This document shows positions 1-64,000 of a stretch of DNA of 64,000 nt, one piece after another. Under the pieces are notes generated by a model. It was given only the letters and a program-made list of their open reading frames with translations, was not told where the DNA came from and ran no database searches. The stretch covers positions 536,001 to 600,000 of the forward strand of contig NW_024881842.1 in assembly GCF_019059575.1 (NCBI RefSeq). The letters are read 5' to 3'. Numbering within the stretch: the first letter of the stretch is position 1; every line of letters starts with the position of its first letter. The position numbers and the translations under genes were made by a program. The DNA comes from Amphibalanus amphitrite. Its lineage: Eukaryota > Arthropoda > Thecostraca > Balanomorpha > Balanidae.

Positions 1-3000
1 CTCGGAGGCTGTAGGTCCCAGAGGGTCTGTTACATTCGTGTTTGCGTTCTCACACGTGTGCTGCCAGAAGCTGTTTATGTTTCATCTGAGTCCCAAAAGG
101 CTCTGCTTTTTAGGCGAATAGCGCTTGAATAGGCAATTAATGTCGTATTGTTCAAAGTAGATTATCAAAAACATAAAACATTATGCATAAGACTTCTGGT
201 GAGTTTCATCGCTGCGCAATAAATTACACAAACGGAAAATTACCACTATTTTGCATTTTCACTGCTGCATTGCAAAGAAAGGGTTTTGCAACATTGAGCA
301 TCGTTTATTATTTTCCAAATCTAGCGGCGTGCAGCCTGTCAATCGAGGACACATTACAGCATTCCCTGTGGCGTCTGGGGCCGGCGCACCCCGCTCTGAC
401 ACGAGTGACACGCCCGGCTGGGTCACGTGTCACGTGTCACGACACTCCCGCGGGGACGCGTCACGGGCCGTCGTGATGACGTCGTTCTCCTGTTTGATGT
501 ATGCCGCGGTTGGCGGTGATGATTCACCGTGTGCTCGGCGACGGGCTGAGTCCCCTTCTTCTCGATTGTTCGAGTCAGCAGCCTTTGCTGATACTCAGCA
601 GACCACGCTCTATACTGCCTGCGGCTGGTTGCCCCGTGACACGGGTCAGTCGTCGGTGGATGTGGCGGTCAACTGACTATTTTCCTAGAATCACTCGTCG
701 CTCAACTTGGCCGAACCAACGAGCTCGCAACTCTAACTCCGCGCGGAGTATTTTGGCCGCTTCGGGAGAAAATGGTCCGGCTTCCGGTGACCTGAGTTCA
801 GTTTACCGGAGCCGTGCCCGGTCGAACTACGTCCAAGTTATTCCTGTCTGAGACCGTCAACACGCGCCTCGAAGACGACGTGCCGACCTGGCTGGCATAT
901 CTGACGGTACGCCGCCGTCCGTCGTAGAGTCCGCAGTTCGCACGACTCCGACCCGAGCAAGGCAGTCATAAAACACTTCAAGTTGGTCCGTAAGTGCTAT
1001 TCTGGGCACGACGCGCGTGACAACTTGACATTGAAGTCGTCCAACGGCGGACACTACTCCGAGTTCAATTGCACCGTGGGCAGGTCGGGCTTACGTCGGA
1101 AGAGATCCACGTGAGCTGCAGCGCGTGGGGGCGATGCCCGCGTGGGTCGAGTGGAAAGACGGCGTGGGCTCATTCAAACTCACTCAAACTCACCGGCAGG
1201 GTTCCCAGTTCATTCACGGAACGCTGCTCACGACGGTGAAGGGGGATTTCTATATCGGCGTGTCCAATACTTCTGCATGGAGTATTGTCTTGTCGAAACA
1301 GTGCTCACGTCGTCTGGATTATCGACGCGTCGGCGCGTCGCACCCGACGAGAATGGCGATGCGCCGGCGGCTATAGCCATCGGTATTGTCCGAGGACCGG
1401 CTTCGTCGGTGCGCTGGAATGGAATCGCCGAAAGCGGGGCGAGTATACGCGGACGCTTCATCGACCAAAGACGATATTGTCATGTGGGTATAGTCAGTAG
1501 AGTATGTGCACCAGTTACTAAAAATATCGCGAAGAGAAGGGTGTACGTAGCAAAATGGATATCATTTATCACGACGAAAGTTGGACGGAAATGGGCCTTT
1601 TACCTGTTGACATGAACGGATCGCTTCTGATGGTTTTGAGGCCAGCTCCATAGACTAGTGAGGGATGGCCGCAACGGTGGGGATTCACTGATCGCGTGTT
1701 GCGCCGATATTACTGCGTGCATTGTCTGTGGAGCCGGGCTCGTGCTCCTTTGGCCAGTCCCCGAGGCCACCCGCCCCCTCCCTCCCCACGTACTGACCTG
1801 GGATCTCCTGATGGACACCCCGCGAACACTGCACCCCGCGACTCGAGCTCTGTCAGCGGCCGAAAACAGACGGATCTACTCTCGGTCGCCCGTTTTTCCT
1901 CCACTGTCCCGGCTGTCATTTCCGCTTACAAATGTCTCCGGCTCAGTGCGAGAGCTGTGCACGTCGGGACAGGTGTGCAGACAATTACTGGAAACGGCCA
2001 CGGAGCTCTGGGAGACTGAGTGCCGTAACGACGGCAGGTCACGACAGGGCACATACACCGAGCGGTTAGTTTGGATGCTTACATGGAGAGCGATGGTTTT
2101 TGTGCCCGGTCATGACGTGGGGCACACGATGCTTAGTATTTGTAATGGATCCAGGGGCCGCCAGGACGAGTCAGCCCCAATCCAAGACACAAATCGGCAG
2201 TTAAGTTTTGGGAAAAATTAATTAGTGGCTTTTAAACTCCGTCATTGGCCTATTTATGGTTCCGTATAAAATGGACACACTGGGGTTAGCAGATTTGTTT
2301 TATGGTTTTTGGATAAGTACACGTAATAATAGCCTAATAGACGTACTAAGTTTCAATATCCACTGCCACAGATCGAATTTACATGATGTTCCGTGTCACA
2401 GATATTCAATCATACAAAATGGCTGGTTATGATGTTGGATTTCTTGTTATTACACGTAAGACAATTGTCCATAACAATCCTATCGGTGGCTGCTTCAAGT
2501 AGCACAAATTAGCACTTGGGTGTGTGGATTGGGTTATCCTATTAGTGGCTCTGTTACGGCTCTCTAATTAACCTGTCCATCATGGCTGCCGAGGAAGCCA
2601 ATTGTAAATATCGCATGGTTAGCGCAACTAATGGTGCGCCGGTATGGCCTAAGTGTTTTCCATAACTTAGATTTGATGATAATGACTGCAGTAATGATAG
2701 CCCAAACCGAGAGTTTCACTAATTCACTGACCGCAGCTACAGCCCAATTTAACTGACAGCCAGCCGCTCAGCCGGGGGACAGACCGGCTAATTTAGTCGG
2801 CGGCTTCGTGGAATTCGGAAGAGTTTGGGGCAGTTGTATTCCGCATTACTTTGGCATTTTATTGTTTTGCATTAAATTGATGTAAAAGCTTTACATTAGG
2901 AAGACATAAAGATAAAAGTGTAGTTTTACGTCAGGGTACAAGATTTCATGTTAGAGTAGCACCGTTTGATGCTAATTTACAACAGCTCTCTGTCGTACTA

Positions 3001-5447
3001 AATACGAAGTTTGTCGTTTTATAGCTGCTGACCCTATTAGCAAACGGCGAACCCGTTGATCGCAATGTTACACCATCATCCTGTCAAAGCGGTGTTCAAA
3101 TGTTCGGGTGCAGTTGGACCAGCAGAGACCGTAATAGGCTGTTCCAGAGGCCAACTTGCCCGGCTTCATTCCCAAACAGCGTGGCCCATGGGCTGTTTCC
3201 GCCGGACAAATTGCTAGTAAAGCGGAATTGGAAAAGTTCTCGACGTGGATGGGGGCTGCCCACTCGAAACAGCCAGGCAGCCAGTCCGACATCGATCCTG
3301 CATTTCATCAGCCGTTGAAAAAAAAAATGTTTCGAAAAAAAAAGAGAAAATAAGCTTCCACACTCGTTCAAAGCAAGTGCTGTGTTTGCGTGTTTCGGGG
3401 AGTTAAGTGACCGCAAAATATGTTATCCCGTTGAACGACTTATAAGCGTAAAAACTAAAAAGGACATATCCTTTGTCTGGGTCACACAGCAGATCACCTG
3501 TCCGGACACGGAAAACTCCGAGCTAGCCCGATGACTCACCAAACAAAGCACCTGGTTTTCTGACGTTAGCTTCGGGCGCGGCCCAGCCATCACCGGCGTG
3601 TCGATTGCTTTCTGTGTTATCGGCCACGTTATTTTCCAGGGGTGGTTATTGCATCTAGCCACGATCGGCCCGACCCAGCAGTTGATGCAATGTGACCATG
3701 CCATTGCCCGATGGCTACCTGATTTATGATATTGCTTCTAGCTGTTTCGAATGGTTGCACGAGAAATAGCGACAGTTTCGGAAATGTAATACGGTTAAAC
3801 AGCCCCTGGCGGCGAGCGTTTGATGCCGTGGTGGAAAATTTGCCGCCGAGTATTTGCATGAGGCTATGCTGACTTTGAGCGCCTGTAATCGACTGTGAAC
3901 GGTGTGTTATGGGTCGGTCGCTGCAGCGAGGAGCCCCACGTGGCACTGTTGCGCCCTCTCACTGTGTGGGATTTACTGTGGACTTGCGGAGCCCTGGGGT
4001 GGAGGTATGAGGGTGGGTGTGTCGCGTAAACGTCAGCCGCGCCCCTGTGAATCATTTGCGCCTCAGCACAGCCCATGATAAGCGCCATGACCTCTCTTGG
4101 TGCCCACGGACAAACTCAGCTCGACGGGAGCGCAGCGCGCATTGTCTGCCTTTCCGGCGCTCAAAACGTGACGCTACCTCCGCTGTTATTGTTCACCCAC
4201 TTGAAATTCCATCGGCATCTCCGGCAAACATCATTTAAATCCATCTTCAGCGCCGCTCGTCTATCCGATAGCGTTGCGGCAGCGCTTCCCACACACACAC
4301 ATCAGAGCTAATGTCTGGAATTAAAATGCAGCCCTGCATCTTGTCTGGCGCGCACGGGTGGCAGGATCCGGCCACACCCGGCGTTATGGTCGCCCCCTTG
4401 CCAGCCTCGGGTCGACCCGGACCTGGCGCCGGCGCGAGACAAAACAGCGCTTCTCGACGACCCGGCCTTGAATGTAAAGCAGGCATATTCGTTCTCCCGT
4501 GTCATCGTACGTTATTGAATGCTATTATGGCGTCACGGATGCGAAGTGCGCTCCGTGAGTGAGGTGCGACGCCGGGGCTGCTCAATGCAGTGGCGGAGGT
4601 ATGAGAAATGATGCTGAGCCATGCGCTCTGTGGCGATAGTTTGGTGGGGACGAAACTCCGGGTTCAGCTGGGATTGGTTGAGGTGGGCAGTGGGAGACAG
4701 GTCCGGAGTCGGCTGGACTGGCTCATTCGGTGCAGTCAAGGGCAGCATGTGATGTAGTCAAAGGGCGAAGTTGATTGGAGACATGCTGGAGCGACGCCAT
4801 GTTTCATACCACATCCATGGGGCGGCTCTGGCCGCGGATTTTTATTGTGAACCAAGTTTTTTTGTGTTAATGTAAGCAGTTTACAGTATGATAATGCTGC
4901 TGCGAGGTTGAAGTACCGATTAGTCTTTTTGCTGTATGGTGCTAACAGTGGTTTTGTTACGATATTCTTGGTATTTTGATTTCTGGATGGTGTCTCAAAA
5001 CGGCTCGCAGATGCACTCTGTCATCATTTTTTCGTCATCCTCTTTAGCAAAGCAGCTGTCTTGTCTGACAGCCTACACAAGATGTGGGAGCATGCGAAAT
5101 GTAAACCTGTGCGGTTACGTAAGCATTTGACCACGTGTATGTATATGTGTTCATGTGTGTGAAATATCAGGGTTGTCGGCCGATCCCAATATCAGGGTTG
5201 AACTAACAGGGTTGAGCGATAATCTTCACCTCTATACGTGATTTAAATAAGTTAATGTCCCTGCATGTCCTCCTCATTTTAAACATTCCCCTCGGGCTCG
5301 ACAGTCTCTTACAAGTCAAGTCTCTGTGACAGCCTCTGTGCTCAAGATGTCCCAGTCCCTCTCTGCTGGCCGATGTCGTTCCCTTTTTCAGAAGCACCCG
5401 TTGACTTGTGCCCAGTTTTCTGACCCGTCCCGTCTCTTCTCTTTCAG
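1..5447 (+). other. dally: Part of glypican intron 1 (inferred)
   Basis: Everything left of exon 2 is treated as intron because exon 2 needs an upstream exon ending in phase 1. I see no exon with a signal peptide followed by a Cys-(x)-Glu-Val glypican start. GC-rich at 360-1460, AT-rich at 2200-3080. E-box repeats are at 424-436; otherwise nothing is recognised. Confidence 0.6.
424..436. promoter_or_regulatory. Two adjacent CACGTG E-boxes
   Basis: GTCACGTGTCACGTGTCACG contains two CACGTG hexamers 7 bp apart, the class-B bHLH (MITF/USF/CLOCK-type) core. A regulatory role is inferred only. Confidence 0.35.
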
Positions 5448-5603
5448 GGGCATCCAGTGAGGTGTGCCAGGCGGGCTCGTGCTGCTCTCGGGACTGGGAG
5501 CACGGCATTCGAGACGTGGTCCACAGGGAGTTCCGGCGGCGCCTGGTCGACAGCACCGACCAGGTCAAAAACCTGCTGCACCTGCAGGTCAGCGCCGTGC
5601 AAG
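5448..5603 (+). CDS. dally: Glypican exon 2 (first exon in window)
   Basis: Encodes the segment beginning GASSEVCQAGSCCSR and ending LHLQVSAVQ. The C-x4-CC pattern is the hallmark of the N-terminal glypican core, where these cysteines pair with the central cysteine block. The acceptor is a pyrimidine-rich tract ending CTTTCAG (AG at 5446-5447); the donor is GTCAGT at 5604. The exon begins with two bases of a codon and ends after one base, so its last G joins AT of the next exon to make Asp. A second GT at 5587 (after CAG) would end in the wrong phase and was not used. The exon before it, carrying the signal peptide and the first conserved cysteine, is outside the window. Confidence 0.9.
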
Positions 5604-8600
5604 GTCAGTCAACAGGGGAGCTTAGATACTGACCGGCGAGGGAGATGTCCTTTGCTGGTACTTTCGTGTGGGGAGTATTGCACTGTTGTGCTTTTAATGT
5701 GGAGTTTAGATGTTTGCGAGTCGTTTGAGCACGAGTTTATTTCATTTCGTTTTGTGTAATTTCTATTAAATATTTCGTATTCATTCAACAAAGGTTAGTA
5801 ATTTGTACGTGAATACTGAAGGGTCGCATAACAGGTCAACTTTGTACTGGGCTAACCACTACCCAGGCATTTTTCCATTGCTGTGAACACTGAACACACT
5901 TGTGTCCTAGTATTTCAGCAGAGCATACGTAAGCTTAAGCTCAAAGCCACACGACATTCTCAATGAACAAAGACACTCTTTATGAAAACGCTTCCAGAGG
6001 AGGTTAAATTCCTGTTAAACTTGTTAGTTGTTTGTTTGTTGCTGTCAGGGATCGTTGTCACTGTGCCATTTGTCAGGTTTGAATCTGATGCAAAAAATTT
6101 AATGTATTATCGTCTTAGTTCTGTTTTTGTCCTTTGTTGCTATATCCATACATCACGAACACCTAGCAATGCAATGGATGTCACATCTGTTTACGGATTA
6201 TCTACAACTTGACGCAATTTGTGTTCCTTATAAACTCAGCCGGCAAGCCGTACTTACCAATGGCAAACACACTGGTGTTGCTATGCGAACTGTTATAATC
6301 TTCACAGCGAATAAACCTATGTTGTTTAAGCACCTTTTGTAAGCCGCTCAAATATGCATTGTTGCAACCGTATTTTTCCTTGCAATGATAATCGTCTGAA
6401 TCATCGCACAATGTCACGCGCTGTTCAAGTGTACTCCATGAGGAAATATCATTAAGGAAGATGGCACAACATCAATCTAATCAGCCTACATTGACCTAAA
6501 CACAGGAAAACTCAAACACTCGAAAAGTTGACATCATTAATCGGCAATTTTCCAGACTGGAGCTTCTGAGTTCACCTCGTTTCTCGTCCAAATTGATTAG
6601 TCTGACGGCAATTCCTGCGAACGATCCCTCTCAAACTCGATCTCACACACCTGCGCCGTTTCGTCGGGCGCCGTGGTGTGGCGGCACTGTGGTTCGTCTC
6701 TGCAGTTCAGTGGGCCACAGCCGCACGTCTGTACATCACAGAGATCACCAGCTGCTGTTTGGTTTGGCGGTGGTTTTCCGATGACCAATGATGCAACCAG
6801 TGCTGGCTGCCAGCTCCGGCGGTCGCCGACCATGCAAAGAACCGTACGCTAACGGTGAGGCGACGTCCGCCGGTCGCTAAGCGCCGAAACAGTCGCCATT
6901 CAATGTGACGGGCCCTTGCTGGAACTGGTGGTGATGTCATCATGCCACGTGACACGTGCGTCACGGGCTAGAACGGTGATGTTGAACAGGGCGGAAAGGA
7001 TTTCCGCGCATCGGCACCCTTGTGGAAGACCGACGAACCTTGCGGTTCCGACGAGCCCATTCATTGGCTTGGAAATACGATCTGCTCCTCTCTTTTGGCG
7101 CTGTTCCGAGACGATTTTCTACCGCTCCTGCGAGATAGGTGGGAAAATATCCGTCCATATGGCGCCGTCGTGCGTATTTCTGGCACTTTTCGACGCTCGT
7201 CTCACTCCCTCGCCCAGCCCTCTCCGGGCCTCAGCTCGAAGCTCGGGGGAGGTGGCGTCAGCGGTTTCGACCGAGCCGGCGGCGGAAAGCGGCGGCAAAC
7301 GGCGGCAACTGAGACGGGTGCCACGCGCCCACCGCTTTGTTTCCGCCGCCACGTCGACTTTTATCGTGGCTCGCGCGGGGCGAAATCGCCACTGGCTCGC
7401 GGCCGGGCAGCAGAACAAATGGTCAGTCGAGACGGCTGGAATAGCCACCATTTGCCACCGTGTCCCGCCGCGCCGCGCCGGCCCACCCGCCAGATCGCAG
7501 CCCAGAAATGCACCCGACGCTAATTTGCCTCCAGAGTTTCCCGGATGTGGAGCCAACACGCTCCTGTGCGTTTTACCGCGGGGTTATGTTGGCTAGCTAA
7601 TGAGATCGTAGGAGCTCGCCACGCTACAGAACGCCAAGATGAAATAGATTTCGCCAAATGCTGGCCGACTCAGCAAACAAGGCCTCAGCTGCGGCTGCAC
7701 TTGCTGAAACGCTGTTCTTTTTTTTTGCAGATGAAAAAAAGATCCTCATCTGTGTCGACGGCAGTGTGTTAGTGGTGATACAGTGCCAGACTCTGGACTG
7801 TTTTAGCAGCTGTCGTGGTCCGCACAGGTGTCAGGTCTCGTATACCCTTTCGGCACTCAACGCACAACGTCGGCGTCCGGCAGTGGCTGGTTTCGACTCC
7901 ATTTCTCTGTGTGACACATTTTTGTGCTTTTTGGATACCAGCTGATCAACTCAATTTCATTTTGGTTGATCAGGCACTAGCGGTCTGTTTAGACAATTTC
8001 AGGGCTGTGGGCTGTTGGTCAATATCTTGGATCGCCGTTTATTGAAGTAAGTAGGCGAGGTCTGTCCAGCGCAAGTGCCTCTTCGCGTCGGTTAGTTGAA
8101 CTGCCGTCTGCCTGTCTGCTCTCCAAAGCCGATTCACATTTACTCTTCTGTCCGAACGTCTATCCATCTGTCCTGGAGCCTTGTTTGACCAATGGGGGTT
8201 GCATGCATTCTGTCAATCAGGCCGGCTTACTCTCCCGTCCTGTCCGATTTTCCTCTTTGCCACCAGTTTGCACTGTATTTCGATCAGGTCTGTCGGTCTC
8301 TCTGGGCCTCTCTCGGTCTCTGTCAGCTTCTATTGACCTCTCTCGGCCTCTGTTGGCCGGTATCCGCCATGATCGGCCTTTCTTGGCGCCCGACCGCGGC
8401 TGTGTCCTGTCCCGGAACAACATCAGACAACAGCTGCGCCTGCCGCCGACCTCCCACCTGTGGATTCGCTGACTTCACCCGCTGTCTGAATGGGCTGCCA
8501 CGGGTCCGGCCCCTCCCCAGAGCGGATCTACTTCCCTTCCCCAGGACGATAGTCGTGTCCCCACACCAACGGGGTCTGTATTTTCCCTGTCTCAAGTCCA

Positions 8601-11600
8601 TGTCCCGCCCAGATGTTGAGTGTCGTGGCCCTCTTGAGACATCGGTGGTAAATCATCGTCAACCACTGCGCTGAGCTCTTCAGGGCTGATGGAAGGCCAA
8701 CCAAGGTCGTCAGTGTCATTGTTTGACCATTCCCGCTGAGTTATTGAGTCATCCGTTCGGCTCGTAGGATGTCCTAACGTAACACGCACACTTCATTTGT
8801 TGACAAAGAGCTCATTCATCAGCCGCCATAGTTTATGACCGGTCCCTGGCCGTAGCGGGAGCCGCACGGGATACATGAATATGTTTGGTTTCCTGATTCT
8901 TTTTTCTTTTTACTGCTAGGTTTTTTATGTTGCGAGCAAAGTTTAACTGCATGCTTTTTGTTATCAATGTTTCGCAAATTTGAGCATGTTATTAAGTTAA
9001 GTCTTTTATTAGGTTGTCAATTGCATGGAATACCTACTTCGATTCACGATGAAAATGTTCGTTTTGGTCCGATCGATCTGAAAACGTCCTTGTTGAGTCA
9101 CAAACTCTTCTTCGCGGAAATAACATTTTTTACCCATTCTCTCCATCCTCTCTGTCAGTCTGTCCGTCTCTTTTTTTCTCTCTCTCTCTCTCTATTCCTC
9201 TATCTATGTCTCTCTCTCTCTCTCTCTATCTCTCCCTACCTCTTTCTTTCCTCTTCTCTGTCTCTTACGAGCCACCCCTTCGCGTTGGTGTCTGATGTTT
9301 TTAGCCACTGATCCAGAGTGTTTGATACCGCCGCTGCGACGTTTTTGAAGCACCGGCTTCTGCGCTGTGAAAGTGACAGATGATGCAAATGTGACGCGGT
9401 GTAATTAACGCAGCGGCGGTGGAAATGAGTTTCGTGACGTCATCAGGGTCTGGTGGTAGACACTGCAGACACTCAGTGGTTAGGTGACCGACTGGGTGGT
9501 GTGAAGGATTTATGGGCTTACTTGGTGTGGGGCATTAGAGATAGAAAGGTACACATTTTTTCTTGTGTTGCTTTATAACGTGCACAAGCATACCAATCCT
9601 TTTATTGCCGTCGGGCTACTGCGTATTTGATATGGCACCCGGTCCGCTCCAATTATCTATAACAGCCGCAGTGATTTCTTTGAGGACCGCATCACCCGTT
9701 GGATGATGCACTATTCGGCGGCAAGCACCCCTTTGATGGTCATTTTATTGGGAGACTTATGACGTCAATGTTCGTATGTGTTCGCTGTTTATTTATAGCA
9801 ATTAAGATGAAAGTTGCTTCCGATGTGTCCGATAATTATTTGCTGGTGCTGAATATTTAATAAGGTGACCCATGTTTCCTAGAACTGGTCGGCTATATAA
9901 ATAAACAGATGACATCCCACTTGCTGTTGATGGTGGCGCTCGAATTCATGTGGCGCAAAATGTGTTTATCGAGGCAGAACCAGTGTTGTTTCCTTCGCCA
10001 AATCACTTGGGAGCTCCACTCCCTTGGTGGGATGGATGGTTTCATTCACCAAACTGTTGACGAGCTAACTTGATGTGCCATCTGCCTCTGACAGGCCGTG
10101 ATTTCGTGACGAAAAACACGCCGATCTTATCTGGCCCAGAGAATAACAGTTAATCAATGTGGTCCTGGTTCAATCTGGTTCTGCACTCTGGCCTTCAGGT
10201 AGTTATACTCAACACAGCACACGACACAATTCCAATGACGGATGTTTTCTGAAGCACAGCCGTCACCATAGTGTTTTATTTATCGTTTGCTGTACCTTCT
10301 TTGCACACGATCGGCTATGGGATCGGTCGACTTGCAGTGTCAGCTGAGAAAGGTCAGCCAACATGGGAGGTCTACTGGGAAAGGTCAGTTGATCTGCAGA
10401 GTTCACATAGAAGGTCTTACGTTCGACGAGCCCGGCCAGTACCCGCCTGCGCCGGGATTCGCCATTTGCACCATGTTTACTGACGCCGGATAAGGTGTGT
10501 GCGGTGACATCAGCTGGCTCTCCTGCACCCTCTGCCCGCCGTCGGCGGCGGCGCTTCAGACCCGCAGCGCACCTAAAAGCTCCCAATTAGGTGTGCTGGC
10601 CGGTGGTCCGGCTGAGAACAGCGCTGGAGAGTGGCTGTGTCAGCCCGACAAAAACATTGTCATTAGCCGAACTGGCGGTAATGGGGCCGGCGGAGCGGTG
10701 CCGCTTTTTCAGGACGATCTTCGCGCCGCTGATCGACAGATAGATTGTGTGACCACCTCTCTGTTTGTCTGTCTGTCTGCTCGGACTTAATGTTTGTCTT
10801 CCACACCCTGTTTGTATGTTAATGTTACCCGTTTAACATTTGTCTGTATATGGTTGCATTCAGCAAGGATTTTAAGCTTCTGCCGACTTCTTCCACCTTC
10901 TTTACATTGTCACGACTGTGCAGCTTTTGCTGCCATACAACATACAGCTCCCTCCATTTATTTACCCGCGCCACTCGCGGTGAATCCGTACCCCGAGTAG
11001 CTGGGAGCAGCTCGACGGCGCTCCGGCAGCGGCCGACTGTGGTCGGTGACGGATGGGGTGCTGTCGGCTCGATCCGTCAACCCGACACGAGCCGCAAGGG
11101 CCACTCGGTGATGGGTGGATGGGCCGGGCGGACAGACCCGACAAACTGCTCCCGTCACCACTGGCTGAAGAGTGTGGGCGGGAGTGCGGACACAATGGCG
11201 CTCAATCGGAGTTGGACGTAAATATCTATTCAGTCTGGCCAGAGGAGTGCGAACAACGATTGCCACCAGGTGCCCGAACGGAATTGGAAGTAAATATCTA
11301 TTTATTCAGCTGTGAACCAGCTGCTTTATTCCCTCTGGCGAACCGTGCGCCCTTGGGAAATTAATAACTAATTGTTTGTGTTCAAGCTGCCAGGTCGTTC
11401 TGTCGACGAGCCAGTCTGAACCGTTTACGGGTCCGTAAACGTTAATATTTTGGTGACCAAAAGCTGTAAGATTTATTGCAATTGTTAATGCAGTGGCGTA
11501 GATACAAGAGGCTTCCTTTATAAACCTGCCACGCCAAACTACCTATAACGTCACCTCATGCACTGTGGCATACCTAAGTCAAAAGTTGTCAGTTACGTGA

Positions 11601-14600
11601 ACGCTACGCTACATTTAAATTACGTTATTTTTAAAATGAGGTTTAAGTTTAACCTTCTGATTAGACCATGATTACTCAAAAAGCTTCATGCAATTTCACG
11701 TCATGGAAATAGTTACGTCTGCCCCAGCCACTGGCATACGACTACGAGCCGACCGGACTTCCGCGGGGCCGTTTCGGAGCTGGAGTGTAGTTTCACAGTG
11801 GGCTCGGCTGGGCCCACACCGGAGCAGCGTCCTGAAGGTACGGCGCCGCCGGCACCGCTACCGGCGATCGATGCACGCCTCCGCCGCCAATGCGGCGCGT
11901 TTGTCGACGGCATCGCGCCGGCCTCGTCGACTGCGACGATCCAACCTTGTCGGCAGCGACGAAGGGACCATGTCGTCTGTGTCGCGATCGTTTGGCGACA
12001 CCGCCCCGCCGCTAAATGGTGCAGCGACACGCTTATCAGATCGACTCTGTTTGAGCAACGCACATTTAGTGCAGCAACGGCCGTTCAGCCGTCCAATGGC
12101 CTCAGCGGCCCCACAGGTCACGTTTCCGGCCCGATTTTATTCGTGTGCTGTGTGACGAATATGACGGTAATGTGTCTCAAAGGACCAGCTAATGTCCTAT
12201 TTGCTTTGCATCCATGCATTACTGCTGTGTGGACATTCACTAACTGGACACAAGGTAGCATCAGCATGGATTTTGCAGCCGCTAAACTGGATCGCAGAGA
12301 CCTGAATAGAACACCACATGAGCCATTGCTGGCGCTGATTTTCAATGCGAGTACGACTATGTTTGGGCGGTTTTGCAGCGGTGAAGTGGCTGATGTCAAT
12401 CGGTGTGCCTGGGGCGTCACCGGAAACGGACCAGACGTCAGTCATGGTGTCATCATTATTAGCCCACCGGGCGTCACGGCTTATTATCACGACAGACATG
12501 CAACCCTGCCGGTCCCCCGGCGGCGGCCCGGCGCGGTGGACGGTGGACTGTGGACGGGGGACGGGGGACGGGGGACGGTGGACGGTGGACGGTGGACGGT
12601 GGACGGTGGATGGTGGACGGTGGACGGTGGACGGTGGACGGTGGACGGTGGACAGTGGACAGTGGACGGTGGACAGTGGACGGTGGACAGTGGGCGGTGG
12701 ACGGTGGACGGTGGACGGTGGACGGTGGACGGTGGACGGTGGACGGTGGACGGTGAACGGTGGACGGTGGACGGTGGACGCTGGACGCTGGACGGGGAAC
12801 GATGGACGGGGGACGGTGGACGGGTGTCGGAGGACGGTGGACGGGTGTCGGAGGACGGTGGACGGTGGACGGTGGACGGTGGGTGTGGGCGGTGGACGGT
12901 GGACGGTGGACGGTGGACGGTGGACGTTGGATGATGGGCCAACACTGACCTTCGATCGACCCAAGCCTGCGAACACAGGTGCTCATCCCACCCTGAATAG
13001 TACCCACTGGTCCACTGAAAGGCCACGTTAGGCGGTCCGGGCTTTTCCTCGCACTATAAATAACTAAGGTAACTTCTGAGTCCGTAATTGAAGGACCTGG
13101 CACTCGTAACTTCTGGGGTCGTAATTGAGGGAGGAGCGCTCTGTTTCTTTGATAGTTTCTATTTTTAGATGATGGTAAAGTTAGCTCTGTTCCCTTTTAA
13201 CTAAAAGCCTGTTGTTTCTATTGTAGGGGATGTTTCATCGATAAGGCATGGCAGAACGCTGAACAAATGACAGCTGGAAATCAAAGACGGTCGTATAAAA
13301 TAGGAAGTGACGTTCGGTTCCACGATGGCCGCTGGTCACAGCTTCCACTCTGGCTAGTTCTGCTTTGACCTATCGTTCGTTTCTGATAAATAACCCATGG
13401 CTTTTGATTACCTAGCTTAGTCACGAAGTTTTTCGAATTAATGGTTATGATTTGTGCTTGCTTAGCACTGAGAGGTAGAACTGTATCTCTTCAGCTGAAT
13501 CACATCCGAATCTCAGCAAAACTGTCGAAGGGGTTTTCTTAAGCAGATGACAGGTGGACGAAGTTCAAATGAATTCCGGCTGACCTCTGATTGACCGATG
13601 ACTCACCGATTGGTCGGGGAGCGGCGGCCAGCCCCCTCTCCCTTCCCACCCGACCAGTCCCATGGGGGGTGATCTGCAGACATACAGACCGACCTCGTAC
13701 CCCGACCGCAACTCAGACTCTCGGAATAGCGCGCCAGCTGATACCACGTTTCAATAGTGATGAGATGACAGAGTGTGTCAGCAAAAGCGCGCCAAAGGTC
13801 GGCAAAAGGGCGCCAGAGGTCGGTGCCTCAGAGCTCAGATCTTGTAAATGTTAGATTGACCACTCACTTTGAAGATAATGAGAGTCATTACAGAGGGATT
13901 GAGCTAGCTCAGTGCCCGACTCCATGGATGAAATATGAGTGTGGGCTCTGGATGAGGTGATGTATCAGGCATTTGGGATTCAACGCGACTCGTCGCTGCG
14001 TCCGAGTCCGAAATATCGTCGGATTTTGGCATGTTTATTAGTTCCTGTGGGATACACCGCAAGCATCTGGCCTGATGCGGCCTCTTTTGATTGCTGGCTT
14101 GTTTGTTGTTATCTGGGCAGATTTCCTCTTGTGCTTACTTCCCACTAGTAGGTAAAAGATGTCGCGTTGTCTCTTACCCAAGTTATGAAGACGTCCAATT
14201 AGTTCGGAAGCCTCATTCGCTAGCTAGTCTGTTCTGCATTTATTCCTCTAAACTTTCAAACCTCTCCGAATGCGCTACCTTTGTCACATTGTTCTCGTAC
14301 TCCCTGAACTCACGCTGTGTGACAGTGTCTCAAATCTGCACCTCTCCTCTCGGCTCTGCCGCAGTGCAGTCAGCCCCACCGGGGAGGGACGGGGCGGTGG
14401 ACTGTGGGGGGGGGGGGGGATGGTGGACTGTGTGTGTGTGGGGGGGGGGGCGGTAGACTGTGTGGGCTGGGGGCGGGGTCGGAGCCACTGAGGTGGACGG
14501 CGGGCTCGCTTACCGGCGATGACCAGGGCCCGTTTAGCGGCACGCTATCAGCTCATTAGCACTGTTCAGTGTTCAGTTGGCTGCTGAGCCCTCCGGCCGC

Positions 14601-17600
14601 GTCAGGCGGCGTCTGCATTGATCAGAGGTCATCGCGCCGGGCCGACTGATGCTGCTCTGCACTCCTCTGCCGCTCCATCACTGCATTCCTCTCCCTTCTG
14701 TTATTTCCCTGGCACTGCACTCAGTTCCATCTGCCACTTCTCACTTGCCATTGCTCTGTCCCGTCGCTGCTCTCGTTGGTCCCCCCTCGCATCATCCTTG
14801 TACAAATGTCACCGCTCTGAACTTTCTCCCTCCCTCTCCTCCCTCCTTCCCTCTCCCCGCTACCTCACTCATCTCGTGCTCTGTACTCTTTCTCCTCTGC
14901 CACCGCTCTCTGCCTCATACGTCCCTCCCATCCCCATCTGCCACTCCCTCTGCCCAGCTCTCTGACTGACGGGATGAATTTGGGACACATCAAAGGACTC
15001 CTCTGTGCACTCCGTCCGCCTCCTCTGCCAGAGAGGAGCGGTCGTCGACGGAAGAGCTCGTTCAGCGCGCTGCCGTCACTTCGTGTTTACCGCTGGAACC
15101 CGCCTGAATGCGCCACTCATGACGGGAAGAATGGTGCTGAAAGATGGTGTTGCTGCTCTCCACGGGACCTGGCAGCTGATGCCATATTTATCGAGGGGCT
15201 GCTGGGGGCGTTCCACGCGCTCCGTGTATCCATTCGATACGCGGTGCGTGTCGGCATACAAAAGGGACACCGCTGGTGGGGGTAATCAGTTCGGTCCCCG
15301 AGGACCACTTCAGCGAACTACACACCCGGGCAGCTCGTGTCGGCGATAGGGCGGCGATTATCCCCTCGTGGTACTCGTGCCGCCCCCGCCCCCGCCCCCG
15401 CCCCGACGGTGCCTGGCGGTGCCTCCCCCAACGGGACGACGCGACGGCGGTCGAAACTAAACACTTGATCAGACTGGGGATGCGACGGAGGGGCCGACTG
15501 GATTCCGGCGATTTCACAACAGTGTCGGTTTGCAGAAGCCGTGACCGACGTGTGCTGTGTGCTCTGCAAGGCTAGAAGGAACGGGGCTTGGAAGGGTGGC
15601 TCGCCTGTATGTACCCTGGATTGAAAAGGGATGACCGTTGGTTTCACCTCTTCATTGGGCGAGGCTGACCATTTTGTATTGTCTAGGTCATCGATCAACA
15701 GTCAATCGTGCCAGGTCGGTCAGCGGCGCCGAGTCTGGGCCGACAGTGACGAATGCGTTCATTTGATCGCATTCGAATTTCACACAAAACAGCTCGGTTT
15801 CTGGCGGCGGCGATTCATCGACACGGCTAGAAAAGCCTGAGCTGGCCAATCCGTGCACCGGTATTTCCATAAAGCACGACCCTGGCGGTGGCAGCGAAAT
15901 GGAAAACTCTCCGATCACGCCACCATTCAAAGCCAAAGTTAAACCGGGACTGTGCGTTATCAATAGTCGCTGCCCCTGATAAAGGAGGCCGATGCTGTGC
16001 CGGCGAACAGCAGTGCTCGGCGGCGCAGCAGCGAGTCGAAACCAAACGGAAATGGATTCCGGACGGCTCATGGTCCAAACTCTGACACACGAGCACCCAA
16101 AACCGACCGCAGCTCAGAATTATGGTGATGTGTGTCGATTTTCCGAAACTTCTGTCCGCCTTCCGAACGCCGGCCGTTTTCGCCGAGGCCAAATTGGCGT
16201 CATGGGATAATGTGCGCGCTGCCTATGCAGGACGTGATCCCCGTGTTCGCAGGCAATTCGCTATCATCCCTTGGCGAACTGTGGATCATTATCCGGCCCC
16301 GGTCGAACAAGCGCGCATCATTATTCCACGCCGATGGACGCACAGTGCGGCACAAAACCACTGTTTCTTGTTCTCATTCGAACTTTTGGACGGAGCCGAA
16401 TTACTTCTCTCTCTATCACGCGCGAGGCTAGTTCAGTCCGCCGGTAAAAAACAGTCGTATGTTCAGTAGCAGCGCTCGCGTCTCGCGCTCGGCCAAGTTA
16501 GCCGACTCCCACCAATCAATGAGGGGCGCGCCGCGCGGCACGCCGGTCACGAACAGGGCCCGACCGGCGCCGCCTTCACTTGTTCCGAACGCAGGACACG
16601 CCAAACAATTTCGCGCCGGGGCGTGGTGCCGAACCATCGGCTCCGGCCGCCCGCCTACCGGAGAACGCCGCACGCCGAATAAAGGGAAACAAATGAAGTC
16701 GGACGATCCGGGGACTGGCCACACCGGCGATACTCCGGACGAGCGAATGAATTTTTGAAAATATTAGGACGTTTTAAATAAATGGTTTCGCCCACCCACA
16801 AGTTGTGTTGATCAATAATGATTGCATGAACTGGCTTTTAGCGTGCATATATTGGTAGAGTGTGCATTATGCAATGCATTGTAAATGAAAATAGTAATGT
16901 ATGTACGTACACCACTTTATGTCAGTGTTTGCCATCTTCTCCACACACAATTTTATCGGTGCTCGAACTACGTTCGATGAAAGTCTGATGGTGGAACAGA
17001 AGGGGTACTGGGCTCCAAACCTATCGGTCACGTGCTGCCATGTGAATTACGACATTATGCCACATAAGGCCCCTGAGGTTGAAGTGATTGAACAATACTG
17101 CACGGAGTACGTATCATTGCACCATGTCAACTTCTCTCATCATGTCAACTCATTTTGGTAAATCTGTGCTGCTGTTACGTCGGGATGTTTGTGTCAAAGT
17201 GAAGATTTAACACGACGCAATGGACTCGAAGCGGTAATAATTTTGAATTTCAACTGAAGAATATTTGCAAAGGAAGTCAGACAAACAGACAAGCACGCAG
17301 ACAGACAGTCAGACAGACAGACACGTCGGCACGTCCCTCCTGAGACTTGAACCGGCAACACCGTGCCAAGAGCGCGATTGTTGACTTAGCTCGCAAACAG
17401 AGAGCCGAGACAGACACGTTCCGGTGGCGGTCTCGAGCCATTTACAGTTGAGGCCACTTGGCGCCGATAAATAGCGTCCAGAGGCCCTAACGGCCAGTCT
17501 GGTCGCGACATCCGAAAAGTATTTCAAAAACTCGGATGTTTACTGCAATGTGCAGTGATTTGTTCGTTTCTGGTTGTAGTTAAAGACCTCGATTGATCTG

Positions 17601-20600
17601 TTAATTCAACTTTCAAATAGTTTTTTATATCTTCCGACGAAAGGAGTTAAAATTGGTGTGATTATCGTTATCTTCAAAGTTTTGGACAACCACTATCAAA
17701 CGCCAACACGCTAAACTGGTCACCAGGTTCCCTAAATAGCCTAAGCTATTCCCCTAAGCGCTCGAACTGACGACGTGCCAGTGGCGTCGGACCGACGCTG
17801 TCGCTGACAGACCCCCCCCCCCCTGTCAGAGCCACAGACAATTGAAACGAACGGCGACAGGTTGTCTGGGTAGCCTCTTGCGGCAGCAGCAACACTGCGG
17901 GAAATGCGCTGCAGACCATGGGGTGACGACTGACGGCTGGCTGCATGGACGCCGCCGTGGGGCGTGGGAACGAAAACTTGTCGAGTGGCTGTCTTTGACA
18001 AGGGCGTGATTTTAAAATTCATCAATGAAATAAGTTGGCAGTGATAAAAGAGCTTGGTGTTTCGCTACACACAATGCTTAAAAGTTGTTTTACTTTCGGT
18101 TTGATTTAATTTAGACATGAATCAGGTCTCTACCGTATGATGGGTGCGATATACCTCACTGGCAAGCAACGAAGCCTGCTTTAACCAACAACAACATCAT
18201 CATTCATCATTGTGAATCGCCGCCTTTTCTTTTTTTTCTGGACCCATTTGTCACTATCCGTTCCATCGCCACTTGTCATCTCTTATTACTGCTGACACAA
18301 TATGGCTTTACCAACCCTCCCATCACCCGTCACCCGTCCCCTCCCCCTTGCAGCACCCTCCACCCCTCAGTCCACCCTTCCCTCAGTGACGCGGCAGTCT
18401 CCAGGAACACCCACACGTGGTGACCGTCGAGGGGTGACCGCACGTGGTGACGACGCGTGTCACCGAGTCGCCGCGTGACGCGTGACACGTGTCAGACCGT
18501 GCGTCGGTAGTGACAAGCGCGACGCGTAACAGCCTTGTGACGTCATGTCACGTTTCAAAGCAGTTAGTCGGACCGAGAGACGTGACGACCACTTCTGACG
18601 AAAGCTGGTCCTCGGTGTCTTTCTTGTCTGTGATGTTGAACGCTGGAGAAGAGGAAAAGACATCAAGTCAGGTCAGAAACTTCAGTGCTTACACAAGAAA
18701 AGTCTTAGCAGAACTTGAAGATGCCTGAAATCAAGAGTGCGCGATATAATATTCGTTGTGTCCTAAAGTGAACAAATGTAGGTTCTGGCCGTTTCAGCTT
18801 CTTTCTGGCAGCTATAAAAGTTAACTGCTGTCGTCCTCGTCTGGTCTGGCATTCCGTTAGCGTCTCAGTATCGTATTGATTGCGCTGGATCTGTAATAGA
18901 GAAGTGCGGCAGTCTCCCAGACGGATTCTGCTGCTTCCGACCGGCTTCTTACGGAAGCTGATCTAATCCCCAACTAACCAGAAGGCCAGTCCTGAGCTGG
19001 TACGCTAGTCAGATAAATTTCGGGGGTTAGAAATTGAAATGTCTAAAAAATACAAAGTATGGCGATACTTTGTGTAATGAAGGCTCTAGTTCTCCGTTAT
19101 GACGCGCTGCAGTGGTTGGTAAAAATGTGCTATGAGGACCTCAAGCCATCACCTAAAAGCGTGTAGCTTATGGTTCCCGCAAGCCGCCAAGCTTGCGTCA
19201 CAATCGTCGTCCCCGAATGTGGGCGAGGATCACAAAACGGACAACCATTTCATGCACGCGTTATCCGAGAATGGCTGTACGGAATGTTGCATGATTGTGG
19301 CGCAAGATGAGTTGGTCATGCAAGTTCAGGGTCGACCTGTCATGTTCGTCAGACCGACAGTGTGCTGGATTAGTCCAACGCTCACGGGAGTCTTGTCTGA
19401 AAGCGTCATCGCCCATTCAGGCTGCCGTTGATAAAGAATGTCGCATGTTTTTGGCACATGTTCTCAGTGCTGCGCCGGAAATTCTCTGGTTTGGAGTGGG
19501 CTGCTAGATGTCTGATTCTATTTCTGGAAGCCACGGGTGTCATTACGTCATTTAGGTTAATATTTAACGTCATAATGCAACAGCTAAATATGAAATTGCG
19601 CCAAGTTTATTCATAGCAAGAGCCTCTTGCGGAAATGGCCACCGTTTCGTTTGTTCCCTGAGCCATTTTCTGACGCATTACGCGGCCTCGTCTTATGTAT
19701 ATGGGCGGTTAGCAGGACTCACTGAACCCAAAGTCACTCAGTTTGAAGCAGCTTTAGAGCTTCTTAAGTCGTCCTAAATAGCTCTCGGAATCATGAGACG
19801 CCGACCACGGTTAGACGAATTCTCGCCACTGAAACCTCCGTCTGCCTGGGTGGAGTCCTTCAGGGTAGCACTAGCATCGCGTCGTGGTGGTTGGATTGCC
19901 TACTACACGTGTCGCTGTCAGGCTCAAGTGTGCACCTATCGCTATAACTACGCACGTTACATGCTGCGCCGCGGTATCCTCGGCACTCAATCTTCAGGGG
20001 TCGTTTGTCTGAGTCATGTTCATGTTCCGAGGGAGTGACGGATGCCGAATTGTGCGCCGACACTGATCAATAGCCTCCCTGCGGACGGCAGCGGACTCCA
20101 GCCGCCCACTAAACAGGCGGATGTGAGCCATTGACGCCGAGCCATAGGCGCCTGGCTTATGGAGTCATGACTGGTTGTGGAGACGTGGACTGTAGAGAAG
20201 GCGAGAACTGACTGTGTGTTCCACCCTTTCATCTCGTCGGTCTTTGTCTCTTAGATCGCATGGAATCATACATTGAGGGCTGATGCTCAGCGTACAGTCT
20301 CCCTCCCCCAAATCGCTTGTCAATGGACACTGTTCAACGTCAGCAGTGAATGGTAGGCTTTGGCGTCGTGTCGTGAGCAGCAGACAGCTGCAAGGGCCGG
20401 TGGTGCATTTTGAACAAACTACGTGATGATACGATCACGGACGACGGAGTTTTCCGGTGCGCCATATCTGGAAGCAGCATCTTTGGAAGAAAATTGGATG
20501 GTCGCGGCTACTGTGACATGTCGCTCTAAATGCGCTACACTGACCCGTGTTCAGACCTAATGGTTTATCCGATTTGCGTCGTGTTTCCATGTTCTTTTAA

Positions 20601-23600
20601 TCTGACCGAGTCCCGGATTCCGGCGTTGATATGGCATGCAGGCGTCTGGCTTCTTGATTTTATATGGTGCTCCACACGCGAGGCTGGTCAAACTTTTAAC
20701 GTTTGACATCATTTCTTCAGACATGCAAAGAAATGTGACTACGAGAAAGCTGTCCCCGTCGTGCAAAAATGACTAAACCGGTTGAGGTGAACACGACGCT
20801 CGTTGTTTGAAATATCAAAGCGTGTTGATTAATTTGTTAGCAACCATCAAAGAACAGGCCTCAGTTCGCCGATCATAAAGTGCATGGCGACTTCATGTTC
20901 GGAATCCGATAGAAATACTGTATTTTGGGCTCAATTTTCTTCATGGGAATTTTTTTTTTTTAACAATAGCCATAAGCATATAAAAAGATTGTTAATTGCT
21001 AGCATATTTTTCGATTGCTTTCAAGTTCTTAACTCTTAAGTACATAAAACGATAAACAATTAGGTGTTTGGTCGCTATACTTCATCCATCAAGATAACAG
21101 CAAAAGACAACACAAGATAGCCGCAAAACACCTCACCCAGACAGCACGGCTGAGCAATTATCTCCCATAATTGCCTTGCATCCTAGCGGCTCCTTAAACA
21201 GCTCTGTCCAGCTCACTTAAATCTGCCACCGGACGGAGATCGCGCGGCAGCCCTGAACGACCCCTGTGCGGCGCGGCACGGAATGCCACTGTTATTATGC
21301 CGCCAAGTTGGCGCCGCCACTGCATGAATATATCTGATCACCTTGGCAGCGGGGCCGGCGTAACTCATCCGCCGTCTCGGCGCGGCGGCCGACCACATCT
21401 CGCCGCCAATGCACGATGCACCCGCGGTCTGCACCCGCGGCCTGCACCCGTTCGGCACCCGGTGGTCTCCACCCGTGCCCATTGTCTCGTGCTGCGACTG
21501 TGGCAACAGCACCGCTGAAGAGCGGCGCTGATTGTGGGAATCCCGTGTCGTGGCGCGGCGCCCTTCTTAGCCGGCTATCTGGCATATTTATCTCGGCGGT
21601 CTTTGTCACTGGAGGTCGGCGACTGGCCCGCCCACCAGCCGGGTGCTGAGCCAGACGGCTGAGCTGAGAGCTGCAGGGCTGAGCTGGGAGCTCGGGCGGG
21701 TCCGGAGCTCAGCTGGAGCGGCGGACGACAGCTGCAGGTGGAATGTCTGGCTGACGAACAGACCAGTCTGATGGACAGACCAGTCTGCTGCGATAGAATA
21801 GTCTGGGGGATGAACAACAGCTAGTCTGGTGGACAGACCGGTCTAATTAGGAGGGGTTTGTCGCAGCTCACTGTTCTGACCTCAGGTGGACAGACCAGTC
21901 CATCCGGGAGCTGACTCACAGCCGCTCTCACCTCCAGCAGGCTCAAACATGCCGATTCTGTCGAGCACCGAGTACCCACTGTGTGTGGTGAAGCCGGCGG
22001 TCGTCTGGGCGTGCGCCGTGCGGCGCTGGTGCGGCCTTCACGGCGCAGTTGCACAGAGCGGCGGCCAATGCGGCGCGGCGCGCCGGCGTCGGTCGGCCGC
22101 CCCCTGCAGCGGCGCCCGACTCGGGCCGCCAGACCGGTCGGCAACTGCTGATGTGTTCGTTTATGACCACCGCCCAGAGAACTCAAAGCGGTACCGCCGC
22201 GAACGGGCCGGGGCCCGCCGGAAACCGCTCAGTGGACCCCTTCAGCGGAACCCCCTCCCCCCTCCCAAAGCAGATTAGGGAGGGAGAGCGGCAGCGGATG
22301 TCACGCATGCAATGTACAGGACAACAGCACACACAAAAAACGTGCACAATGCACATTTTGATGCATCGTTACCAGTATTTGAGGGGTCCACTGGCGTGAG
22401 CGATGCGCTTTTATTGCCGAGTGATTCACTCACAGTTACGCCCATATGTCACTTCGTCACCCATATGTCACACACATGTCGCATGGTGCGTGGCTGCATG
22501 GTGTCACCTCTGGTATACATCACTTTGAATAAGTTAGAGGGCTCGCTTGATGTATAACGTTTCGCTACTTAAAATGTTAAAGGCCACATGCATTAGACTT
22601 CGAGAGGACTATTTGTGCTTGCACAATGAGGACTCGACTATCACAATGACAATCGGTGGCGCGATTGGATTACTAATTAGTCTGCTTTTGTCTGCATGAA
22701 TAACCCATCAAGCGTGGTCAATTAGTAACACACCTGCGACTGTCGTCTGTATCGCAAATTCCAGACGAGGCCGCACACCAGCTTCCGTGCTTAGGGCCGC
22801 ATTCTGTGAGTGATACCCGTGGAATTTGTACCCTCGGATCAGCACAGTCTGCCCTGATGCCCGGTGTCCCTCAGCACGAACAATGGATTATCACGGGATG
22901 CACATGTCGTATTTACTGTCGTGCATGCGGACATTGTTCGGCGAAGAATCCCACCATGCTTTGGTAGCTGTGATTTGCAACTTCCACCTTCTGTGGAGGA
23001 ATCCGCGTAATCCGTGATCTGCTGCTACCGACTTTGCTTGTTTGTTTGTTAATCCTGGGGTTTAAATACGTTTAACAGCACGTTCATTCCGGCCACATAT
23101 ACCAACTTGCGTCATTGACAACAACTTCGTAAGACGTAAAAAAAGGCCAAAACGCATACAAACGATACATTATCATATGCATGTAATGTGAGCCACACCA
23201 ACGCAGCATATAATTCACAAATCGCGTATTACGTGTGGCTCATAGTGCAAAGTTCCGTCCCCTCTGCGCCGCCCTCCCCCGCCCTGCCGCCAGTCTCCCT
23301 GCCCGCTCTCCCAGCTCAGCTTGTCTCTCGGAGTTCCGTCGGCTCGATAATGACGCCGTTCATGCCGCGGCGTCCGTTACTGACGTGGTTCGTCCTCCTG
23401 CAGCCCCACATCCAGCCAGCTCCGTTATGTAAACACGAGCAGACCGCCGCCGCGACCTCGCCGCCGCCGCCGCAGCAGCGTTGCTCCCGGCGCAGACGTT
23501 GCACGCTGTTTCCGCCGCGTGCCGGCTCGAACTCTGAGCTAACGGTTGGCTCGAATTATGAGCTGTCGCCGACTCGAACTCTTAGCTGTCGCCGAGTTGA

Positions 23601-26600
23601 ACTATGAGCTGTCGCTTTTTATAACTCAGCGCTGTTGCTAACTCGAGCTCGGAGCTGTCGCTTAGTCGAACCCGAACCTAGACACAATTTCAGGGGAACG
23701 CTGATTGGGTCTTAACTCAGTTCGACTTTATTTGACTAGTTTAGTCTCACTCGAATCCTGAACAAAGCTTCAGCGGTAGCAAGAAATGGAATAGTTAGAA
23801 GAGCGATGCAAAATTCAAGACTCTGTGTCTGTATAAGTTATCACCATCCGTGCAGTGATATAGCGCTTGATCTACGAGCATTACGTTGATTACAAATTCA
23901 TTCAAACACAATTCAGTCCGTAAATCCTGGCTTTACGGTCAAGCCACGAGTGAGCCGACTTGCCCCCAGACACCAGATCTGATAAACAGCGGTGTCATTG
24001 TGGAGACGGTGTCACTGCTGAGACAGTGCCCTGCCAGGCTGAGGGCAGCTCCGATGTGCGCCGCTGTTGGAGGCGATGACGCTCGTGGCTGTGCCTTGTT
24101 AGACAGTGTCAACACAATCAGATATCTGGAAATCGATGCGTTGCTCCAATAAGCACAATAAGGTTATTGATTGATGGACAAAAAAACTCACCGTCCTCTG
24201 TACTAAGTGCGGTCTTATTCATGCCTTAGTCCGCATCGTCAACTGATGTCTGTTCGACAAATCCTCAGGCTGACTGTTCTCAGGACTCAAGTTAAAAAAG
24301 TTCAAGTTCCAAACTCAATTCCCTCAGTGTGTAGCCCAACCCTATAGCCTCACTAAGCCACTGTCTTGTCCGGCTGGTGTCCTCCGCCCACTCTTATTCT
24401 GAGTGGCATGTTCACAACTCGCGGCCATCCTCTCATAACTCGCAAGCCTAACTCGTAACTCGCGAGTGGCCCGGCCCTACGACGGCTTGGCAGCACGCCA
24501 CTCATCTGTTGATGGCGCCGACAGCGGTGACGGTGGCGGTGGCGACGACGTCATTCTCCAGAACACATTCATCTCTCGCATATTCAATGCGGAAGAGCCG
24601 GGTGGTTTTGAATGGCGCACCGTACCCCGCAAACCCAATGACCTCAGTTGACCCACAGGCGTCACTTGGTTTAACCCAGTCGGTGGCTGGAGCTCTACAG
24701 AGCGCGCCGGAGTGAATAGGTTGCCGGAAGTTGAGGGTGGGAGGCCAGAGTCCCGGCTCCGGCGTCTTTTGTTCGGGCTTTAATTTGCATGATGCATGTT
24801 GTGCTGCGAGCAGCCCGTGTGCAGCTCGGGGCTTTCCGAGACCAGCGGGACGACCGCTTCGGCTGCTGCGGTGGTATAGACGAAGGAACGGCAACAGGAA
24901 AACCGTTCGGGAGATTTGGCTTAAGTGCAGGTGCTGACGAAAGAAAAAAAAAACAGATAGAAGTGGAAAACAATTACGAGAAGAAGAGAACGCAAATGGA
25001 AACATTGTTTTTGCTCGTAAAATATCCCCAGCACATATAGCTTCTTATGACCTCGCGATTTGACAGGTGTAGGTAGCATACTGCAGTATGTATCCCTTCT
25101 ATAAATAGATTTTTCCATTGATTTTCCTCGTATTTGCTGCATCGTCAGCTGCCATTAGCGGTCTTATGCGGTCAGCCCCACTGCCTCCTTTAGCACCCAC
25201 GCCTCTGCACTCCTGTTCTGCTCGCGCGGACACACCTGTCGTTTCGTCTTTATCCCACCCTCTCTCCCTGCCTCACCTGCCGTCACCTCTGTCTCACCAT
25301 TGTCTCACGGACTCTCACCACTGTCTCACCAATGTCTCACCGACACCACCGAGTGCAGACGGACGACGAAACATTAGTATGCTGGCCGATGAACGGGTAG
25401 GGAGGAGGCAACTTCTCGGCTCGCCGTCTTCTTGACACGGGCGGTAAAACTTGGGCTCAGCCGCCAATGAATGACTCGCGTCGTCATGACGAACCGCCGG
25501 CGGAGTGGCAATTCCATCGTGATGGATCATAACGCGTGACAAGAGAGACATTATTCTGGAGCGGCGCGAGATGAAGCTCCTGACAGAAACGACACCTGCG
25601 TGGGCGGACGAGGCGGTGGGTAAGACATATAGCGACATTCCGGAGGCCGTATCAACTTCGAACTGTCGGAATGCGTCGTAATGTGCCGCTGGGAACGTCC
25701 GGCCGCGGCGGTTTGACTCAGCGGCTGGCTCTGGCGACCCTGACTCACTGCAGTGGGTGTCGGGCGGCTGCCGCGGTACTGACTCTGAGCCGGTCCGCCA
25801 CACCGCTGACAAAGAGCCGGCTCATGTCTCACCGGGTGACTGAGTTCGTGGTGCAGAGGTCAGCCGATCGGGGTCACTCGGGTCGGGGCAGGACAGAGGT
25901 CATACTGTCGCATGGCGGAACCAGACATATGACATTTGGCGCTACAGAACGTGCCCTAATGCAGTTTTTTTTTTTCAAACCGAGAAGTTCCTCACTTGCG
26001 ACTTGACTTGACTTTCCGGTATATTTGTTCATTGAGAGCAAATATACCGAAATAAATTGCATTTAGCAAGCGAATATGGTGGAGCATGGTGCCATTTTAC
26101 GCTAAGAAGCGCCATGATATGACCAAGGTAGTGACTGGAAACTTACTGGTTGACATCTCGAATTACTAGCGACACACCGGTACTCACTGCTCAGTGCTCA
26201 GTTGCTCACCTCACCTCGGGTTATGTGCGCAGTTTACCTGTCACCTGAGCCGCTACAGTGGCGACAGCGTCCGGTGACCCATGTGACCTTGCTCGGTGAC
26301 TGACCTGGTGTCCGGTGACGATCAGTGGCCTGATGTGACGACATAGTGTGACACTGTGACAGGTGACACGAAGGTGTCAGGTCAACCGTACACCTATATT
26401 TGGAGAACCCTGGACGGAGTCGTATTGATTTAGGGCCACCGAAAGGCTCGATAGAGTCCCTTTTCACCATGTCAGCTGCTTTGAGTGATGACGTGAGCTG
26501 CTTTTTGTGGATGATGTCTCGTGTTGTTGCTGCAGAATACGTAATTTGGCGGCTATTCTAGTTACGCCCACTATAACATTACCACGATGGGAGGATCAAT

Positions 26601-29600
26601 ACTCCACAATGACATTAGCACAGTGTTCCCACTCCTGTGTATGACTGATCAGGTGCTCATTCTCGTTAGCATAATTAGCTAGACTAGCAAAAACAAAAAA
26701 GAAAAACTGATAATTCTTGTCGATTTGACAGTTAAACACATTGCCACTTGTCCGCTCCATTCATTTTCTGACCGCTGACACGGGTAGGGGCGACGGGTCT
26801 GGCCAAAATTACTTTAGTAATGGCTCCCTCAATGCTGAGGCGGGTCTCTCCCGTGTTGGAGCCGGGGAAAGGTGCGCTGACGTGGGCGAAGCTGGGCTGA
26901 GCGGACTGATGGTGGGTCCCTGATAGCCCAGTGGGCTGAGTGGAGCGACATGAGAAGCCCCTGATGGCCCGATGGGCTGAGCGGGCTGATGGGAGGTCTC
27001 AGATGTCCCAGCGGGCTAAGCACACCAGCGCGGCGCGTGCACCAGGAGCCATGCGCCGAGCACCGCTGGCAGCGGCGTGCACCTCAGCCGCCCCGTCATT
27101 GTGCCGGGCGTAATTGCACCGAGTGATTAACCTCAGACGAGCGCAGCCGACCGGCGGCCCAGGAGTCAACGGTCACGGGTGGAATGCAGAGCACCACCGA
27201 CACCCTCAGGCCACCCCGGAGGCCGCGCGAAACCACCAAACGTGACTACCAGCTCGTGCGTTGTACGCCACAATTGCTCTCATTAGTTCCAAAACAAACT
27301 CGCCCGAGTAATGTGCTGGAATCTCATTAGCGACATCCGCCCTGGGTGCCATAAACTGTGCGTCCCGGGGCGGCCGCTCGCCGGTCGGGACAGATGGTTC
27401 TCCAGGTGTGGTCCCCATGGCCGGACACTGGGCCTCTGGCGGCCCCTCGGCGGCCGATGTCTGTGTTCTTGTGGGCGGTGCCGGCGGCCGAGCCCTGTGT
27501 TCTGGGCGGTCCGTCCTCCAGGTACGGGCGGCAGCCGATTGGTTACGTGCCTGACCATATATTTGATTGTTTTACATAATGCAGGGCTGCTGATCCACGC
27601 GGGACGGATAATGGATCTGTTCGTCGGTGCTGTGGGCGGCCTCAGGGCCCCCGGGTGGGAGGTCTTGGGTCTCCAGCGGCCGGGCGAGACGTCGGCAGTG
27701 CCCCTCCTGTGGTTCGGGGGCTGTTTGTCGGTCAGTGTGGTGAACCTACCAGATACTTCACAGGAACACACCTTATGACTTGAACGAACTCTTGCCGGTT
27801 TAAGCTGGTGCTAAGTTTAAGTGCCGAATAGTCGTAGACTGAATGGAGCGTGAAAGGAACGCCATCTTGTAAGAACATCGCTGACAGTTATTGCGCTATT
27901 CATTCAAAAGGTTATGACTTCCGAGCTTCCAAGCCCCAAAAAAGTGTAGGGCGTGCATGTTTGTCTTGAACAAAGATTCGACGCCCTTGCCGTCGGTTGT
28001 GCACTTTGCCTGATTACCCGAGACATTCAATAGCGGCCACTTTCAAGTTGAATTCCCAGGAAAACAAAAGCATTTCACTCGAACGCCTTGTGGAACGAAT
28101 GGGCGCATCTGGGCTCTTGCAGACATTGGCCGTGGCTCGCCCATTTCTTTGAATCCATTTACATTAGGCAACAGCATTCGTGATGTAAAAAGGACTAATC
28201 TAGAAACTACGTTCAAAGTAAATCCATGAGGTTGATTGCTGATCCGTTCGCTCTTCGTCCGTTGGTTCTGCTGAGGACGTCTGCCAACCTTAATTAGTGA
28301 TCTCATTAGGTGGTGTGGTGGTCGGGAGTGTGTCTTCCCCGCCCCGCTCTCCGCCTCTCCAGCCGGCCCTCGTCATTCTGTAAACAAAATGCACGACCCC
28401 GGCCCCGGTGGACTGCGCTCCGCGGCCAGCCGCTGCGTCCTCCACCGCCCGCAGCCGAGGCATTCAGCGACGTGCCATCGCTGGAGCGGCCTGCTCCCTC
28501 CGGGCTACATTGATGTCAGATTGATGACAGCGATCGAACTTCAGTGAGCCGTGAGTGAGGAGCTCTCAGGCGAACGATTCAGGCGGCAGCTGCTCCACAC
28601 GACGGCGTATTTGTTTTCACTTTCGTTCCCCGGCGGCCGAGATGCGTCCTTCGCACGCGTCTGATGTCTTCCTCAAGTGGTACGTTTTTCTGTAGCGAGT
28701 CTGCGGGGTTTTCGGAGGTAACTTGGCCTTGTTTGCGCTATTTTGGTGGCCGGTGCGAACGGTGGTCTGTGAATTGGGGGAGTTGCGGTAGTGCGGAGGG
28801 TCCGGTGCGGAGTGGGTCGATGGCTGGAGCCGTTCGGCGGGCCGAGGAACTCCCACGGGAGTGTCTTCACTCGGAGACACCCAGAGAGGCGCACATCCAC
28901 GACACACGGAGACGGGAGTCGTCGGGCCAGCTGCTGTTACCGGTCGCCGCCACTGCTCCTTTCGCTGTCGCTATGCAATATGCATAGTTATTTGTGAAGA
29001 GCCGACATATGAAAACAGGCGAGGTGGAATATGAGCGCGATGTCATTCTAAAGAGACTATAAAAAGCCTAACCTCTGGCCATTTGGGGAGTTGAGGCGCT
29101 GATAATCTAAGTCGTGATAATATGAATGAAATGATTCATGACATGGTCGGAAAGTGATAGCGGGCTGGAAAGTTCCAGTGGACAGACAGGAAATATTCTG
29201 GCGACTGGACGGTTTCCAGTAGCTACCATGGGATTCCATGGCATCTCTCGTTACGAGACAGAGTTGGTCTGCGAACTTGACGTGGTCACCCCTTCCGAGA
29301 CACGATCCTATTAGACAGATCAGATACAGGCCGATCAAATATTTAGGCATATTTGTCTGTGGTGATGCCATGCTTGTTAATTGGGAGGCTGGGCTCCCTC
29401 TGCAGGGGGAGGAACAAACATTGGTGAGGACTGCAAATACAGAGATAGTGGGGTTCGGTGACTGAACAGACCTCCTTTGCTCCCCTCTTTTGATCCCATG
29501 TCCAATCAGCACATCTGGCGAATGGGTAGATTCTTTCTGAGTTTGAAAACTACCTTGGTCTGGCCTAAATCTAGCCAGGCTTAGCTGTTTGACCTTTTGG

Positions 29601-32600
29601 CCGTTGTCTAGTTGTTTTGAATAGACGACACGCACAACCTTCCCTGCGGTTGTGGTCACCTCGGTGTGCAGGTATTGAAACTCGTGCATCTCCGTTTACT
29701 GAGGGATTTTAACATTTTCCCACTTTGACGTTTTTTTTCTCTCTTTTTTTTTCAGATGCCATCTTGCGACTGATCCATAACGCCAACCAGTCAACTATCG
29801 ACAGCTACAGCCACGAGACTGACGAGGACAGTCAAAACCAGACCAGTGACAACGTGGCGAAGCACGCGCTGCCCACGCTGTTCGGCCAGTTCATGCGCTA
29901 CTTCCAGAGCGAGCTGTCCGATCCGGAGCTGGAGACGGCCGTCACAGAGTTCTTCGACGAACTGTTCGTGGTGACGTACGGACGCGGCGCGCAACTGAAC
30001 GCCACCTTCGCGAGCTGCCTGCGGGAGAAGCGGCTGGACATCCGACCCTTCCGCGACGTGCCGTTCCGGATGAAGGAGAAGCTCCTGCGCACCTTCGGGC
30101 TGGCGAAATTCTACCTGCAGTCGCTGTACGGCGGTCTGGCGGTGCTCAACACCACCACCCACTTCCAGTGCACGGAGTCGTGCTACCAGGCGCTGACGAG
30201 GCTCAGCTACTGCCAGCTCTGCCGAGGCCACAGCCAGGTGCGGCCGTGCAATGAGTTCTGCTTTAACGTGATGCGCGGCTGCATGGCGCCGCTCTCCACA
30301 CTCAACGAGTCGTGGCAGACGTACGTGGAGGTGTTGCGCAAGCTGGCCACGTCCCTGCAGGCCGGCAACAACGTGGAGACCTACCTGCTGAAGCTCTATG
30401 TCAATATCTCGGAGGCGATGTCACTCGTCTTCACCTACCGGGAGGAGGTCGATAGAGAGGTGAGTGGGCAGGTCGCCACGACCGCCCTCTTTCCCCGAGT
30501 GCATGTTGTACTGAATTGGCAAATCGTCAGCTAGGCACACAAATTCATATGGACTCTGCATTGGTGCTGGTAATAATGATGCTGCGTAAGAGCACGGGTA
30601 AACTGAACTCAGAAAGGATGAATTTCTACCGAAATGAAACACATTGTGCTTGACGACATCCAATCGTTTGACTAGCTAAGAAATCCTGAGAGAGATTGCA
30701 ACGCGAAAATATTGGTGAGCAAACAACAGTAAAAATTGTTATGTTCGCTGAAGATTAATTCGGCAATTATTCTTCTTTTAACCATGCTCACCTCTTCTTT
30801 TCGTTCTCACTCAATCTGTGAATCTGAATATCCCGATCCACGGACATCTACCGAACCGTTTCACTAAAACGTCATGAATACGGGATGGATCGTGAAACGA
30901 GACGGCCTGTGGATATGGCAGGCAGAGCGGGCTGTCTCCCGTTCCAACTCTGTCTATTGCCCAGTACGGTACATTGTCTGCACCACTCAGCTGCCGGCGC
31001 GGCCGGCGCGCGCCATTCGTGCCACCATCGTCTCTGAGGGGCGCACTCGACGTCCATTGTTCCGTCGGCGCCGGGCCGCAGTTGGCAGGTCCAATTGAGT
31101 TGGGCGACTCAGCCCACGACGGTACCGACGGCCGCTGGTCACAATGGGCCACCGGCGCGCGGCGGCCCGTCGCTGCCGATCGCGCTATTGTGGCCGGCGG
31201 CCAGCGGGCGCAAACGGCGGAGACGACGGCCATTCACCGTCCGCTGACCCGCGCCCCTGACCTTACCGTCACGTGACCGGCTCGGCTGTGTTTGGAGAGC
31301 ACTCTGACCAGGTCGGCCTTATCCCAAATCGATACGGTGTGGGCTGGCGGCTTCCCTGGGACGCCCACGGGCACATGAGGTGGGCGGAGAGCGGAGGGGA
31401 TCCTTCCATTGAACGCCAGGCGTCAATGAAGTGTCGGGTCCGACACCTGGGTAGACATCGATCCTGAGGCAAATGTGTCAGCACAGGACAGTGAAAATGA
31501 TTAATGGACCGATGTAGTCCAATGCTTGGTAAACCGAACAACATTCGCTGTTGATGCAACACACATCAGCAGGCCATTATAAAAGAAAGCCTGGGGTTGA
31601 ATTAATGGCGACGACATTCTAGCGAAGACGCATTGGGCAGATTCGGATCACCTCCTTTTTACCTAAACCACCAATAAATCCGTTCATTGATAAACTGATC
31701 CACGTATCCCGAGTGGGACGATCTTCGGGCAGACAGCACTCAGCGCGAATGGGACGCTCTCCACTAAAACGACCGCATCAATCCGCTTCCATTCAGGCTC
31801 CAACAGTGTGTTGTGTTCGCCTGATTCAGAAGGTCGACGGCTTGCTGGGTTTGTGAGCGGGGCGAGGACGTCGTCGACCGGTCCGCGCCTTGTCCGCGAG
31901 TCTTTGTGGGACTGCTGGCACGCTTCGACTTGTTTGGAATACCGGGACTGGGCGGGGGCGGATGATGAAAGTCTCTAATGCTCTCTCTAAAACTCTCTAC
32001 AGCTAATGGCTGAAGTCTTAGACACATATTCGATCGCCTTCTTGAGGATAACGTTCCAGATTATCATAAGAAGAGGCCCGTTTGATCACCACGGTAGTTA
32101 CCTTATCAATTCTCGATGCGCTAATTCTCGTCCTATTCTCAAAGTGCATACCTATCCTGGCGCAGTCTTTCGGTGTACTTGAAAACACGTCTCAAAGCTT
32201 TGTACTCTTTCATATTTACGCCTCAACTCCGGATGTCTGTCGCGATGCTTACTATGTTCTCAGACCCACCAGCTAGCAACAGCATCAAAGCAGCTTCATC
32301 ATAGCCCTGTTCCCCGCCGCGCCCTCGCCGCGCCTGGCTGTGGTCCCCGCTGTGATACCCCTGTTTGTGGCGACCTCCGACCCTAGCCGGTGGACCGTCG
32401 TATGTAATAACTCCATTGGGGCCCTGTCCGCCCAGCGGGGGAGGCGCTTCTCCCCTACAACCCGACTGAAACAGCGGGGTACCGGGCAGCTCCAGCTTGT
32501 GAGCCGGGCAGGCTGGCTTCGGTAGAATTCCAGCGTCAAGGGAAGGTGTAGTAGTTAGGTATAACCCATTGAAGGAACTGGCCACTTTGAATCTGCGGTT

Positions 32601-35600
32601 AGGTGCTTCATTGTAGAATTTCTACGATTGCCGATTGGGTACTGGATTATTCGGAAGCCTGTAAATATAAGTTGCTCGTGCATTGGCAAATCTTGAAAAC
32701 GTTTGCTATGGGTTCGGCTTGAAGTCGCTGCATGTAAGAAGCAAGAGGAAATGCTCTCGCGGGCCTCTGGTCCCTCACAGAGGCGTCCTCCGTCTGATTG
32801 TTGCCACCCGGCCACGTTGTTTGTCGGTGCCGCTCGGTGAAAGCTCGCTTCGTCGAACCGAGCGCGTTGCATGCCGCCTGTGCCGGTCATCGATGCACGC
32901 GGCGCGGCGGGTCGGCAGGAATGTACCCCCCTGAGCACGGACAGGCTTCCGGCAGAGCGCGGACGACGGCTGCAGGTGCGCCCCGGGCCCGACGTCTGTC
33001 CGTCGCAGGAGACGACCCCCTCTGAGGAGCCAGAGCCGCCCGACCGGCCTCTGGCCGCCTGTCGGTCCCGTCAGCCACGCGAGACTGACGGATGACGAGG
33101 GAGCCCTTTGAACGCTGCCGGAAAGAAGCTTTGAGGGGTCTGCAGCGTTCGAGACTGTCTGTGATGTAGTGGAGATTTTGATTGAACTGATTGAGACCTC
33201 CTCAGAGATTGCAGTAATGCGCCCTGTGCCAGCTCACTGAACTACATACACCTGTTTTATCCAGCTCTGCACCCGAGAGGCGCTCCGGACCCGTCCCAGC
33301 CGACCGCTCGTATACCGTGCAGGGGCGGAACAGCGGCGTAACACGCACCTCCGTGTCTGCAATCACGCGCAGGCCCGCCCCCTGCACGCACACGGGCCCA
33401 TTACTCGGTACCAGGCGATCACGTGTGGCTCATTACCCCATTTGGTTAACAGGCTCCGTAACGGGCTACCTGTGCGGCCCAGCCGGTGTCTAATCAGCTG
33501 ATCAGCCGCGTCATCGAGTGCGGTTTCCGCTCCGTTACCTACAGACCGCTGCTGGGGAGCTACCATGCAAATGAGCGACGCTTTTAACCCGCGCGGGGCT
33601 GGGGTCTCCAGCCGAACGCGCGGGGCTGGGGGGGTAAATTTTACCCCCCCTGTTATCTCCCGAACTAATGGTCCGATTTGGAAAATTCAAACGCCAATCG
33701 AAAGCTCTCATCACGAACTACTAAAAACATGTACTTAATTTAAAGTTTGAGGTCAAGGTCAAGGTCAGGTCAAGGGTACAAATTGCAAGTTTCTACAGTA
33801 TCGGCCTTGCACCGTAGTTGCCGAAGAATGGAGTCATGGACTGAGACTGTTCGCCCAAAACGTGTTCTTAGGCTACCAAGACAATATTCGTTGCATACAA
33901 TATCATTCAGAGGTCAAGGTCAAGGTCAGGTCAGGTCAGGTCAGGTCACCAAAAAACAAAATATAGAAAAGGGCATGTGCGACACATGTTTTATGGGTCA
34001 TTTTACTCATAGAATTCAATAGGCACACTCAATAAGTGATATGGACCACCTCTGGATGAATTTCAGGTCGAGGTCAGGTCAAGGTCAGGTCAAGTGAGGT
34101 CAAATTTTGAAGTTGGTTGTTAAGGCCTAGAAAGGTGTCTATCTGATGCAGTTTTTCACGGCGAATCGAATGGTGCTATTTTTGTTTCCGTACGAGGTCT
34201 AGAACTTCCAAAAAAGTCATTTTTCAAAAAATTTGTGTGTCGTGACGTCATAAAATTTTGAATAACTCCCACATTTCTGAACCGATTCTTCTAAAATTTG
34301 GTATGTAGGTGCACATAGACCACTTCTCTGACATATATTCCGGTTTTTTCGATAGACTCAAAATTTTGGATTTTATAATGATTTTCCCAAAAAAATCAGT
34401 TTTTTGAAAAAATTTAGGCCAAAATCCAAAATTTTCAAAAAACCGAGATAGCCATTTGATAGACAAAGTAAAATTACGTATAACCTTTTTTGTTACGTCT
34501 TGATTCCTTTACAAATGAAGATGTTAGCGGCGTTTGAACTTTTGCCGTTTTTGAGGCGAAAATGGCGAACATGACGTCACTAAAACGTCAATTTCTCAAA
34601 AATTTCCCGACGGATTTCGCTCAAATTTTCAGGGAACGTGTCAAATTGATGTAAGAAAAGGTACTGAAAGTTTGGCGGCGCTGCGCGCCGCCGTTTTTGA
34701 GATATCGCAAAAATTCGCGAGGGGGGGTAAAATTTACCCCCCAGCCCCGCGCGGGTTAATCAAGTGGCCAGCCCACGCCTCATCTTTTCGAAGTGCCGGC
34801 CGGATGAAGGCGGACTTTTCAAGGCGCCTGTCGTGAATCGTTAGTGGTTAGTCGTTAGTCGCTGTCGTTAATCGTTAGTCGTTAGCCGCTGTCGTTAGAC
34901 GTAAGTCACTAGTCGTCAGCCGTTATGAGCTGAATCCCTAACCCGCTCTTGGTTTATCTCTCGCCCCGCCGGTAAATGACGCAGCCATGGCGCCGCGAAT
35001 GGCGCCACCGCGCCGGGAGTGACGCCGCCGCGCCACTAATTGGCCGCGATAAACTCGACACCAATCAGTCAGATGTCTTTTTCTCCTTTTTTCTCCCCCC
35101 TGACATTCCTGCGCGGGCGGTGGGCGCCGAGGGCATTGCGCATGCGCGGCAGACGGTCAGGTAATTGAGGGACGAATACCGTGGCCACCCCGGACTGAGA
35201 GGGCCGGACCGCCTGTAAAGATGTCAGACTGATGAGCTCCCACCCAAGCGGGAACCCGCCGCTACCCACTGCGCAGCAGGGCTCTGACGGGTGGCCACTC
35301 TGTGCGGAATTCAACCCCGTACACTTAGAAATGAGGAGCGTTTTACAAGCAAATAGCTGAGTCGTCGACAACAGGGGATGGGTCAATTAGCAAAGCAGGT
35401 GTAACGTGATGATTGATGATTAAAATTTCCGCTGCGCCCATGACAAATTATCAGATCGTATGGGCGCTTCATTACAGGAGAATCCAGAGACGCAACCAGC
35501 TGGGGATTGGCATTGCAATTTCGACTTTTGACGATCTAAAATTTGAGCTACTGCGCTGTCGCCAAGGGCTTTGACGATCTCTGTTTGACTCAGCCGCCAG

Positions 35601-38600
35601 CGAACCTGGCCGACACACCGCACCGGTCGGCCGGCCGGGCCGCTCCCTCCCCAGACGGATGGTATCGGCCAGTTTTTACCGCCGCCCGCCGCCGTGGTAA
35701 TGGATTACCCAAAGGTGGCCCGCCCGGCTACAGCTCAGATGAAGCCGTGGCATTTCTCATCGGCTGCGTGCCTCGGATGGTGGCTGAAATTTAAATGAGT
35801 TATTTCAACCGCACTGCGGTACGTCTATGGTGGTTTACAGTCGGAGGCTCGCTGCTGTGGTGATTCGAAGGTGGCGTAAGCGCGCGTTTTTGAGTAAACT
35901 GGAGCATTGCGGGGCTCTTGATATTTATGAAGCGGAAGTTATGTATTCTTACTGCACGCAAATGGAGCTCGGTTACTGCCGAATAAAGGCGCAATGTGTT
36001 GTTTGTCAATGGCCAAACCCTCCACTGAGGTGGCATAAACCGTACGACCACCAACTTAAACGTTTTTTCCTTATGTTGCCGTGTTATGACGTCTCGCCAC
36101 TGAAGCGAGTATAGATTGTAACTGTAGTTAGACTAACTCCAGCTTGTACCCAATGCAGTGCAACGGCGTCATAACAGAGCTCCGGCGGGCCCGCAGCTAC
36201 ACAAAAAGTCCCTGACAGATAGCCAGGGAGCCTTATTTGCCTAACAATATTTTGTTTGCAGGCCCAGCTTTGACCAATCTGGAAATAAACTACCGTCGAC
36301 TTTGCACGCTACGTACCTAACTCATGGGCCTTGTATCGCGCGGCCGATCACGGCAGCTGCAGTGGGGGCTTATGCAGTCCGCACAGACGCTGAAACCGTC
36401 CGCGACTGCGACAGAAAACTCCGTTAAGCTGCTGTCGGAAACGTGTCTGCTTCAAATAGCATCGTCTAGCGTTTCGGGCGTTTTTTCTTGTTCGGCGTCG
36501 TCGTTTTGTCCTTCTGTCCGGCAGCCGGTAGCGCAATCGTCGCCGCATCAGCAGCCAGGAGCTGGATTAGTATTAACGTCAATCATTACCGGAATACTGC
36601 TGGAGGATAATGCTGGTTCGCAATGCACAAGTGTGACGCTGGTTTACCCGGATCTTAATTTGTTATTTTAAGGTGAATGTGATTCACCTGTGTCTGAAAG
36701 TTGGTGGCATTCTTAGGGGTAGCAGATTTAGGTGTTGTTTTTGTTCGAAGAAATCATGCAATAACCTCCCGTACCCGACTTATGAAGTCAACAATGAATT
36801 AAATAGCAGGGCATTATGCTCGCATGCTCATTTAACTTTTGGCTGATTCTGAGATCATGTTGATTGTGCGGATGAAAGGACTTTCGGCGGTGAAAACTTT
36901 GACTCCAACATGGATTAGTTTCAACGTTGTTCAGAGTTCAGACTTTTATGCTTGGTGCAGTCACTTCTATTGCCAAACTTTGATGTTTGTAGTGCGTGAA
37001 AGTTTTCTGTAGGAGTCTATTAGGGATTGCATTCTGAGTAACTCCACTTTTCTTACCACCAATTTCGCGCGACTCTTAACCCTCGCCCTGGCAGGGGGGG
37101 GGGGGTCGATGCGACCCCCCCTAAGGTTTTTCGAAGATAGCGTAAAAACGGCGGCGCGCAGCGCCGCCAAATTTTGCACAGCCTATGGGGCAACCTTTTT
37201 ACATATGACCTGAAAATTTCAGGTCCGGGTGACCTTGGGTCAGGTCACCAGGTCAGAAAAACCGGTACAAGGTCATGGTCAAATTTCAATTTTCTTCTTG
37301 CACCTGTCCAACTCACAGTTTTCGACTGATTTCCTTCAAACTTTCAGGATGTGCTAAGTTCACCGAGTTGTATAACATATAGTCCGGCTTTTTTGAGGTC
37401 ACTGACCTGAGGTCAGTTAGAGGTCATTACGTCGTAATGTTAAGCCTATGGGAAAATACTAAATTCGGAAAATACTGGAGATATCCGCTTCGTTCTATTA
37501 CTTTTGTGCTTTGAAACCACGGTACTTAACAGCAGGTCACTTGGTGCTTCTTTGTTTGGAGTACTTATCCATGGGTCAGGTCAAATGAGGTCAACTGAGG
37601 TCAAATGACGTTTTTGCCAATAACTTGGCACATAATGACGCTAGAGCTTAAAAAATGGTATCATTGTGTTCCTGGTGATCAGCCGAATCGAATGATATGC
37701 GATATGATACAATTTGGTTAACTTGAACTCAATTTATTAATTTAAGTTTACTTAAAATTTAAGAAAAACTTTAAGTACACTTAAGCAAGCTAAAAAGTAT
37801 ATCATTCGACGCGCCTTGACGTGCTGAGTTCACTGGTGCTTTTCTTTTTGCTCTATCTTAATTAGATCAAAAGTTATAAGTGAAAAACTTTTGACCTGTT
37901 TTTAGCGAAATTTTTACATTTATACCCCCCAAAACCCCCCTAAATATTGACCTAGAGCAACCAAATTTGCACAGGGGCGAGAACTCCAGGGGGCCCACCA
38001 ACCTACCAAATTTGGTGTTTCTAGGTGCCATAGGAGCCAATCGCGAGGGGGGGGGGTCGCATCGACCCCCCCCCCCCCTGCCAGGCCGTGTTATGAAAAA
38101 TGCCCTGCCAGGGCGAGGGTTAAAGTCAACAGATCAAACAGCAAAGCCAGCCTCGGCGAAACTCGGAGAGCGCACAATACCTGCTCCGTCCCCAAACTTC
38201 CGGCCCGTGTCCATTTACCGGACTAATCCATCACACGGGGGATCGTCTGTAGCCGGCTCCAATCCGGGATACGGCGGCCGACCCGCCGGGCGTGTAATAA
38301 GCCGCATTGTCGGGTCTGTCCTGCACCCCTTGGCCGCTCGGGCGCCGCGCGTCCACGCGTGACGCTGAAAACACTCCGGAATGCGGCGGGCGGGGCGATT
38401 GAGAGAGCCGGCAGCATTCCGCTGCAGGGTGTCATTAATTAATGTGTTTACTGCTCGGGAGAGAGGAAGATAGAGGGAGAGAAGGGAGCGGCGCTATCAG
38501 CTCATGGAAGGGCGTGCAGGCAGCGGTGTGACGAGAGCGGGGAGGCCACGGGGCGTGACTTGTCCAGAGGGTAAAATGTCTGGTGGCTGGAGCACAGAGA

Positions 38601-41600
38601 AATTGTGAGGTTAGAGAAGCGACTTCTGCTGGAAACAACGATAGGCACTGTGGTGGGTTCAGCGTGATGACCAAGGTTCTGCAATGGAACAGCCGATGAA
38701 ATTTAACTTCGCTAGCTACGACAAGAAATGTGCAATATCATGCAACAACTGCGAGAGCTTTGCAGTGGAAACGTTTCATGTAGCAGCTATTTCATCATCC
38801 TTCTCCTTTATGCCTCAATGTTTGTCGTTTCGTCGGCCTTGGAAACGAATCACAGTTTCTTCACATTATCACCATGGTCCTCTTAGCAACAGACCTAAAC
38901 CATCACATTCAGTATGTTGATTGGCTTCTCGCCCGGCCTCTGGGACCGCCGACAATGCTGTTCCTCCGTCCATATCGCATTGTCGGTGTCGCTCTCAAAG
39001 GTAGCCGCCCGACAACAACATGGAGTTGTTCTGGTAACGCCCTGTCGGACAGGGCCGGAATTCATCAATGATGCCTGTCGGACGGTACCGGACCCGACAG
39101 TGACCCTGTCGGACAGTCACAGACCCTGGCGACTCTTGTCGGACACTACCCGCCGGAGCCAGCCACCAGCGGTCGCGCGCCACCCATCAGCCATTCTCAG
39201 CTCACCGAGCAGTGAATTAGCATAAGTCGATTGCTCACCCCTGTGTATATTGCCGCGACTACCCGGGCCGACCGACAGTTGACTGTTCCATCGCTGCCGC
39301 CCGGCTGCACCTTTTCCGGTAGGTCTGCAATGCGGCGGGTGCCTGCCTGGGACCGGCTACACCCACCCTTCGGCCGCCCACTCCTTTCCCCATCGGTCTG
39401 ACCGAGAGGGAGGTGGAGGGGGGGGGGGGAGGGGCAGCGCGTGGTCGGCCTGACGTGCCGGTCCCGGTAGTTATCACGTCATAACAGCGTGGTTTAGTAC
39501 CGGCCGGCTGATATGAGCCGCCCGACCGACCGTCCGCAGTGGTGGGGCTCATGGAACACCGACGGCGGACGCTGAAACTACACGGCGGTACGGCCGCTGA
39601 ACGGCAGCGGTACGGCTGGGTACCACCGTGCCCTGGGTACGCCATGCTACCCCGCCCCGCCCTCAGACAGAGGGGAGAGTGCCGGACAGAGCGGTGGGAG
39701 GAGACGAGGTGTGCGATTTCAGCGCACTCTGTGTTGTGCGTCCGTAGCGGCTGGAGGGACAGCACGGCGCAGCTGTTCGGGCGCCGGATCGGAACAGCTG
39801 CTCCGGTGGTATGTCCATTGTTCCGGACTGAACCGGTTTCGGTAGGGTCCGACCCCAGACATACCCCCAGATGATGATTGATGACTATATTTGATGTTGG
39901 AGCAGACTGCAGCTGCCTTTGACCCTGGCGGCTCCCGATGGCTATCTTTTTCAGTTCTCCAAATTCCAGTCGCATTCATAGTTACATCCCCGCAGTGAAC
40001 ACTGAGAGACTGGCTCTCTTTAAGGTCTCCTGGCTAAAATCCGGGCTGCTACAACCTTTACAACGAACGTCAGCTGGTTCCAGTCATCTATCGTCCACCG
40101 TCTACCGTCCACCGTCCACCGTCCACCATCCACTATCCACCGTCCACATTCCACCCCTTACCCACCCCGTCAACCAAGCTGGCACAAAGTCCGAGTGGTG
40201 CCCCAGCGCCCGGAAAGCACACTGCAACTCCCACCCGGCCATTAGCGCCGTCAGAAAACAGACACTACACCAAGCGCGCCTCTTTGATCTGTTCGGCCCG
40301 AGCTGAGCTGTGGCGGCCGACCCGGCCGACGGTGCTGGCGCAGCTCGACGGGGGGGGGGGGAGGGGGAGAAACACAGGAGGTGGGGCGAGGGAGGGCTGT
40401 CTGATGTCTGCTGTCTGCTGCGTTCTGTCTGCTGTCTGGTGTCTGATGTGTGTCTGCTGTCCTTTCGCCGTTGCTGTTCGAGTGGAAAACACGTGCTTGT
40501 CTGGCGTTTAGAAGAAACGTTGTCTCTTTCCATTGCCTTGCAGTGAATCGGCACTGTGAAAGCTCACAACAGTGCTCTCCGTGACCCCTTCATTTGAGCA
40601 ATGAGGAATGAGCATATGTCATGACTGATGACGTCTGAGCATAGGCGATGCGATTTCCTGCTATCTATTCGAGTGTTGTTACTTGTTACACATGTATTAC
40701 ATATGCCATCTTCGCGCATAGGGAAGTTATGAACCATAAGTAAGCATTAGGCTTCTGCCGTCTTGAAGCCGCAGTCCACCTTTACCTGCGCCACCTTGTG
40801 GCTTTGCTTACCACTTTCTGTTTCATGCAGCACTGAAGAGCATTGTAATTTGTAACGCTCTTGTAGTAAATATTTGGTAAGAGCGTGTAATTTTTGTAGT
40901 TTCTGTTTCATATCGCCAAACTCCCCTTGCATAGTTTTGCGCGGACTGTAAATGCCCAACATTGCCAAGGTACCTCTGTAGTCTGTAGTTGCCGAGCTCG
41001 TACGAATCTAGCCCTGTTTAACTCATCGTCGTGCCGCTGATTATCCCTCCCAGATTCCGGCGGCAGATAATCCCTTTATTCCCTGTGCTGTGGACCCGAT
41101 ACAGGCCTTCAGCTATCTGTCCACACGGCGGTGTCAGCACATTGCACAGTTGCACACGTAGTGCAAGTCACGCAGGCGTGCCAGTCCGCGGACCGTGTCA
41201 GATGAGCCTCGTGGGCCGTGACACCGGCAACCAACAGCGCATTGACACACGGATGACAAGGATGACACACGCTGGTGACACCCAGGTGAATGTCGCCCAG
41301 TGGAGCTTAATGGCACCGTGACACGCACGCCTGCGCTGTGAACATTGCAGCGTGAGATTGGTGGCCTTTGGGGGCTCGCGCTATGGCCTCGTTCGGAACA
41401 TTACGGGACATGCAGCGTCATTGCAATGTGCGATGTGGAGCAGGATGTACCCAGTGATGAGGTAATGAGTTATTGGGAAGTGGGCTTCGTGCGTTAATGC
41501 CTGCACTTCATCTGCTTTCAAGCAGATTGTGCGATGCTAGATATTGATTAACCTTTCTATGGATAGATAATCATATAGGTTAATCGAATTTCTTTGTCGT

Positions 41601-44600
41601 ATATGTATGATATAGCTGCATTTGTTAATTTCATTGCATGCTGTCCTTTGTTGGTATGTGTTGGCTGACCAATTCATCAAATCGCGTTACGGGCGCGAAT
41701 GTTTCACGCTGATGGAGATTTATTGCGAGTTCGTATTGGAGCCAGAGTTGATGTCAATCATGCTGATTGCGTTGTTTGTGCAGTGCATCAAGCACGCGTT
41801 TGTAGGCTTAGAATACTCAATCCCTACTCAAAGGGAGGCTAGACATAAAAAAAACAGAAGAAGGAAAATGCCTTGTCGCGGAGTTATACACAAAAAGGTT
41901 CATATCAGGACCTACAACTGAAATTAAGACAAAGACATTCGTCATTCATCATCATTTAATGACCTAGATGAAGTGTGGTTTCACTTTGAGGTACCATATA
42001 CAAAATAGCAGGTTACCACCATTATGTTACAAAATAGCATCATTCTTCTCACTATTATGAAGCCGCAGTGACTTATGAAGTAAGGATCTTGGGAGCGGAG
42101 GGTAAAGACTAATATGTTTAGATTTTAAGGCGGTGAATACCATTAACAAAAATGTGATCGATCCATTTATTTGTCGTTTACTCGTTTTCACTTTTTTCAA
42201 ATAAATCGATAAGTAATATTTTATAAATATTTAGTATATAAGGATATGAACTACGCTCGACACCAGCTTCTGTTATTTGCTGCAACAGTTTAACTGAATC
42301 TAGCTGTATCCATCGCTGTCGTGGTGGCGCCATTGGTACCAACTTTCCTTTGTTTCCGGCTCTCACCTGTGTCCGTTGTTGCCAACTATGTGCGGATCCC
42401 GCGCTGTTTTGCTGGCGTGTGGCCTTATGCAAATGCCAGGATCCTGCCTCAATCCGCCTATTTAAATAACCGTGGGAGTTTGCGAAAAACGAACGAAGTT
42501 TGAAGGCTCTCGCTTCTTTCAAAGAATTTGCATAACAAGCTCACGGCGAGAGAGTGACGCGTCGCTTCTCAGGCTGAGGATCGGCTCAGCTGTGAGAGAT
42601 GGTTCTCAGTGTAGCTTAGGTTAGGTGAAAATTGACAAACTCAGCAAGCCATCCGCAATGCAAACATTTGAGTTAATTGCAAACAGACCTCATGACTCTT
42701 ATAACTGTTTGAGATATGTGATGAATGAGAAGAATAAATTGTCATCGTTCCAGAATACCTTTGAGATCATAATGCAAATCATGTAATCATTTTCTGTTGA
42801 GAAATGCATTATATAAGCATTTATTTACGTTTTTACGATGCTACGTTTGTTGTTGGACTTCTTTGCATTTCATGAAAACTCTACCATTTGTGTTAACAAA
42901 ATGAATTGATGATGTATTTTTATTAGTCAGTTCTACGCTGTGGGGTAGCCTGGTTCCTCTGTGCACTCCTCTGTAGCGTGGGTATACAAAAACAAGTCAT
43001 CAAGTGAATGAGCGCAGTCTGAGTCGCCCTCGGTTGGCTTTTCCCTGACGACCTCAGGGAATTAGAGATAGGGGAGAGCACAGAAGACCCTCACCCACTT
43101 TTGGCACTGGGATAGCTGAAGCTGTCTCAGCTGGTTGCGCGAGGGCAGCGCTGAAGCTCAGATCAAAAGATAATAACGCAGAAACTCAGAGAAAAAGTGC
43201 AGCCATGACGTATTGCAGTCTGTCTGTCAAGAGCCGAAACATTCAAATGGTCGCTAATCTCTCCTATTGCTCAGAGCAGGAACAGTCAACATCATCCTGG
43301 AAGATGGGCATATCAATCAGAACCTGTAACGACAAAGGCTTTTTGACACCGGCACCGGGGCATTCTTCTGTCCACAGTTGTGTGTTGAATCACTTTCTGA
43401 GGGCATTATATCCATTTCCGTGGACATAACAACCTGCATGGAGACCACGTCCACTGGGTTTCACACCAACACCCCATATCCCCAGGGTATCTTTGTTTTG
43501 CAAATTGCCGTTGACACGAAATGCTCCGCCTTTGTAAACTCACAAAAAGAGCGGAAACAACAAGTTAAAGCGTCGGCGGTCGTTTAAGGTCGCTTAACGC
43601 CTGTTATCGCTTCTTTCTGTGTTCACCGTTTTAGACTCGGGCGTTTTGAGGTCGTCTAGCGTAGCATACGGAGCGGCACATATGCGCTGTTTCTTTAGTG
43701 AGGCTGGCTTTGTCACCACGAGCGAGTGTTAAAAACACGACACAAACACGCATTCATTCGTATTTCCTAGCTGGCTTGTGGCTATAGAGATGGAGAATAG
43801 CCATTACTTCCTGAGCTTGAGGACGTGGAAAGAATATTGTGGATACAAAGCCTATGTGCGCTTTTTGGCTAAACATACGAGTATGCGTCAACAATCCCAA
43901 AGCAGACGCAAAAGGAAGCCGGAGAGGAAAAGGAATCGACTGGCACGCTATTTGAACCCACTTACAAGTTACAACTCACTACTGCAGTCGTCAGTGGTTA
44001 AAACTCAACTCCGCACGTGCTCGCGGCATCCGATAGTTGTTACCGTTTCATTTGGGTTGGCTCGGCCCTCTCGGTGGGTCGAGCGGCGGCCACTTTTTAT
44101 GCGCGTCCTTCGGCTCGCGGGCGGTGCCGACGGTGCCAAGTTTACCGCGTCGATCGTCGATGTGGGTCGGTACCGACGCATCTGTCGACGCAGGTGGCTG
44201 CTGCTTTTACTCGGGCGCCTGGCGACTGGCGGCACATTTATTCCCGCGAGACACCGCTGCTCGCCCGGAGAGAAAAAAAGACGCTTTCGTCGGCCGAGAA
44301 CGGCGGCCTCTCGACAGTCGGCGCACGACCGGCGACGATCCTCTAAATGGCCGCCGGTGACACGCAATCCGTTCTCAATTAGACGCCGCTTTCTGCCGCC
44401 GAAAATGGCCGATGGGAGGAACCCCGCCGCCGGCGACCGATACATATATTTTTTTTTTGGTAGTCCTCGATGACCGATAGAGTGAGATGGGCTGCGTGAT
44501 TTGGTCCTTTTATGGCGCTCTCGGTCGCCGCAAACACGTCGATTAAGTACACAAACACGGCTGGTGATTAGAGTGGCCCCCGGGAGCAGCGGACTCGATG

Positions 44601-47600
44601 CTGTCGGCTGGCGTCTTGGCGCCGGTTAGCCGGAAACTGGCACCGAACCGGGCCGGGTGCGCCGGCCAGCAGACATCTCAGACACCCATCTCTGTCTCTG
44701 GCGGCGGTCGGCACGGAGAGATGGGCTCAAAAGACAGACAGACACAGGCAGGTGGACACAGGAAGGCGGGCACGAGGAGGCGGGAACAGATAACGGGATT
44801 GAGAGACGATCACAAAAAGGTGGCCGCAGAAATGACATGAATAGACACGTAGAGGTCTCAGGTCGTCACGGAGAGGCGCCTCAGTGACATGTCGTGTCTC
44901 GTGCCCATCGCTCGGCGCTGTGACGGCCATCACAGAGCGGCTAGTCACGGTGTGATGAGACAGCACAGCTCGACCGACCGCAGTGCCGACCACCCGCGTG
45001 GGCCCGCCGGTGAGCGAGTGTTGATCGGTTCAGGTCAGAGGTCAGCTGCAGGCAGCGAGCTCACAAGAGGAATGTCGGGCTCATACATCCGATAAGGGAT
45101 CGAATTCCATCAGCTATGCGAGCCTCAGTGAATTCGACATTGATTTGAGTCTGTTTCGTGGACGCCAAACCATTCAGACGCAAATTTCACTTGAATAACT
45201 CAATCATATTTAACGTCTGATCCAGCGCCACTCACAAGCTCTGTCGAATTTCAGCCGTGGTTCGGCAAAGCAATTCATCCCATTGCAACAGTCCCACAGC
45301 TCATTTAGACAGCTTGCGTACACCCGTCCTGACCTTGCAAATGTGTGTATCCTGTCAGCGCACATAGTGCAGTCGCCTCTCTGAATGAATGGAGCCGACG
45401 TGGACATGTGTTTTCTAACGCAGCGGTGACCACTACGATCTATTGACCAATTACGCGTCAATAGCTACACATTTTTCGCCAGCCACCGGCGAGCCATTCG
45501 TGACACTTCATCGGCTATTTATTACCGGATCAAGTTATCAAATTCGGCTCCAATTACAGTCGAACCTACGCCATTAATCTCTCGGGAACAGCCCGCCATT
45601 AGAGTACGGGAAACGTCCCGCCGCCCATGGCCCGCTGGGGACGGGAGGCAATAGCGGCGCGGCGCGCGGACGGCAAACGCGGCGCACGGACCAGTGTTCG
45701 CCACGGGCCGGGCCAGCCCAACGGGCCATGGGCCGGGCTGGGCTACGGGCTGGGCCGGGCCCCCAAATATCATTAGTTAACGGGCTACGGACGGGCCGGG
45801 CCAAGAGCTTTCTGCACTATGGGTTTTGCGACTAATGTCAATTTAAGAAAATTTGGAAACTGATGCAAACAAAACCCACTGGGAAAATACAAAAACTAAA
45901 CCAAATTTAAGGAACGTGAAAGAAAACCTACTTGTTATTGAATTTTGGGAATCTTGAGAATTATCCAATATCACATCATGTCACACATAGGAGGATTTTC
46001 ATAAAAATTCCGCAACCAAAAAGATCAGAGAATGTCTAGCATCATTAGTTTGTAATAAAAGTTAAAATGTAGTCATCAGAATAACTTACTTAGCACTACA
46101 ACTCCAAAAACTAAGAAGCCACTCAACAATGATGGGCCACAGGGCTACATTAAGTTTAACACTTATATATGGCGATAGTGAGACAATTCCAACACAGTCT
46201 TTTTTCCTTCACCGACGGCTTTTTAACGAACAGAACCTTAAAAGGATACTCACAAAACACACTGTAAGTAACGACGAACTCTACAGAGTATTTCGCGACG
46301 AAAGCTTCTTTAAATGTCCATAAATTTGTCAAAATAAGTCACAACAAACCAGCCCCCTCTCAACAAGATTTGCAATCATGGCGGCGGCCCTATGTTTATG
46401 TGGCGGCATCTAGGTAATATACACAACAGTTTATCAAATAAATACGTTTTTAAAGTAAGTATCAAGGTGAAAAACAAAATTAAACAAATAAAAAATGAAA
46501 CCTTAATCACGAAGTCTGAAAACTCGAACGAAAAACAAAACAAATACTTGATCATATATGTTTTATTATACAATTGGTCAAAATCGCTACCTGCCGCAGC
46601 TGCGACAATAAAGAAGTGTTCGCTCATTTTTGATTGATGATGATGATGCGTTAAAGTCGCAAAAGTACCCAATGACATTTCAAGTTTACCATGTTTTCTG
46701 CTTACGCTGCTAGCGATATCAATATCTTGAAAAGAGCCTAACATAAAATAGCAAGGAAAGTAGCAGATAGTTGTCCACAGAGATTTGGTTGACACGTGGG
46801 CATGAATTGAAAATAGATAAGATCAGTTTTGCTGATAAATGGATTGATTTTCTCTTTTTTTGGAAGACAGTGCTAAAGTTAGTGTCACCTATTTTGTATG
46901 CTTTCTCAGGCTTTTGATATTGCAGCATCTATGGAGTGAATTTAACAGCAAGGTCAATCCCAGACAGATTCATCAATTCCCATAAGTCAAGCTTTTTTTT
47001 CTGCTGGTAAGTGCTGGGAAGTATAGAGTATGTGGCAAATACTTCCTTCAAGTATGCATTAGAGTCACCAATTATGAATGATAATGTTCACACACATCAG
47101 CTTGCAAGATAACTTTACTCATAGAATGTAGTTAATATAATCATGTAAACTTTTTATAGGTGTGTAATCATGACCTAATTGACTGAGGTGCTTGCTGTTG
47201 CTGTTAAAATTTGTGCCATAGGTGCTTGAAATGATTATATTCATTGAAAAGAAGGGAGTCATGATTGCCATGTTAATATTCATGCAATTTGAATTGTTCT
47301 CAAAATAGTGTAATCAATCATGCTTATTATAGCAATAGACTAAGACAATAACTAGATTGCTATTTTTGCCGGGCCGGGCCGGGCTGGGCTTGGAATATTT
47401 GCCAAGAGCGGGCTACGGGCTGGGCCGGGCTCTGAACCCATGGGCCCGGGCCGGGCTGGGCTGGGGATTTTGGGGCCCGTGGCGAACACTGGCACGGACG
47501 ACAAACGCGGCGCACGGACGACAAACTCGGCGCACGGACAGGTGTGAGCGGCGAACTCGGCGCTCTCTGAGACCCACAGACCGTCGGCTGGCCGTCGCCC

Positions 47601-50600
47601 AGCTGGCTCGCTCAGTCGGCCGGGCTCACCGCGTCAACCCTGACCCTGAGACGAAACGCGTAGACGGCCGGCCGACGCGGCGGTCGTCCAGCGGACCCGT
47701 CACAGGTTTCCGGCGCAGCCATAATTCACGCGTCCACGGGTCGGCTGTTGTGAGCTCTAATCACAGGGCTCGTTCGACCCGTGTGGGAGGGTTGGGGCGG
47801 GCAGGACCAGAGGGTCGGCAGAGAGGAACGTGGGGGACGCGGGCCGGAACAAAAACCTGGTGCTTTCCTGGTAATCACGACTCGATACTGGGCTAGAGTG
47901 GACAGCGACCGGAAAGTCGAGCAGGGGGAGGGAGAGAGGGAAGGGGAGGGGAGGGGTGATCTATAAGAGCGCATACCTGCAGTTCACCCTTCGTGTGGCG
48001 CTGGTTTTTACACCAAACCACCGGTCCATCCCACTAAGGTATGCCGAGCTGCGCTAGCTCGGCCCAGGTCACGAGGGTGAAACAAAACTCGCTGAGGTCA
48101 CTTGGGTCGTGATCTCCCGGTCACGATCGGTCACGGAGCTCCTCTGTCCGTCTGCCAAGTCTCTCTATTAGAGCACGGAGCTCGGGCCGTGCTGACAATC
48201 TCAGCAAGCCTGCGTGTGCGCCGTACGCGTGCCCAAATCCACCGAGTGGTGGTCCGCCGGCGACCGTTGTGACGGATCGCACCCCAGGCTCGCATGTCAA
48301 CACGGACACGGCACATGACGCATGCCTGATTCACACTGCGTGCTGGCTATAATTATGCTCTACCCACTGGGCTGCCCTATTGCATGCTGGGCACCTTTTA
48401 GCGTCGATGGGGCGCGCCCAGGCGATCGGGCTGTCTTTCCAAAGGCACGACCGACTGCTCGAAAGCCTTGATTTCTTGGTAGGCTGACTGTGCGGTCATA
48501 TGACTGGATTTTGTAGAAGTTGAGCTCGTGTCGGTGCCCTCTCCCATGGGGAGACAGAGGCTCGTCGGCCTCGTTACTAACCGAGCCCGGCCGTTAGGCG
48601 TGTGTTATGAGCTCATCTCATATCCATCCGCTTTGTTATTTATCCAGCGGCGGCAGAATGGCTGCCTGGAAAGGAGCTGTCAGCGGCCCATTGAGACGCG
48701 GTCTCATATCGTGACCCCGGTGCACCGTCAGAGACTGCGAGATTTAGAGGGTGCCTGCGGTAAAACACCGGTTTTCATTGAGTTGTCACTCCGCATGGTA
48801 AATTCGTGAGTTGTGGTCCGGAAACGGACAATCACGACTCTGAATCGTGAGACATAAGCTGCAGATACGTCAGAGACGATGGAAAAGAGCGCGTCAGGAG
48901 GGAGTTTTTAGGACAACCACCGCCACAGAGGTATTGGTGGCCTGTAATGACACCTGACACTTTCCGGGAAACTTGTCTGACGTCTTGTCAGGTGTTCGAA
49001 ACACGACAAATTTGCTGTGTGGCTCCCTCTCCTACAGTCGCAGCATTGACGTCACCAGCCTGATCCGCCTGACATACCTCAGCCGCGCGGTGTTGGAACA
49101 CATGAGGGCCGCCAATATTGTGCTGATCGCCCCCCCCCCCCCGAGCCCCCCTCTGCGCCCCTGCCAGATCCGGCGCCGCCCCAGTTACCGCAGTTCGGCG
49201 GCGCCAACTGCCGTCTGGCATCCGTTTATTCAACTGTTACCGGATGACAGGAGGTGACGGCGGCAGCGGCAGCGGCCATTTCTTGGCTTCATGGTGGTCC
49301 GTTGCATGGAAACAGACTACAGCCGGTGCTGATTGGCATGCCGTCTGGCGCCAGGAAAGCGAAGGCCATCGCATCTCAACTGGGGTCACCCGAGCGCAGC
49401 TCAGGGCCCTCCTCTCGGCTACACTAGCGACATCTAAACTGTGTTATCAGCGCCTCTGGCGGCCGCATCCCGAAACTGTCTCGGTGGCTGGGCGGAAAAC
49501 GGGTTCAGTCCGAGGCGGCTGGCCGTGACGCTTTGGCCCGGGAGACGGCATTCCTTCACGATCGGACGAGGTGGGCCGGTCGCCGTCTGGTGGGCTGCGC
49601 CATGTCTGGCCTTCAGAGCAGCCGCTGAGGGTGAGCAGTGACCCGGCTGGCGGAGAGGGAGGGGAGAGCCGCGGCCCGGGCGGGGTGGGTCTCAAGATTT
49701 CACGGAGAGTGACCTGAGTAGAGGTCAGGTTAGTATCCAGGTGCGAGGTGGAACAGATGTCCTATGGATTTTCCGATGAAGAGGATAAGATTGTGCTGCA
49801 GGGGTTCCGAGAAAGCGTGCTTAGTAAGCAGTGTTAGGGATAATTCCGAAGTTAAGCTCATTCAGGTATTAGGGCAAGGCAGACGAAGATAAACAACTGG
49901 ACTGTGACTCTTCATGACTGTATATGATGTGTTTGAGTCTCTCAGACAAGTGAATGAGCTCCATTATACCTCTTGATCAGACATGGGCGCAAATATCACC
50001 AAAACAGCTATACGTTAATAGGTATAAAAAACGCGCCGTTTAATTCGATGTGCCTCGATTAAGTCGGCGAAACGTTAACGACGAAGAGACGTTTATGCCA
50101 TACCTTCCGACAGTTTCAACGCTTCAAATCAATCGAATCTATTTGTCAGATGTAAGAATATCTTCATGCTCTGCATTTCTACAACCCTGTTGATCATTTC
50201 CATTCTCCCGTCTTTGTTGTTGGCTGTGCCGCTGAGCCCAGGGAACATCGGTGCCTCAAATGGGATCGGATATGTGTTCTAAATGCTCCCCAGCCTATTC
50301 TCCAAGCAGCTCTAATTTGTTTTGATAAACCAAATTAGCGTGCTTATAAAAAGGCTGACAGTAGCTGAGGTAAGATTAGTCTGCTGCTGTTGCATGTCCG
50401 AAATATATTATTCAGGATAATGAGTTTGTTTACCTGCTGGGGCGCTGTCGGAATGTTGTGACAGCGCGCTGAGCGCTCAGCTGTTCGGAGTCGACACTCA
50501 CGTCTGACAGAGGAGCCTCCGGAGGGAGGCGTCTCGCCCGAGCCCCGGATGCACCGATGGCACGCCAGCTCCTGGCTTGATTCACTTTAGGAGACCATCT

Positions 50601-53600
50601 TTTAGCGGGCTGACGCTTTGCCAAATGGAATGGCGCATCTCATGTGAGCAGTTGACTCTTTATTTTGAGCCATCTCTCCGGCAGGGCTCTTACAGCGGCT
50701 GCACCCGTTCCCAGCTCTCTCATGGTGCACCTCTGCTCTTCCCCAGCCGCGCCTGGTTCTCACCACCTCTCTAACCCTGTCGCCAATGTGCAGCGGTGCT
50801 TCTCAGCCCTCCGTGGTTGACGTATGGGTTAGGCAGCTTGATCTCCCTGGGCGCGGCGCCGGCTCCGACGCCCCACTGTGCGGCGGCGACACTTCAAAGC
50901 TCTGTTGTGACACGCCGGTGTACGCCGCCCGCGCCGCCCGCGCCGCCCGCCTGTTTATTTATGGATCTGCCGACGCACCCAGCCCGGGTCAGGGGCGACG
51001 GTGGCGACGACGGCGCCCCGCCGCCGTCTCAGGGTCGACTGCCGGGGTCAGAGGTCAGATAGGGGTCACCGGACGGTCACAGGGCGGTCAAATGATGGTC
51101 AATGGGCGCGGGTGACCTCAGTGAGTAGAGTAGCCGGATGCTGGATCTGGACAGACACGATGGTAGATACGGATAGCGACCACCCTCTGACTGGGTAGGT
51201 CGTCTGCAATGTATTTCCGGAGTGATTACTTGGGTCGAAAACAATGGTGGGGAGGGGGAGGGATGGCAAGTGTCACCGACGGGCAATCCAACTCCCGGAG
51301 GACCCACCGAGACGGTCGGGTCACTGAGGGCGTGCTCGTGTGAGTCTAGGGTGCCGTGACCTTTGGTGATCTCTCTGAACTTCCTCACTGCCGGGTGGTA
51401 GGTCAACCTGCTTCATGTCGAAGGAGATCTGTCACTGGGCCTTGACATTTCAATCAGTGGCTCACTTTAAGTTATCTGTTGAGGAAGCTTGAGTCTCCTC
51501 CCGCTGTCTTTGTCACTGTCTCTGATTGTCTCTGGTAGCACAGGCGGCGGCCCAAGCCACTGTCTTCTCTGACCGATACCTATACGCTTCCCATTCTGTC
51601 AATCATAAACATATTCCGATGCTTTTTCTGACAGTGGGTATGCAGAACGATGAGGGAGCGTGCTGCTTATTCCATTGGTATCAGATGCCACGGTGCCATG
51701 CGTCATAAGTCGTAGCACAACATACATGTTGTGTTATGCATCGCTCATGAGCGATATATTTCATTGCGAGGTCGCTACCCATGCAACGACTACACATGAT
51801 CGACCGTCGGAGGCTGCGTCTGTCAGTTGTGCAGTTGTCACGATATGCCGAAACTCTGAGACGGGAGGCTGCTGATGCAGTCTCAGCGTGCTGTGGTGCT
51901 GACGTTTCCTATCAGGGGACCAGCTTGTTTGTCGGCTTGCTGAGCTGATCAAGCTAAGTCGCCGAGACAATCATGGCACAAATGCGCAGCTGTTGCTGAT
52001 ATAGCCAAATGCCGATCGGAGTGCCAAAAACATATCCAGCTATCTAATGATTTTCCGTTCAAGTCTTTCCCGACCTTCCGACCAACCCAATCACTATGCA
52101 ATTATTTGCCGTTGAAGTAAATTTCCGACCTCCCGGCCTCTCGACTAGACCACGGTCTGTCGAGCCGGTCTCGTCCAGCCGACTCGCGTCCTCCACCGTC
52201 AGCCGATGTCCGGGTGTCAATCGGGAGGCGCCGTCGACCTCGTGGCCGTTCGATGGGCGCATTCCGGAGGTAGCTGCAAAAACAGCTGTATATATTAGTT
52301 TCCGATGCATATCGCGGCGGCCGGCAGAGACGGCGCCGGCGCCGCGACGCATCGCGAGACGCGCCCGGCGCCAGTCGCCAGATCGGGGACGAGACGAGAC
52401 TGAAATGGAGGACTGAACTGGCCGGAACAGGACGTATCGAGTTGAAGCTTTTTTAAAGAGCCTCCTGTTCAACGAAGTGCTGGGAACTTGAACTTAGCGT
52501 ATTCAGTTCAATTAGGTATTGGCACCTGTGTTTGTTATTTGTTGATTGTCCTGCTCGAGCTCTATTTCTTGTTTGTGCCTCTCGCGCTAGTTTCTGTCAT
52601 GCAGCGGTTCTGGCTTTGCAACCAGTCCAGTATACTCCACCGCTCTCTCCTGTGACGTCATCAGGGTCACAGCACGGCCTCGTCCCCCGCCCTGCCACGC
52701 CCACTGAGCGGTAAACCAATAAACAATGCGAGCTCGACGGTCACTGAGGAGAGGAGAGAGGTCGTGGGTGGTGGCCTCCGCCCCTCTGCAAACCCTATGT
52801 GGGCGGGGTCCATGGGGACCCACTGGGGAAAGGGGGCTATCTTAGGGTCTGGTGGGGTCCAGTAGGCGGGGCGACGGCATCAGCGTGACTGCCTGCAAGG
52901 TCTGGTCACTGATGGCAGCCGGCCGGCCTAGCACCTCTCGCCGGTCGCTATAGGTGGCTCAAAGCCGCTCAATGAGGCTATGCTGCAGACGGGCGCCGGT
53001 TATGCAGATCTGACGGGCCGCCGTTCGTGGCGGGCCGGCTGGCTACGACCCAGCCGGGCTCAGAGCTCCCCTTTGACGGTGAATTGTGCATGGTGTCGCG
53101 CCGCAGGACGACAGTACTCCTGACGTAACGGTACCGGCCGGCCAAATCTCGGCCCGCCGGAGGGTCGTTTTGTGGGCGGACGGTTGGAATTGTGTGTTGG
53201 AGTGGGGCCGCTGCCATTGCTGGGATGGCACTACACGAAACACGACATATTTTGAGGGGGCGGAGAGGGAGGGAACTCTGGCTCGTGGGTAGCTGAGTGG
53301 GCCGGATCAGAACGGGCTAATGTCAGCTTGACATTTTTATTAGAACGACGCATTCAGGAAGGCTACTGATATAATTAAGTGGACTGTGGAACATAGCGAA
53401 ATAGTCTCCGGCTAATGGAATAATCGATCAAAATGTTTCAGGAGAGTCGGGGATGTTTTCCAAACAAGAAAACCTTACATCAGCTAATGTCAGACAACTT
53501 TCAACATCCAACGTTGACCCTGCCCCTTCCTCTAACACCAAACCATGACCGTGACCTGACGGTGACCCTCTCTGTTCTACAGGTGCGTCACGCGTGCGGT

Positions 53601-56600
53601 TCGTCGGAACCGTCGCGTCGCCGTCGACGCCGCGACGTGGACATGCAGTACCGGTCATCAGGCGACATGGGTGGCCTGCTGCCGCCGCTGCCCCGCCGAG
53701 AGCAGCTCATCGACTTCGACGCCGAGGGCGAGCCGCTTAACAAGCTGCTGCGGGCGTTCACCAGTGAGTACCTGGCGACCCTTCGGTATCGTCAATGCAG
53801 ACGGAGCTGGCTTGTTGTTCTGATTTATGTCGCTTATGACGTTTACAACAGAGTCGGAACCGGATAAGACAAGGAAAGTCCTGTAAAAATGGCCATATAG
53901 TCAATCAATCTTTCTTTCTAATTTTCAGTTGTACCCTGATCGACTGTGCGCACGGAGTAGCATGGTGTCCATCTGTGGAAGTTCCCCTCTTCTCTGTTTG
54001 CCTCTGTTATCGCTCTGTCCTCTCGGCAGCCGCTTTATAGACCTCTGCTCTTTTATGGGGCTCTTGGATGACTGATCTGATATAATAGCCCGGACGGTCG
54101 GATTTAAGCAGGGTTTAGGCGGGCTCCTTTGGGCTAAGGTGACTAAGAAAGCTTCAATTATGAGCCAACGTTTACCAAGGAGCGCCCGGACTGGTGGATG
54201 AGACAAACCCCGGGAACGATGCTCGTCATTATCTACCGTGCTTACAGCCCCGCTGAAAGTAAATGCTGCGACAGTCGGCTATAGTTATCCACATTCTGTC
54301 AAACAACGAGATAAGCATTTTACCTGTTTTCTGCTGTTTACAGGCAATATTATTTTATTTGACTGCTGACTCGACCCTGACTGACCTTGGCTGACATTAA
54401 CTGACCTTTTCTGGCCATGATTTGATATATCTGCTCTGATCTGACCCTTGTGTGACCCCGTGTTTTCTCAGGTGACGTGGATCAGCACAAGAACATGTTC
54501 CAGACAATGCCAGAGGACACGTGTAACGACGTGTCGACCAACAACTCGACCTTCTGCTGGAACGGAGACGAAGTCGGAGAGTGAGTGCTCCTTCAGAACC
54601 TAAAAGAATAACTAAACACAGTGACATGGATTGGTCGCCTCCCTTTCAATCCAACGATGTGATGCTCAGTTATAATCGGTTCGTCGCTTCACAACACATG
54701 GATCGCGTTTAGTGAGCTGCAATGCAAAGCCCCAAGTATTCGACCAACCGTTTCATCAATAGATAGATCCCTTTCAATGAGTTATATCGGCCCATCTCAT
54801 TCTTTATCAAACCGAACATTCCAGCCAAGCATTTGAGAGCAGGCACTCTCAGAAATAAATGTGCTTTTCTGTGAACCGATGCTAATAGAATATGTGATAA
54901 TGTGACGTGACACTGACAGTCAGTGGCGTGCCACGTTACCGTTGAGCGTTGCATATAAATCTTCGTTACATGTCGTTTGTATTTGATGTGTCCTAGTCAA
55001 TACTGTCTTTGTAAATCCTTTACACTGACACGAGGTTCAGCGCAGACGCTGTTTTAATACGGGTAGTTCCTCGTTTAATCAGCTTAGATATCCGATACAG
55101 GATAAGCTGGTATAACCAGTGTGTATTGCTTGTCAGTTCCATATCGACACGCGATATCCGAAATGTTCGGGGTATTAGCCATACTGACACAATGGGATTA
55201 AAAGCTGGTACATACGTTCGCCACATGCTCGTCCTTTGTAGGCGTCTAAATTAGATATTAATATTGCTGCATAAGAAGTGAAGTTAAACGTTTATTCTCT
55301 GACCAACGTGACACGTCCTAAACACCCACGGCAAAATGTTTTTTTTTTACCGAAAACTTGTGGATGTTTCTATGCTGCTATGAACTGACCACGGCCAGAC
55401 TTTTCTCGACGTTCATGTGTCCTATGACCGTTATGACCCGGGGTGACCCCTCTAAGTTCTAACTCAAACCCACCCCTCCGTCCACCGCCCAGCCATGACA
55501 CCCCCGTCTCTTTGCCTCTCTCACAGATATGTGAAGCCGGTGGCCGGCATGGGCCTCGACTCGCAGGAGTTCAACCCCGAGGTGGTGGTGCCGCAGATCG
55601 CTGACAGCACACTCAAGGAGAAGGCCAACATGCTGGATCAGATACAACAGGTGGGTCGTCAAACGCCCGAGACTCCCCGGCTCGGTATGATCCTGCCACA
55701 CATGGATTTCCGTTATTTCACTCAGCGCTTTTTACCTGCAATAACACCTTTTCATTGATGCTTCCACATGCATTTTGTTTCGAATGTAGGTAAAGGTGGC
55801 GGGTTCTAGAAACCATACTGCTTATTTTTCTTTTTTTTTTTGCATTGACATAATTTTGATAGAATGACGATCCTTCTAAACTTCATAGAAAGATAAAATA
55901 GGACGTCTGAAGTCTTTGCCTTCCAAATGCTAATCCAACAATATATTTTCCTTCGGTGATGGTCTGCTCTTAGGAAAACTTTATTGGCCCCTTCTAACGG
56001 TTCCCCCTTCCCTTCCCCCTGCGGTGCGTCTTCGATCCCGTTTCTGACACACACGGGTGAGTGAGTTCGGTGTTCGTTTCTGGGTCGGTCACCTCTAGCT
56101 GAGACTGAATGTTATTTGCATGGTTAGATTGTCGCCGTTGGCTGGCTGTCTTGTCCCGGTCGTATATATTGTGGTGAATAATTTAGGCGTTGTGCTGTGC
56201 ACTTTGCACTGAGAGCGTGGCATACAAATGACCGTAAGGTCGTCAAAGCTAGACTTTGAATGTAATCGCCGTGCTATCACAGCTTTGAATTTAGAGCTTC
56301 TGGGAACAATAATATTAGGATGCAGCAGAATGATTTTCTTGCTTTTATGCGCCGCGTGTCATTGGGTGTGCAAATGGGTGTGCACCTCCATGTTGTTGAT
56401 CTGAGAAGCATGACGACCTCAATTCAAATAATCGTTTTTATTAGCAATTCATTTAGGTCGTGCAATAAAACAAATGTTTTGCAACGGCATCCGAAAACGC
56501 CCTTCTAGCTCGCATACGAATACACCAATGGAGATGAACAGAATTAGATGTATCTATCTGGAAATGAGGTACAACTTACTGATAACTCCCGAAGTCCCCT

Positions 56601-59600
56601 GCAAAAATATATTATTTAAATGAAAAGTTAAGCGGGGTATTCAATCCCCCACGCTGGAAATGGCTGCTTTATGGATGTAAATGTTTCTTAGGATACTTGG
56701 CTTTGTTTACAAAGTAGGTACATCTACTTTGTAAACAAATTAGGTGTACCTTACCAGTGTAGAAACTAGATTTAATTATGACGTACTGACCATGAACGTC
56801 TTTATCAAATACAGAGGCGCACCGTCAACTTTGCTAAATGAGGAAAAATGCCTGCCCACGGGATATGGCCCGTGCCGTTTACCATTGCACTATGCCCATA
56901 TCAATGTATACCTAAATCACTGCATCGGTCCCGTCAGTCAGTTCCATGTTAGCTCTCCATTCAGCGAGCGCCCTCGACATGCCTCCCTGGCATGCGCGAC
57001 CGAAAACGTCTCATGACGCCCAGCGCACACATTCCTGGGACCAAACGGACCTTTCGCCAGCGTCGGCGGTCGCACAACTGTGCGTTTTGACCGCCAAACA
57101 CCGTCTAATCTGGCCTAATGTGACGGTGCCGAGCCGCCTGGCGGGCGGCAGTGGGGGCGTAACATGCGAACCGGGCCCACTCACGGCACAGACGGCTGAC
57201 TGTGGCCGGCAGTGAGCGTGCGAACCGAACCCGTGGGAGGCGAGCCTGTGCTTCGCAGAAACGGAACAGTGCATGTTTGTTGTGGGAGGCGGTGTTGAAG
57301 CTAGTTCGTGTGCGTTGGAGACTTCGTGGGGCAATATCAACGCCCATACGAGACACACAAGGATATAGTATTTATGAAAGGATTATCAACCGCAATGGCC
57401 AATAAAGTCATATATAGGGATACCACCAAGGCCAGAACAGGCCTCCATGTGGATACCGATTGTTCGGTGGTTCTATCTAATGCACATGAACAACCAGCTC
57501 GGAGTAGCAGCACATAGCATATGCATTGGATCAGATGAATGACGGCTCCTTATGATACCGGCATTGCTCCATTCCAGGCTGCCGAAGGCTGTTCTGTGGT
57601 GATTCACTGCCCAGTGGCGCACGATAAATTAGTGGTGTTGATGATATCGAGAAGTTTGTGTCGAGAATCGCAGCAATACGGGTATTATATGGCAAGCGGT
57701 TCCGAAGCTATCATGTCGAAAGTTCCGTATATTTCTGTGCTGATGGGTATGGGAATGATATCGAGTCACTGATGACATCGAGATTTATATCACTGGCAAC
57801 GCCCGTCGTCCAACACAATGTGTTTCATTGCATTATATGACCAAAAATTAGATGAAAAATTGTTTCTATAAGCCGAGGGTGTTTTTAGAAGCATGCATCC
57901 ATGCAACGTAGAAAGCGCGTTTCGTATTTTAGGCCGAGTGCCACGTCTGTGTTTTGGTCGTCTGGAATGTGTGACCGTTTTCGAAATGAACGATCCGTTT
58001 TGTCACCCCACGACATCCCCCTGCCCTTTCCGATCCTGCATGCCATTTCTGAGCCCGTACATATTTGTCCCATGGAAGTTGGGTCATTACATTTCTTCGG
58101 ACTGGAAGTATTGCTGCTTCTATCCTGGGGACGACAGCCTCCGAAATGGTTTAGGCGATCGCCAACTTTGTCGATCAGGCAAAGTTTGCCGCGGATGTAC
58201 GGATTTAGGGCCGGTAGGTGGGCTGCCGATCCAATTCTGCCGGTCATCAGACGCTGAGCCATGCATGTTTAATGGTCGGCGACACTGCCCAGAATCGGCA
58301 GACCGGCTGCAACAGCGACTCATGTTGTTGGAAGGAGAAGCAGAACTTCAGTGCATGTCATGCCGGGAGACCGCGCTCTATTTTAAAGGTTGTTAAACAA
58401 GTGCATTGAACGTTCCTTTGGGGGGAATTAAAATTCCACTACCTCGGCCTCCGCGGCGGAGGCCATGTTGTCACTGAGTTGTAGCTCGATGGTGCTAGTT
58501 TTGTCCCTTCATTTGTATGTAGCCTGCATGTTATCTGACGTCTCGCCGAGGCCACCGTGCAGCCAAATACCCTTCATTTTCCGCAAATATACGTAGATGA
58601 GGGAGCGTGCTTTTGTGATGGTTAATGGCCTGTCCTCCCTCGACCTAATGGCCGTGTTCATAAACACCGTCATTATAGTTCGTTTTTCTTAAGTTTGCCC
58701 CTCACTGTAAACGTCTCTTTGAACACAGCACGAGAATTGCTAGCTGAATTACTGAGAAAACTGGTTAGCGCACATTGTATTGTAGATGTGAATAATATTT
58801 TCAAAAATAAGTTTTGAACACCGACGATTTAGCGTTATGTTAAGCGCCGTGCAATTTATTTATTAGTTCAGACATAATTCCTGAGAAGTCGTCTATCCCT
58901 GTGGGGCTGTAGGTATTGCTAAATATGAGCTACGAGTCTGTGAAATAGTAAATAAATTTGATGAAATTGATCGTCTGTGAAATCTGGTCAAATCAGTGTG
59001 CGCCAACCAGTTTTCTCAGTAATTCAGCTAGCAATTCTCGTGCTGTGTTCAAAGAGACGTTTACAGTGAGGGGCAAACTTAAGAAAAACGAACTATACCT
59101 CTGTTTTGTATGCATACCCGGACTGGTGTTTTAGCTCGTTCCAGCCTGTACTCAGTGGCAGCTCACTGAAAGCCCGGGCCGATCCTTAACCGCAACAGCC
59201 GTGCCATCGTGGGACGGAACGAGGTGCCAAGCTGTTCGTTTGCATTGATGCTCTGCATTTCTGGATTCCAATGCGACTACCTGAACACACTACTAGGTTT
59301 TAATCCCGATCTCACATTTGAGCACGGCTGTGATTCAGATACCGAAATTAATGGAGGTTACAGCTCAAGCCTCCGTTCTGTGTGTAGGTACTGTAGGTAT
59401 CCGATTCCGACCCACACCGGCGCCTACTAATAGCTCACTTCCCTCTCACTCTTCCCTCCTCCCCCACTCTCCCCACTCTGACTAACACCCCACTCTCCAC
59501 CGCAGGGCTCCAACGACAAGCTGGCCACCATGCCTCCCGTGGACTCCTACGGCTGGGGTGACCCCATCTACGGCGACATGGGCAGCGGCTACGGCTCTGG

Positions 59601-60256
59601 AGACGGCATCTACGGCTTCACGGACGACGAGGACGGCTACCACCACAGCTACTACGACTATGACGACCTGGGCAGCGGCAGCGGCGACTACGACGACTGG
59701 TACGACTACGGCGATTGGACAGACTACGACCACGGAGTCACCAGTGAGTATGAACGACGGTCGAGGGATTGGCGGCGTAACTTCAGGCGGTTGGACCGCC
59801 AGTTAATACGTATCGGCACTGGCATGTTATCCCGTGTAAATTCAATGCCCATTAATTGCTCTCGTTTTGTCATGTCACTTCTATTGGTTCAAAGATATTC
59901 AACCATGTGCGTAATTGATCGTTGTGGTGTTCAGTTTCAACTTTTCGATCGCTGCTCTTTTATTCGTGTGCTCGCTGGCCGCATCAGTGCCAACCTCAGG
60001 CTGACCTCCTCCTCTCGCCCGTCCCCCAGTTCCCACCACCGTCTACCCCGAGGAAGATGGAGCCGACATCGACATCCCCAGCGAGACCGACGTCGTCGAG
60101 CCAGAGGTCAAGGCCGAGCCCCCGCCGGCCACCACCAAGCCGACCACCAAGGCGGCTCCGGCGCCCACCACGGCGCGGCCTGCGGGCGGCAGCGCGGCAG
60201 CTGTCACCGCCGGCTGGTCGCTGCTGGTCGCTGCCCTGCTGGCCACGCGACTATAG
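5448..60256 (+). CDS. dally: Dally-type (GPC3/5 class) glypican, seven exons, 5' end missing
   Basis: Joined from 5448-5603, 29756-30459, 53583-53763, 54472-54580, 55527-55650, 59506-59743 and 60030-60256. The exon phases agree at every junction and give two bases of a split codon followed by 578 codons and TAG. Family knowledge: glypicans are GPI-anchored heparan-sulfate proteoglycans at the cell surface that tune BMP/Dpp, Wnt and Hedgehog gradients. Seen here: a C-x4-CC start to the core domain, the ESC...YCxxC...PCxxFC...GC cysteine block, a poly-Arg convertase site, DTC and FCWNG motifs, Ser-Gly attachment sites in acidic context, and a hydrophobic C-terminus. The asparagine-rich NTT motif before the cysteine block and the WNG-x-E segment look closer to GPC3/GPC5/Dally than to Dlp/GPC4/6. 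The length fits a family of roughly 550-630 residues once a signal-peptide exon is added. That exon was not found in 1-5447. The glypican call is near certain; the Dally-versus-Dlp assignment is a judgement by eye. Confidence 0.88.
6946..6958. promoter_or_regulatory. Two adjacent CACGTG E-boxes
   Basis: CCACGTGACACGTGCG repeats the 7-bp-spaced double E-box seen near 430. Confidence 0.35.
9165..9266 (+). repeat. (CT)n-rich polypyrimidine tract
   Basis: Nearly pure T/C with several (CT)7-10 runs interrupted by TAT. Confidence 0.9.
12535..12933 (+). repeat. Heptanucleotide minisatellite (GGACGGT)n
   Basis: About 57 units of GGACGGT with scattered substitutions (GGACAGT, GGATGGT) and two copies of a GGGTGTCGGAGGACGGTGGAC variant block near 12820-12860. 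Because 7 is not a multiple of 3 and the unit has no stop on either strand, all six frames stay open, producing the large artefactual frames here. Confidence 0.95.
14389..14480 (+). repeat. Degenerate GGTGGACTGT array with G-runs
   Basis: Repeats of GGTGGACTGTG interrupted by runs of 10-14 G and a (GT)n patch; the unit resembles the heptamer GGTGGAC. It may form G-quadruplexes. Confidence 0.6.
14690..14965 (+). repeat. Pyrimidine-rich stretch
   Basis: About 270 bp dominated by CTCC/CCTC/CTCTG motifs with no clean unit. The open frames here are composition-driven. Confidence 0.6.
15381..15405 (+). repeat. (CCCCCG)n tract
   Basis: Four hexamer units of CGCCCC, a GC-box-like run. Confidence 0.8.
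17278..17405 (-). mobile_element. Probable tRNA-derived SINE with a tetranucleotide tail
   Basis: On the minus strand a pol III B box GGTTCAAGTC (17353-17344) follows an A-box-like GAGCTAAGTCAA (17392-17381) at tRNA-like spacing. It is followed downstream by a (GTCT)n-type tail (17322-17278). Internal pol III promoter plus microsatellite tail is the SINE pattern. The 5' limit and any body are not defined, and I see no second copy in the window. Confidence 0.45.
18414..18494. promoter_or_regulatory. E-box cluster with 12-bp palindrome
   Basis: CACGTG at 18414, 18441 and 18486; the last sits in the 12-bp palindrome TGACACGTGTCA (18483-18494). The surrounding sequence is rich in GTGAC. Confidence 0.35.
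23523..23671 (+). repeat. 23-24 bp tandem array, ~6 copies
   Basis: Copies of CTCGAACTCTGAGCTGTCGC with GAGCT cores at 23536, 23560, 23583, 23606 and 23652. Divergence between units is moderate. Confidence 0.75.
25270..25350 (+). repeat. Imperfect CTGTCTCACCA tandem array
   Basis: Units of about 11-12 bp (TCACCATTGTC, TCACCACTGTC, TCACCAATGTC) repeated about six times. Confidence 0.65.
26017..26049. repeat. Inverted repeat with 11-bp arms
   Basis: CGGTATATTTG and CAAATATACCG around an 11-bp spacer; possible hairpin. Confidence 0.75.
26894..27018 (+). repeat. ~40-bp tandem array, three copies
   Basis: GGGCTGAGYGG starts recur at 26894, 26933, 26974 and 27013 with conserved CTGATGGCCC-like interiors. 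Confidence 0.7.
29756..30459 (+). CDS. dally: Glypican exon 3, main cysteine-rich core
   Basis: The largest exon (704 bp) encodes the alpha-helical glypican core from DAILRLIHNANQST to TYREEVDRE. It contains ASCLREK, then HFQCTESC, SYCQLC, RPCNEFC and MRGCM, the conserved central cysteine cluster that pairs with exon 2. N-glycosylation sequons are visible at NQST, NQTS, NATF, NTTT, NESW and NISE. The acceptor follows an unusually long T/C tract (29731-29753); the donor is GTGAGT at 30460 and the exon ends in phase 0. HFQC adds one cysteine beyond the usual count (see findings). GC content and codon use are strongly biased to C/G at third positions compared with the flanking introns, as expected of real coding sequence. 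Confidence 0.95.
33750..33772 (+). promoter_or_regulatory. AGGTCA direct-repeat array 1 (in element A)
   Basis: Three back-to-back AGGTCA hexamers (33750, 33756, 33762) plus an overlapping GGTCA, which creates two TCAAGGTCA extended half-sites. Established knowledge: TCAAGGTCA is the monomer site of FTZ-F1/SF-1 and ERR nuclear receptors. Binding in this genome is untested. Confidence 0.5.
33911..33949 (+). promoter_or_regulatory. AGGTCA direct-repeat array 2 (in element A)
   Basis: AGGTCA at 33911, 33917 and 33923 continues as GGTCA units at 5-bp spacing to 33949. It has the same composition as array 1 and is probably an internal repeat of the element. Confidence 0.5.
34065..34103 (+). promoter_or_regulatory. 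AGGTCA array 3 (in element A)
   Basis: Five AGGTCA/AGGTCG-type half-sites with 0-3 bp spacers, including one TCAAGGTCA. Confidence 0.45.
34833..34925 (+). repeat. CGTTAGT tandem array
   Basis: Repeated CGTTAGT with a longer period containing CGCTGTCGTTA. It lies just to the right of element A. Confidence 0.75.
37080..38119. mobile_element. TTAA-flanked inverted-repeat element B, related to A and inverted
   Basis: Flanked by TTAA at 37076-37079 and 38120-38123, with termini CCCTCGCCCTGGCAGGG and its inverse. Inside both ends are G-run/C-run hairpins around TCGATGCGA, parallel to element A. The 19-bp near-palindrome at 37150-37168 is the exact reverse complement of the one at 34674-34692, followed on that strand by the same GTTTTT, so the two elements are relatives in opposite orientation. 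The right end has a partial duplicate of the terminal repeat. There is no transposase frame; AGGTCA-type half-sites recur at 37221-37276, 37395-37425 and 37573-37608. Confidence 0.75.
39041..39144 (+). repeat. Four phased CCTGTCGGAC motifs
   Basis: CCTGTCGGAC at 39041, 39074 and 39105 and CTTGTCGGAC at 39135, spaced 30-33 bp. The surrounding sequence is only weakly alike. Confidence 0.6.
40087..40155 (-). repeat. Short heptamer array, inverse of the 12.5-kb minisatellite
   Basis: About ten units of ACCGTCC with variants (CTACCGTCC, CACCATCC, CACTATCC). It is the reverse complement of the 12535-12933 unit. Confidence 0.8.
40398..40460 (+). repeat. (TGTCTGC)n tract
   Basis: Seven-base TGTCTGC/TGTCTGA units with a few substitutions. 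Confidence 0.8.
45684..45691. repeat. Target-site duplication, left copy
   Basis: GCACGGAC, identical to 47492-47499 and directly abutting the hAT terminus. Confidence 0.88.
45692..47491. mobile_element. hAT-superfamily DNA transposon, probably non-autonomous
   Basis: The ends are inverted repeats starting CAGTGTTCGCCACGGGCC (18 identical bases), and the element is flanked by the perfect 8-bp duplication GCACGGAC (45684-45691 and 47492-47499). An 8-bp duplication with CA-starting termini is diagnostic of hAT elements. Both subterminal zones (45702-45810 and 47370-47475) are packed with GGGCC/GGGCTACGGGCTGGG motifs, likely transposase-binding subterminal repeats. The AT-rich middle holds only short open frames with no recognisable hAT transposase, so it is probably mobilised in trans. 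It landed inside a 20-bp tandem repeat. Confidence 0.88.
47490..47552 (+). repeat. 20-bp tandem repeat interrupted by the hAT element
   Basis: The unit GCGCACGGACGACAAACGCG recurs here with one-base variants. Another copy lies left of the hAT element at 45663-45691, so the insertion split a pre-existing array. Confidence 0.65.
47492..47499. repeat. Target-site duplication, right copy
   Basis: GCACGGAC, identical to the left copy. Confidence 0.88.
53583..53763 (+). CDS. dally: Glypican exon 4 with poly-arginine convertase site
   Basis: Begins VRHACGSSEPS, where the cysteine matches the one found in glypicans just before the proteolytic processing loop. Six consecutive arginines followed by DVD come next and fit the R-x-K/R-R consensus of furin-like proprotein convertases, which cleave GPC3-type glypicans at this position. 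The rest (LLPPLPRREQLIDFDAEGE, then LNKLLRAFTS) resembles the helix that restarts the core. The acceptor is CTGTTCTACAG; the donor is GTGAGT at 53764. The exon starts in phase 0 and ends after one base. Confidence 0.9.
53764..54471 (+). other. dally: Glypican intron 4
   Basis: A 708-bp GT-AG intron. The 54361-54420 part carries repeated CTGAC motifs before the acceptor. No other feature is seen. Confidence 0.88.
54472..54580 (+). CDS. dally: Glypican exon 5, C-terminal core cysteines
   Basis: Encodes DVDQHKNMFQTMPEDTC, then NDVSTNNST, then FCWNGDEVGE. The DTC and FCWNG cysteines are the last two conserved core cysteines of glypicans, and CWNG is nearly invariant in the family. NNST is an N-glycosylation sequon. 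The acceptor is GTTTTCTCAG; the donor is GTGAGT at 54581. The exon ends after two bases of a Glu codon that the next exon completes. Confidence 0.9.
54581..55526 (+). other. dally: Glypican intron 5
   Basis: A 946-bp GT-AG intron that splits a Glu codon. Largely AT-rich with a clear pyrimidine tract before the acceptor; nothing else recognised. Confidence 0.88.
55527..55650 (+). CDS. dally: Glypican exon 6, end of globular core
   Basis: Encodes YVKPVAGMGLDSQEFNPEVV followed by VPQIADSTLKEKANMLDQIQQ, matching the post-CWNG segment of glypicans (Y-x-x-x-V-x-G-x-G-L...N-P-E-V) and the following helix before the flexible stalk. The acceptor is CTCTCACAG; the donor is GTGGGT at 55651, phase 0. 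An in-frame ATG lies upstream in the intron, but the acceptor and the conserved YVKPV junction set the exon start. Confidence 0.9.
56702..56739. repeat. Perfect palindrome with forkhead-like cores
   Basis: The 16-bp arms TTTGTTTACAAAGTAG and CTACTTTGTAAACAAA are exact reverse complements around a GTACAT spacer. Each arm contains TGTTTAC/GTAAACA, the forkhead consensus. Confidence 0.85.
58676..59095. mobile_element. 420-bp MITE with ~100-bp terminal inverted repeats
   Basis: The left arm 58676-58775 and right arm 58996-59095 are reverse complements with about one mismatch over 99 bases. The termini start TAGTTCGTTTTTCTTAAG and are flanked by TA on both sides (58674-58675, 59096-59097), as for Tc1/mariner-type elements. 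It is too short to code for a transposase. The near-identity of the arms indicates a young or conversion-maintained copy. It lies in glypican intron 6. Confidence 0.85.
59506..59743 (+). CDS. dally: Glypican exon 7, glycosaminoglycan-attachment and acidic Tyr-rich stalk
   Basis: This exon is a low-complexity stalk rich in Gly, Asp, Ser and Tyr. Four Ser-Gly dipeptides occur in GSGYGSGDG and GSGSGD, flanked by Asp/Glu clusters, the context in which xylosyltransferase starts heparan-sulfate chains on glypicans. Twelve tyrosines sit next to aspartates (for example YYDYDD and DYDDWYDYGDW), which fits the acidic context of tyrosine sulfation, though that modification is only an inference. The acceptor is CTCCACCGCAG; the donor is GTGAGT at 59744. 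The exon starts in phase 0 and ends after one base. Confidence 0.9.
59744..60029 (+). other. dally: Glypican intron 7 (286 bp)
   Basis: A short GT-AG intron with a GTGAGT donor and a CCCGTCCCCCAG acceptor. It has no in-frame stop when read through from exon 7, so its retention would extend the reading frame (see findings). Confidence 0.88.
60030..60256 (+). CDS. dally: Glypican exon 8, stalk end and GPI-anchor signal
   Basis: Encodes PTTVYPEEDGADIDIP, a Thr/Pro/Ala/Lys linker, and then GGSAAAVTAGWSLLVALL followed by ATRL and TAG. Small residues (GGSAAA) followed by a short hydrophobic end without a charged tail of any length is the typical GPI-transamidase signal, as expected for a glypican. 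The acceptor is CGTCCCCCAG. The A from exon 7 plus TT makes Ile at the junction. The linker resembles mucin-like stalks and may be O-glycosylated. Confidence 0.9.
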
Positions 60257-60825
60257 GGCGTGGAGCGCCGAGCCGGCTGAGAGAGAGAGCTTTCTTGCGG
60301 GTGACGGCGGTCGCAGCGCCGCCCCGCACGCCCGCCTGTGATACCGTGTCTGTGGAAAGAGCGAGAGAGCGTGTGCACACGCCGGTACGGCCGGCGTCAG
60401 AGTGCCAAACGGGCCGGGCGCGGCGCGAGCTACCGGTCGGTCAGTGCTGGACCGCGCCGCCCTCCACACAGGGCAGAGGGAGGGAGGGGAGCAGAGAGAG
60501 GGCCAGACGGACGGGAGCGGACCGGCCGGACGGCCGCCGGCGTCCGGCACATTCAGGAGCGGCGCTGTGCAGTGGGAGGAGCGGCCGCCGCCGCGACAGG
60601 ACGGCAGGGCTGGACACGTGGACTGGAGGCGGGCCGAGAGCCCATCTGCGTCTTCCCGAGCGAGTGAGAGCGGAGGTGGCGCCACTGCGGCGCCCGCCAG
60701 CGGTCCTCATCTTCATAACCCGCGTGGCTGTTGACCGCCCCGATGGTGCTTTCAGGGAGTTAGACTTCTAGCTTAGTGGGGTATCATACTTTCAAGCAAT
60801 AAAGTCTCGTACGACTAACCCGACG
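60257..60825 (+). other. dally: 3' UTR of the glypican gene
   Basis: GC-rich sequence from the TAG to just past the AATAAA signal. Several open frames run through it on both strands, but none looks like a protein and all are explained by the lack of A/T-rich stop codons. The right boundary is approximate because the cleavage site cannot be read directly. Confidence 0.6.
60798..60803 (+). terminator. Polyadenylation signal AATAAA for the glypican
   Basis: A canonical AATAAA lies 542 bp after the glypican stop codon, followed by a GT-containing stretch near 60918-60930. It is the first AATAAA on the plus strand after the stop codon. Confidence 0.7.
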
Positions 60826-60834
60826 GCGCGCCCT

Positions 60835-60915
60835 GTCGAGGGGCGCCGCCGCCTGTGGCGCCCTCTCGCGGGGGCGCCGCTTTCAGTAGCTCCCCTCGTG
60901 GGGGCACCGCTGCCA
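60835..60915 (+). repeat. GC-rich ~31-bp repeats downstream of the glypican
   Basis: About 2.5 imperfect copies built on GGGGCGCCGC. They contain GGCGCCCTCTCGCGGG (60857-60872), close to the CTCF core read in this direction. Confidence 0.5.
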
Positions 60916-61896
60916 GCAGACAGTGTTGACTCCGCTGGTACGCTTTCGGAACGACGCTGAAGTGTATCTTTCGTTTACTAGCTTGACAAGTCGATGTTAT
61001 GTTAGGTGCGCTATGTTACTGCTTCTCCAGAAATTCGAGTTTGACCGGGAGTTTGTGAGCGGCCTGCCGACGGCGATCGCCATTATGTTCGTACTTGTTG
61101 ACCGTTTTAGATGTGCATTCTCACTCATTGTATAACGTTTGTCGAAATGTCCGTGCTGCGTTCACTTGACCGCCGGCCGACCGCCGCGCGCGCGCGACCG
61201 TTTTAGATACAATCATGACGCGTGTGTTAGTGAGCCAAATATCATAATTGGACGTATCGGCGCGCCAAATGACGCGTGGTCGTGCCTAGTGACGACATTG
61301 TTGAGCTCGTGACGTATGCTGCTCGCCGCGATTGCCTTAGCTGCTTGTGTACGTCGGCCCCCGTGCGCTGGGGGCACTCTACGACAGCCACGTCCTCCGC
61401 GAACCCTCCACGGGACACCGGCGGGCCCCCAGGGTGGATGGCACTACTGGACGGCCCAGCACCCTTCCAATGGAGATGTCCTGACCGTCACCGCTCCCCG
61501 GGAGCTCCACAGGGTCCTGGGCGGGATATCCGCACCACTCCAACCCCCGCCATCACACACAGGCTCCCGACACCATATCTACTTCGCTGGGATGATTTCT
61601 ACGCCGCCGCCGTCCTATTCCACTAACCCGAACCTTTCCCGCTCCGCCCCGCCGCGCCAGACGCCGACTCCCGTGTCCCTGACCAGTCATATCGCCGCGC
61701 CGGCCTCACGTGACGTCACCGGGCTGTGACGTCATCTGTGCGCCGTTCGGTCACATATCCGTCTGTGCCGCCGGTTCTAGCCGCCCCGTGTGAGTGATGG
61801 ACTATCGCCGGGCGTGTGCTGTTTATATCGTCTGACCGCGTGAGTGAGAGAGAGTCTGTGGCTATTTAACTCCCTGTCCTTCGGCCCGTGTCTCGG

Positions 61897-62066
61897 AGGA
61901 TCCAGGATCCGGGGATCCGGAGCGGGATGGGACCTCGAGGATCCAGTATCCAGGCTGTTACAGCAGGTGGGGATTCGAAGGCTGAGTAGAATACAGTATC
62001 CAACACGGAGTGGAGGACCCGGATCCAGTGCGGTTTAGGGATCCAGTATCCAGCGAGGATCCAGGG
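61897..62066 (+). repeat. GGATCCAGTATCCAG repeats
   Basis: GGATCC and GTATCCA motifs recur at least nine times at irregular spacing. Confidence 0.65.
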
Positions 62067-63077
62067 CGGATGGGTTCAGAAACGCGCAGTGTTGATCGGT
62101 GTATGGAAAGGATGTGATAAATACATTGTTACTTCCGCCTCTCGAAAGTTGTGGTAGCCATTAGAACTAGACTATCAGAGAGCTCAAGATCGCACTAGGA
62201 GCTTCGTTGAACTTCGCTGAATCAGCTGCTGTCAAATTCAAATCTCCAACCAGACTTGCTGTGCTCTTTCCACTCATTCCTCCACATTGCATTCCGTCGG
62301 TTTAGGAAGAAACACTCCGTGGCACACACTATTGGTAATACTTCTATTTACACACGACCTCTATATAGGTACAATATAATTTGACACATGGTCAATGTCT
62401 CTCAAATCGCTCGCGCGCTCGTGGCGCTGCTTTCTCCTCCCTCTCACTCACTCATACATCCACTCACTCTCTCACCAACTTACTCACCCACTCTCTCCTA
62501 CACGCTTACTCTTTCTCGCGCGTGCCAGGCGCACAATACTCGTTCTACCCGGACACACTGGCCAACCGGCCATATCTAACCGGGACGACGCCAACATCGA
62601 TGAACGCTCGACCGTCTGGGAATATAAATTACTAAAATGAATGAGAAGCTACCAGCACTATGACGAGCACGACACGCGAGTCGGTCGGCTGACCGCACGC
62701 CGGCGCGGCGACAACACAGGGGGCACAGCGAGTTAAACACTAAAATCGGGGAAATGAGAATTATCACATCTTCTCTCGCGCGGCCCGGCGGTCGGGGCGC
62801 CGGGCTCGACCGGTCGGCCGGGGCGCCGCGGGCCGAGGACTGACCCGCTGTCTGACGGCGCGGGTCCGTCGGCTGGTGACCCGCTCTGACGGGGCGCCGG
62901 TACAGGGACGAGGAAGAGGTCACGCTGGCTCACTACAGCGGCCGAGGTCGCCAGCGGAGCGCCTACTGGGCCGCGGCATGCCGAGCAGGACCGCCAGAGA
63001 GCTGAGGTGCTCCGCCGCGCGTCCACCGAACGGCGCAGCAACAATCAACAACGGGTGACGGCGGGCGGCGAGCAGAG

Positions 63078-63127
63078 CGCCGCCAGCGCCACCTAGGAGC
63101 CGACCAGCCCGCCGCCAGCGCCACCTA
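63078..63127. repeat. Duplicated 18-mer with CTCF-like core
   Basis: CGCCGCCAGCGCCACCTA occurs at 63078-63095 and 63110-63127. AGCGCCACCTA matches the insect CTCF core. It lies about 100 bp past the dlg stop codon. Confidence 0.55.
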
Positions 63128-63228
63128 CAGACGTGGCGCGCAGACCGGCTGAGATTCGGCGGCGGCCGGTCGGTAAAGCTCTGAGCACGGCGATCTGTCT
63201 AGTTGTCTGGAGCGCCGCCGTGGCGCGC

Positions 63229-63335
63229 TCACAGCTTCTCTTTGGAGGGTATCCAGATGCGGTTGGTGCCCTGCTCGCGGATCGTGTCCTTGATCTTCTC
63301 GTAGATGTCCTCCGGCGTGTCGCCGCTGATGATAC
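63229..63335 (-). CDS. dlg1: Discs large (MAGUK) last coding exon
   Basis: Reading the minus strand, the exon encodes IISGDTPEDIYEKIKDTI, then REQGTNRIWIPSKEKL and TGA. This is the C-terminal end of the guanylate-kinase-like domain of Discs large/PSD-95 proteins, whose C-termini end in IW-V-P-(S/A)-(K/R)-E-x-L. Family knowledge: Dlg is a PDZ-SH3-GK scaffold at septate junctions and synapses; its GK domain is catalytically inactive and binds phosphopeptides. The acceptor is CCGTCAG just before 63335. The exon begins with two bases of a codon, completed as AGT (Ser) by the upstream exon. The segment before IW reads EQGTNR rather than the usual Q-S-G-P-x, a local divergence. Confidence 0.92.
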
Positions 63336-63708
63336 CTGACGGAGGCGAGTGAACCCTGTGAGTAAACGCCTCCGTGCGCAGGAGACACAGTCATAGCGCA
63401 GGGTCTAGATTAGCTACAATTAAAAAACCTCAAAATATGAAGTGCTTCTCGGGCAAAAGATGTAGTGCAGCCTGAATGACACCCCTACCAAGCCCAGCCG
63501 TTCACGCCAAGGGAAAATGCCGTAAACCAGGACGTGGTTGCGTAATTTGTTTCAGAGAAGTGAAGTTTGTGACCACAAAAAAGAGAAGAGCGGAGTTGGA
63601 GAGGTAATCTCATAAAAACATGAACGCACATAATATCTTAGATAGCATAAATGCGTTTTTTATCGTAAGCCCTAGTCAGACACCCAGCTTCTGTCCCTGG
63701 CGACTCAC
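63336..63708 (-). other. dlg1: Last intron of Discs large
   Basis: A 373-bp GT-AG intron between the two recognised exons. It has a GTGAGT donor and a CCGTCAG acceptor and no coding signal of its own. Confidence 0.85.
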
Positions 63709-63800
63709 TGGTAAAGTACTCGCTGAACTCGGCCTCCAGCTTTTGGCATTTGTCGTACATCTTCTTGGCCTGCTCCTCGGTCAGACGCTTGTTCCATTCC
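63709..63800 (-). CDS. dlg1: Discs large (MAGUK) penultimate exon
   Basis: The minus strand encodes EWNKRLTEEQAKKMYDKCQK followed by LEAEFSEYFT. NKR-(L/M)-TEEQA-(R/K)-K and KLE-x-EF-x-E-x-FT are characteristic of the GK-domain C-terminal helices of Dlg family members. The acceptor is CTCGGCAG (AG at 63802-63801); the donor is GTGAGT at 63708-63703. Length 92 bp: one base, 30 codons, one base, which is in phase with the last exon. The PDZ, SH3 and remaining GK exons lie to the right of the window. Confidence 0.92.
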
Positions 63801-64000
63801 CTGCCGAGGTCACAGTCACAGTCACAGTCAGTCACAGGGGCTGTGACGGTCAGTCTGTCGTCACGGCAAGCACACCCACAGTCGGCGGCGGCGCCCATTC
63901 GTGAACAGTGAATAATAAAGGCCGTGTTACACTGCCGAATTTCGGCCACGATCCTATCGCCGAATCACGTCGTGAAGGCGACACGTGATTCACGACACGT

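Follow-up and report, generated by a model that had tools for sequence, protein, structure and literature searches.

The closest described comparator is the piggyBac transposon of the moth Trichoplusia ni (Ifp2; hereafter T. ni), which targets TTAA, has tips that start with CCC, and carries two unlike ends, one consisting of a tip and a palindrome and the other of a tip, a spacer, a second tip and then a palindrome (PMC7351741). Two zinc-binding domains, the CRD dimer, hold the palindrome in the form of bent duplex DNA; in the LE this dimer occupies a palindrome centered near bp 25, and in the RE either a 5-bp insert or a randomized second repeat lowers transposition by about half; the asymmetry of the ends is termed puzzling in the available text of that paper (PMC7351741). 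Subterminal inverted repeats capable of forming hairpins occur commonly in piggyBac-like elements (PMC12324416), and the tips of the superfamily are defined as about 12–19 bp long with a CC[C/T]T-type start (PMC2872659). In the case of piggyBat from Myotis lucifugus, whose complex holds two transposase dimers, units of tip motif plus palindrome are also repeated at one end, but they lie 44 bp apart, with three at the left end, and the right end as covered in the available parts of the sources is without such a palindrome (PMC11707139, PMC13405395).

The window, which is the whole stretch of 64,000 nucleotides analyzed here, contains two elements, E1 and E2, built on the T. ni layout (Table 1), with a palindrome within every end and an extra tip copy at just one of the two. 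In the printed right end of T. ni piggyBac the tip recurs at an offset of 27 bp, with the palindrome next, as in the long ends of E1 and E2, and the short end is likewise a tip plus a palindrome; piggyBat does not share such asymmetric ends with a second tip copy. The first-pass annotation had treated E1 and E2 as TTAA elements that it did not recognize as a described piggyBac subgroup, and while the piggyBac type stands, the end plan is already described, being known from piggyBac itself. There are nonetheless clear differences from the T. ni element. Elements of the E1/E2 type are noncoding and about 0.9–1.2 kb long, and the letters that follow CCC in the tips of these families are unrelated to those of piggyBac. 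The families described here have G-run/C-run arms of variable length, in some cases other core lengths or a second GC palindrome, and internal AGGTCA arrays. The dyad of the E2 short end lies at bp 31, compared with near bp 25 in the piggyBac LE.

Table 1. Elements E1 and E2 and their parts, in window positions.
Feature	Position	Strand	Remarks
Element E1, TTAA to TTAA	33584..34759	+	1176 bp including both TTAA; long end is left
E1 long end, outer tip, 17 bp	33588..33604	+	
E1 long end, second tip copy, run of 15	33617..33631	+	offset 27 bp
E1 long-end palindrome	33628..33650	+	dyad at bp 52
AGGTCA arrays of E1	33750..34102	+	16 sites, every one on + strand
E1 inner GC palindrome, 19 bp	34674..34692	+	center of 28-bp block identical to E2
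E1 short-end palindrome	34722..34742	-	dyad at bp 24
E1 short end, tip, 17 bp	34739..34755	-	
Element E2, TTAA to TTAA	37076..38123	-	1048 bp; long end is right, orientation opposite to E1
E2 short end, tip, 17 bp	37080..37096	+	
E2 short-end palindrome	37099..37121	+	dyad at bp 31
E2 inner GC palindrome, 19 bp	37150..37168	-	reverse complement of that in E1
AGGTCA sites of E2	37206..37953	.	10 on +, 5 on -
E2 long-end palindrome	38047..38075	-	dyad at bp 59
E2 long end, second tip copy, run of 10	38076..38085	-	offset 27 bp
E2 long end, outer tip, 17 bp	38103..38119	-	

The boundaries of both elements are well defined, as TTAA and the 17-bp tip, 21 bp in all, are perfectly inverted between the two ends in E1 and in E2, in agreement with the TTAA flanks and CCC-starting termini reported in the first-pass annotation. 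The E2 tip starts with CCCT and fits the superfamily definition, and the E1 tip, starting with CCCG, fits it at CCC and departs from it at the fourth letter. Among 3629 TTAA pairs scanned in the window, only three have inverted tips matching at 16/16 positions, namely E1, E2, and a pair at 58689–59082 that is nested in a longer inverted repeat, and 20 Markov shuffles of the window gave zero pairs at 13/16 or better. The pattern TTAACCC..GGGGGT-N7-ACCCCC occurs twice in the window, where 0.00 occurrences are expected. The partial duplicate of the tip previously noted on one side of each element is confirmed, on the left in E1 and on the right in E2; 0 of 5000 shuffles reached the run of 15 seen in E1 and 112 of 5000 the run of 10 seen in E2, so that E2 by itself is weak evidence. 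The two elements share an identical block of 28 bp, which has the 19-bp GC palindrome at its center and lies within 129 bp at 69% identity. The claim that E1 and E2 are related and oppositely oriented is supported; the claim of an identical palindrome in opposite orientation also held. No stop-to-stop frame of at least 100 codons lies wholly within either element, and the two frames that overlap them are without a Pfam match.

Further genomic copies with TTAA flanks, the check proposed in the first-pass annotation, are abundant in the 807-Mb host genome. All 28 E1 copies fetched, including the window copy, have TTAA on both sides; they represent 27 distinct sites, as L055 and L062 share their flanks and could be alternative versions of a single site. 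Of 4713 exact E1 tips, 4238 directly follow a TTAA (0 in the reversed-pattern control), and the exact E2 TTAA-plus-tip occurs 3051 times (again zero in reversed-pattern controls). Median pairwise divergence among 26 E1 copies is 0.85%, and in the same copies the outer G-run varies from 7 to 13 at the long end and from 6 to 10 at the short end. Slippage would give such differences in length, and it could be asked whether the features are chance or merely slipped G-runs, a reading with next to no probability, as the shuffle controls, the thousands of exact TTAA-tips against none in the controls, and the pairing of the palindrome cores all oppose it; the genome counts already refute it. A fixed palindrome position was also considered and rejected, as the position varies with G-run length among E1 copies. 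The long-minus-short dyad shift ranges from 27 to 32 across the 26 copies and is 28 in eight of them, and the equal 28-bp shift of E1, E2, and piggyBac is therefore partly coincidence. The E1 copy in L060 occupies a TTAA within an E2 copy, where the uninterrupted window E2 reads TCAA, this being one nested insertion compared. Contig C347 was rejected as the haplotype partner of the window, since its flanks differ.

The same end plan with differing tips is found in 11 families, seen within 264 kb of the contig that holds the window and at one locus outside it, and more families on this plan probably exist in the genome. The 11 were picked by eye among TTAACC[CT] sites for a G-run and a palindrome, with sites lacking these not counted and a decayed single end at C345:514099 left out. 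The best offset of the second tip, of 29 offsets tried, is 27 in seven families, 26 in two, 28 in one, and 29 in one, though the families share ancestry, and this agreement does not amount to 11 independent events. One could instead regard the second tip as a remnant, now functionless, of an insertion at one end, whether nested or tandem, or of a one-off duplication, and the asymmetry as an accident of descent. Partial copies beside a tip can indeed arise, as TTAA elements stand end to end with one common TTAA in L040 and L057, and the common ancestry of the families also favors this idea. We nevertheless consider it improbable, because the offset stays at 26–29 in 11 families whose spacers between the outer and second tips are unrelated, and is 27 in T. 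ni piggyBac, and because, in all 10 families in which both ends could be read, the inner copy agrees with the short tip at least as closely as it agrees with the outer long tip. The two matches of the inner copy are equal in five families, that to the short tip is better in the other five (E6, E7, E8, E9, and E11), and it is worse in none, as is expected of a working site. The 3895-bp copy E6a was rejected as an autonomous element, its extra 3 kb having a 445-codon frame that is RT-like by eye.

The palindrome has the GT-N7-AC form in T. ni piggyBac, E1, E2, E3, E6, and E10, has other core lengths in E4, E5, E7, and E11, and is broken in E8 and E9. Across all 11 families the cores change in a compensating way, with outer positions remaining paired while the letters vary (19 of 22 pairing, equaled by 4 of 10,000 re-pairings), although the outermost core position taken singly gives no significant pairing (1533 of 10,000). 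This supports the earlier proposal that the hairpins are functional parts of the termini, in the sense that they are kept parts. The hairpin noted just inside each end is also confirmed, with all four ends of E1 and E2 folding better than dinucleotide shuffles (z of -6.7, -2.8, -2.9, and -3.8). Both the folding and the kept pairing would also be expected if the palindromes acted as extruded, single-stranded hairpins or cruciforms, serving for instance in recognition or replication, and such forms of these repeats are discussed in the available part of PMC12324416. This is decidedly improbable, however, as the comparable piggyBac palindrome is bound by the CRD dimer as bent duplex (PMC7351741), so that hairpin formation itself is not required, and the center letters of the palindromes also keep to a narrow length, as a duplex site would explain.

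Taken by analogy with the published structures, E1 and E2 are probably nonautonomous, MITE-like elements of the piggyBac superfamily that are mobilized in trans, with the palindrome and the inner tip as putative transposase sites. They have the marks of MITEs in lacking coding capacity, sharing tips, and being present in many homogeneous copies. PiggyBac-type transposases would mobilize them by cut and paste at TTAA, the palindrome being the putative site of a CRD dimer, and the hairpin thus a double-stranded binding site with symmetric halves, with the inner tip the putative site of a second transposase dimer. Spacing between tip and second tip would be kept across families because the transposase complex is phased, and the address that differs by family, predicted to comprise tip bp 8–16 and the palindrome core, may be read by different transposases. 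Other comparators are likened by description only: coral CMITE families I–VI are TTAA MITEs with differing tips, a better conserved interior, and possible tandem arrangement, but are about 100 bp long, with no long/short asymmetry described in the accessible text (PMC2872659). The mPok1 and mPok2 MITEs of Daphnia Pokey and the human MER75, MER85, and Looper, the latter three reported to have subterminal inverted repeats at both ends, also belong to the piggyBac superfamily (PMC3315735, PMC12324416).

The first-pass annotation had further proposed looking for an autonomous relative with a DDD piggyBac transposase. The host has 116 matches to PF13843 (piggyBac transposase), many with open frames of more than 550 codons, compared with none in 14 control genomes, but the three loci at which ends could be read carry other tips: CCCATTAGTGCCCA at C8 (both ends) and C53 (one end), and CCCATTAACGC at C1201 (one end), all unlike E1 and E2. 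None of these three loci, out of the 116 matches, proved to be an autonomous element bearing the tips of E1 or E2. That the transposase loci read carry other tips, with no coding partner bearing E1 or E2 tips found, would suit mobilization by an enzyme other than a piggyBac transposase, likewise directed to TTAA. It is nonetheless very improbable, given how few of the matches had any end read, the three independent piggyBac features (TTAA, CCC tips, and T. ni-type asymmetric ends), and the available account in PMC2872659, by which TTAA duplications are known from the piggyBac/TTAA MITE superfamily only.

More tentatively, the families may have arisen by a natural diversification of the end addresses of piggyBac, in which one layout is kept while the letters of three tip copies and two palindromes change coordinately, a possibility we favor somewhat less than its absence. 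If so, this animal has, or once had, a matching set of transposases with mutually exclusive specificities, and in this branch of the superfamily the long/short asymmetry, phased at ~27 bp, would be ancient and selected. The structural work consulted concerns T. ni piggyBac and piggyBat, and families with the same spacing and different letters in one genome offer a ready comparative data set. It suggests that what is kept is the phased second tip and the symmetry of the palindrome, and that the changeable address consists of tip bp 8–16 and the palindrome core. Should cognate transposases pair with end families, mutually exclusive piggyBac systems for genome engineering would be possible.

A loose end pattern searched in prokaryote and viral collections matched 17 viral and 18 genome contigs, of which 0 of 35 had an inverted TTAA mate (best 10/16; L002, L015, L024, and L033 are without TTAA in the available stretch). 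Exact scans of viral contigs gave zero matches to the 28-bp block and to the E2 TTAA-tip, and two to the E1 17-mer. In the host, C6 has an E2 tip at a distance of 2.1 kb from a transposase fragment; this tip is the beginning of an old E2 copy with 87.9% identity over the first 199 bases.

Both elements carry one short and one long end. Numbering from the first C after TTAA as bp 1, the short, right end of E1 consists of the terminal tip followed by a palindrome whose symmetry centre (dyad) lies at bp 24, and its long, left end consists of the tip, a spacer, a second copy of the tip displaced by 27 bp, and a palindrome centred on bp 52. In E2, which lies in the opposite orientation, the dyads are at bp 31 and 59 and the tip offset is again 27 bp. 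The long ends of the two elements correspond to each other, because the right end of E1 and the left end of E2 share 129 bp at 69% identity, including a 28-bp identical block around a GC palindrome.

Coordinates of the TTAA-bounded elements (C345, the contig holding the window at positions 536001-600000; G000, host genome)
Feature	Sequence	Positions	Particulars
E1	window	33584-34759	TTAA at both termini; perfect 17-bp inverted tip CCCGCGCGGGGCTGGGG
E2	window	37076-38123	TTAA at both termini; perfect 17-bp inverted tip CCCTCGCCCTGGCAGGG
Candidate autonomous piggyBac	G000:C8 (loci L086, L087)	31872-34552	604-codon frame; tips CCCATTAGTGCCCA; TTAA both sides
AGG...CCACCT-type elements	C345	346281-346968, 384118-384603, 425037-426114, 435068-435542, 474542-475051, 493570-494660	

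The host genome (807.55 Mb in 2644 contigs) contains E1 in at least 39 full-length places at 97-100% identity, the window copy counted, and in one truncated place, a lower bound set by scoring 40 of 3055 candidates; E2 is complete or almost complete in at least 40 places (97-100% identity; 40 of 2780 candidates scored). The first-pass annotation had proposed a family whose further copies would be flanked by TTAA, and for E1 this is borne out, with TTAA on both sides in all 28 places read individually (window copy included), which represent 27 sites because two of them, L055 and L062, have common flanks. All 28 also keep the 27-bp tip offset, and a strict two-ended pattern fits 26, the other two being off by a single spacer letter. 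The distance from palindrome to tip does differ among copies because the outer G-run varies in length (7-13 letters in the long end and 6-10 in the short one), and the dyad shift between long and short ends ranges from 27 to 32. Median pairwise divergence is 0.85% among the 26 pattern-matching copies, though the places read were the best-scoring ones and so are biased to young copies; one E2 copy, found by chance, has 87.9% identity over its first 199 bases, and therefore older copies exist. Exact TTAA-plus-tip sequences occur 2125 + 2113 times for E1 and 1522 + 1529 times for E2, with no reversed-pattern control matching in either case, and when TTAA is ignored the E1 tip occurs 2356 + 2357 times, such that TTAA is present at 4238 of 4713. 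A general short-end pattern (TTAACCC[GT]CGC, a variable part, G-run, core and C-run) gave 15224 forward matches with none in the control, and 45207 reverse matches that list one end up to four times, from which we infer about 30000 candidate short-type ends.

Evidence of insertion comes from locus L060, where E1 is nested within an E2 copy 95.9% identical to that of the window, and the E2 sequence picks up again on both sides of TTAA-E1-TTAA. At this position the window E2 is intact and reads TCAA, which makes it a relative of the target without the insertion, a single letter short of a true empty site. At two further loci a single TTAA is common to neighboring elements, namely E1 and a third family, E3 (L040), and two E1 copies (L057).

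Nine further families, E3 to E11, follow the same plan. A scan for TTAA pairs across a contiguous 264 kb (the window plus 200 kb of the same contig) gave 156 matches, mostly pairings inside other repeats, and none in three Markov controls; E1, E2 and E4-E11 were picked by eye among these matches and among all TTAACC[CT] sites of the stretch, and E3 was met as two copies in L040, with one end at C345:484124. The best second-tip offset is 27 in E1, E2, E3, E4, E5, E7 and E11, 26 in E6 and in E10 (known from a single end), 28 in E9 and 29 in E8. Among the ten families with both ends, the inner tip copy fits the short tip as well as it fits the outer long tip in E1-E5, and better in E6 (10 versus 8 of 12), E7 (12 versus 10), E8 (11 versus 10), E9 (12 versus 7) and E11 (11 versus 10). 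With cores delimited by eye, the outer core positions pair in 19 of 22 cases over the 11 families, compared with an average of 10.7 in re-pairings, 4 of 10000 of which reach 19; the outermost position taken alone is not significant (1533 of 10000), and in E8 and E9 the palindromes are disrupted. Five of the ten families with a readable short end have an additional GC palindrome close to it, with one compensating change of its outer pair distinguishing E1, E2 and E7 from E4 and E8.

A comparator is piggyBac of T. ni, whose ends, as printed in PMC10730379 and PMC7351741, show a palindrome spanning bp 17-33 at the left end and a second tip 27 bp into the right end, the offset also found at the long ends of E1 and E2; the offset measure used for the 11 families also returns 27 on the printed right end. 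The E2 dyad, however, lies ~6 bp further in than that of piggyBac. PMC7351741 describes a piggyBac transposase whose core binds the tip (about 16 bp) and in which a pair of CRDs grips one end's palindrome as a bent duplex; a second dimer is modelled on the right end, where a 5-bp insertion, or randomising the second repeat, costs about half of the activity. Two dimers are likewise assembled by piggyBat, according to PMC11707139 and PMC13405395. Because spacing is kept, letters can change and the palindrome is symmetric, the anatomy of E1/E2-type ends fits this binding model, and by analogy a transposase may bind such ends and transpose the elements.

The host genome has 116 matches to PF13843, the piggyBac-transposase family. 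Three of these loci have readable ends, and the CCC[GT]CGC tips of the E1/E2 group are absent from all three, which carry instead CCCATTAGTGCCCA (C8, at both ends, and C53, at the one end read) or CCCATTAACGC (C1201, one end read). The C8 element is probably an autonomous piggyBac, and it seems to sit inside AGGTCA-rich sequence resembling the interior of E1/E2-type MITEs. This motif, the nuclear-receptor half-site, reaches a density of 13-19 per kb in all but one of 13 element copies (counted in window 33750-34102 and 37206-37953, and for E3-E11 in C345:336001-600000 and L040), versus 1.05 per kb in sequence not assigned to any listed element; the exception, the 3895-bp copy E6a, which holds a nested insert, has 5.1 per kb. 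Our literature search found no paper linking AGGTCA with piggyBac.

TTAA MITEs and asymmetric piggyBac ends are already known, and the families described here may already be in repeat catalogues; many families in one genome with a common layout and coordinated change of tip and palindrome were not found in our searches of open papers. The TTAA-pair scan also returned TTAA-bounded inverted-repeat elements of a different set, whose tips read AGG...CCACCT or similar and not CCC; they represent either a separate TTAA family or one in which the tip simply happens to begin beside TTAA. An array at C345:436686-442455 (period ~286 bp) has TTAA-containing units that pair mutually in inverted orientation. 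The element at window 58674-59097 has 108-bp inverted arms (97% identity) and is not of the TTAA kind because its arms run past an internal TTAA. Elsewhere in the window, an open frame (29713-30531) matches the Pfam Glypican family (E 6.3e-48), which suggests an animal genome, and there are a 57-copy (CGGTGGA)n array (12534-12931) and, 27 kb from it, a shorter one built of the complementary unit (40092-40155).
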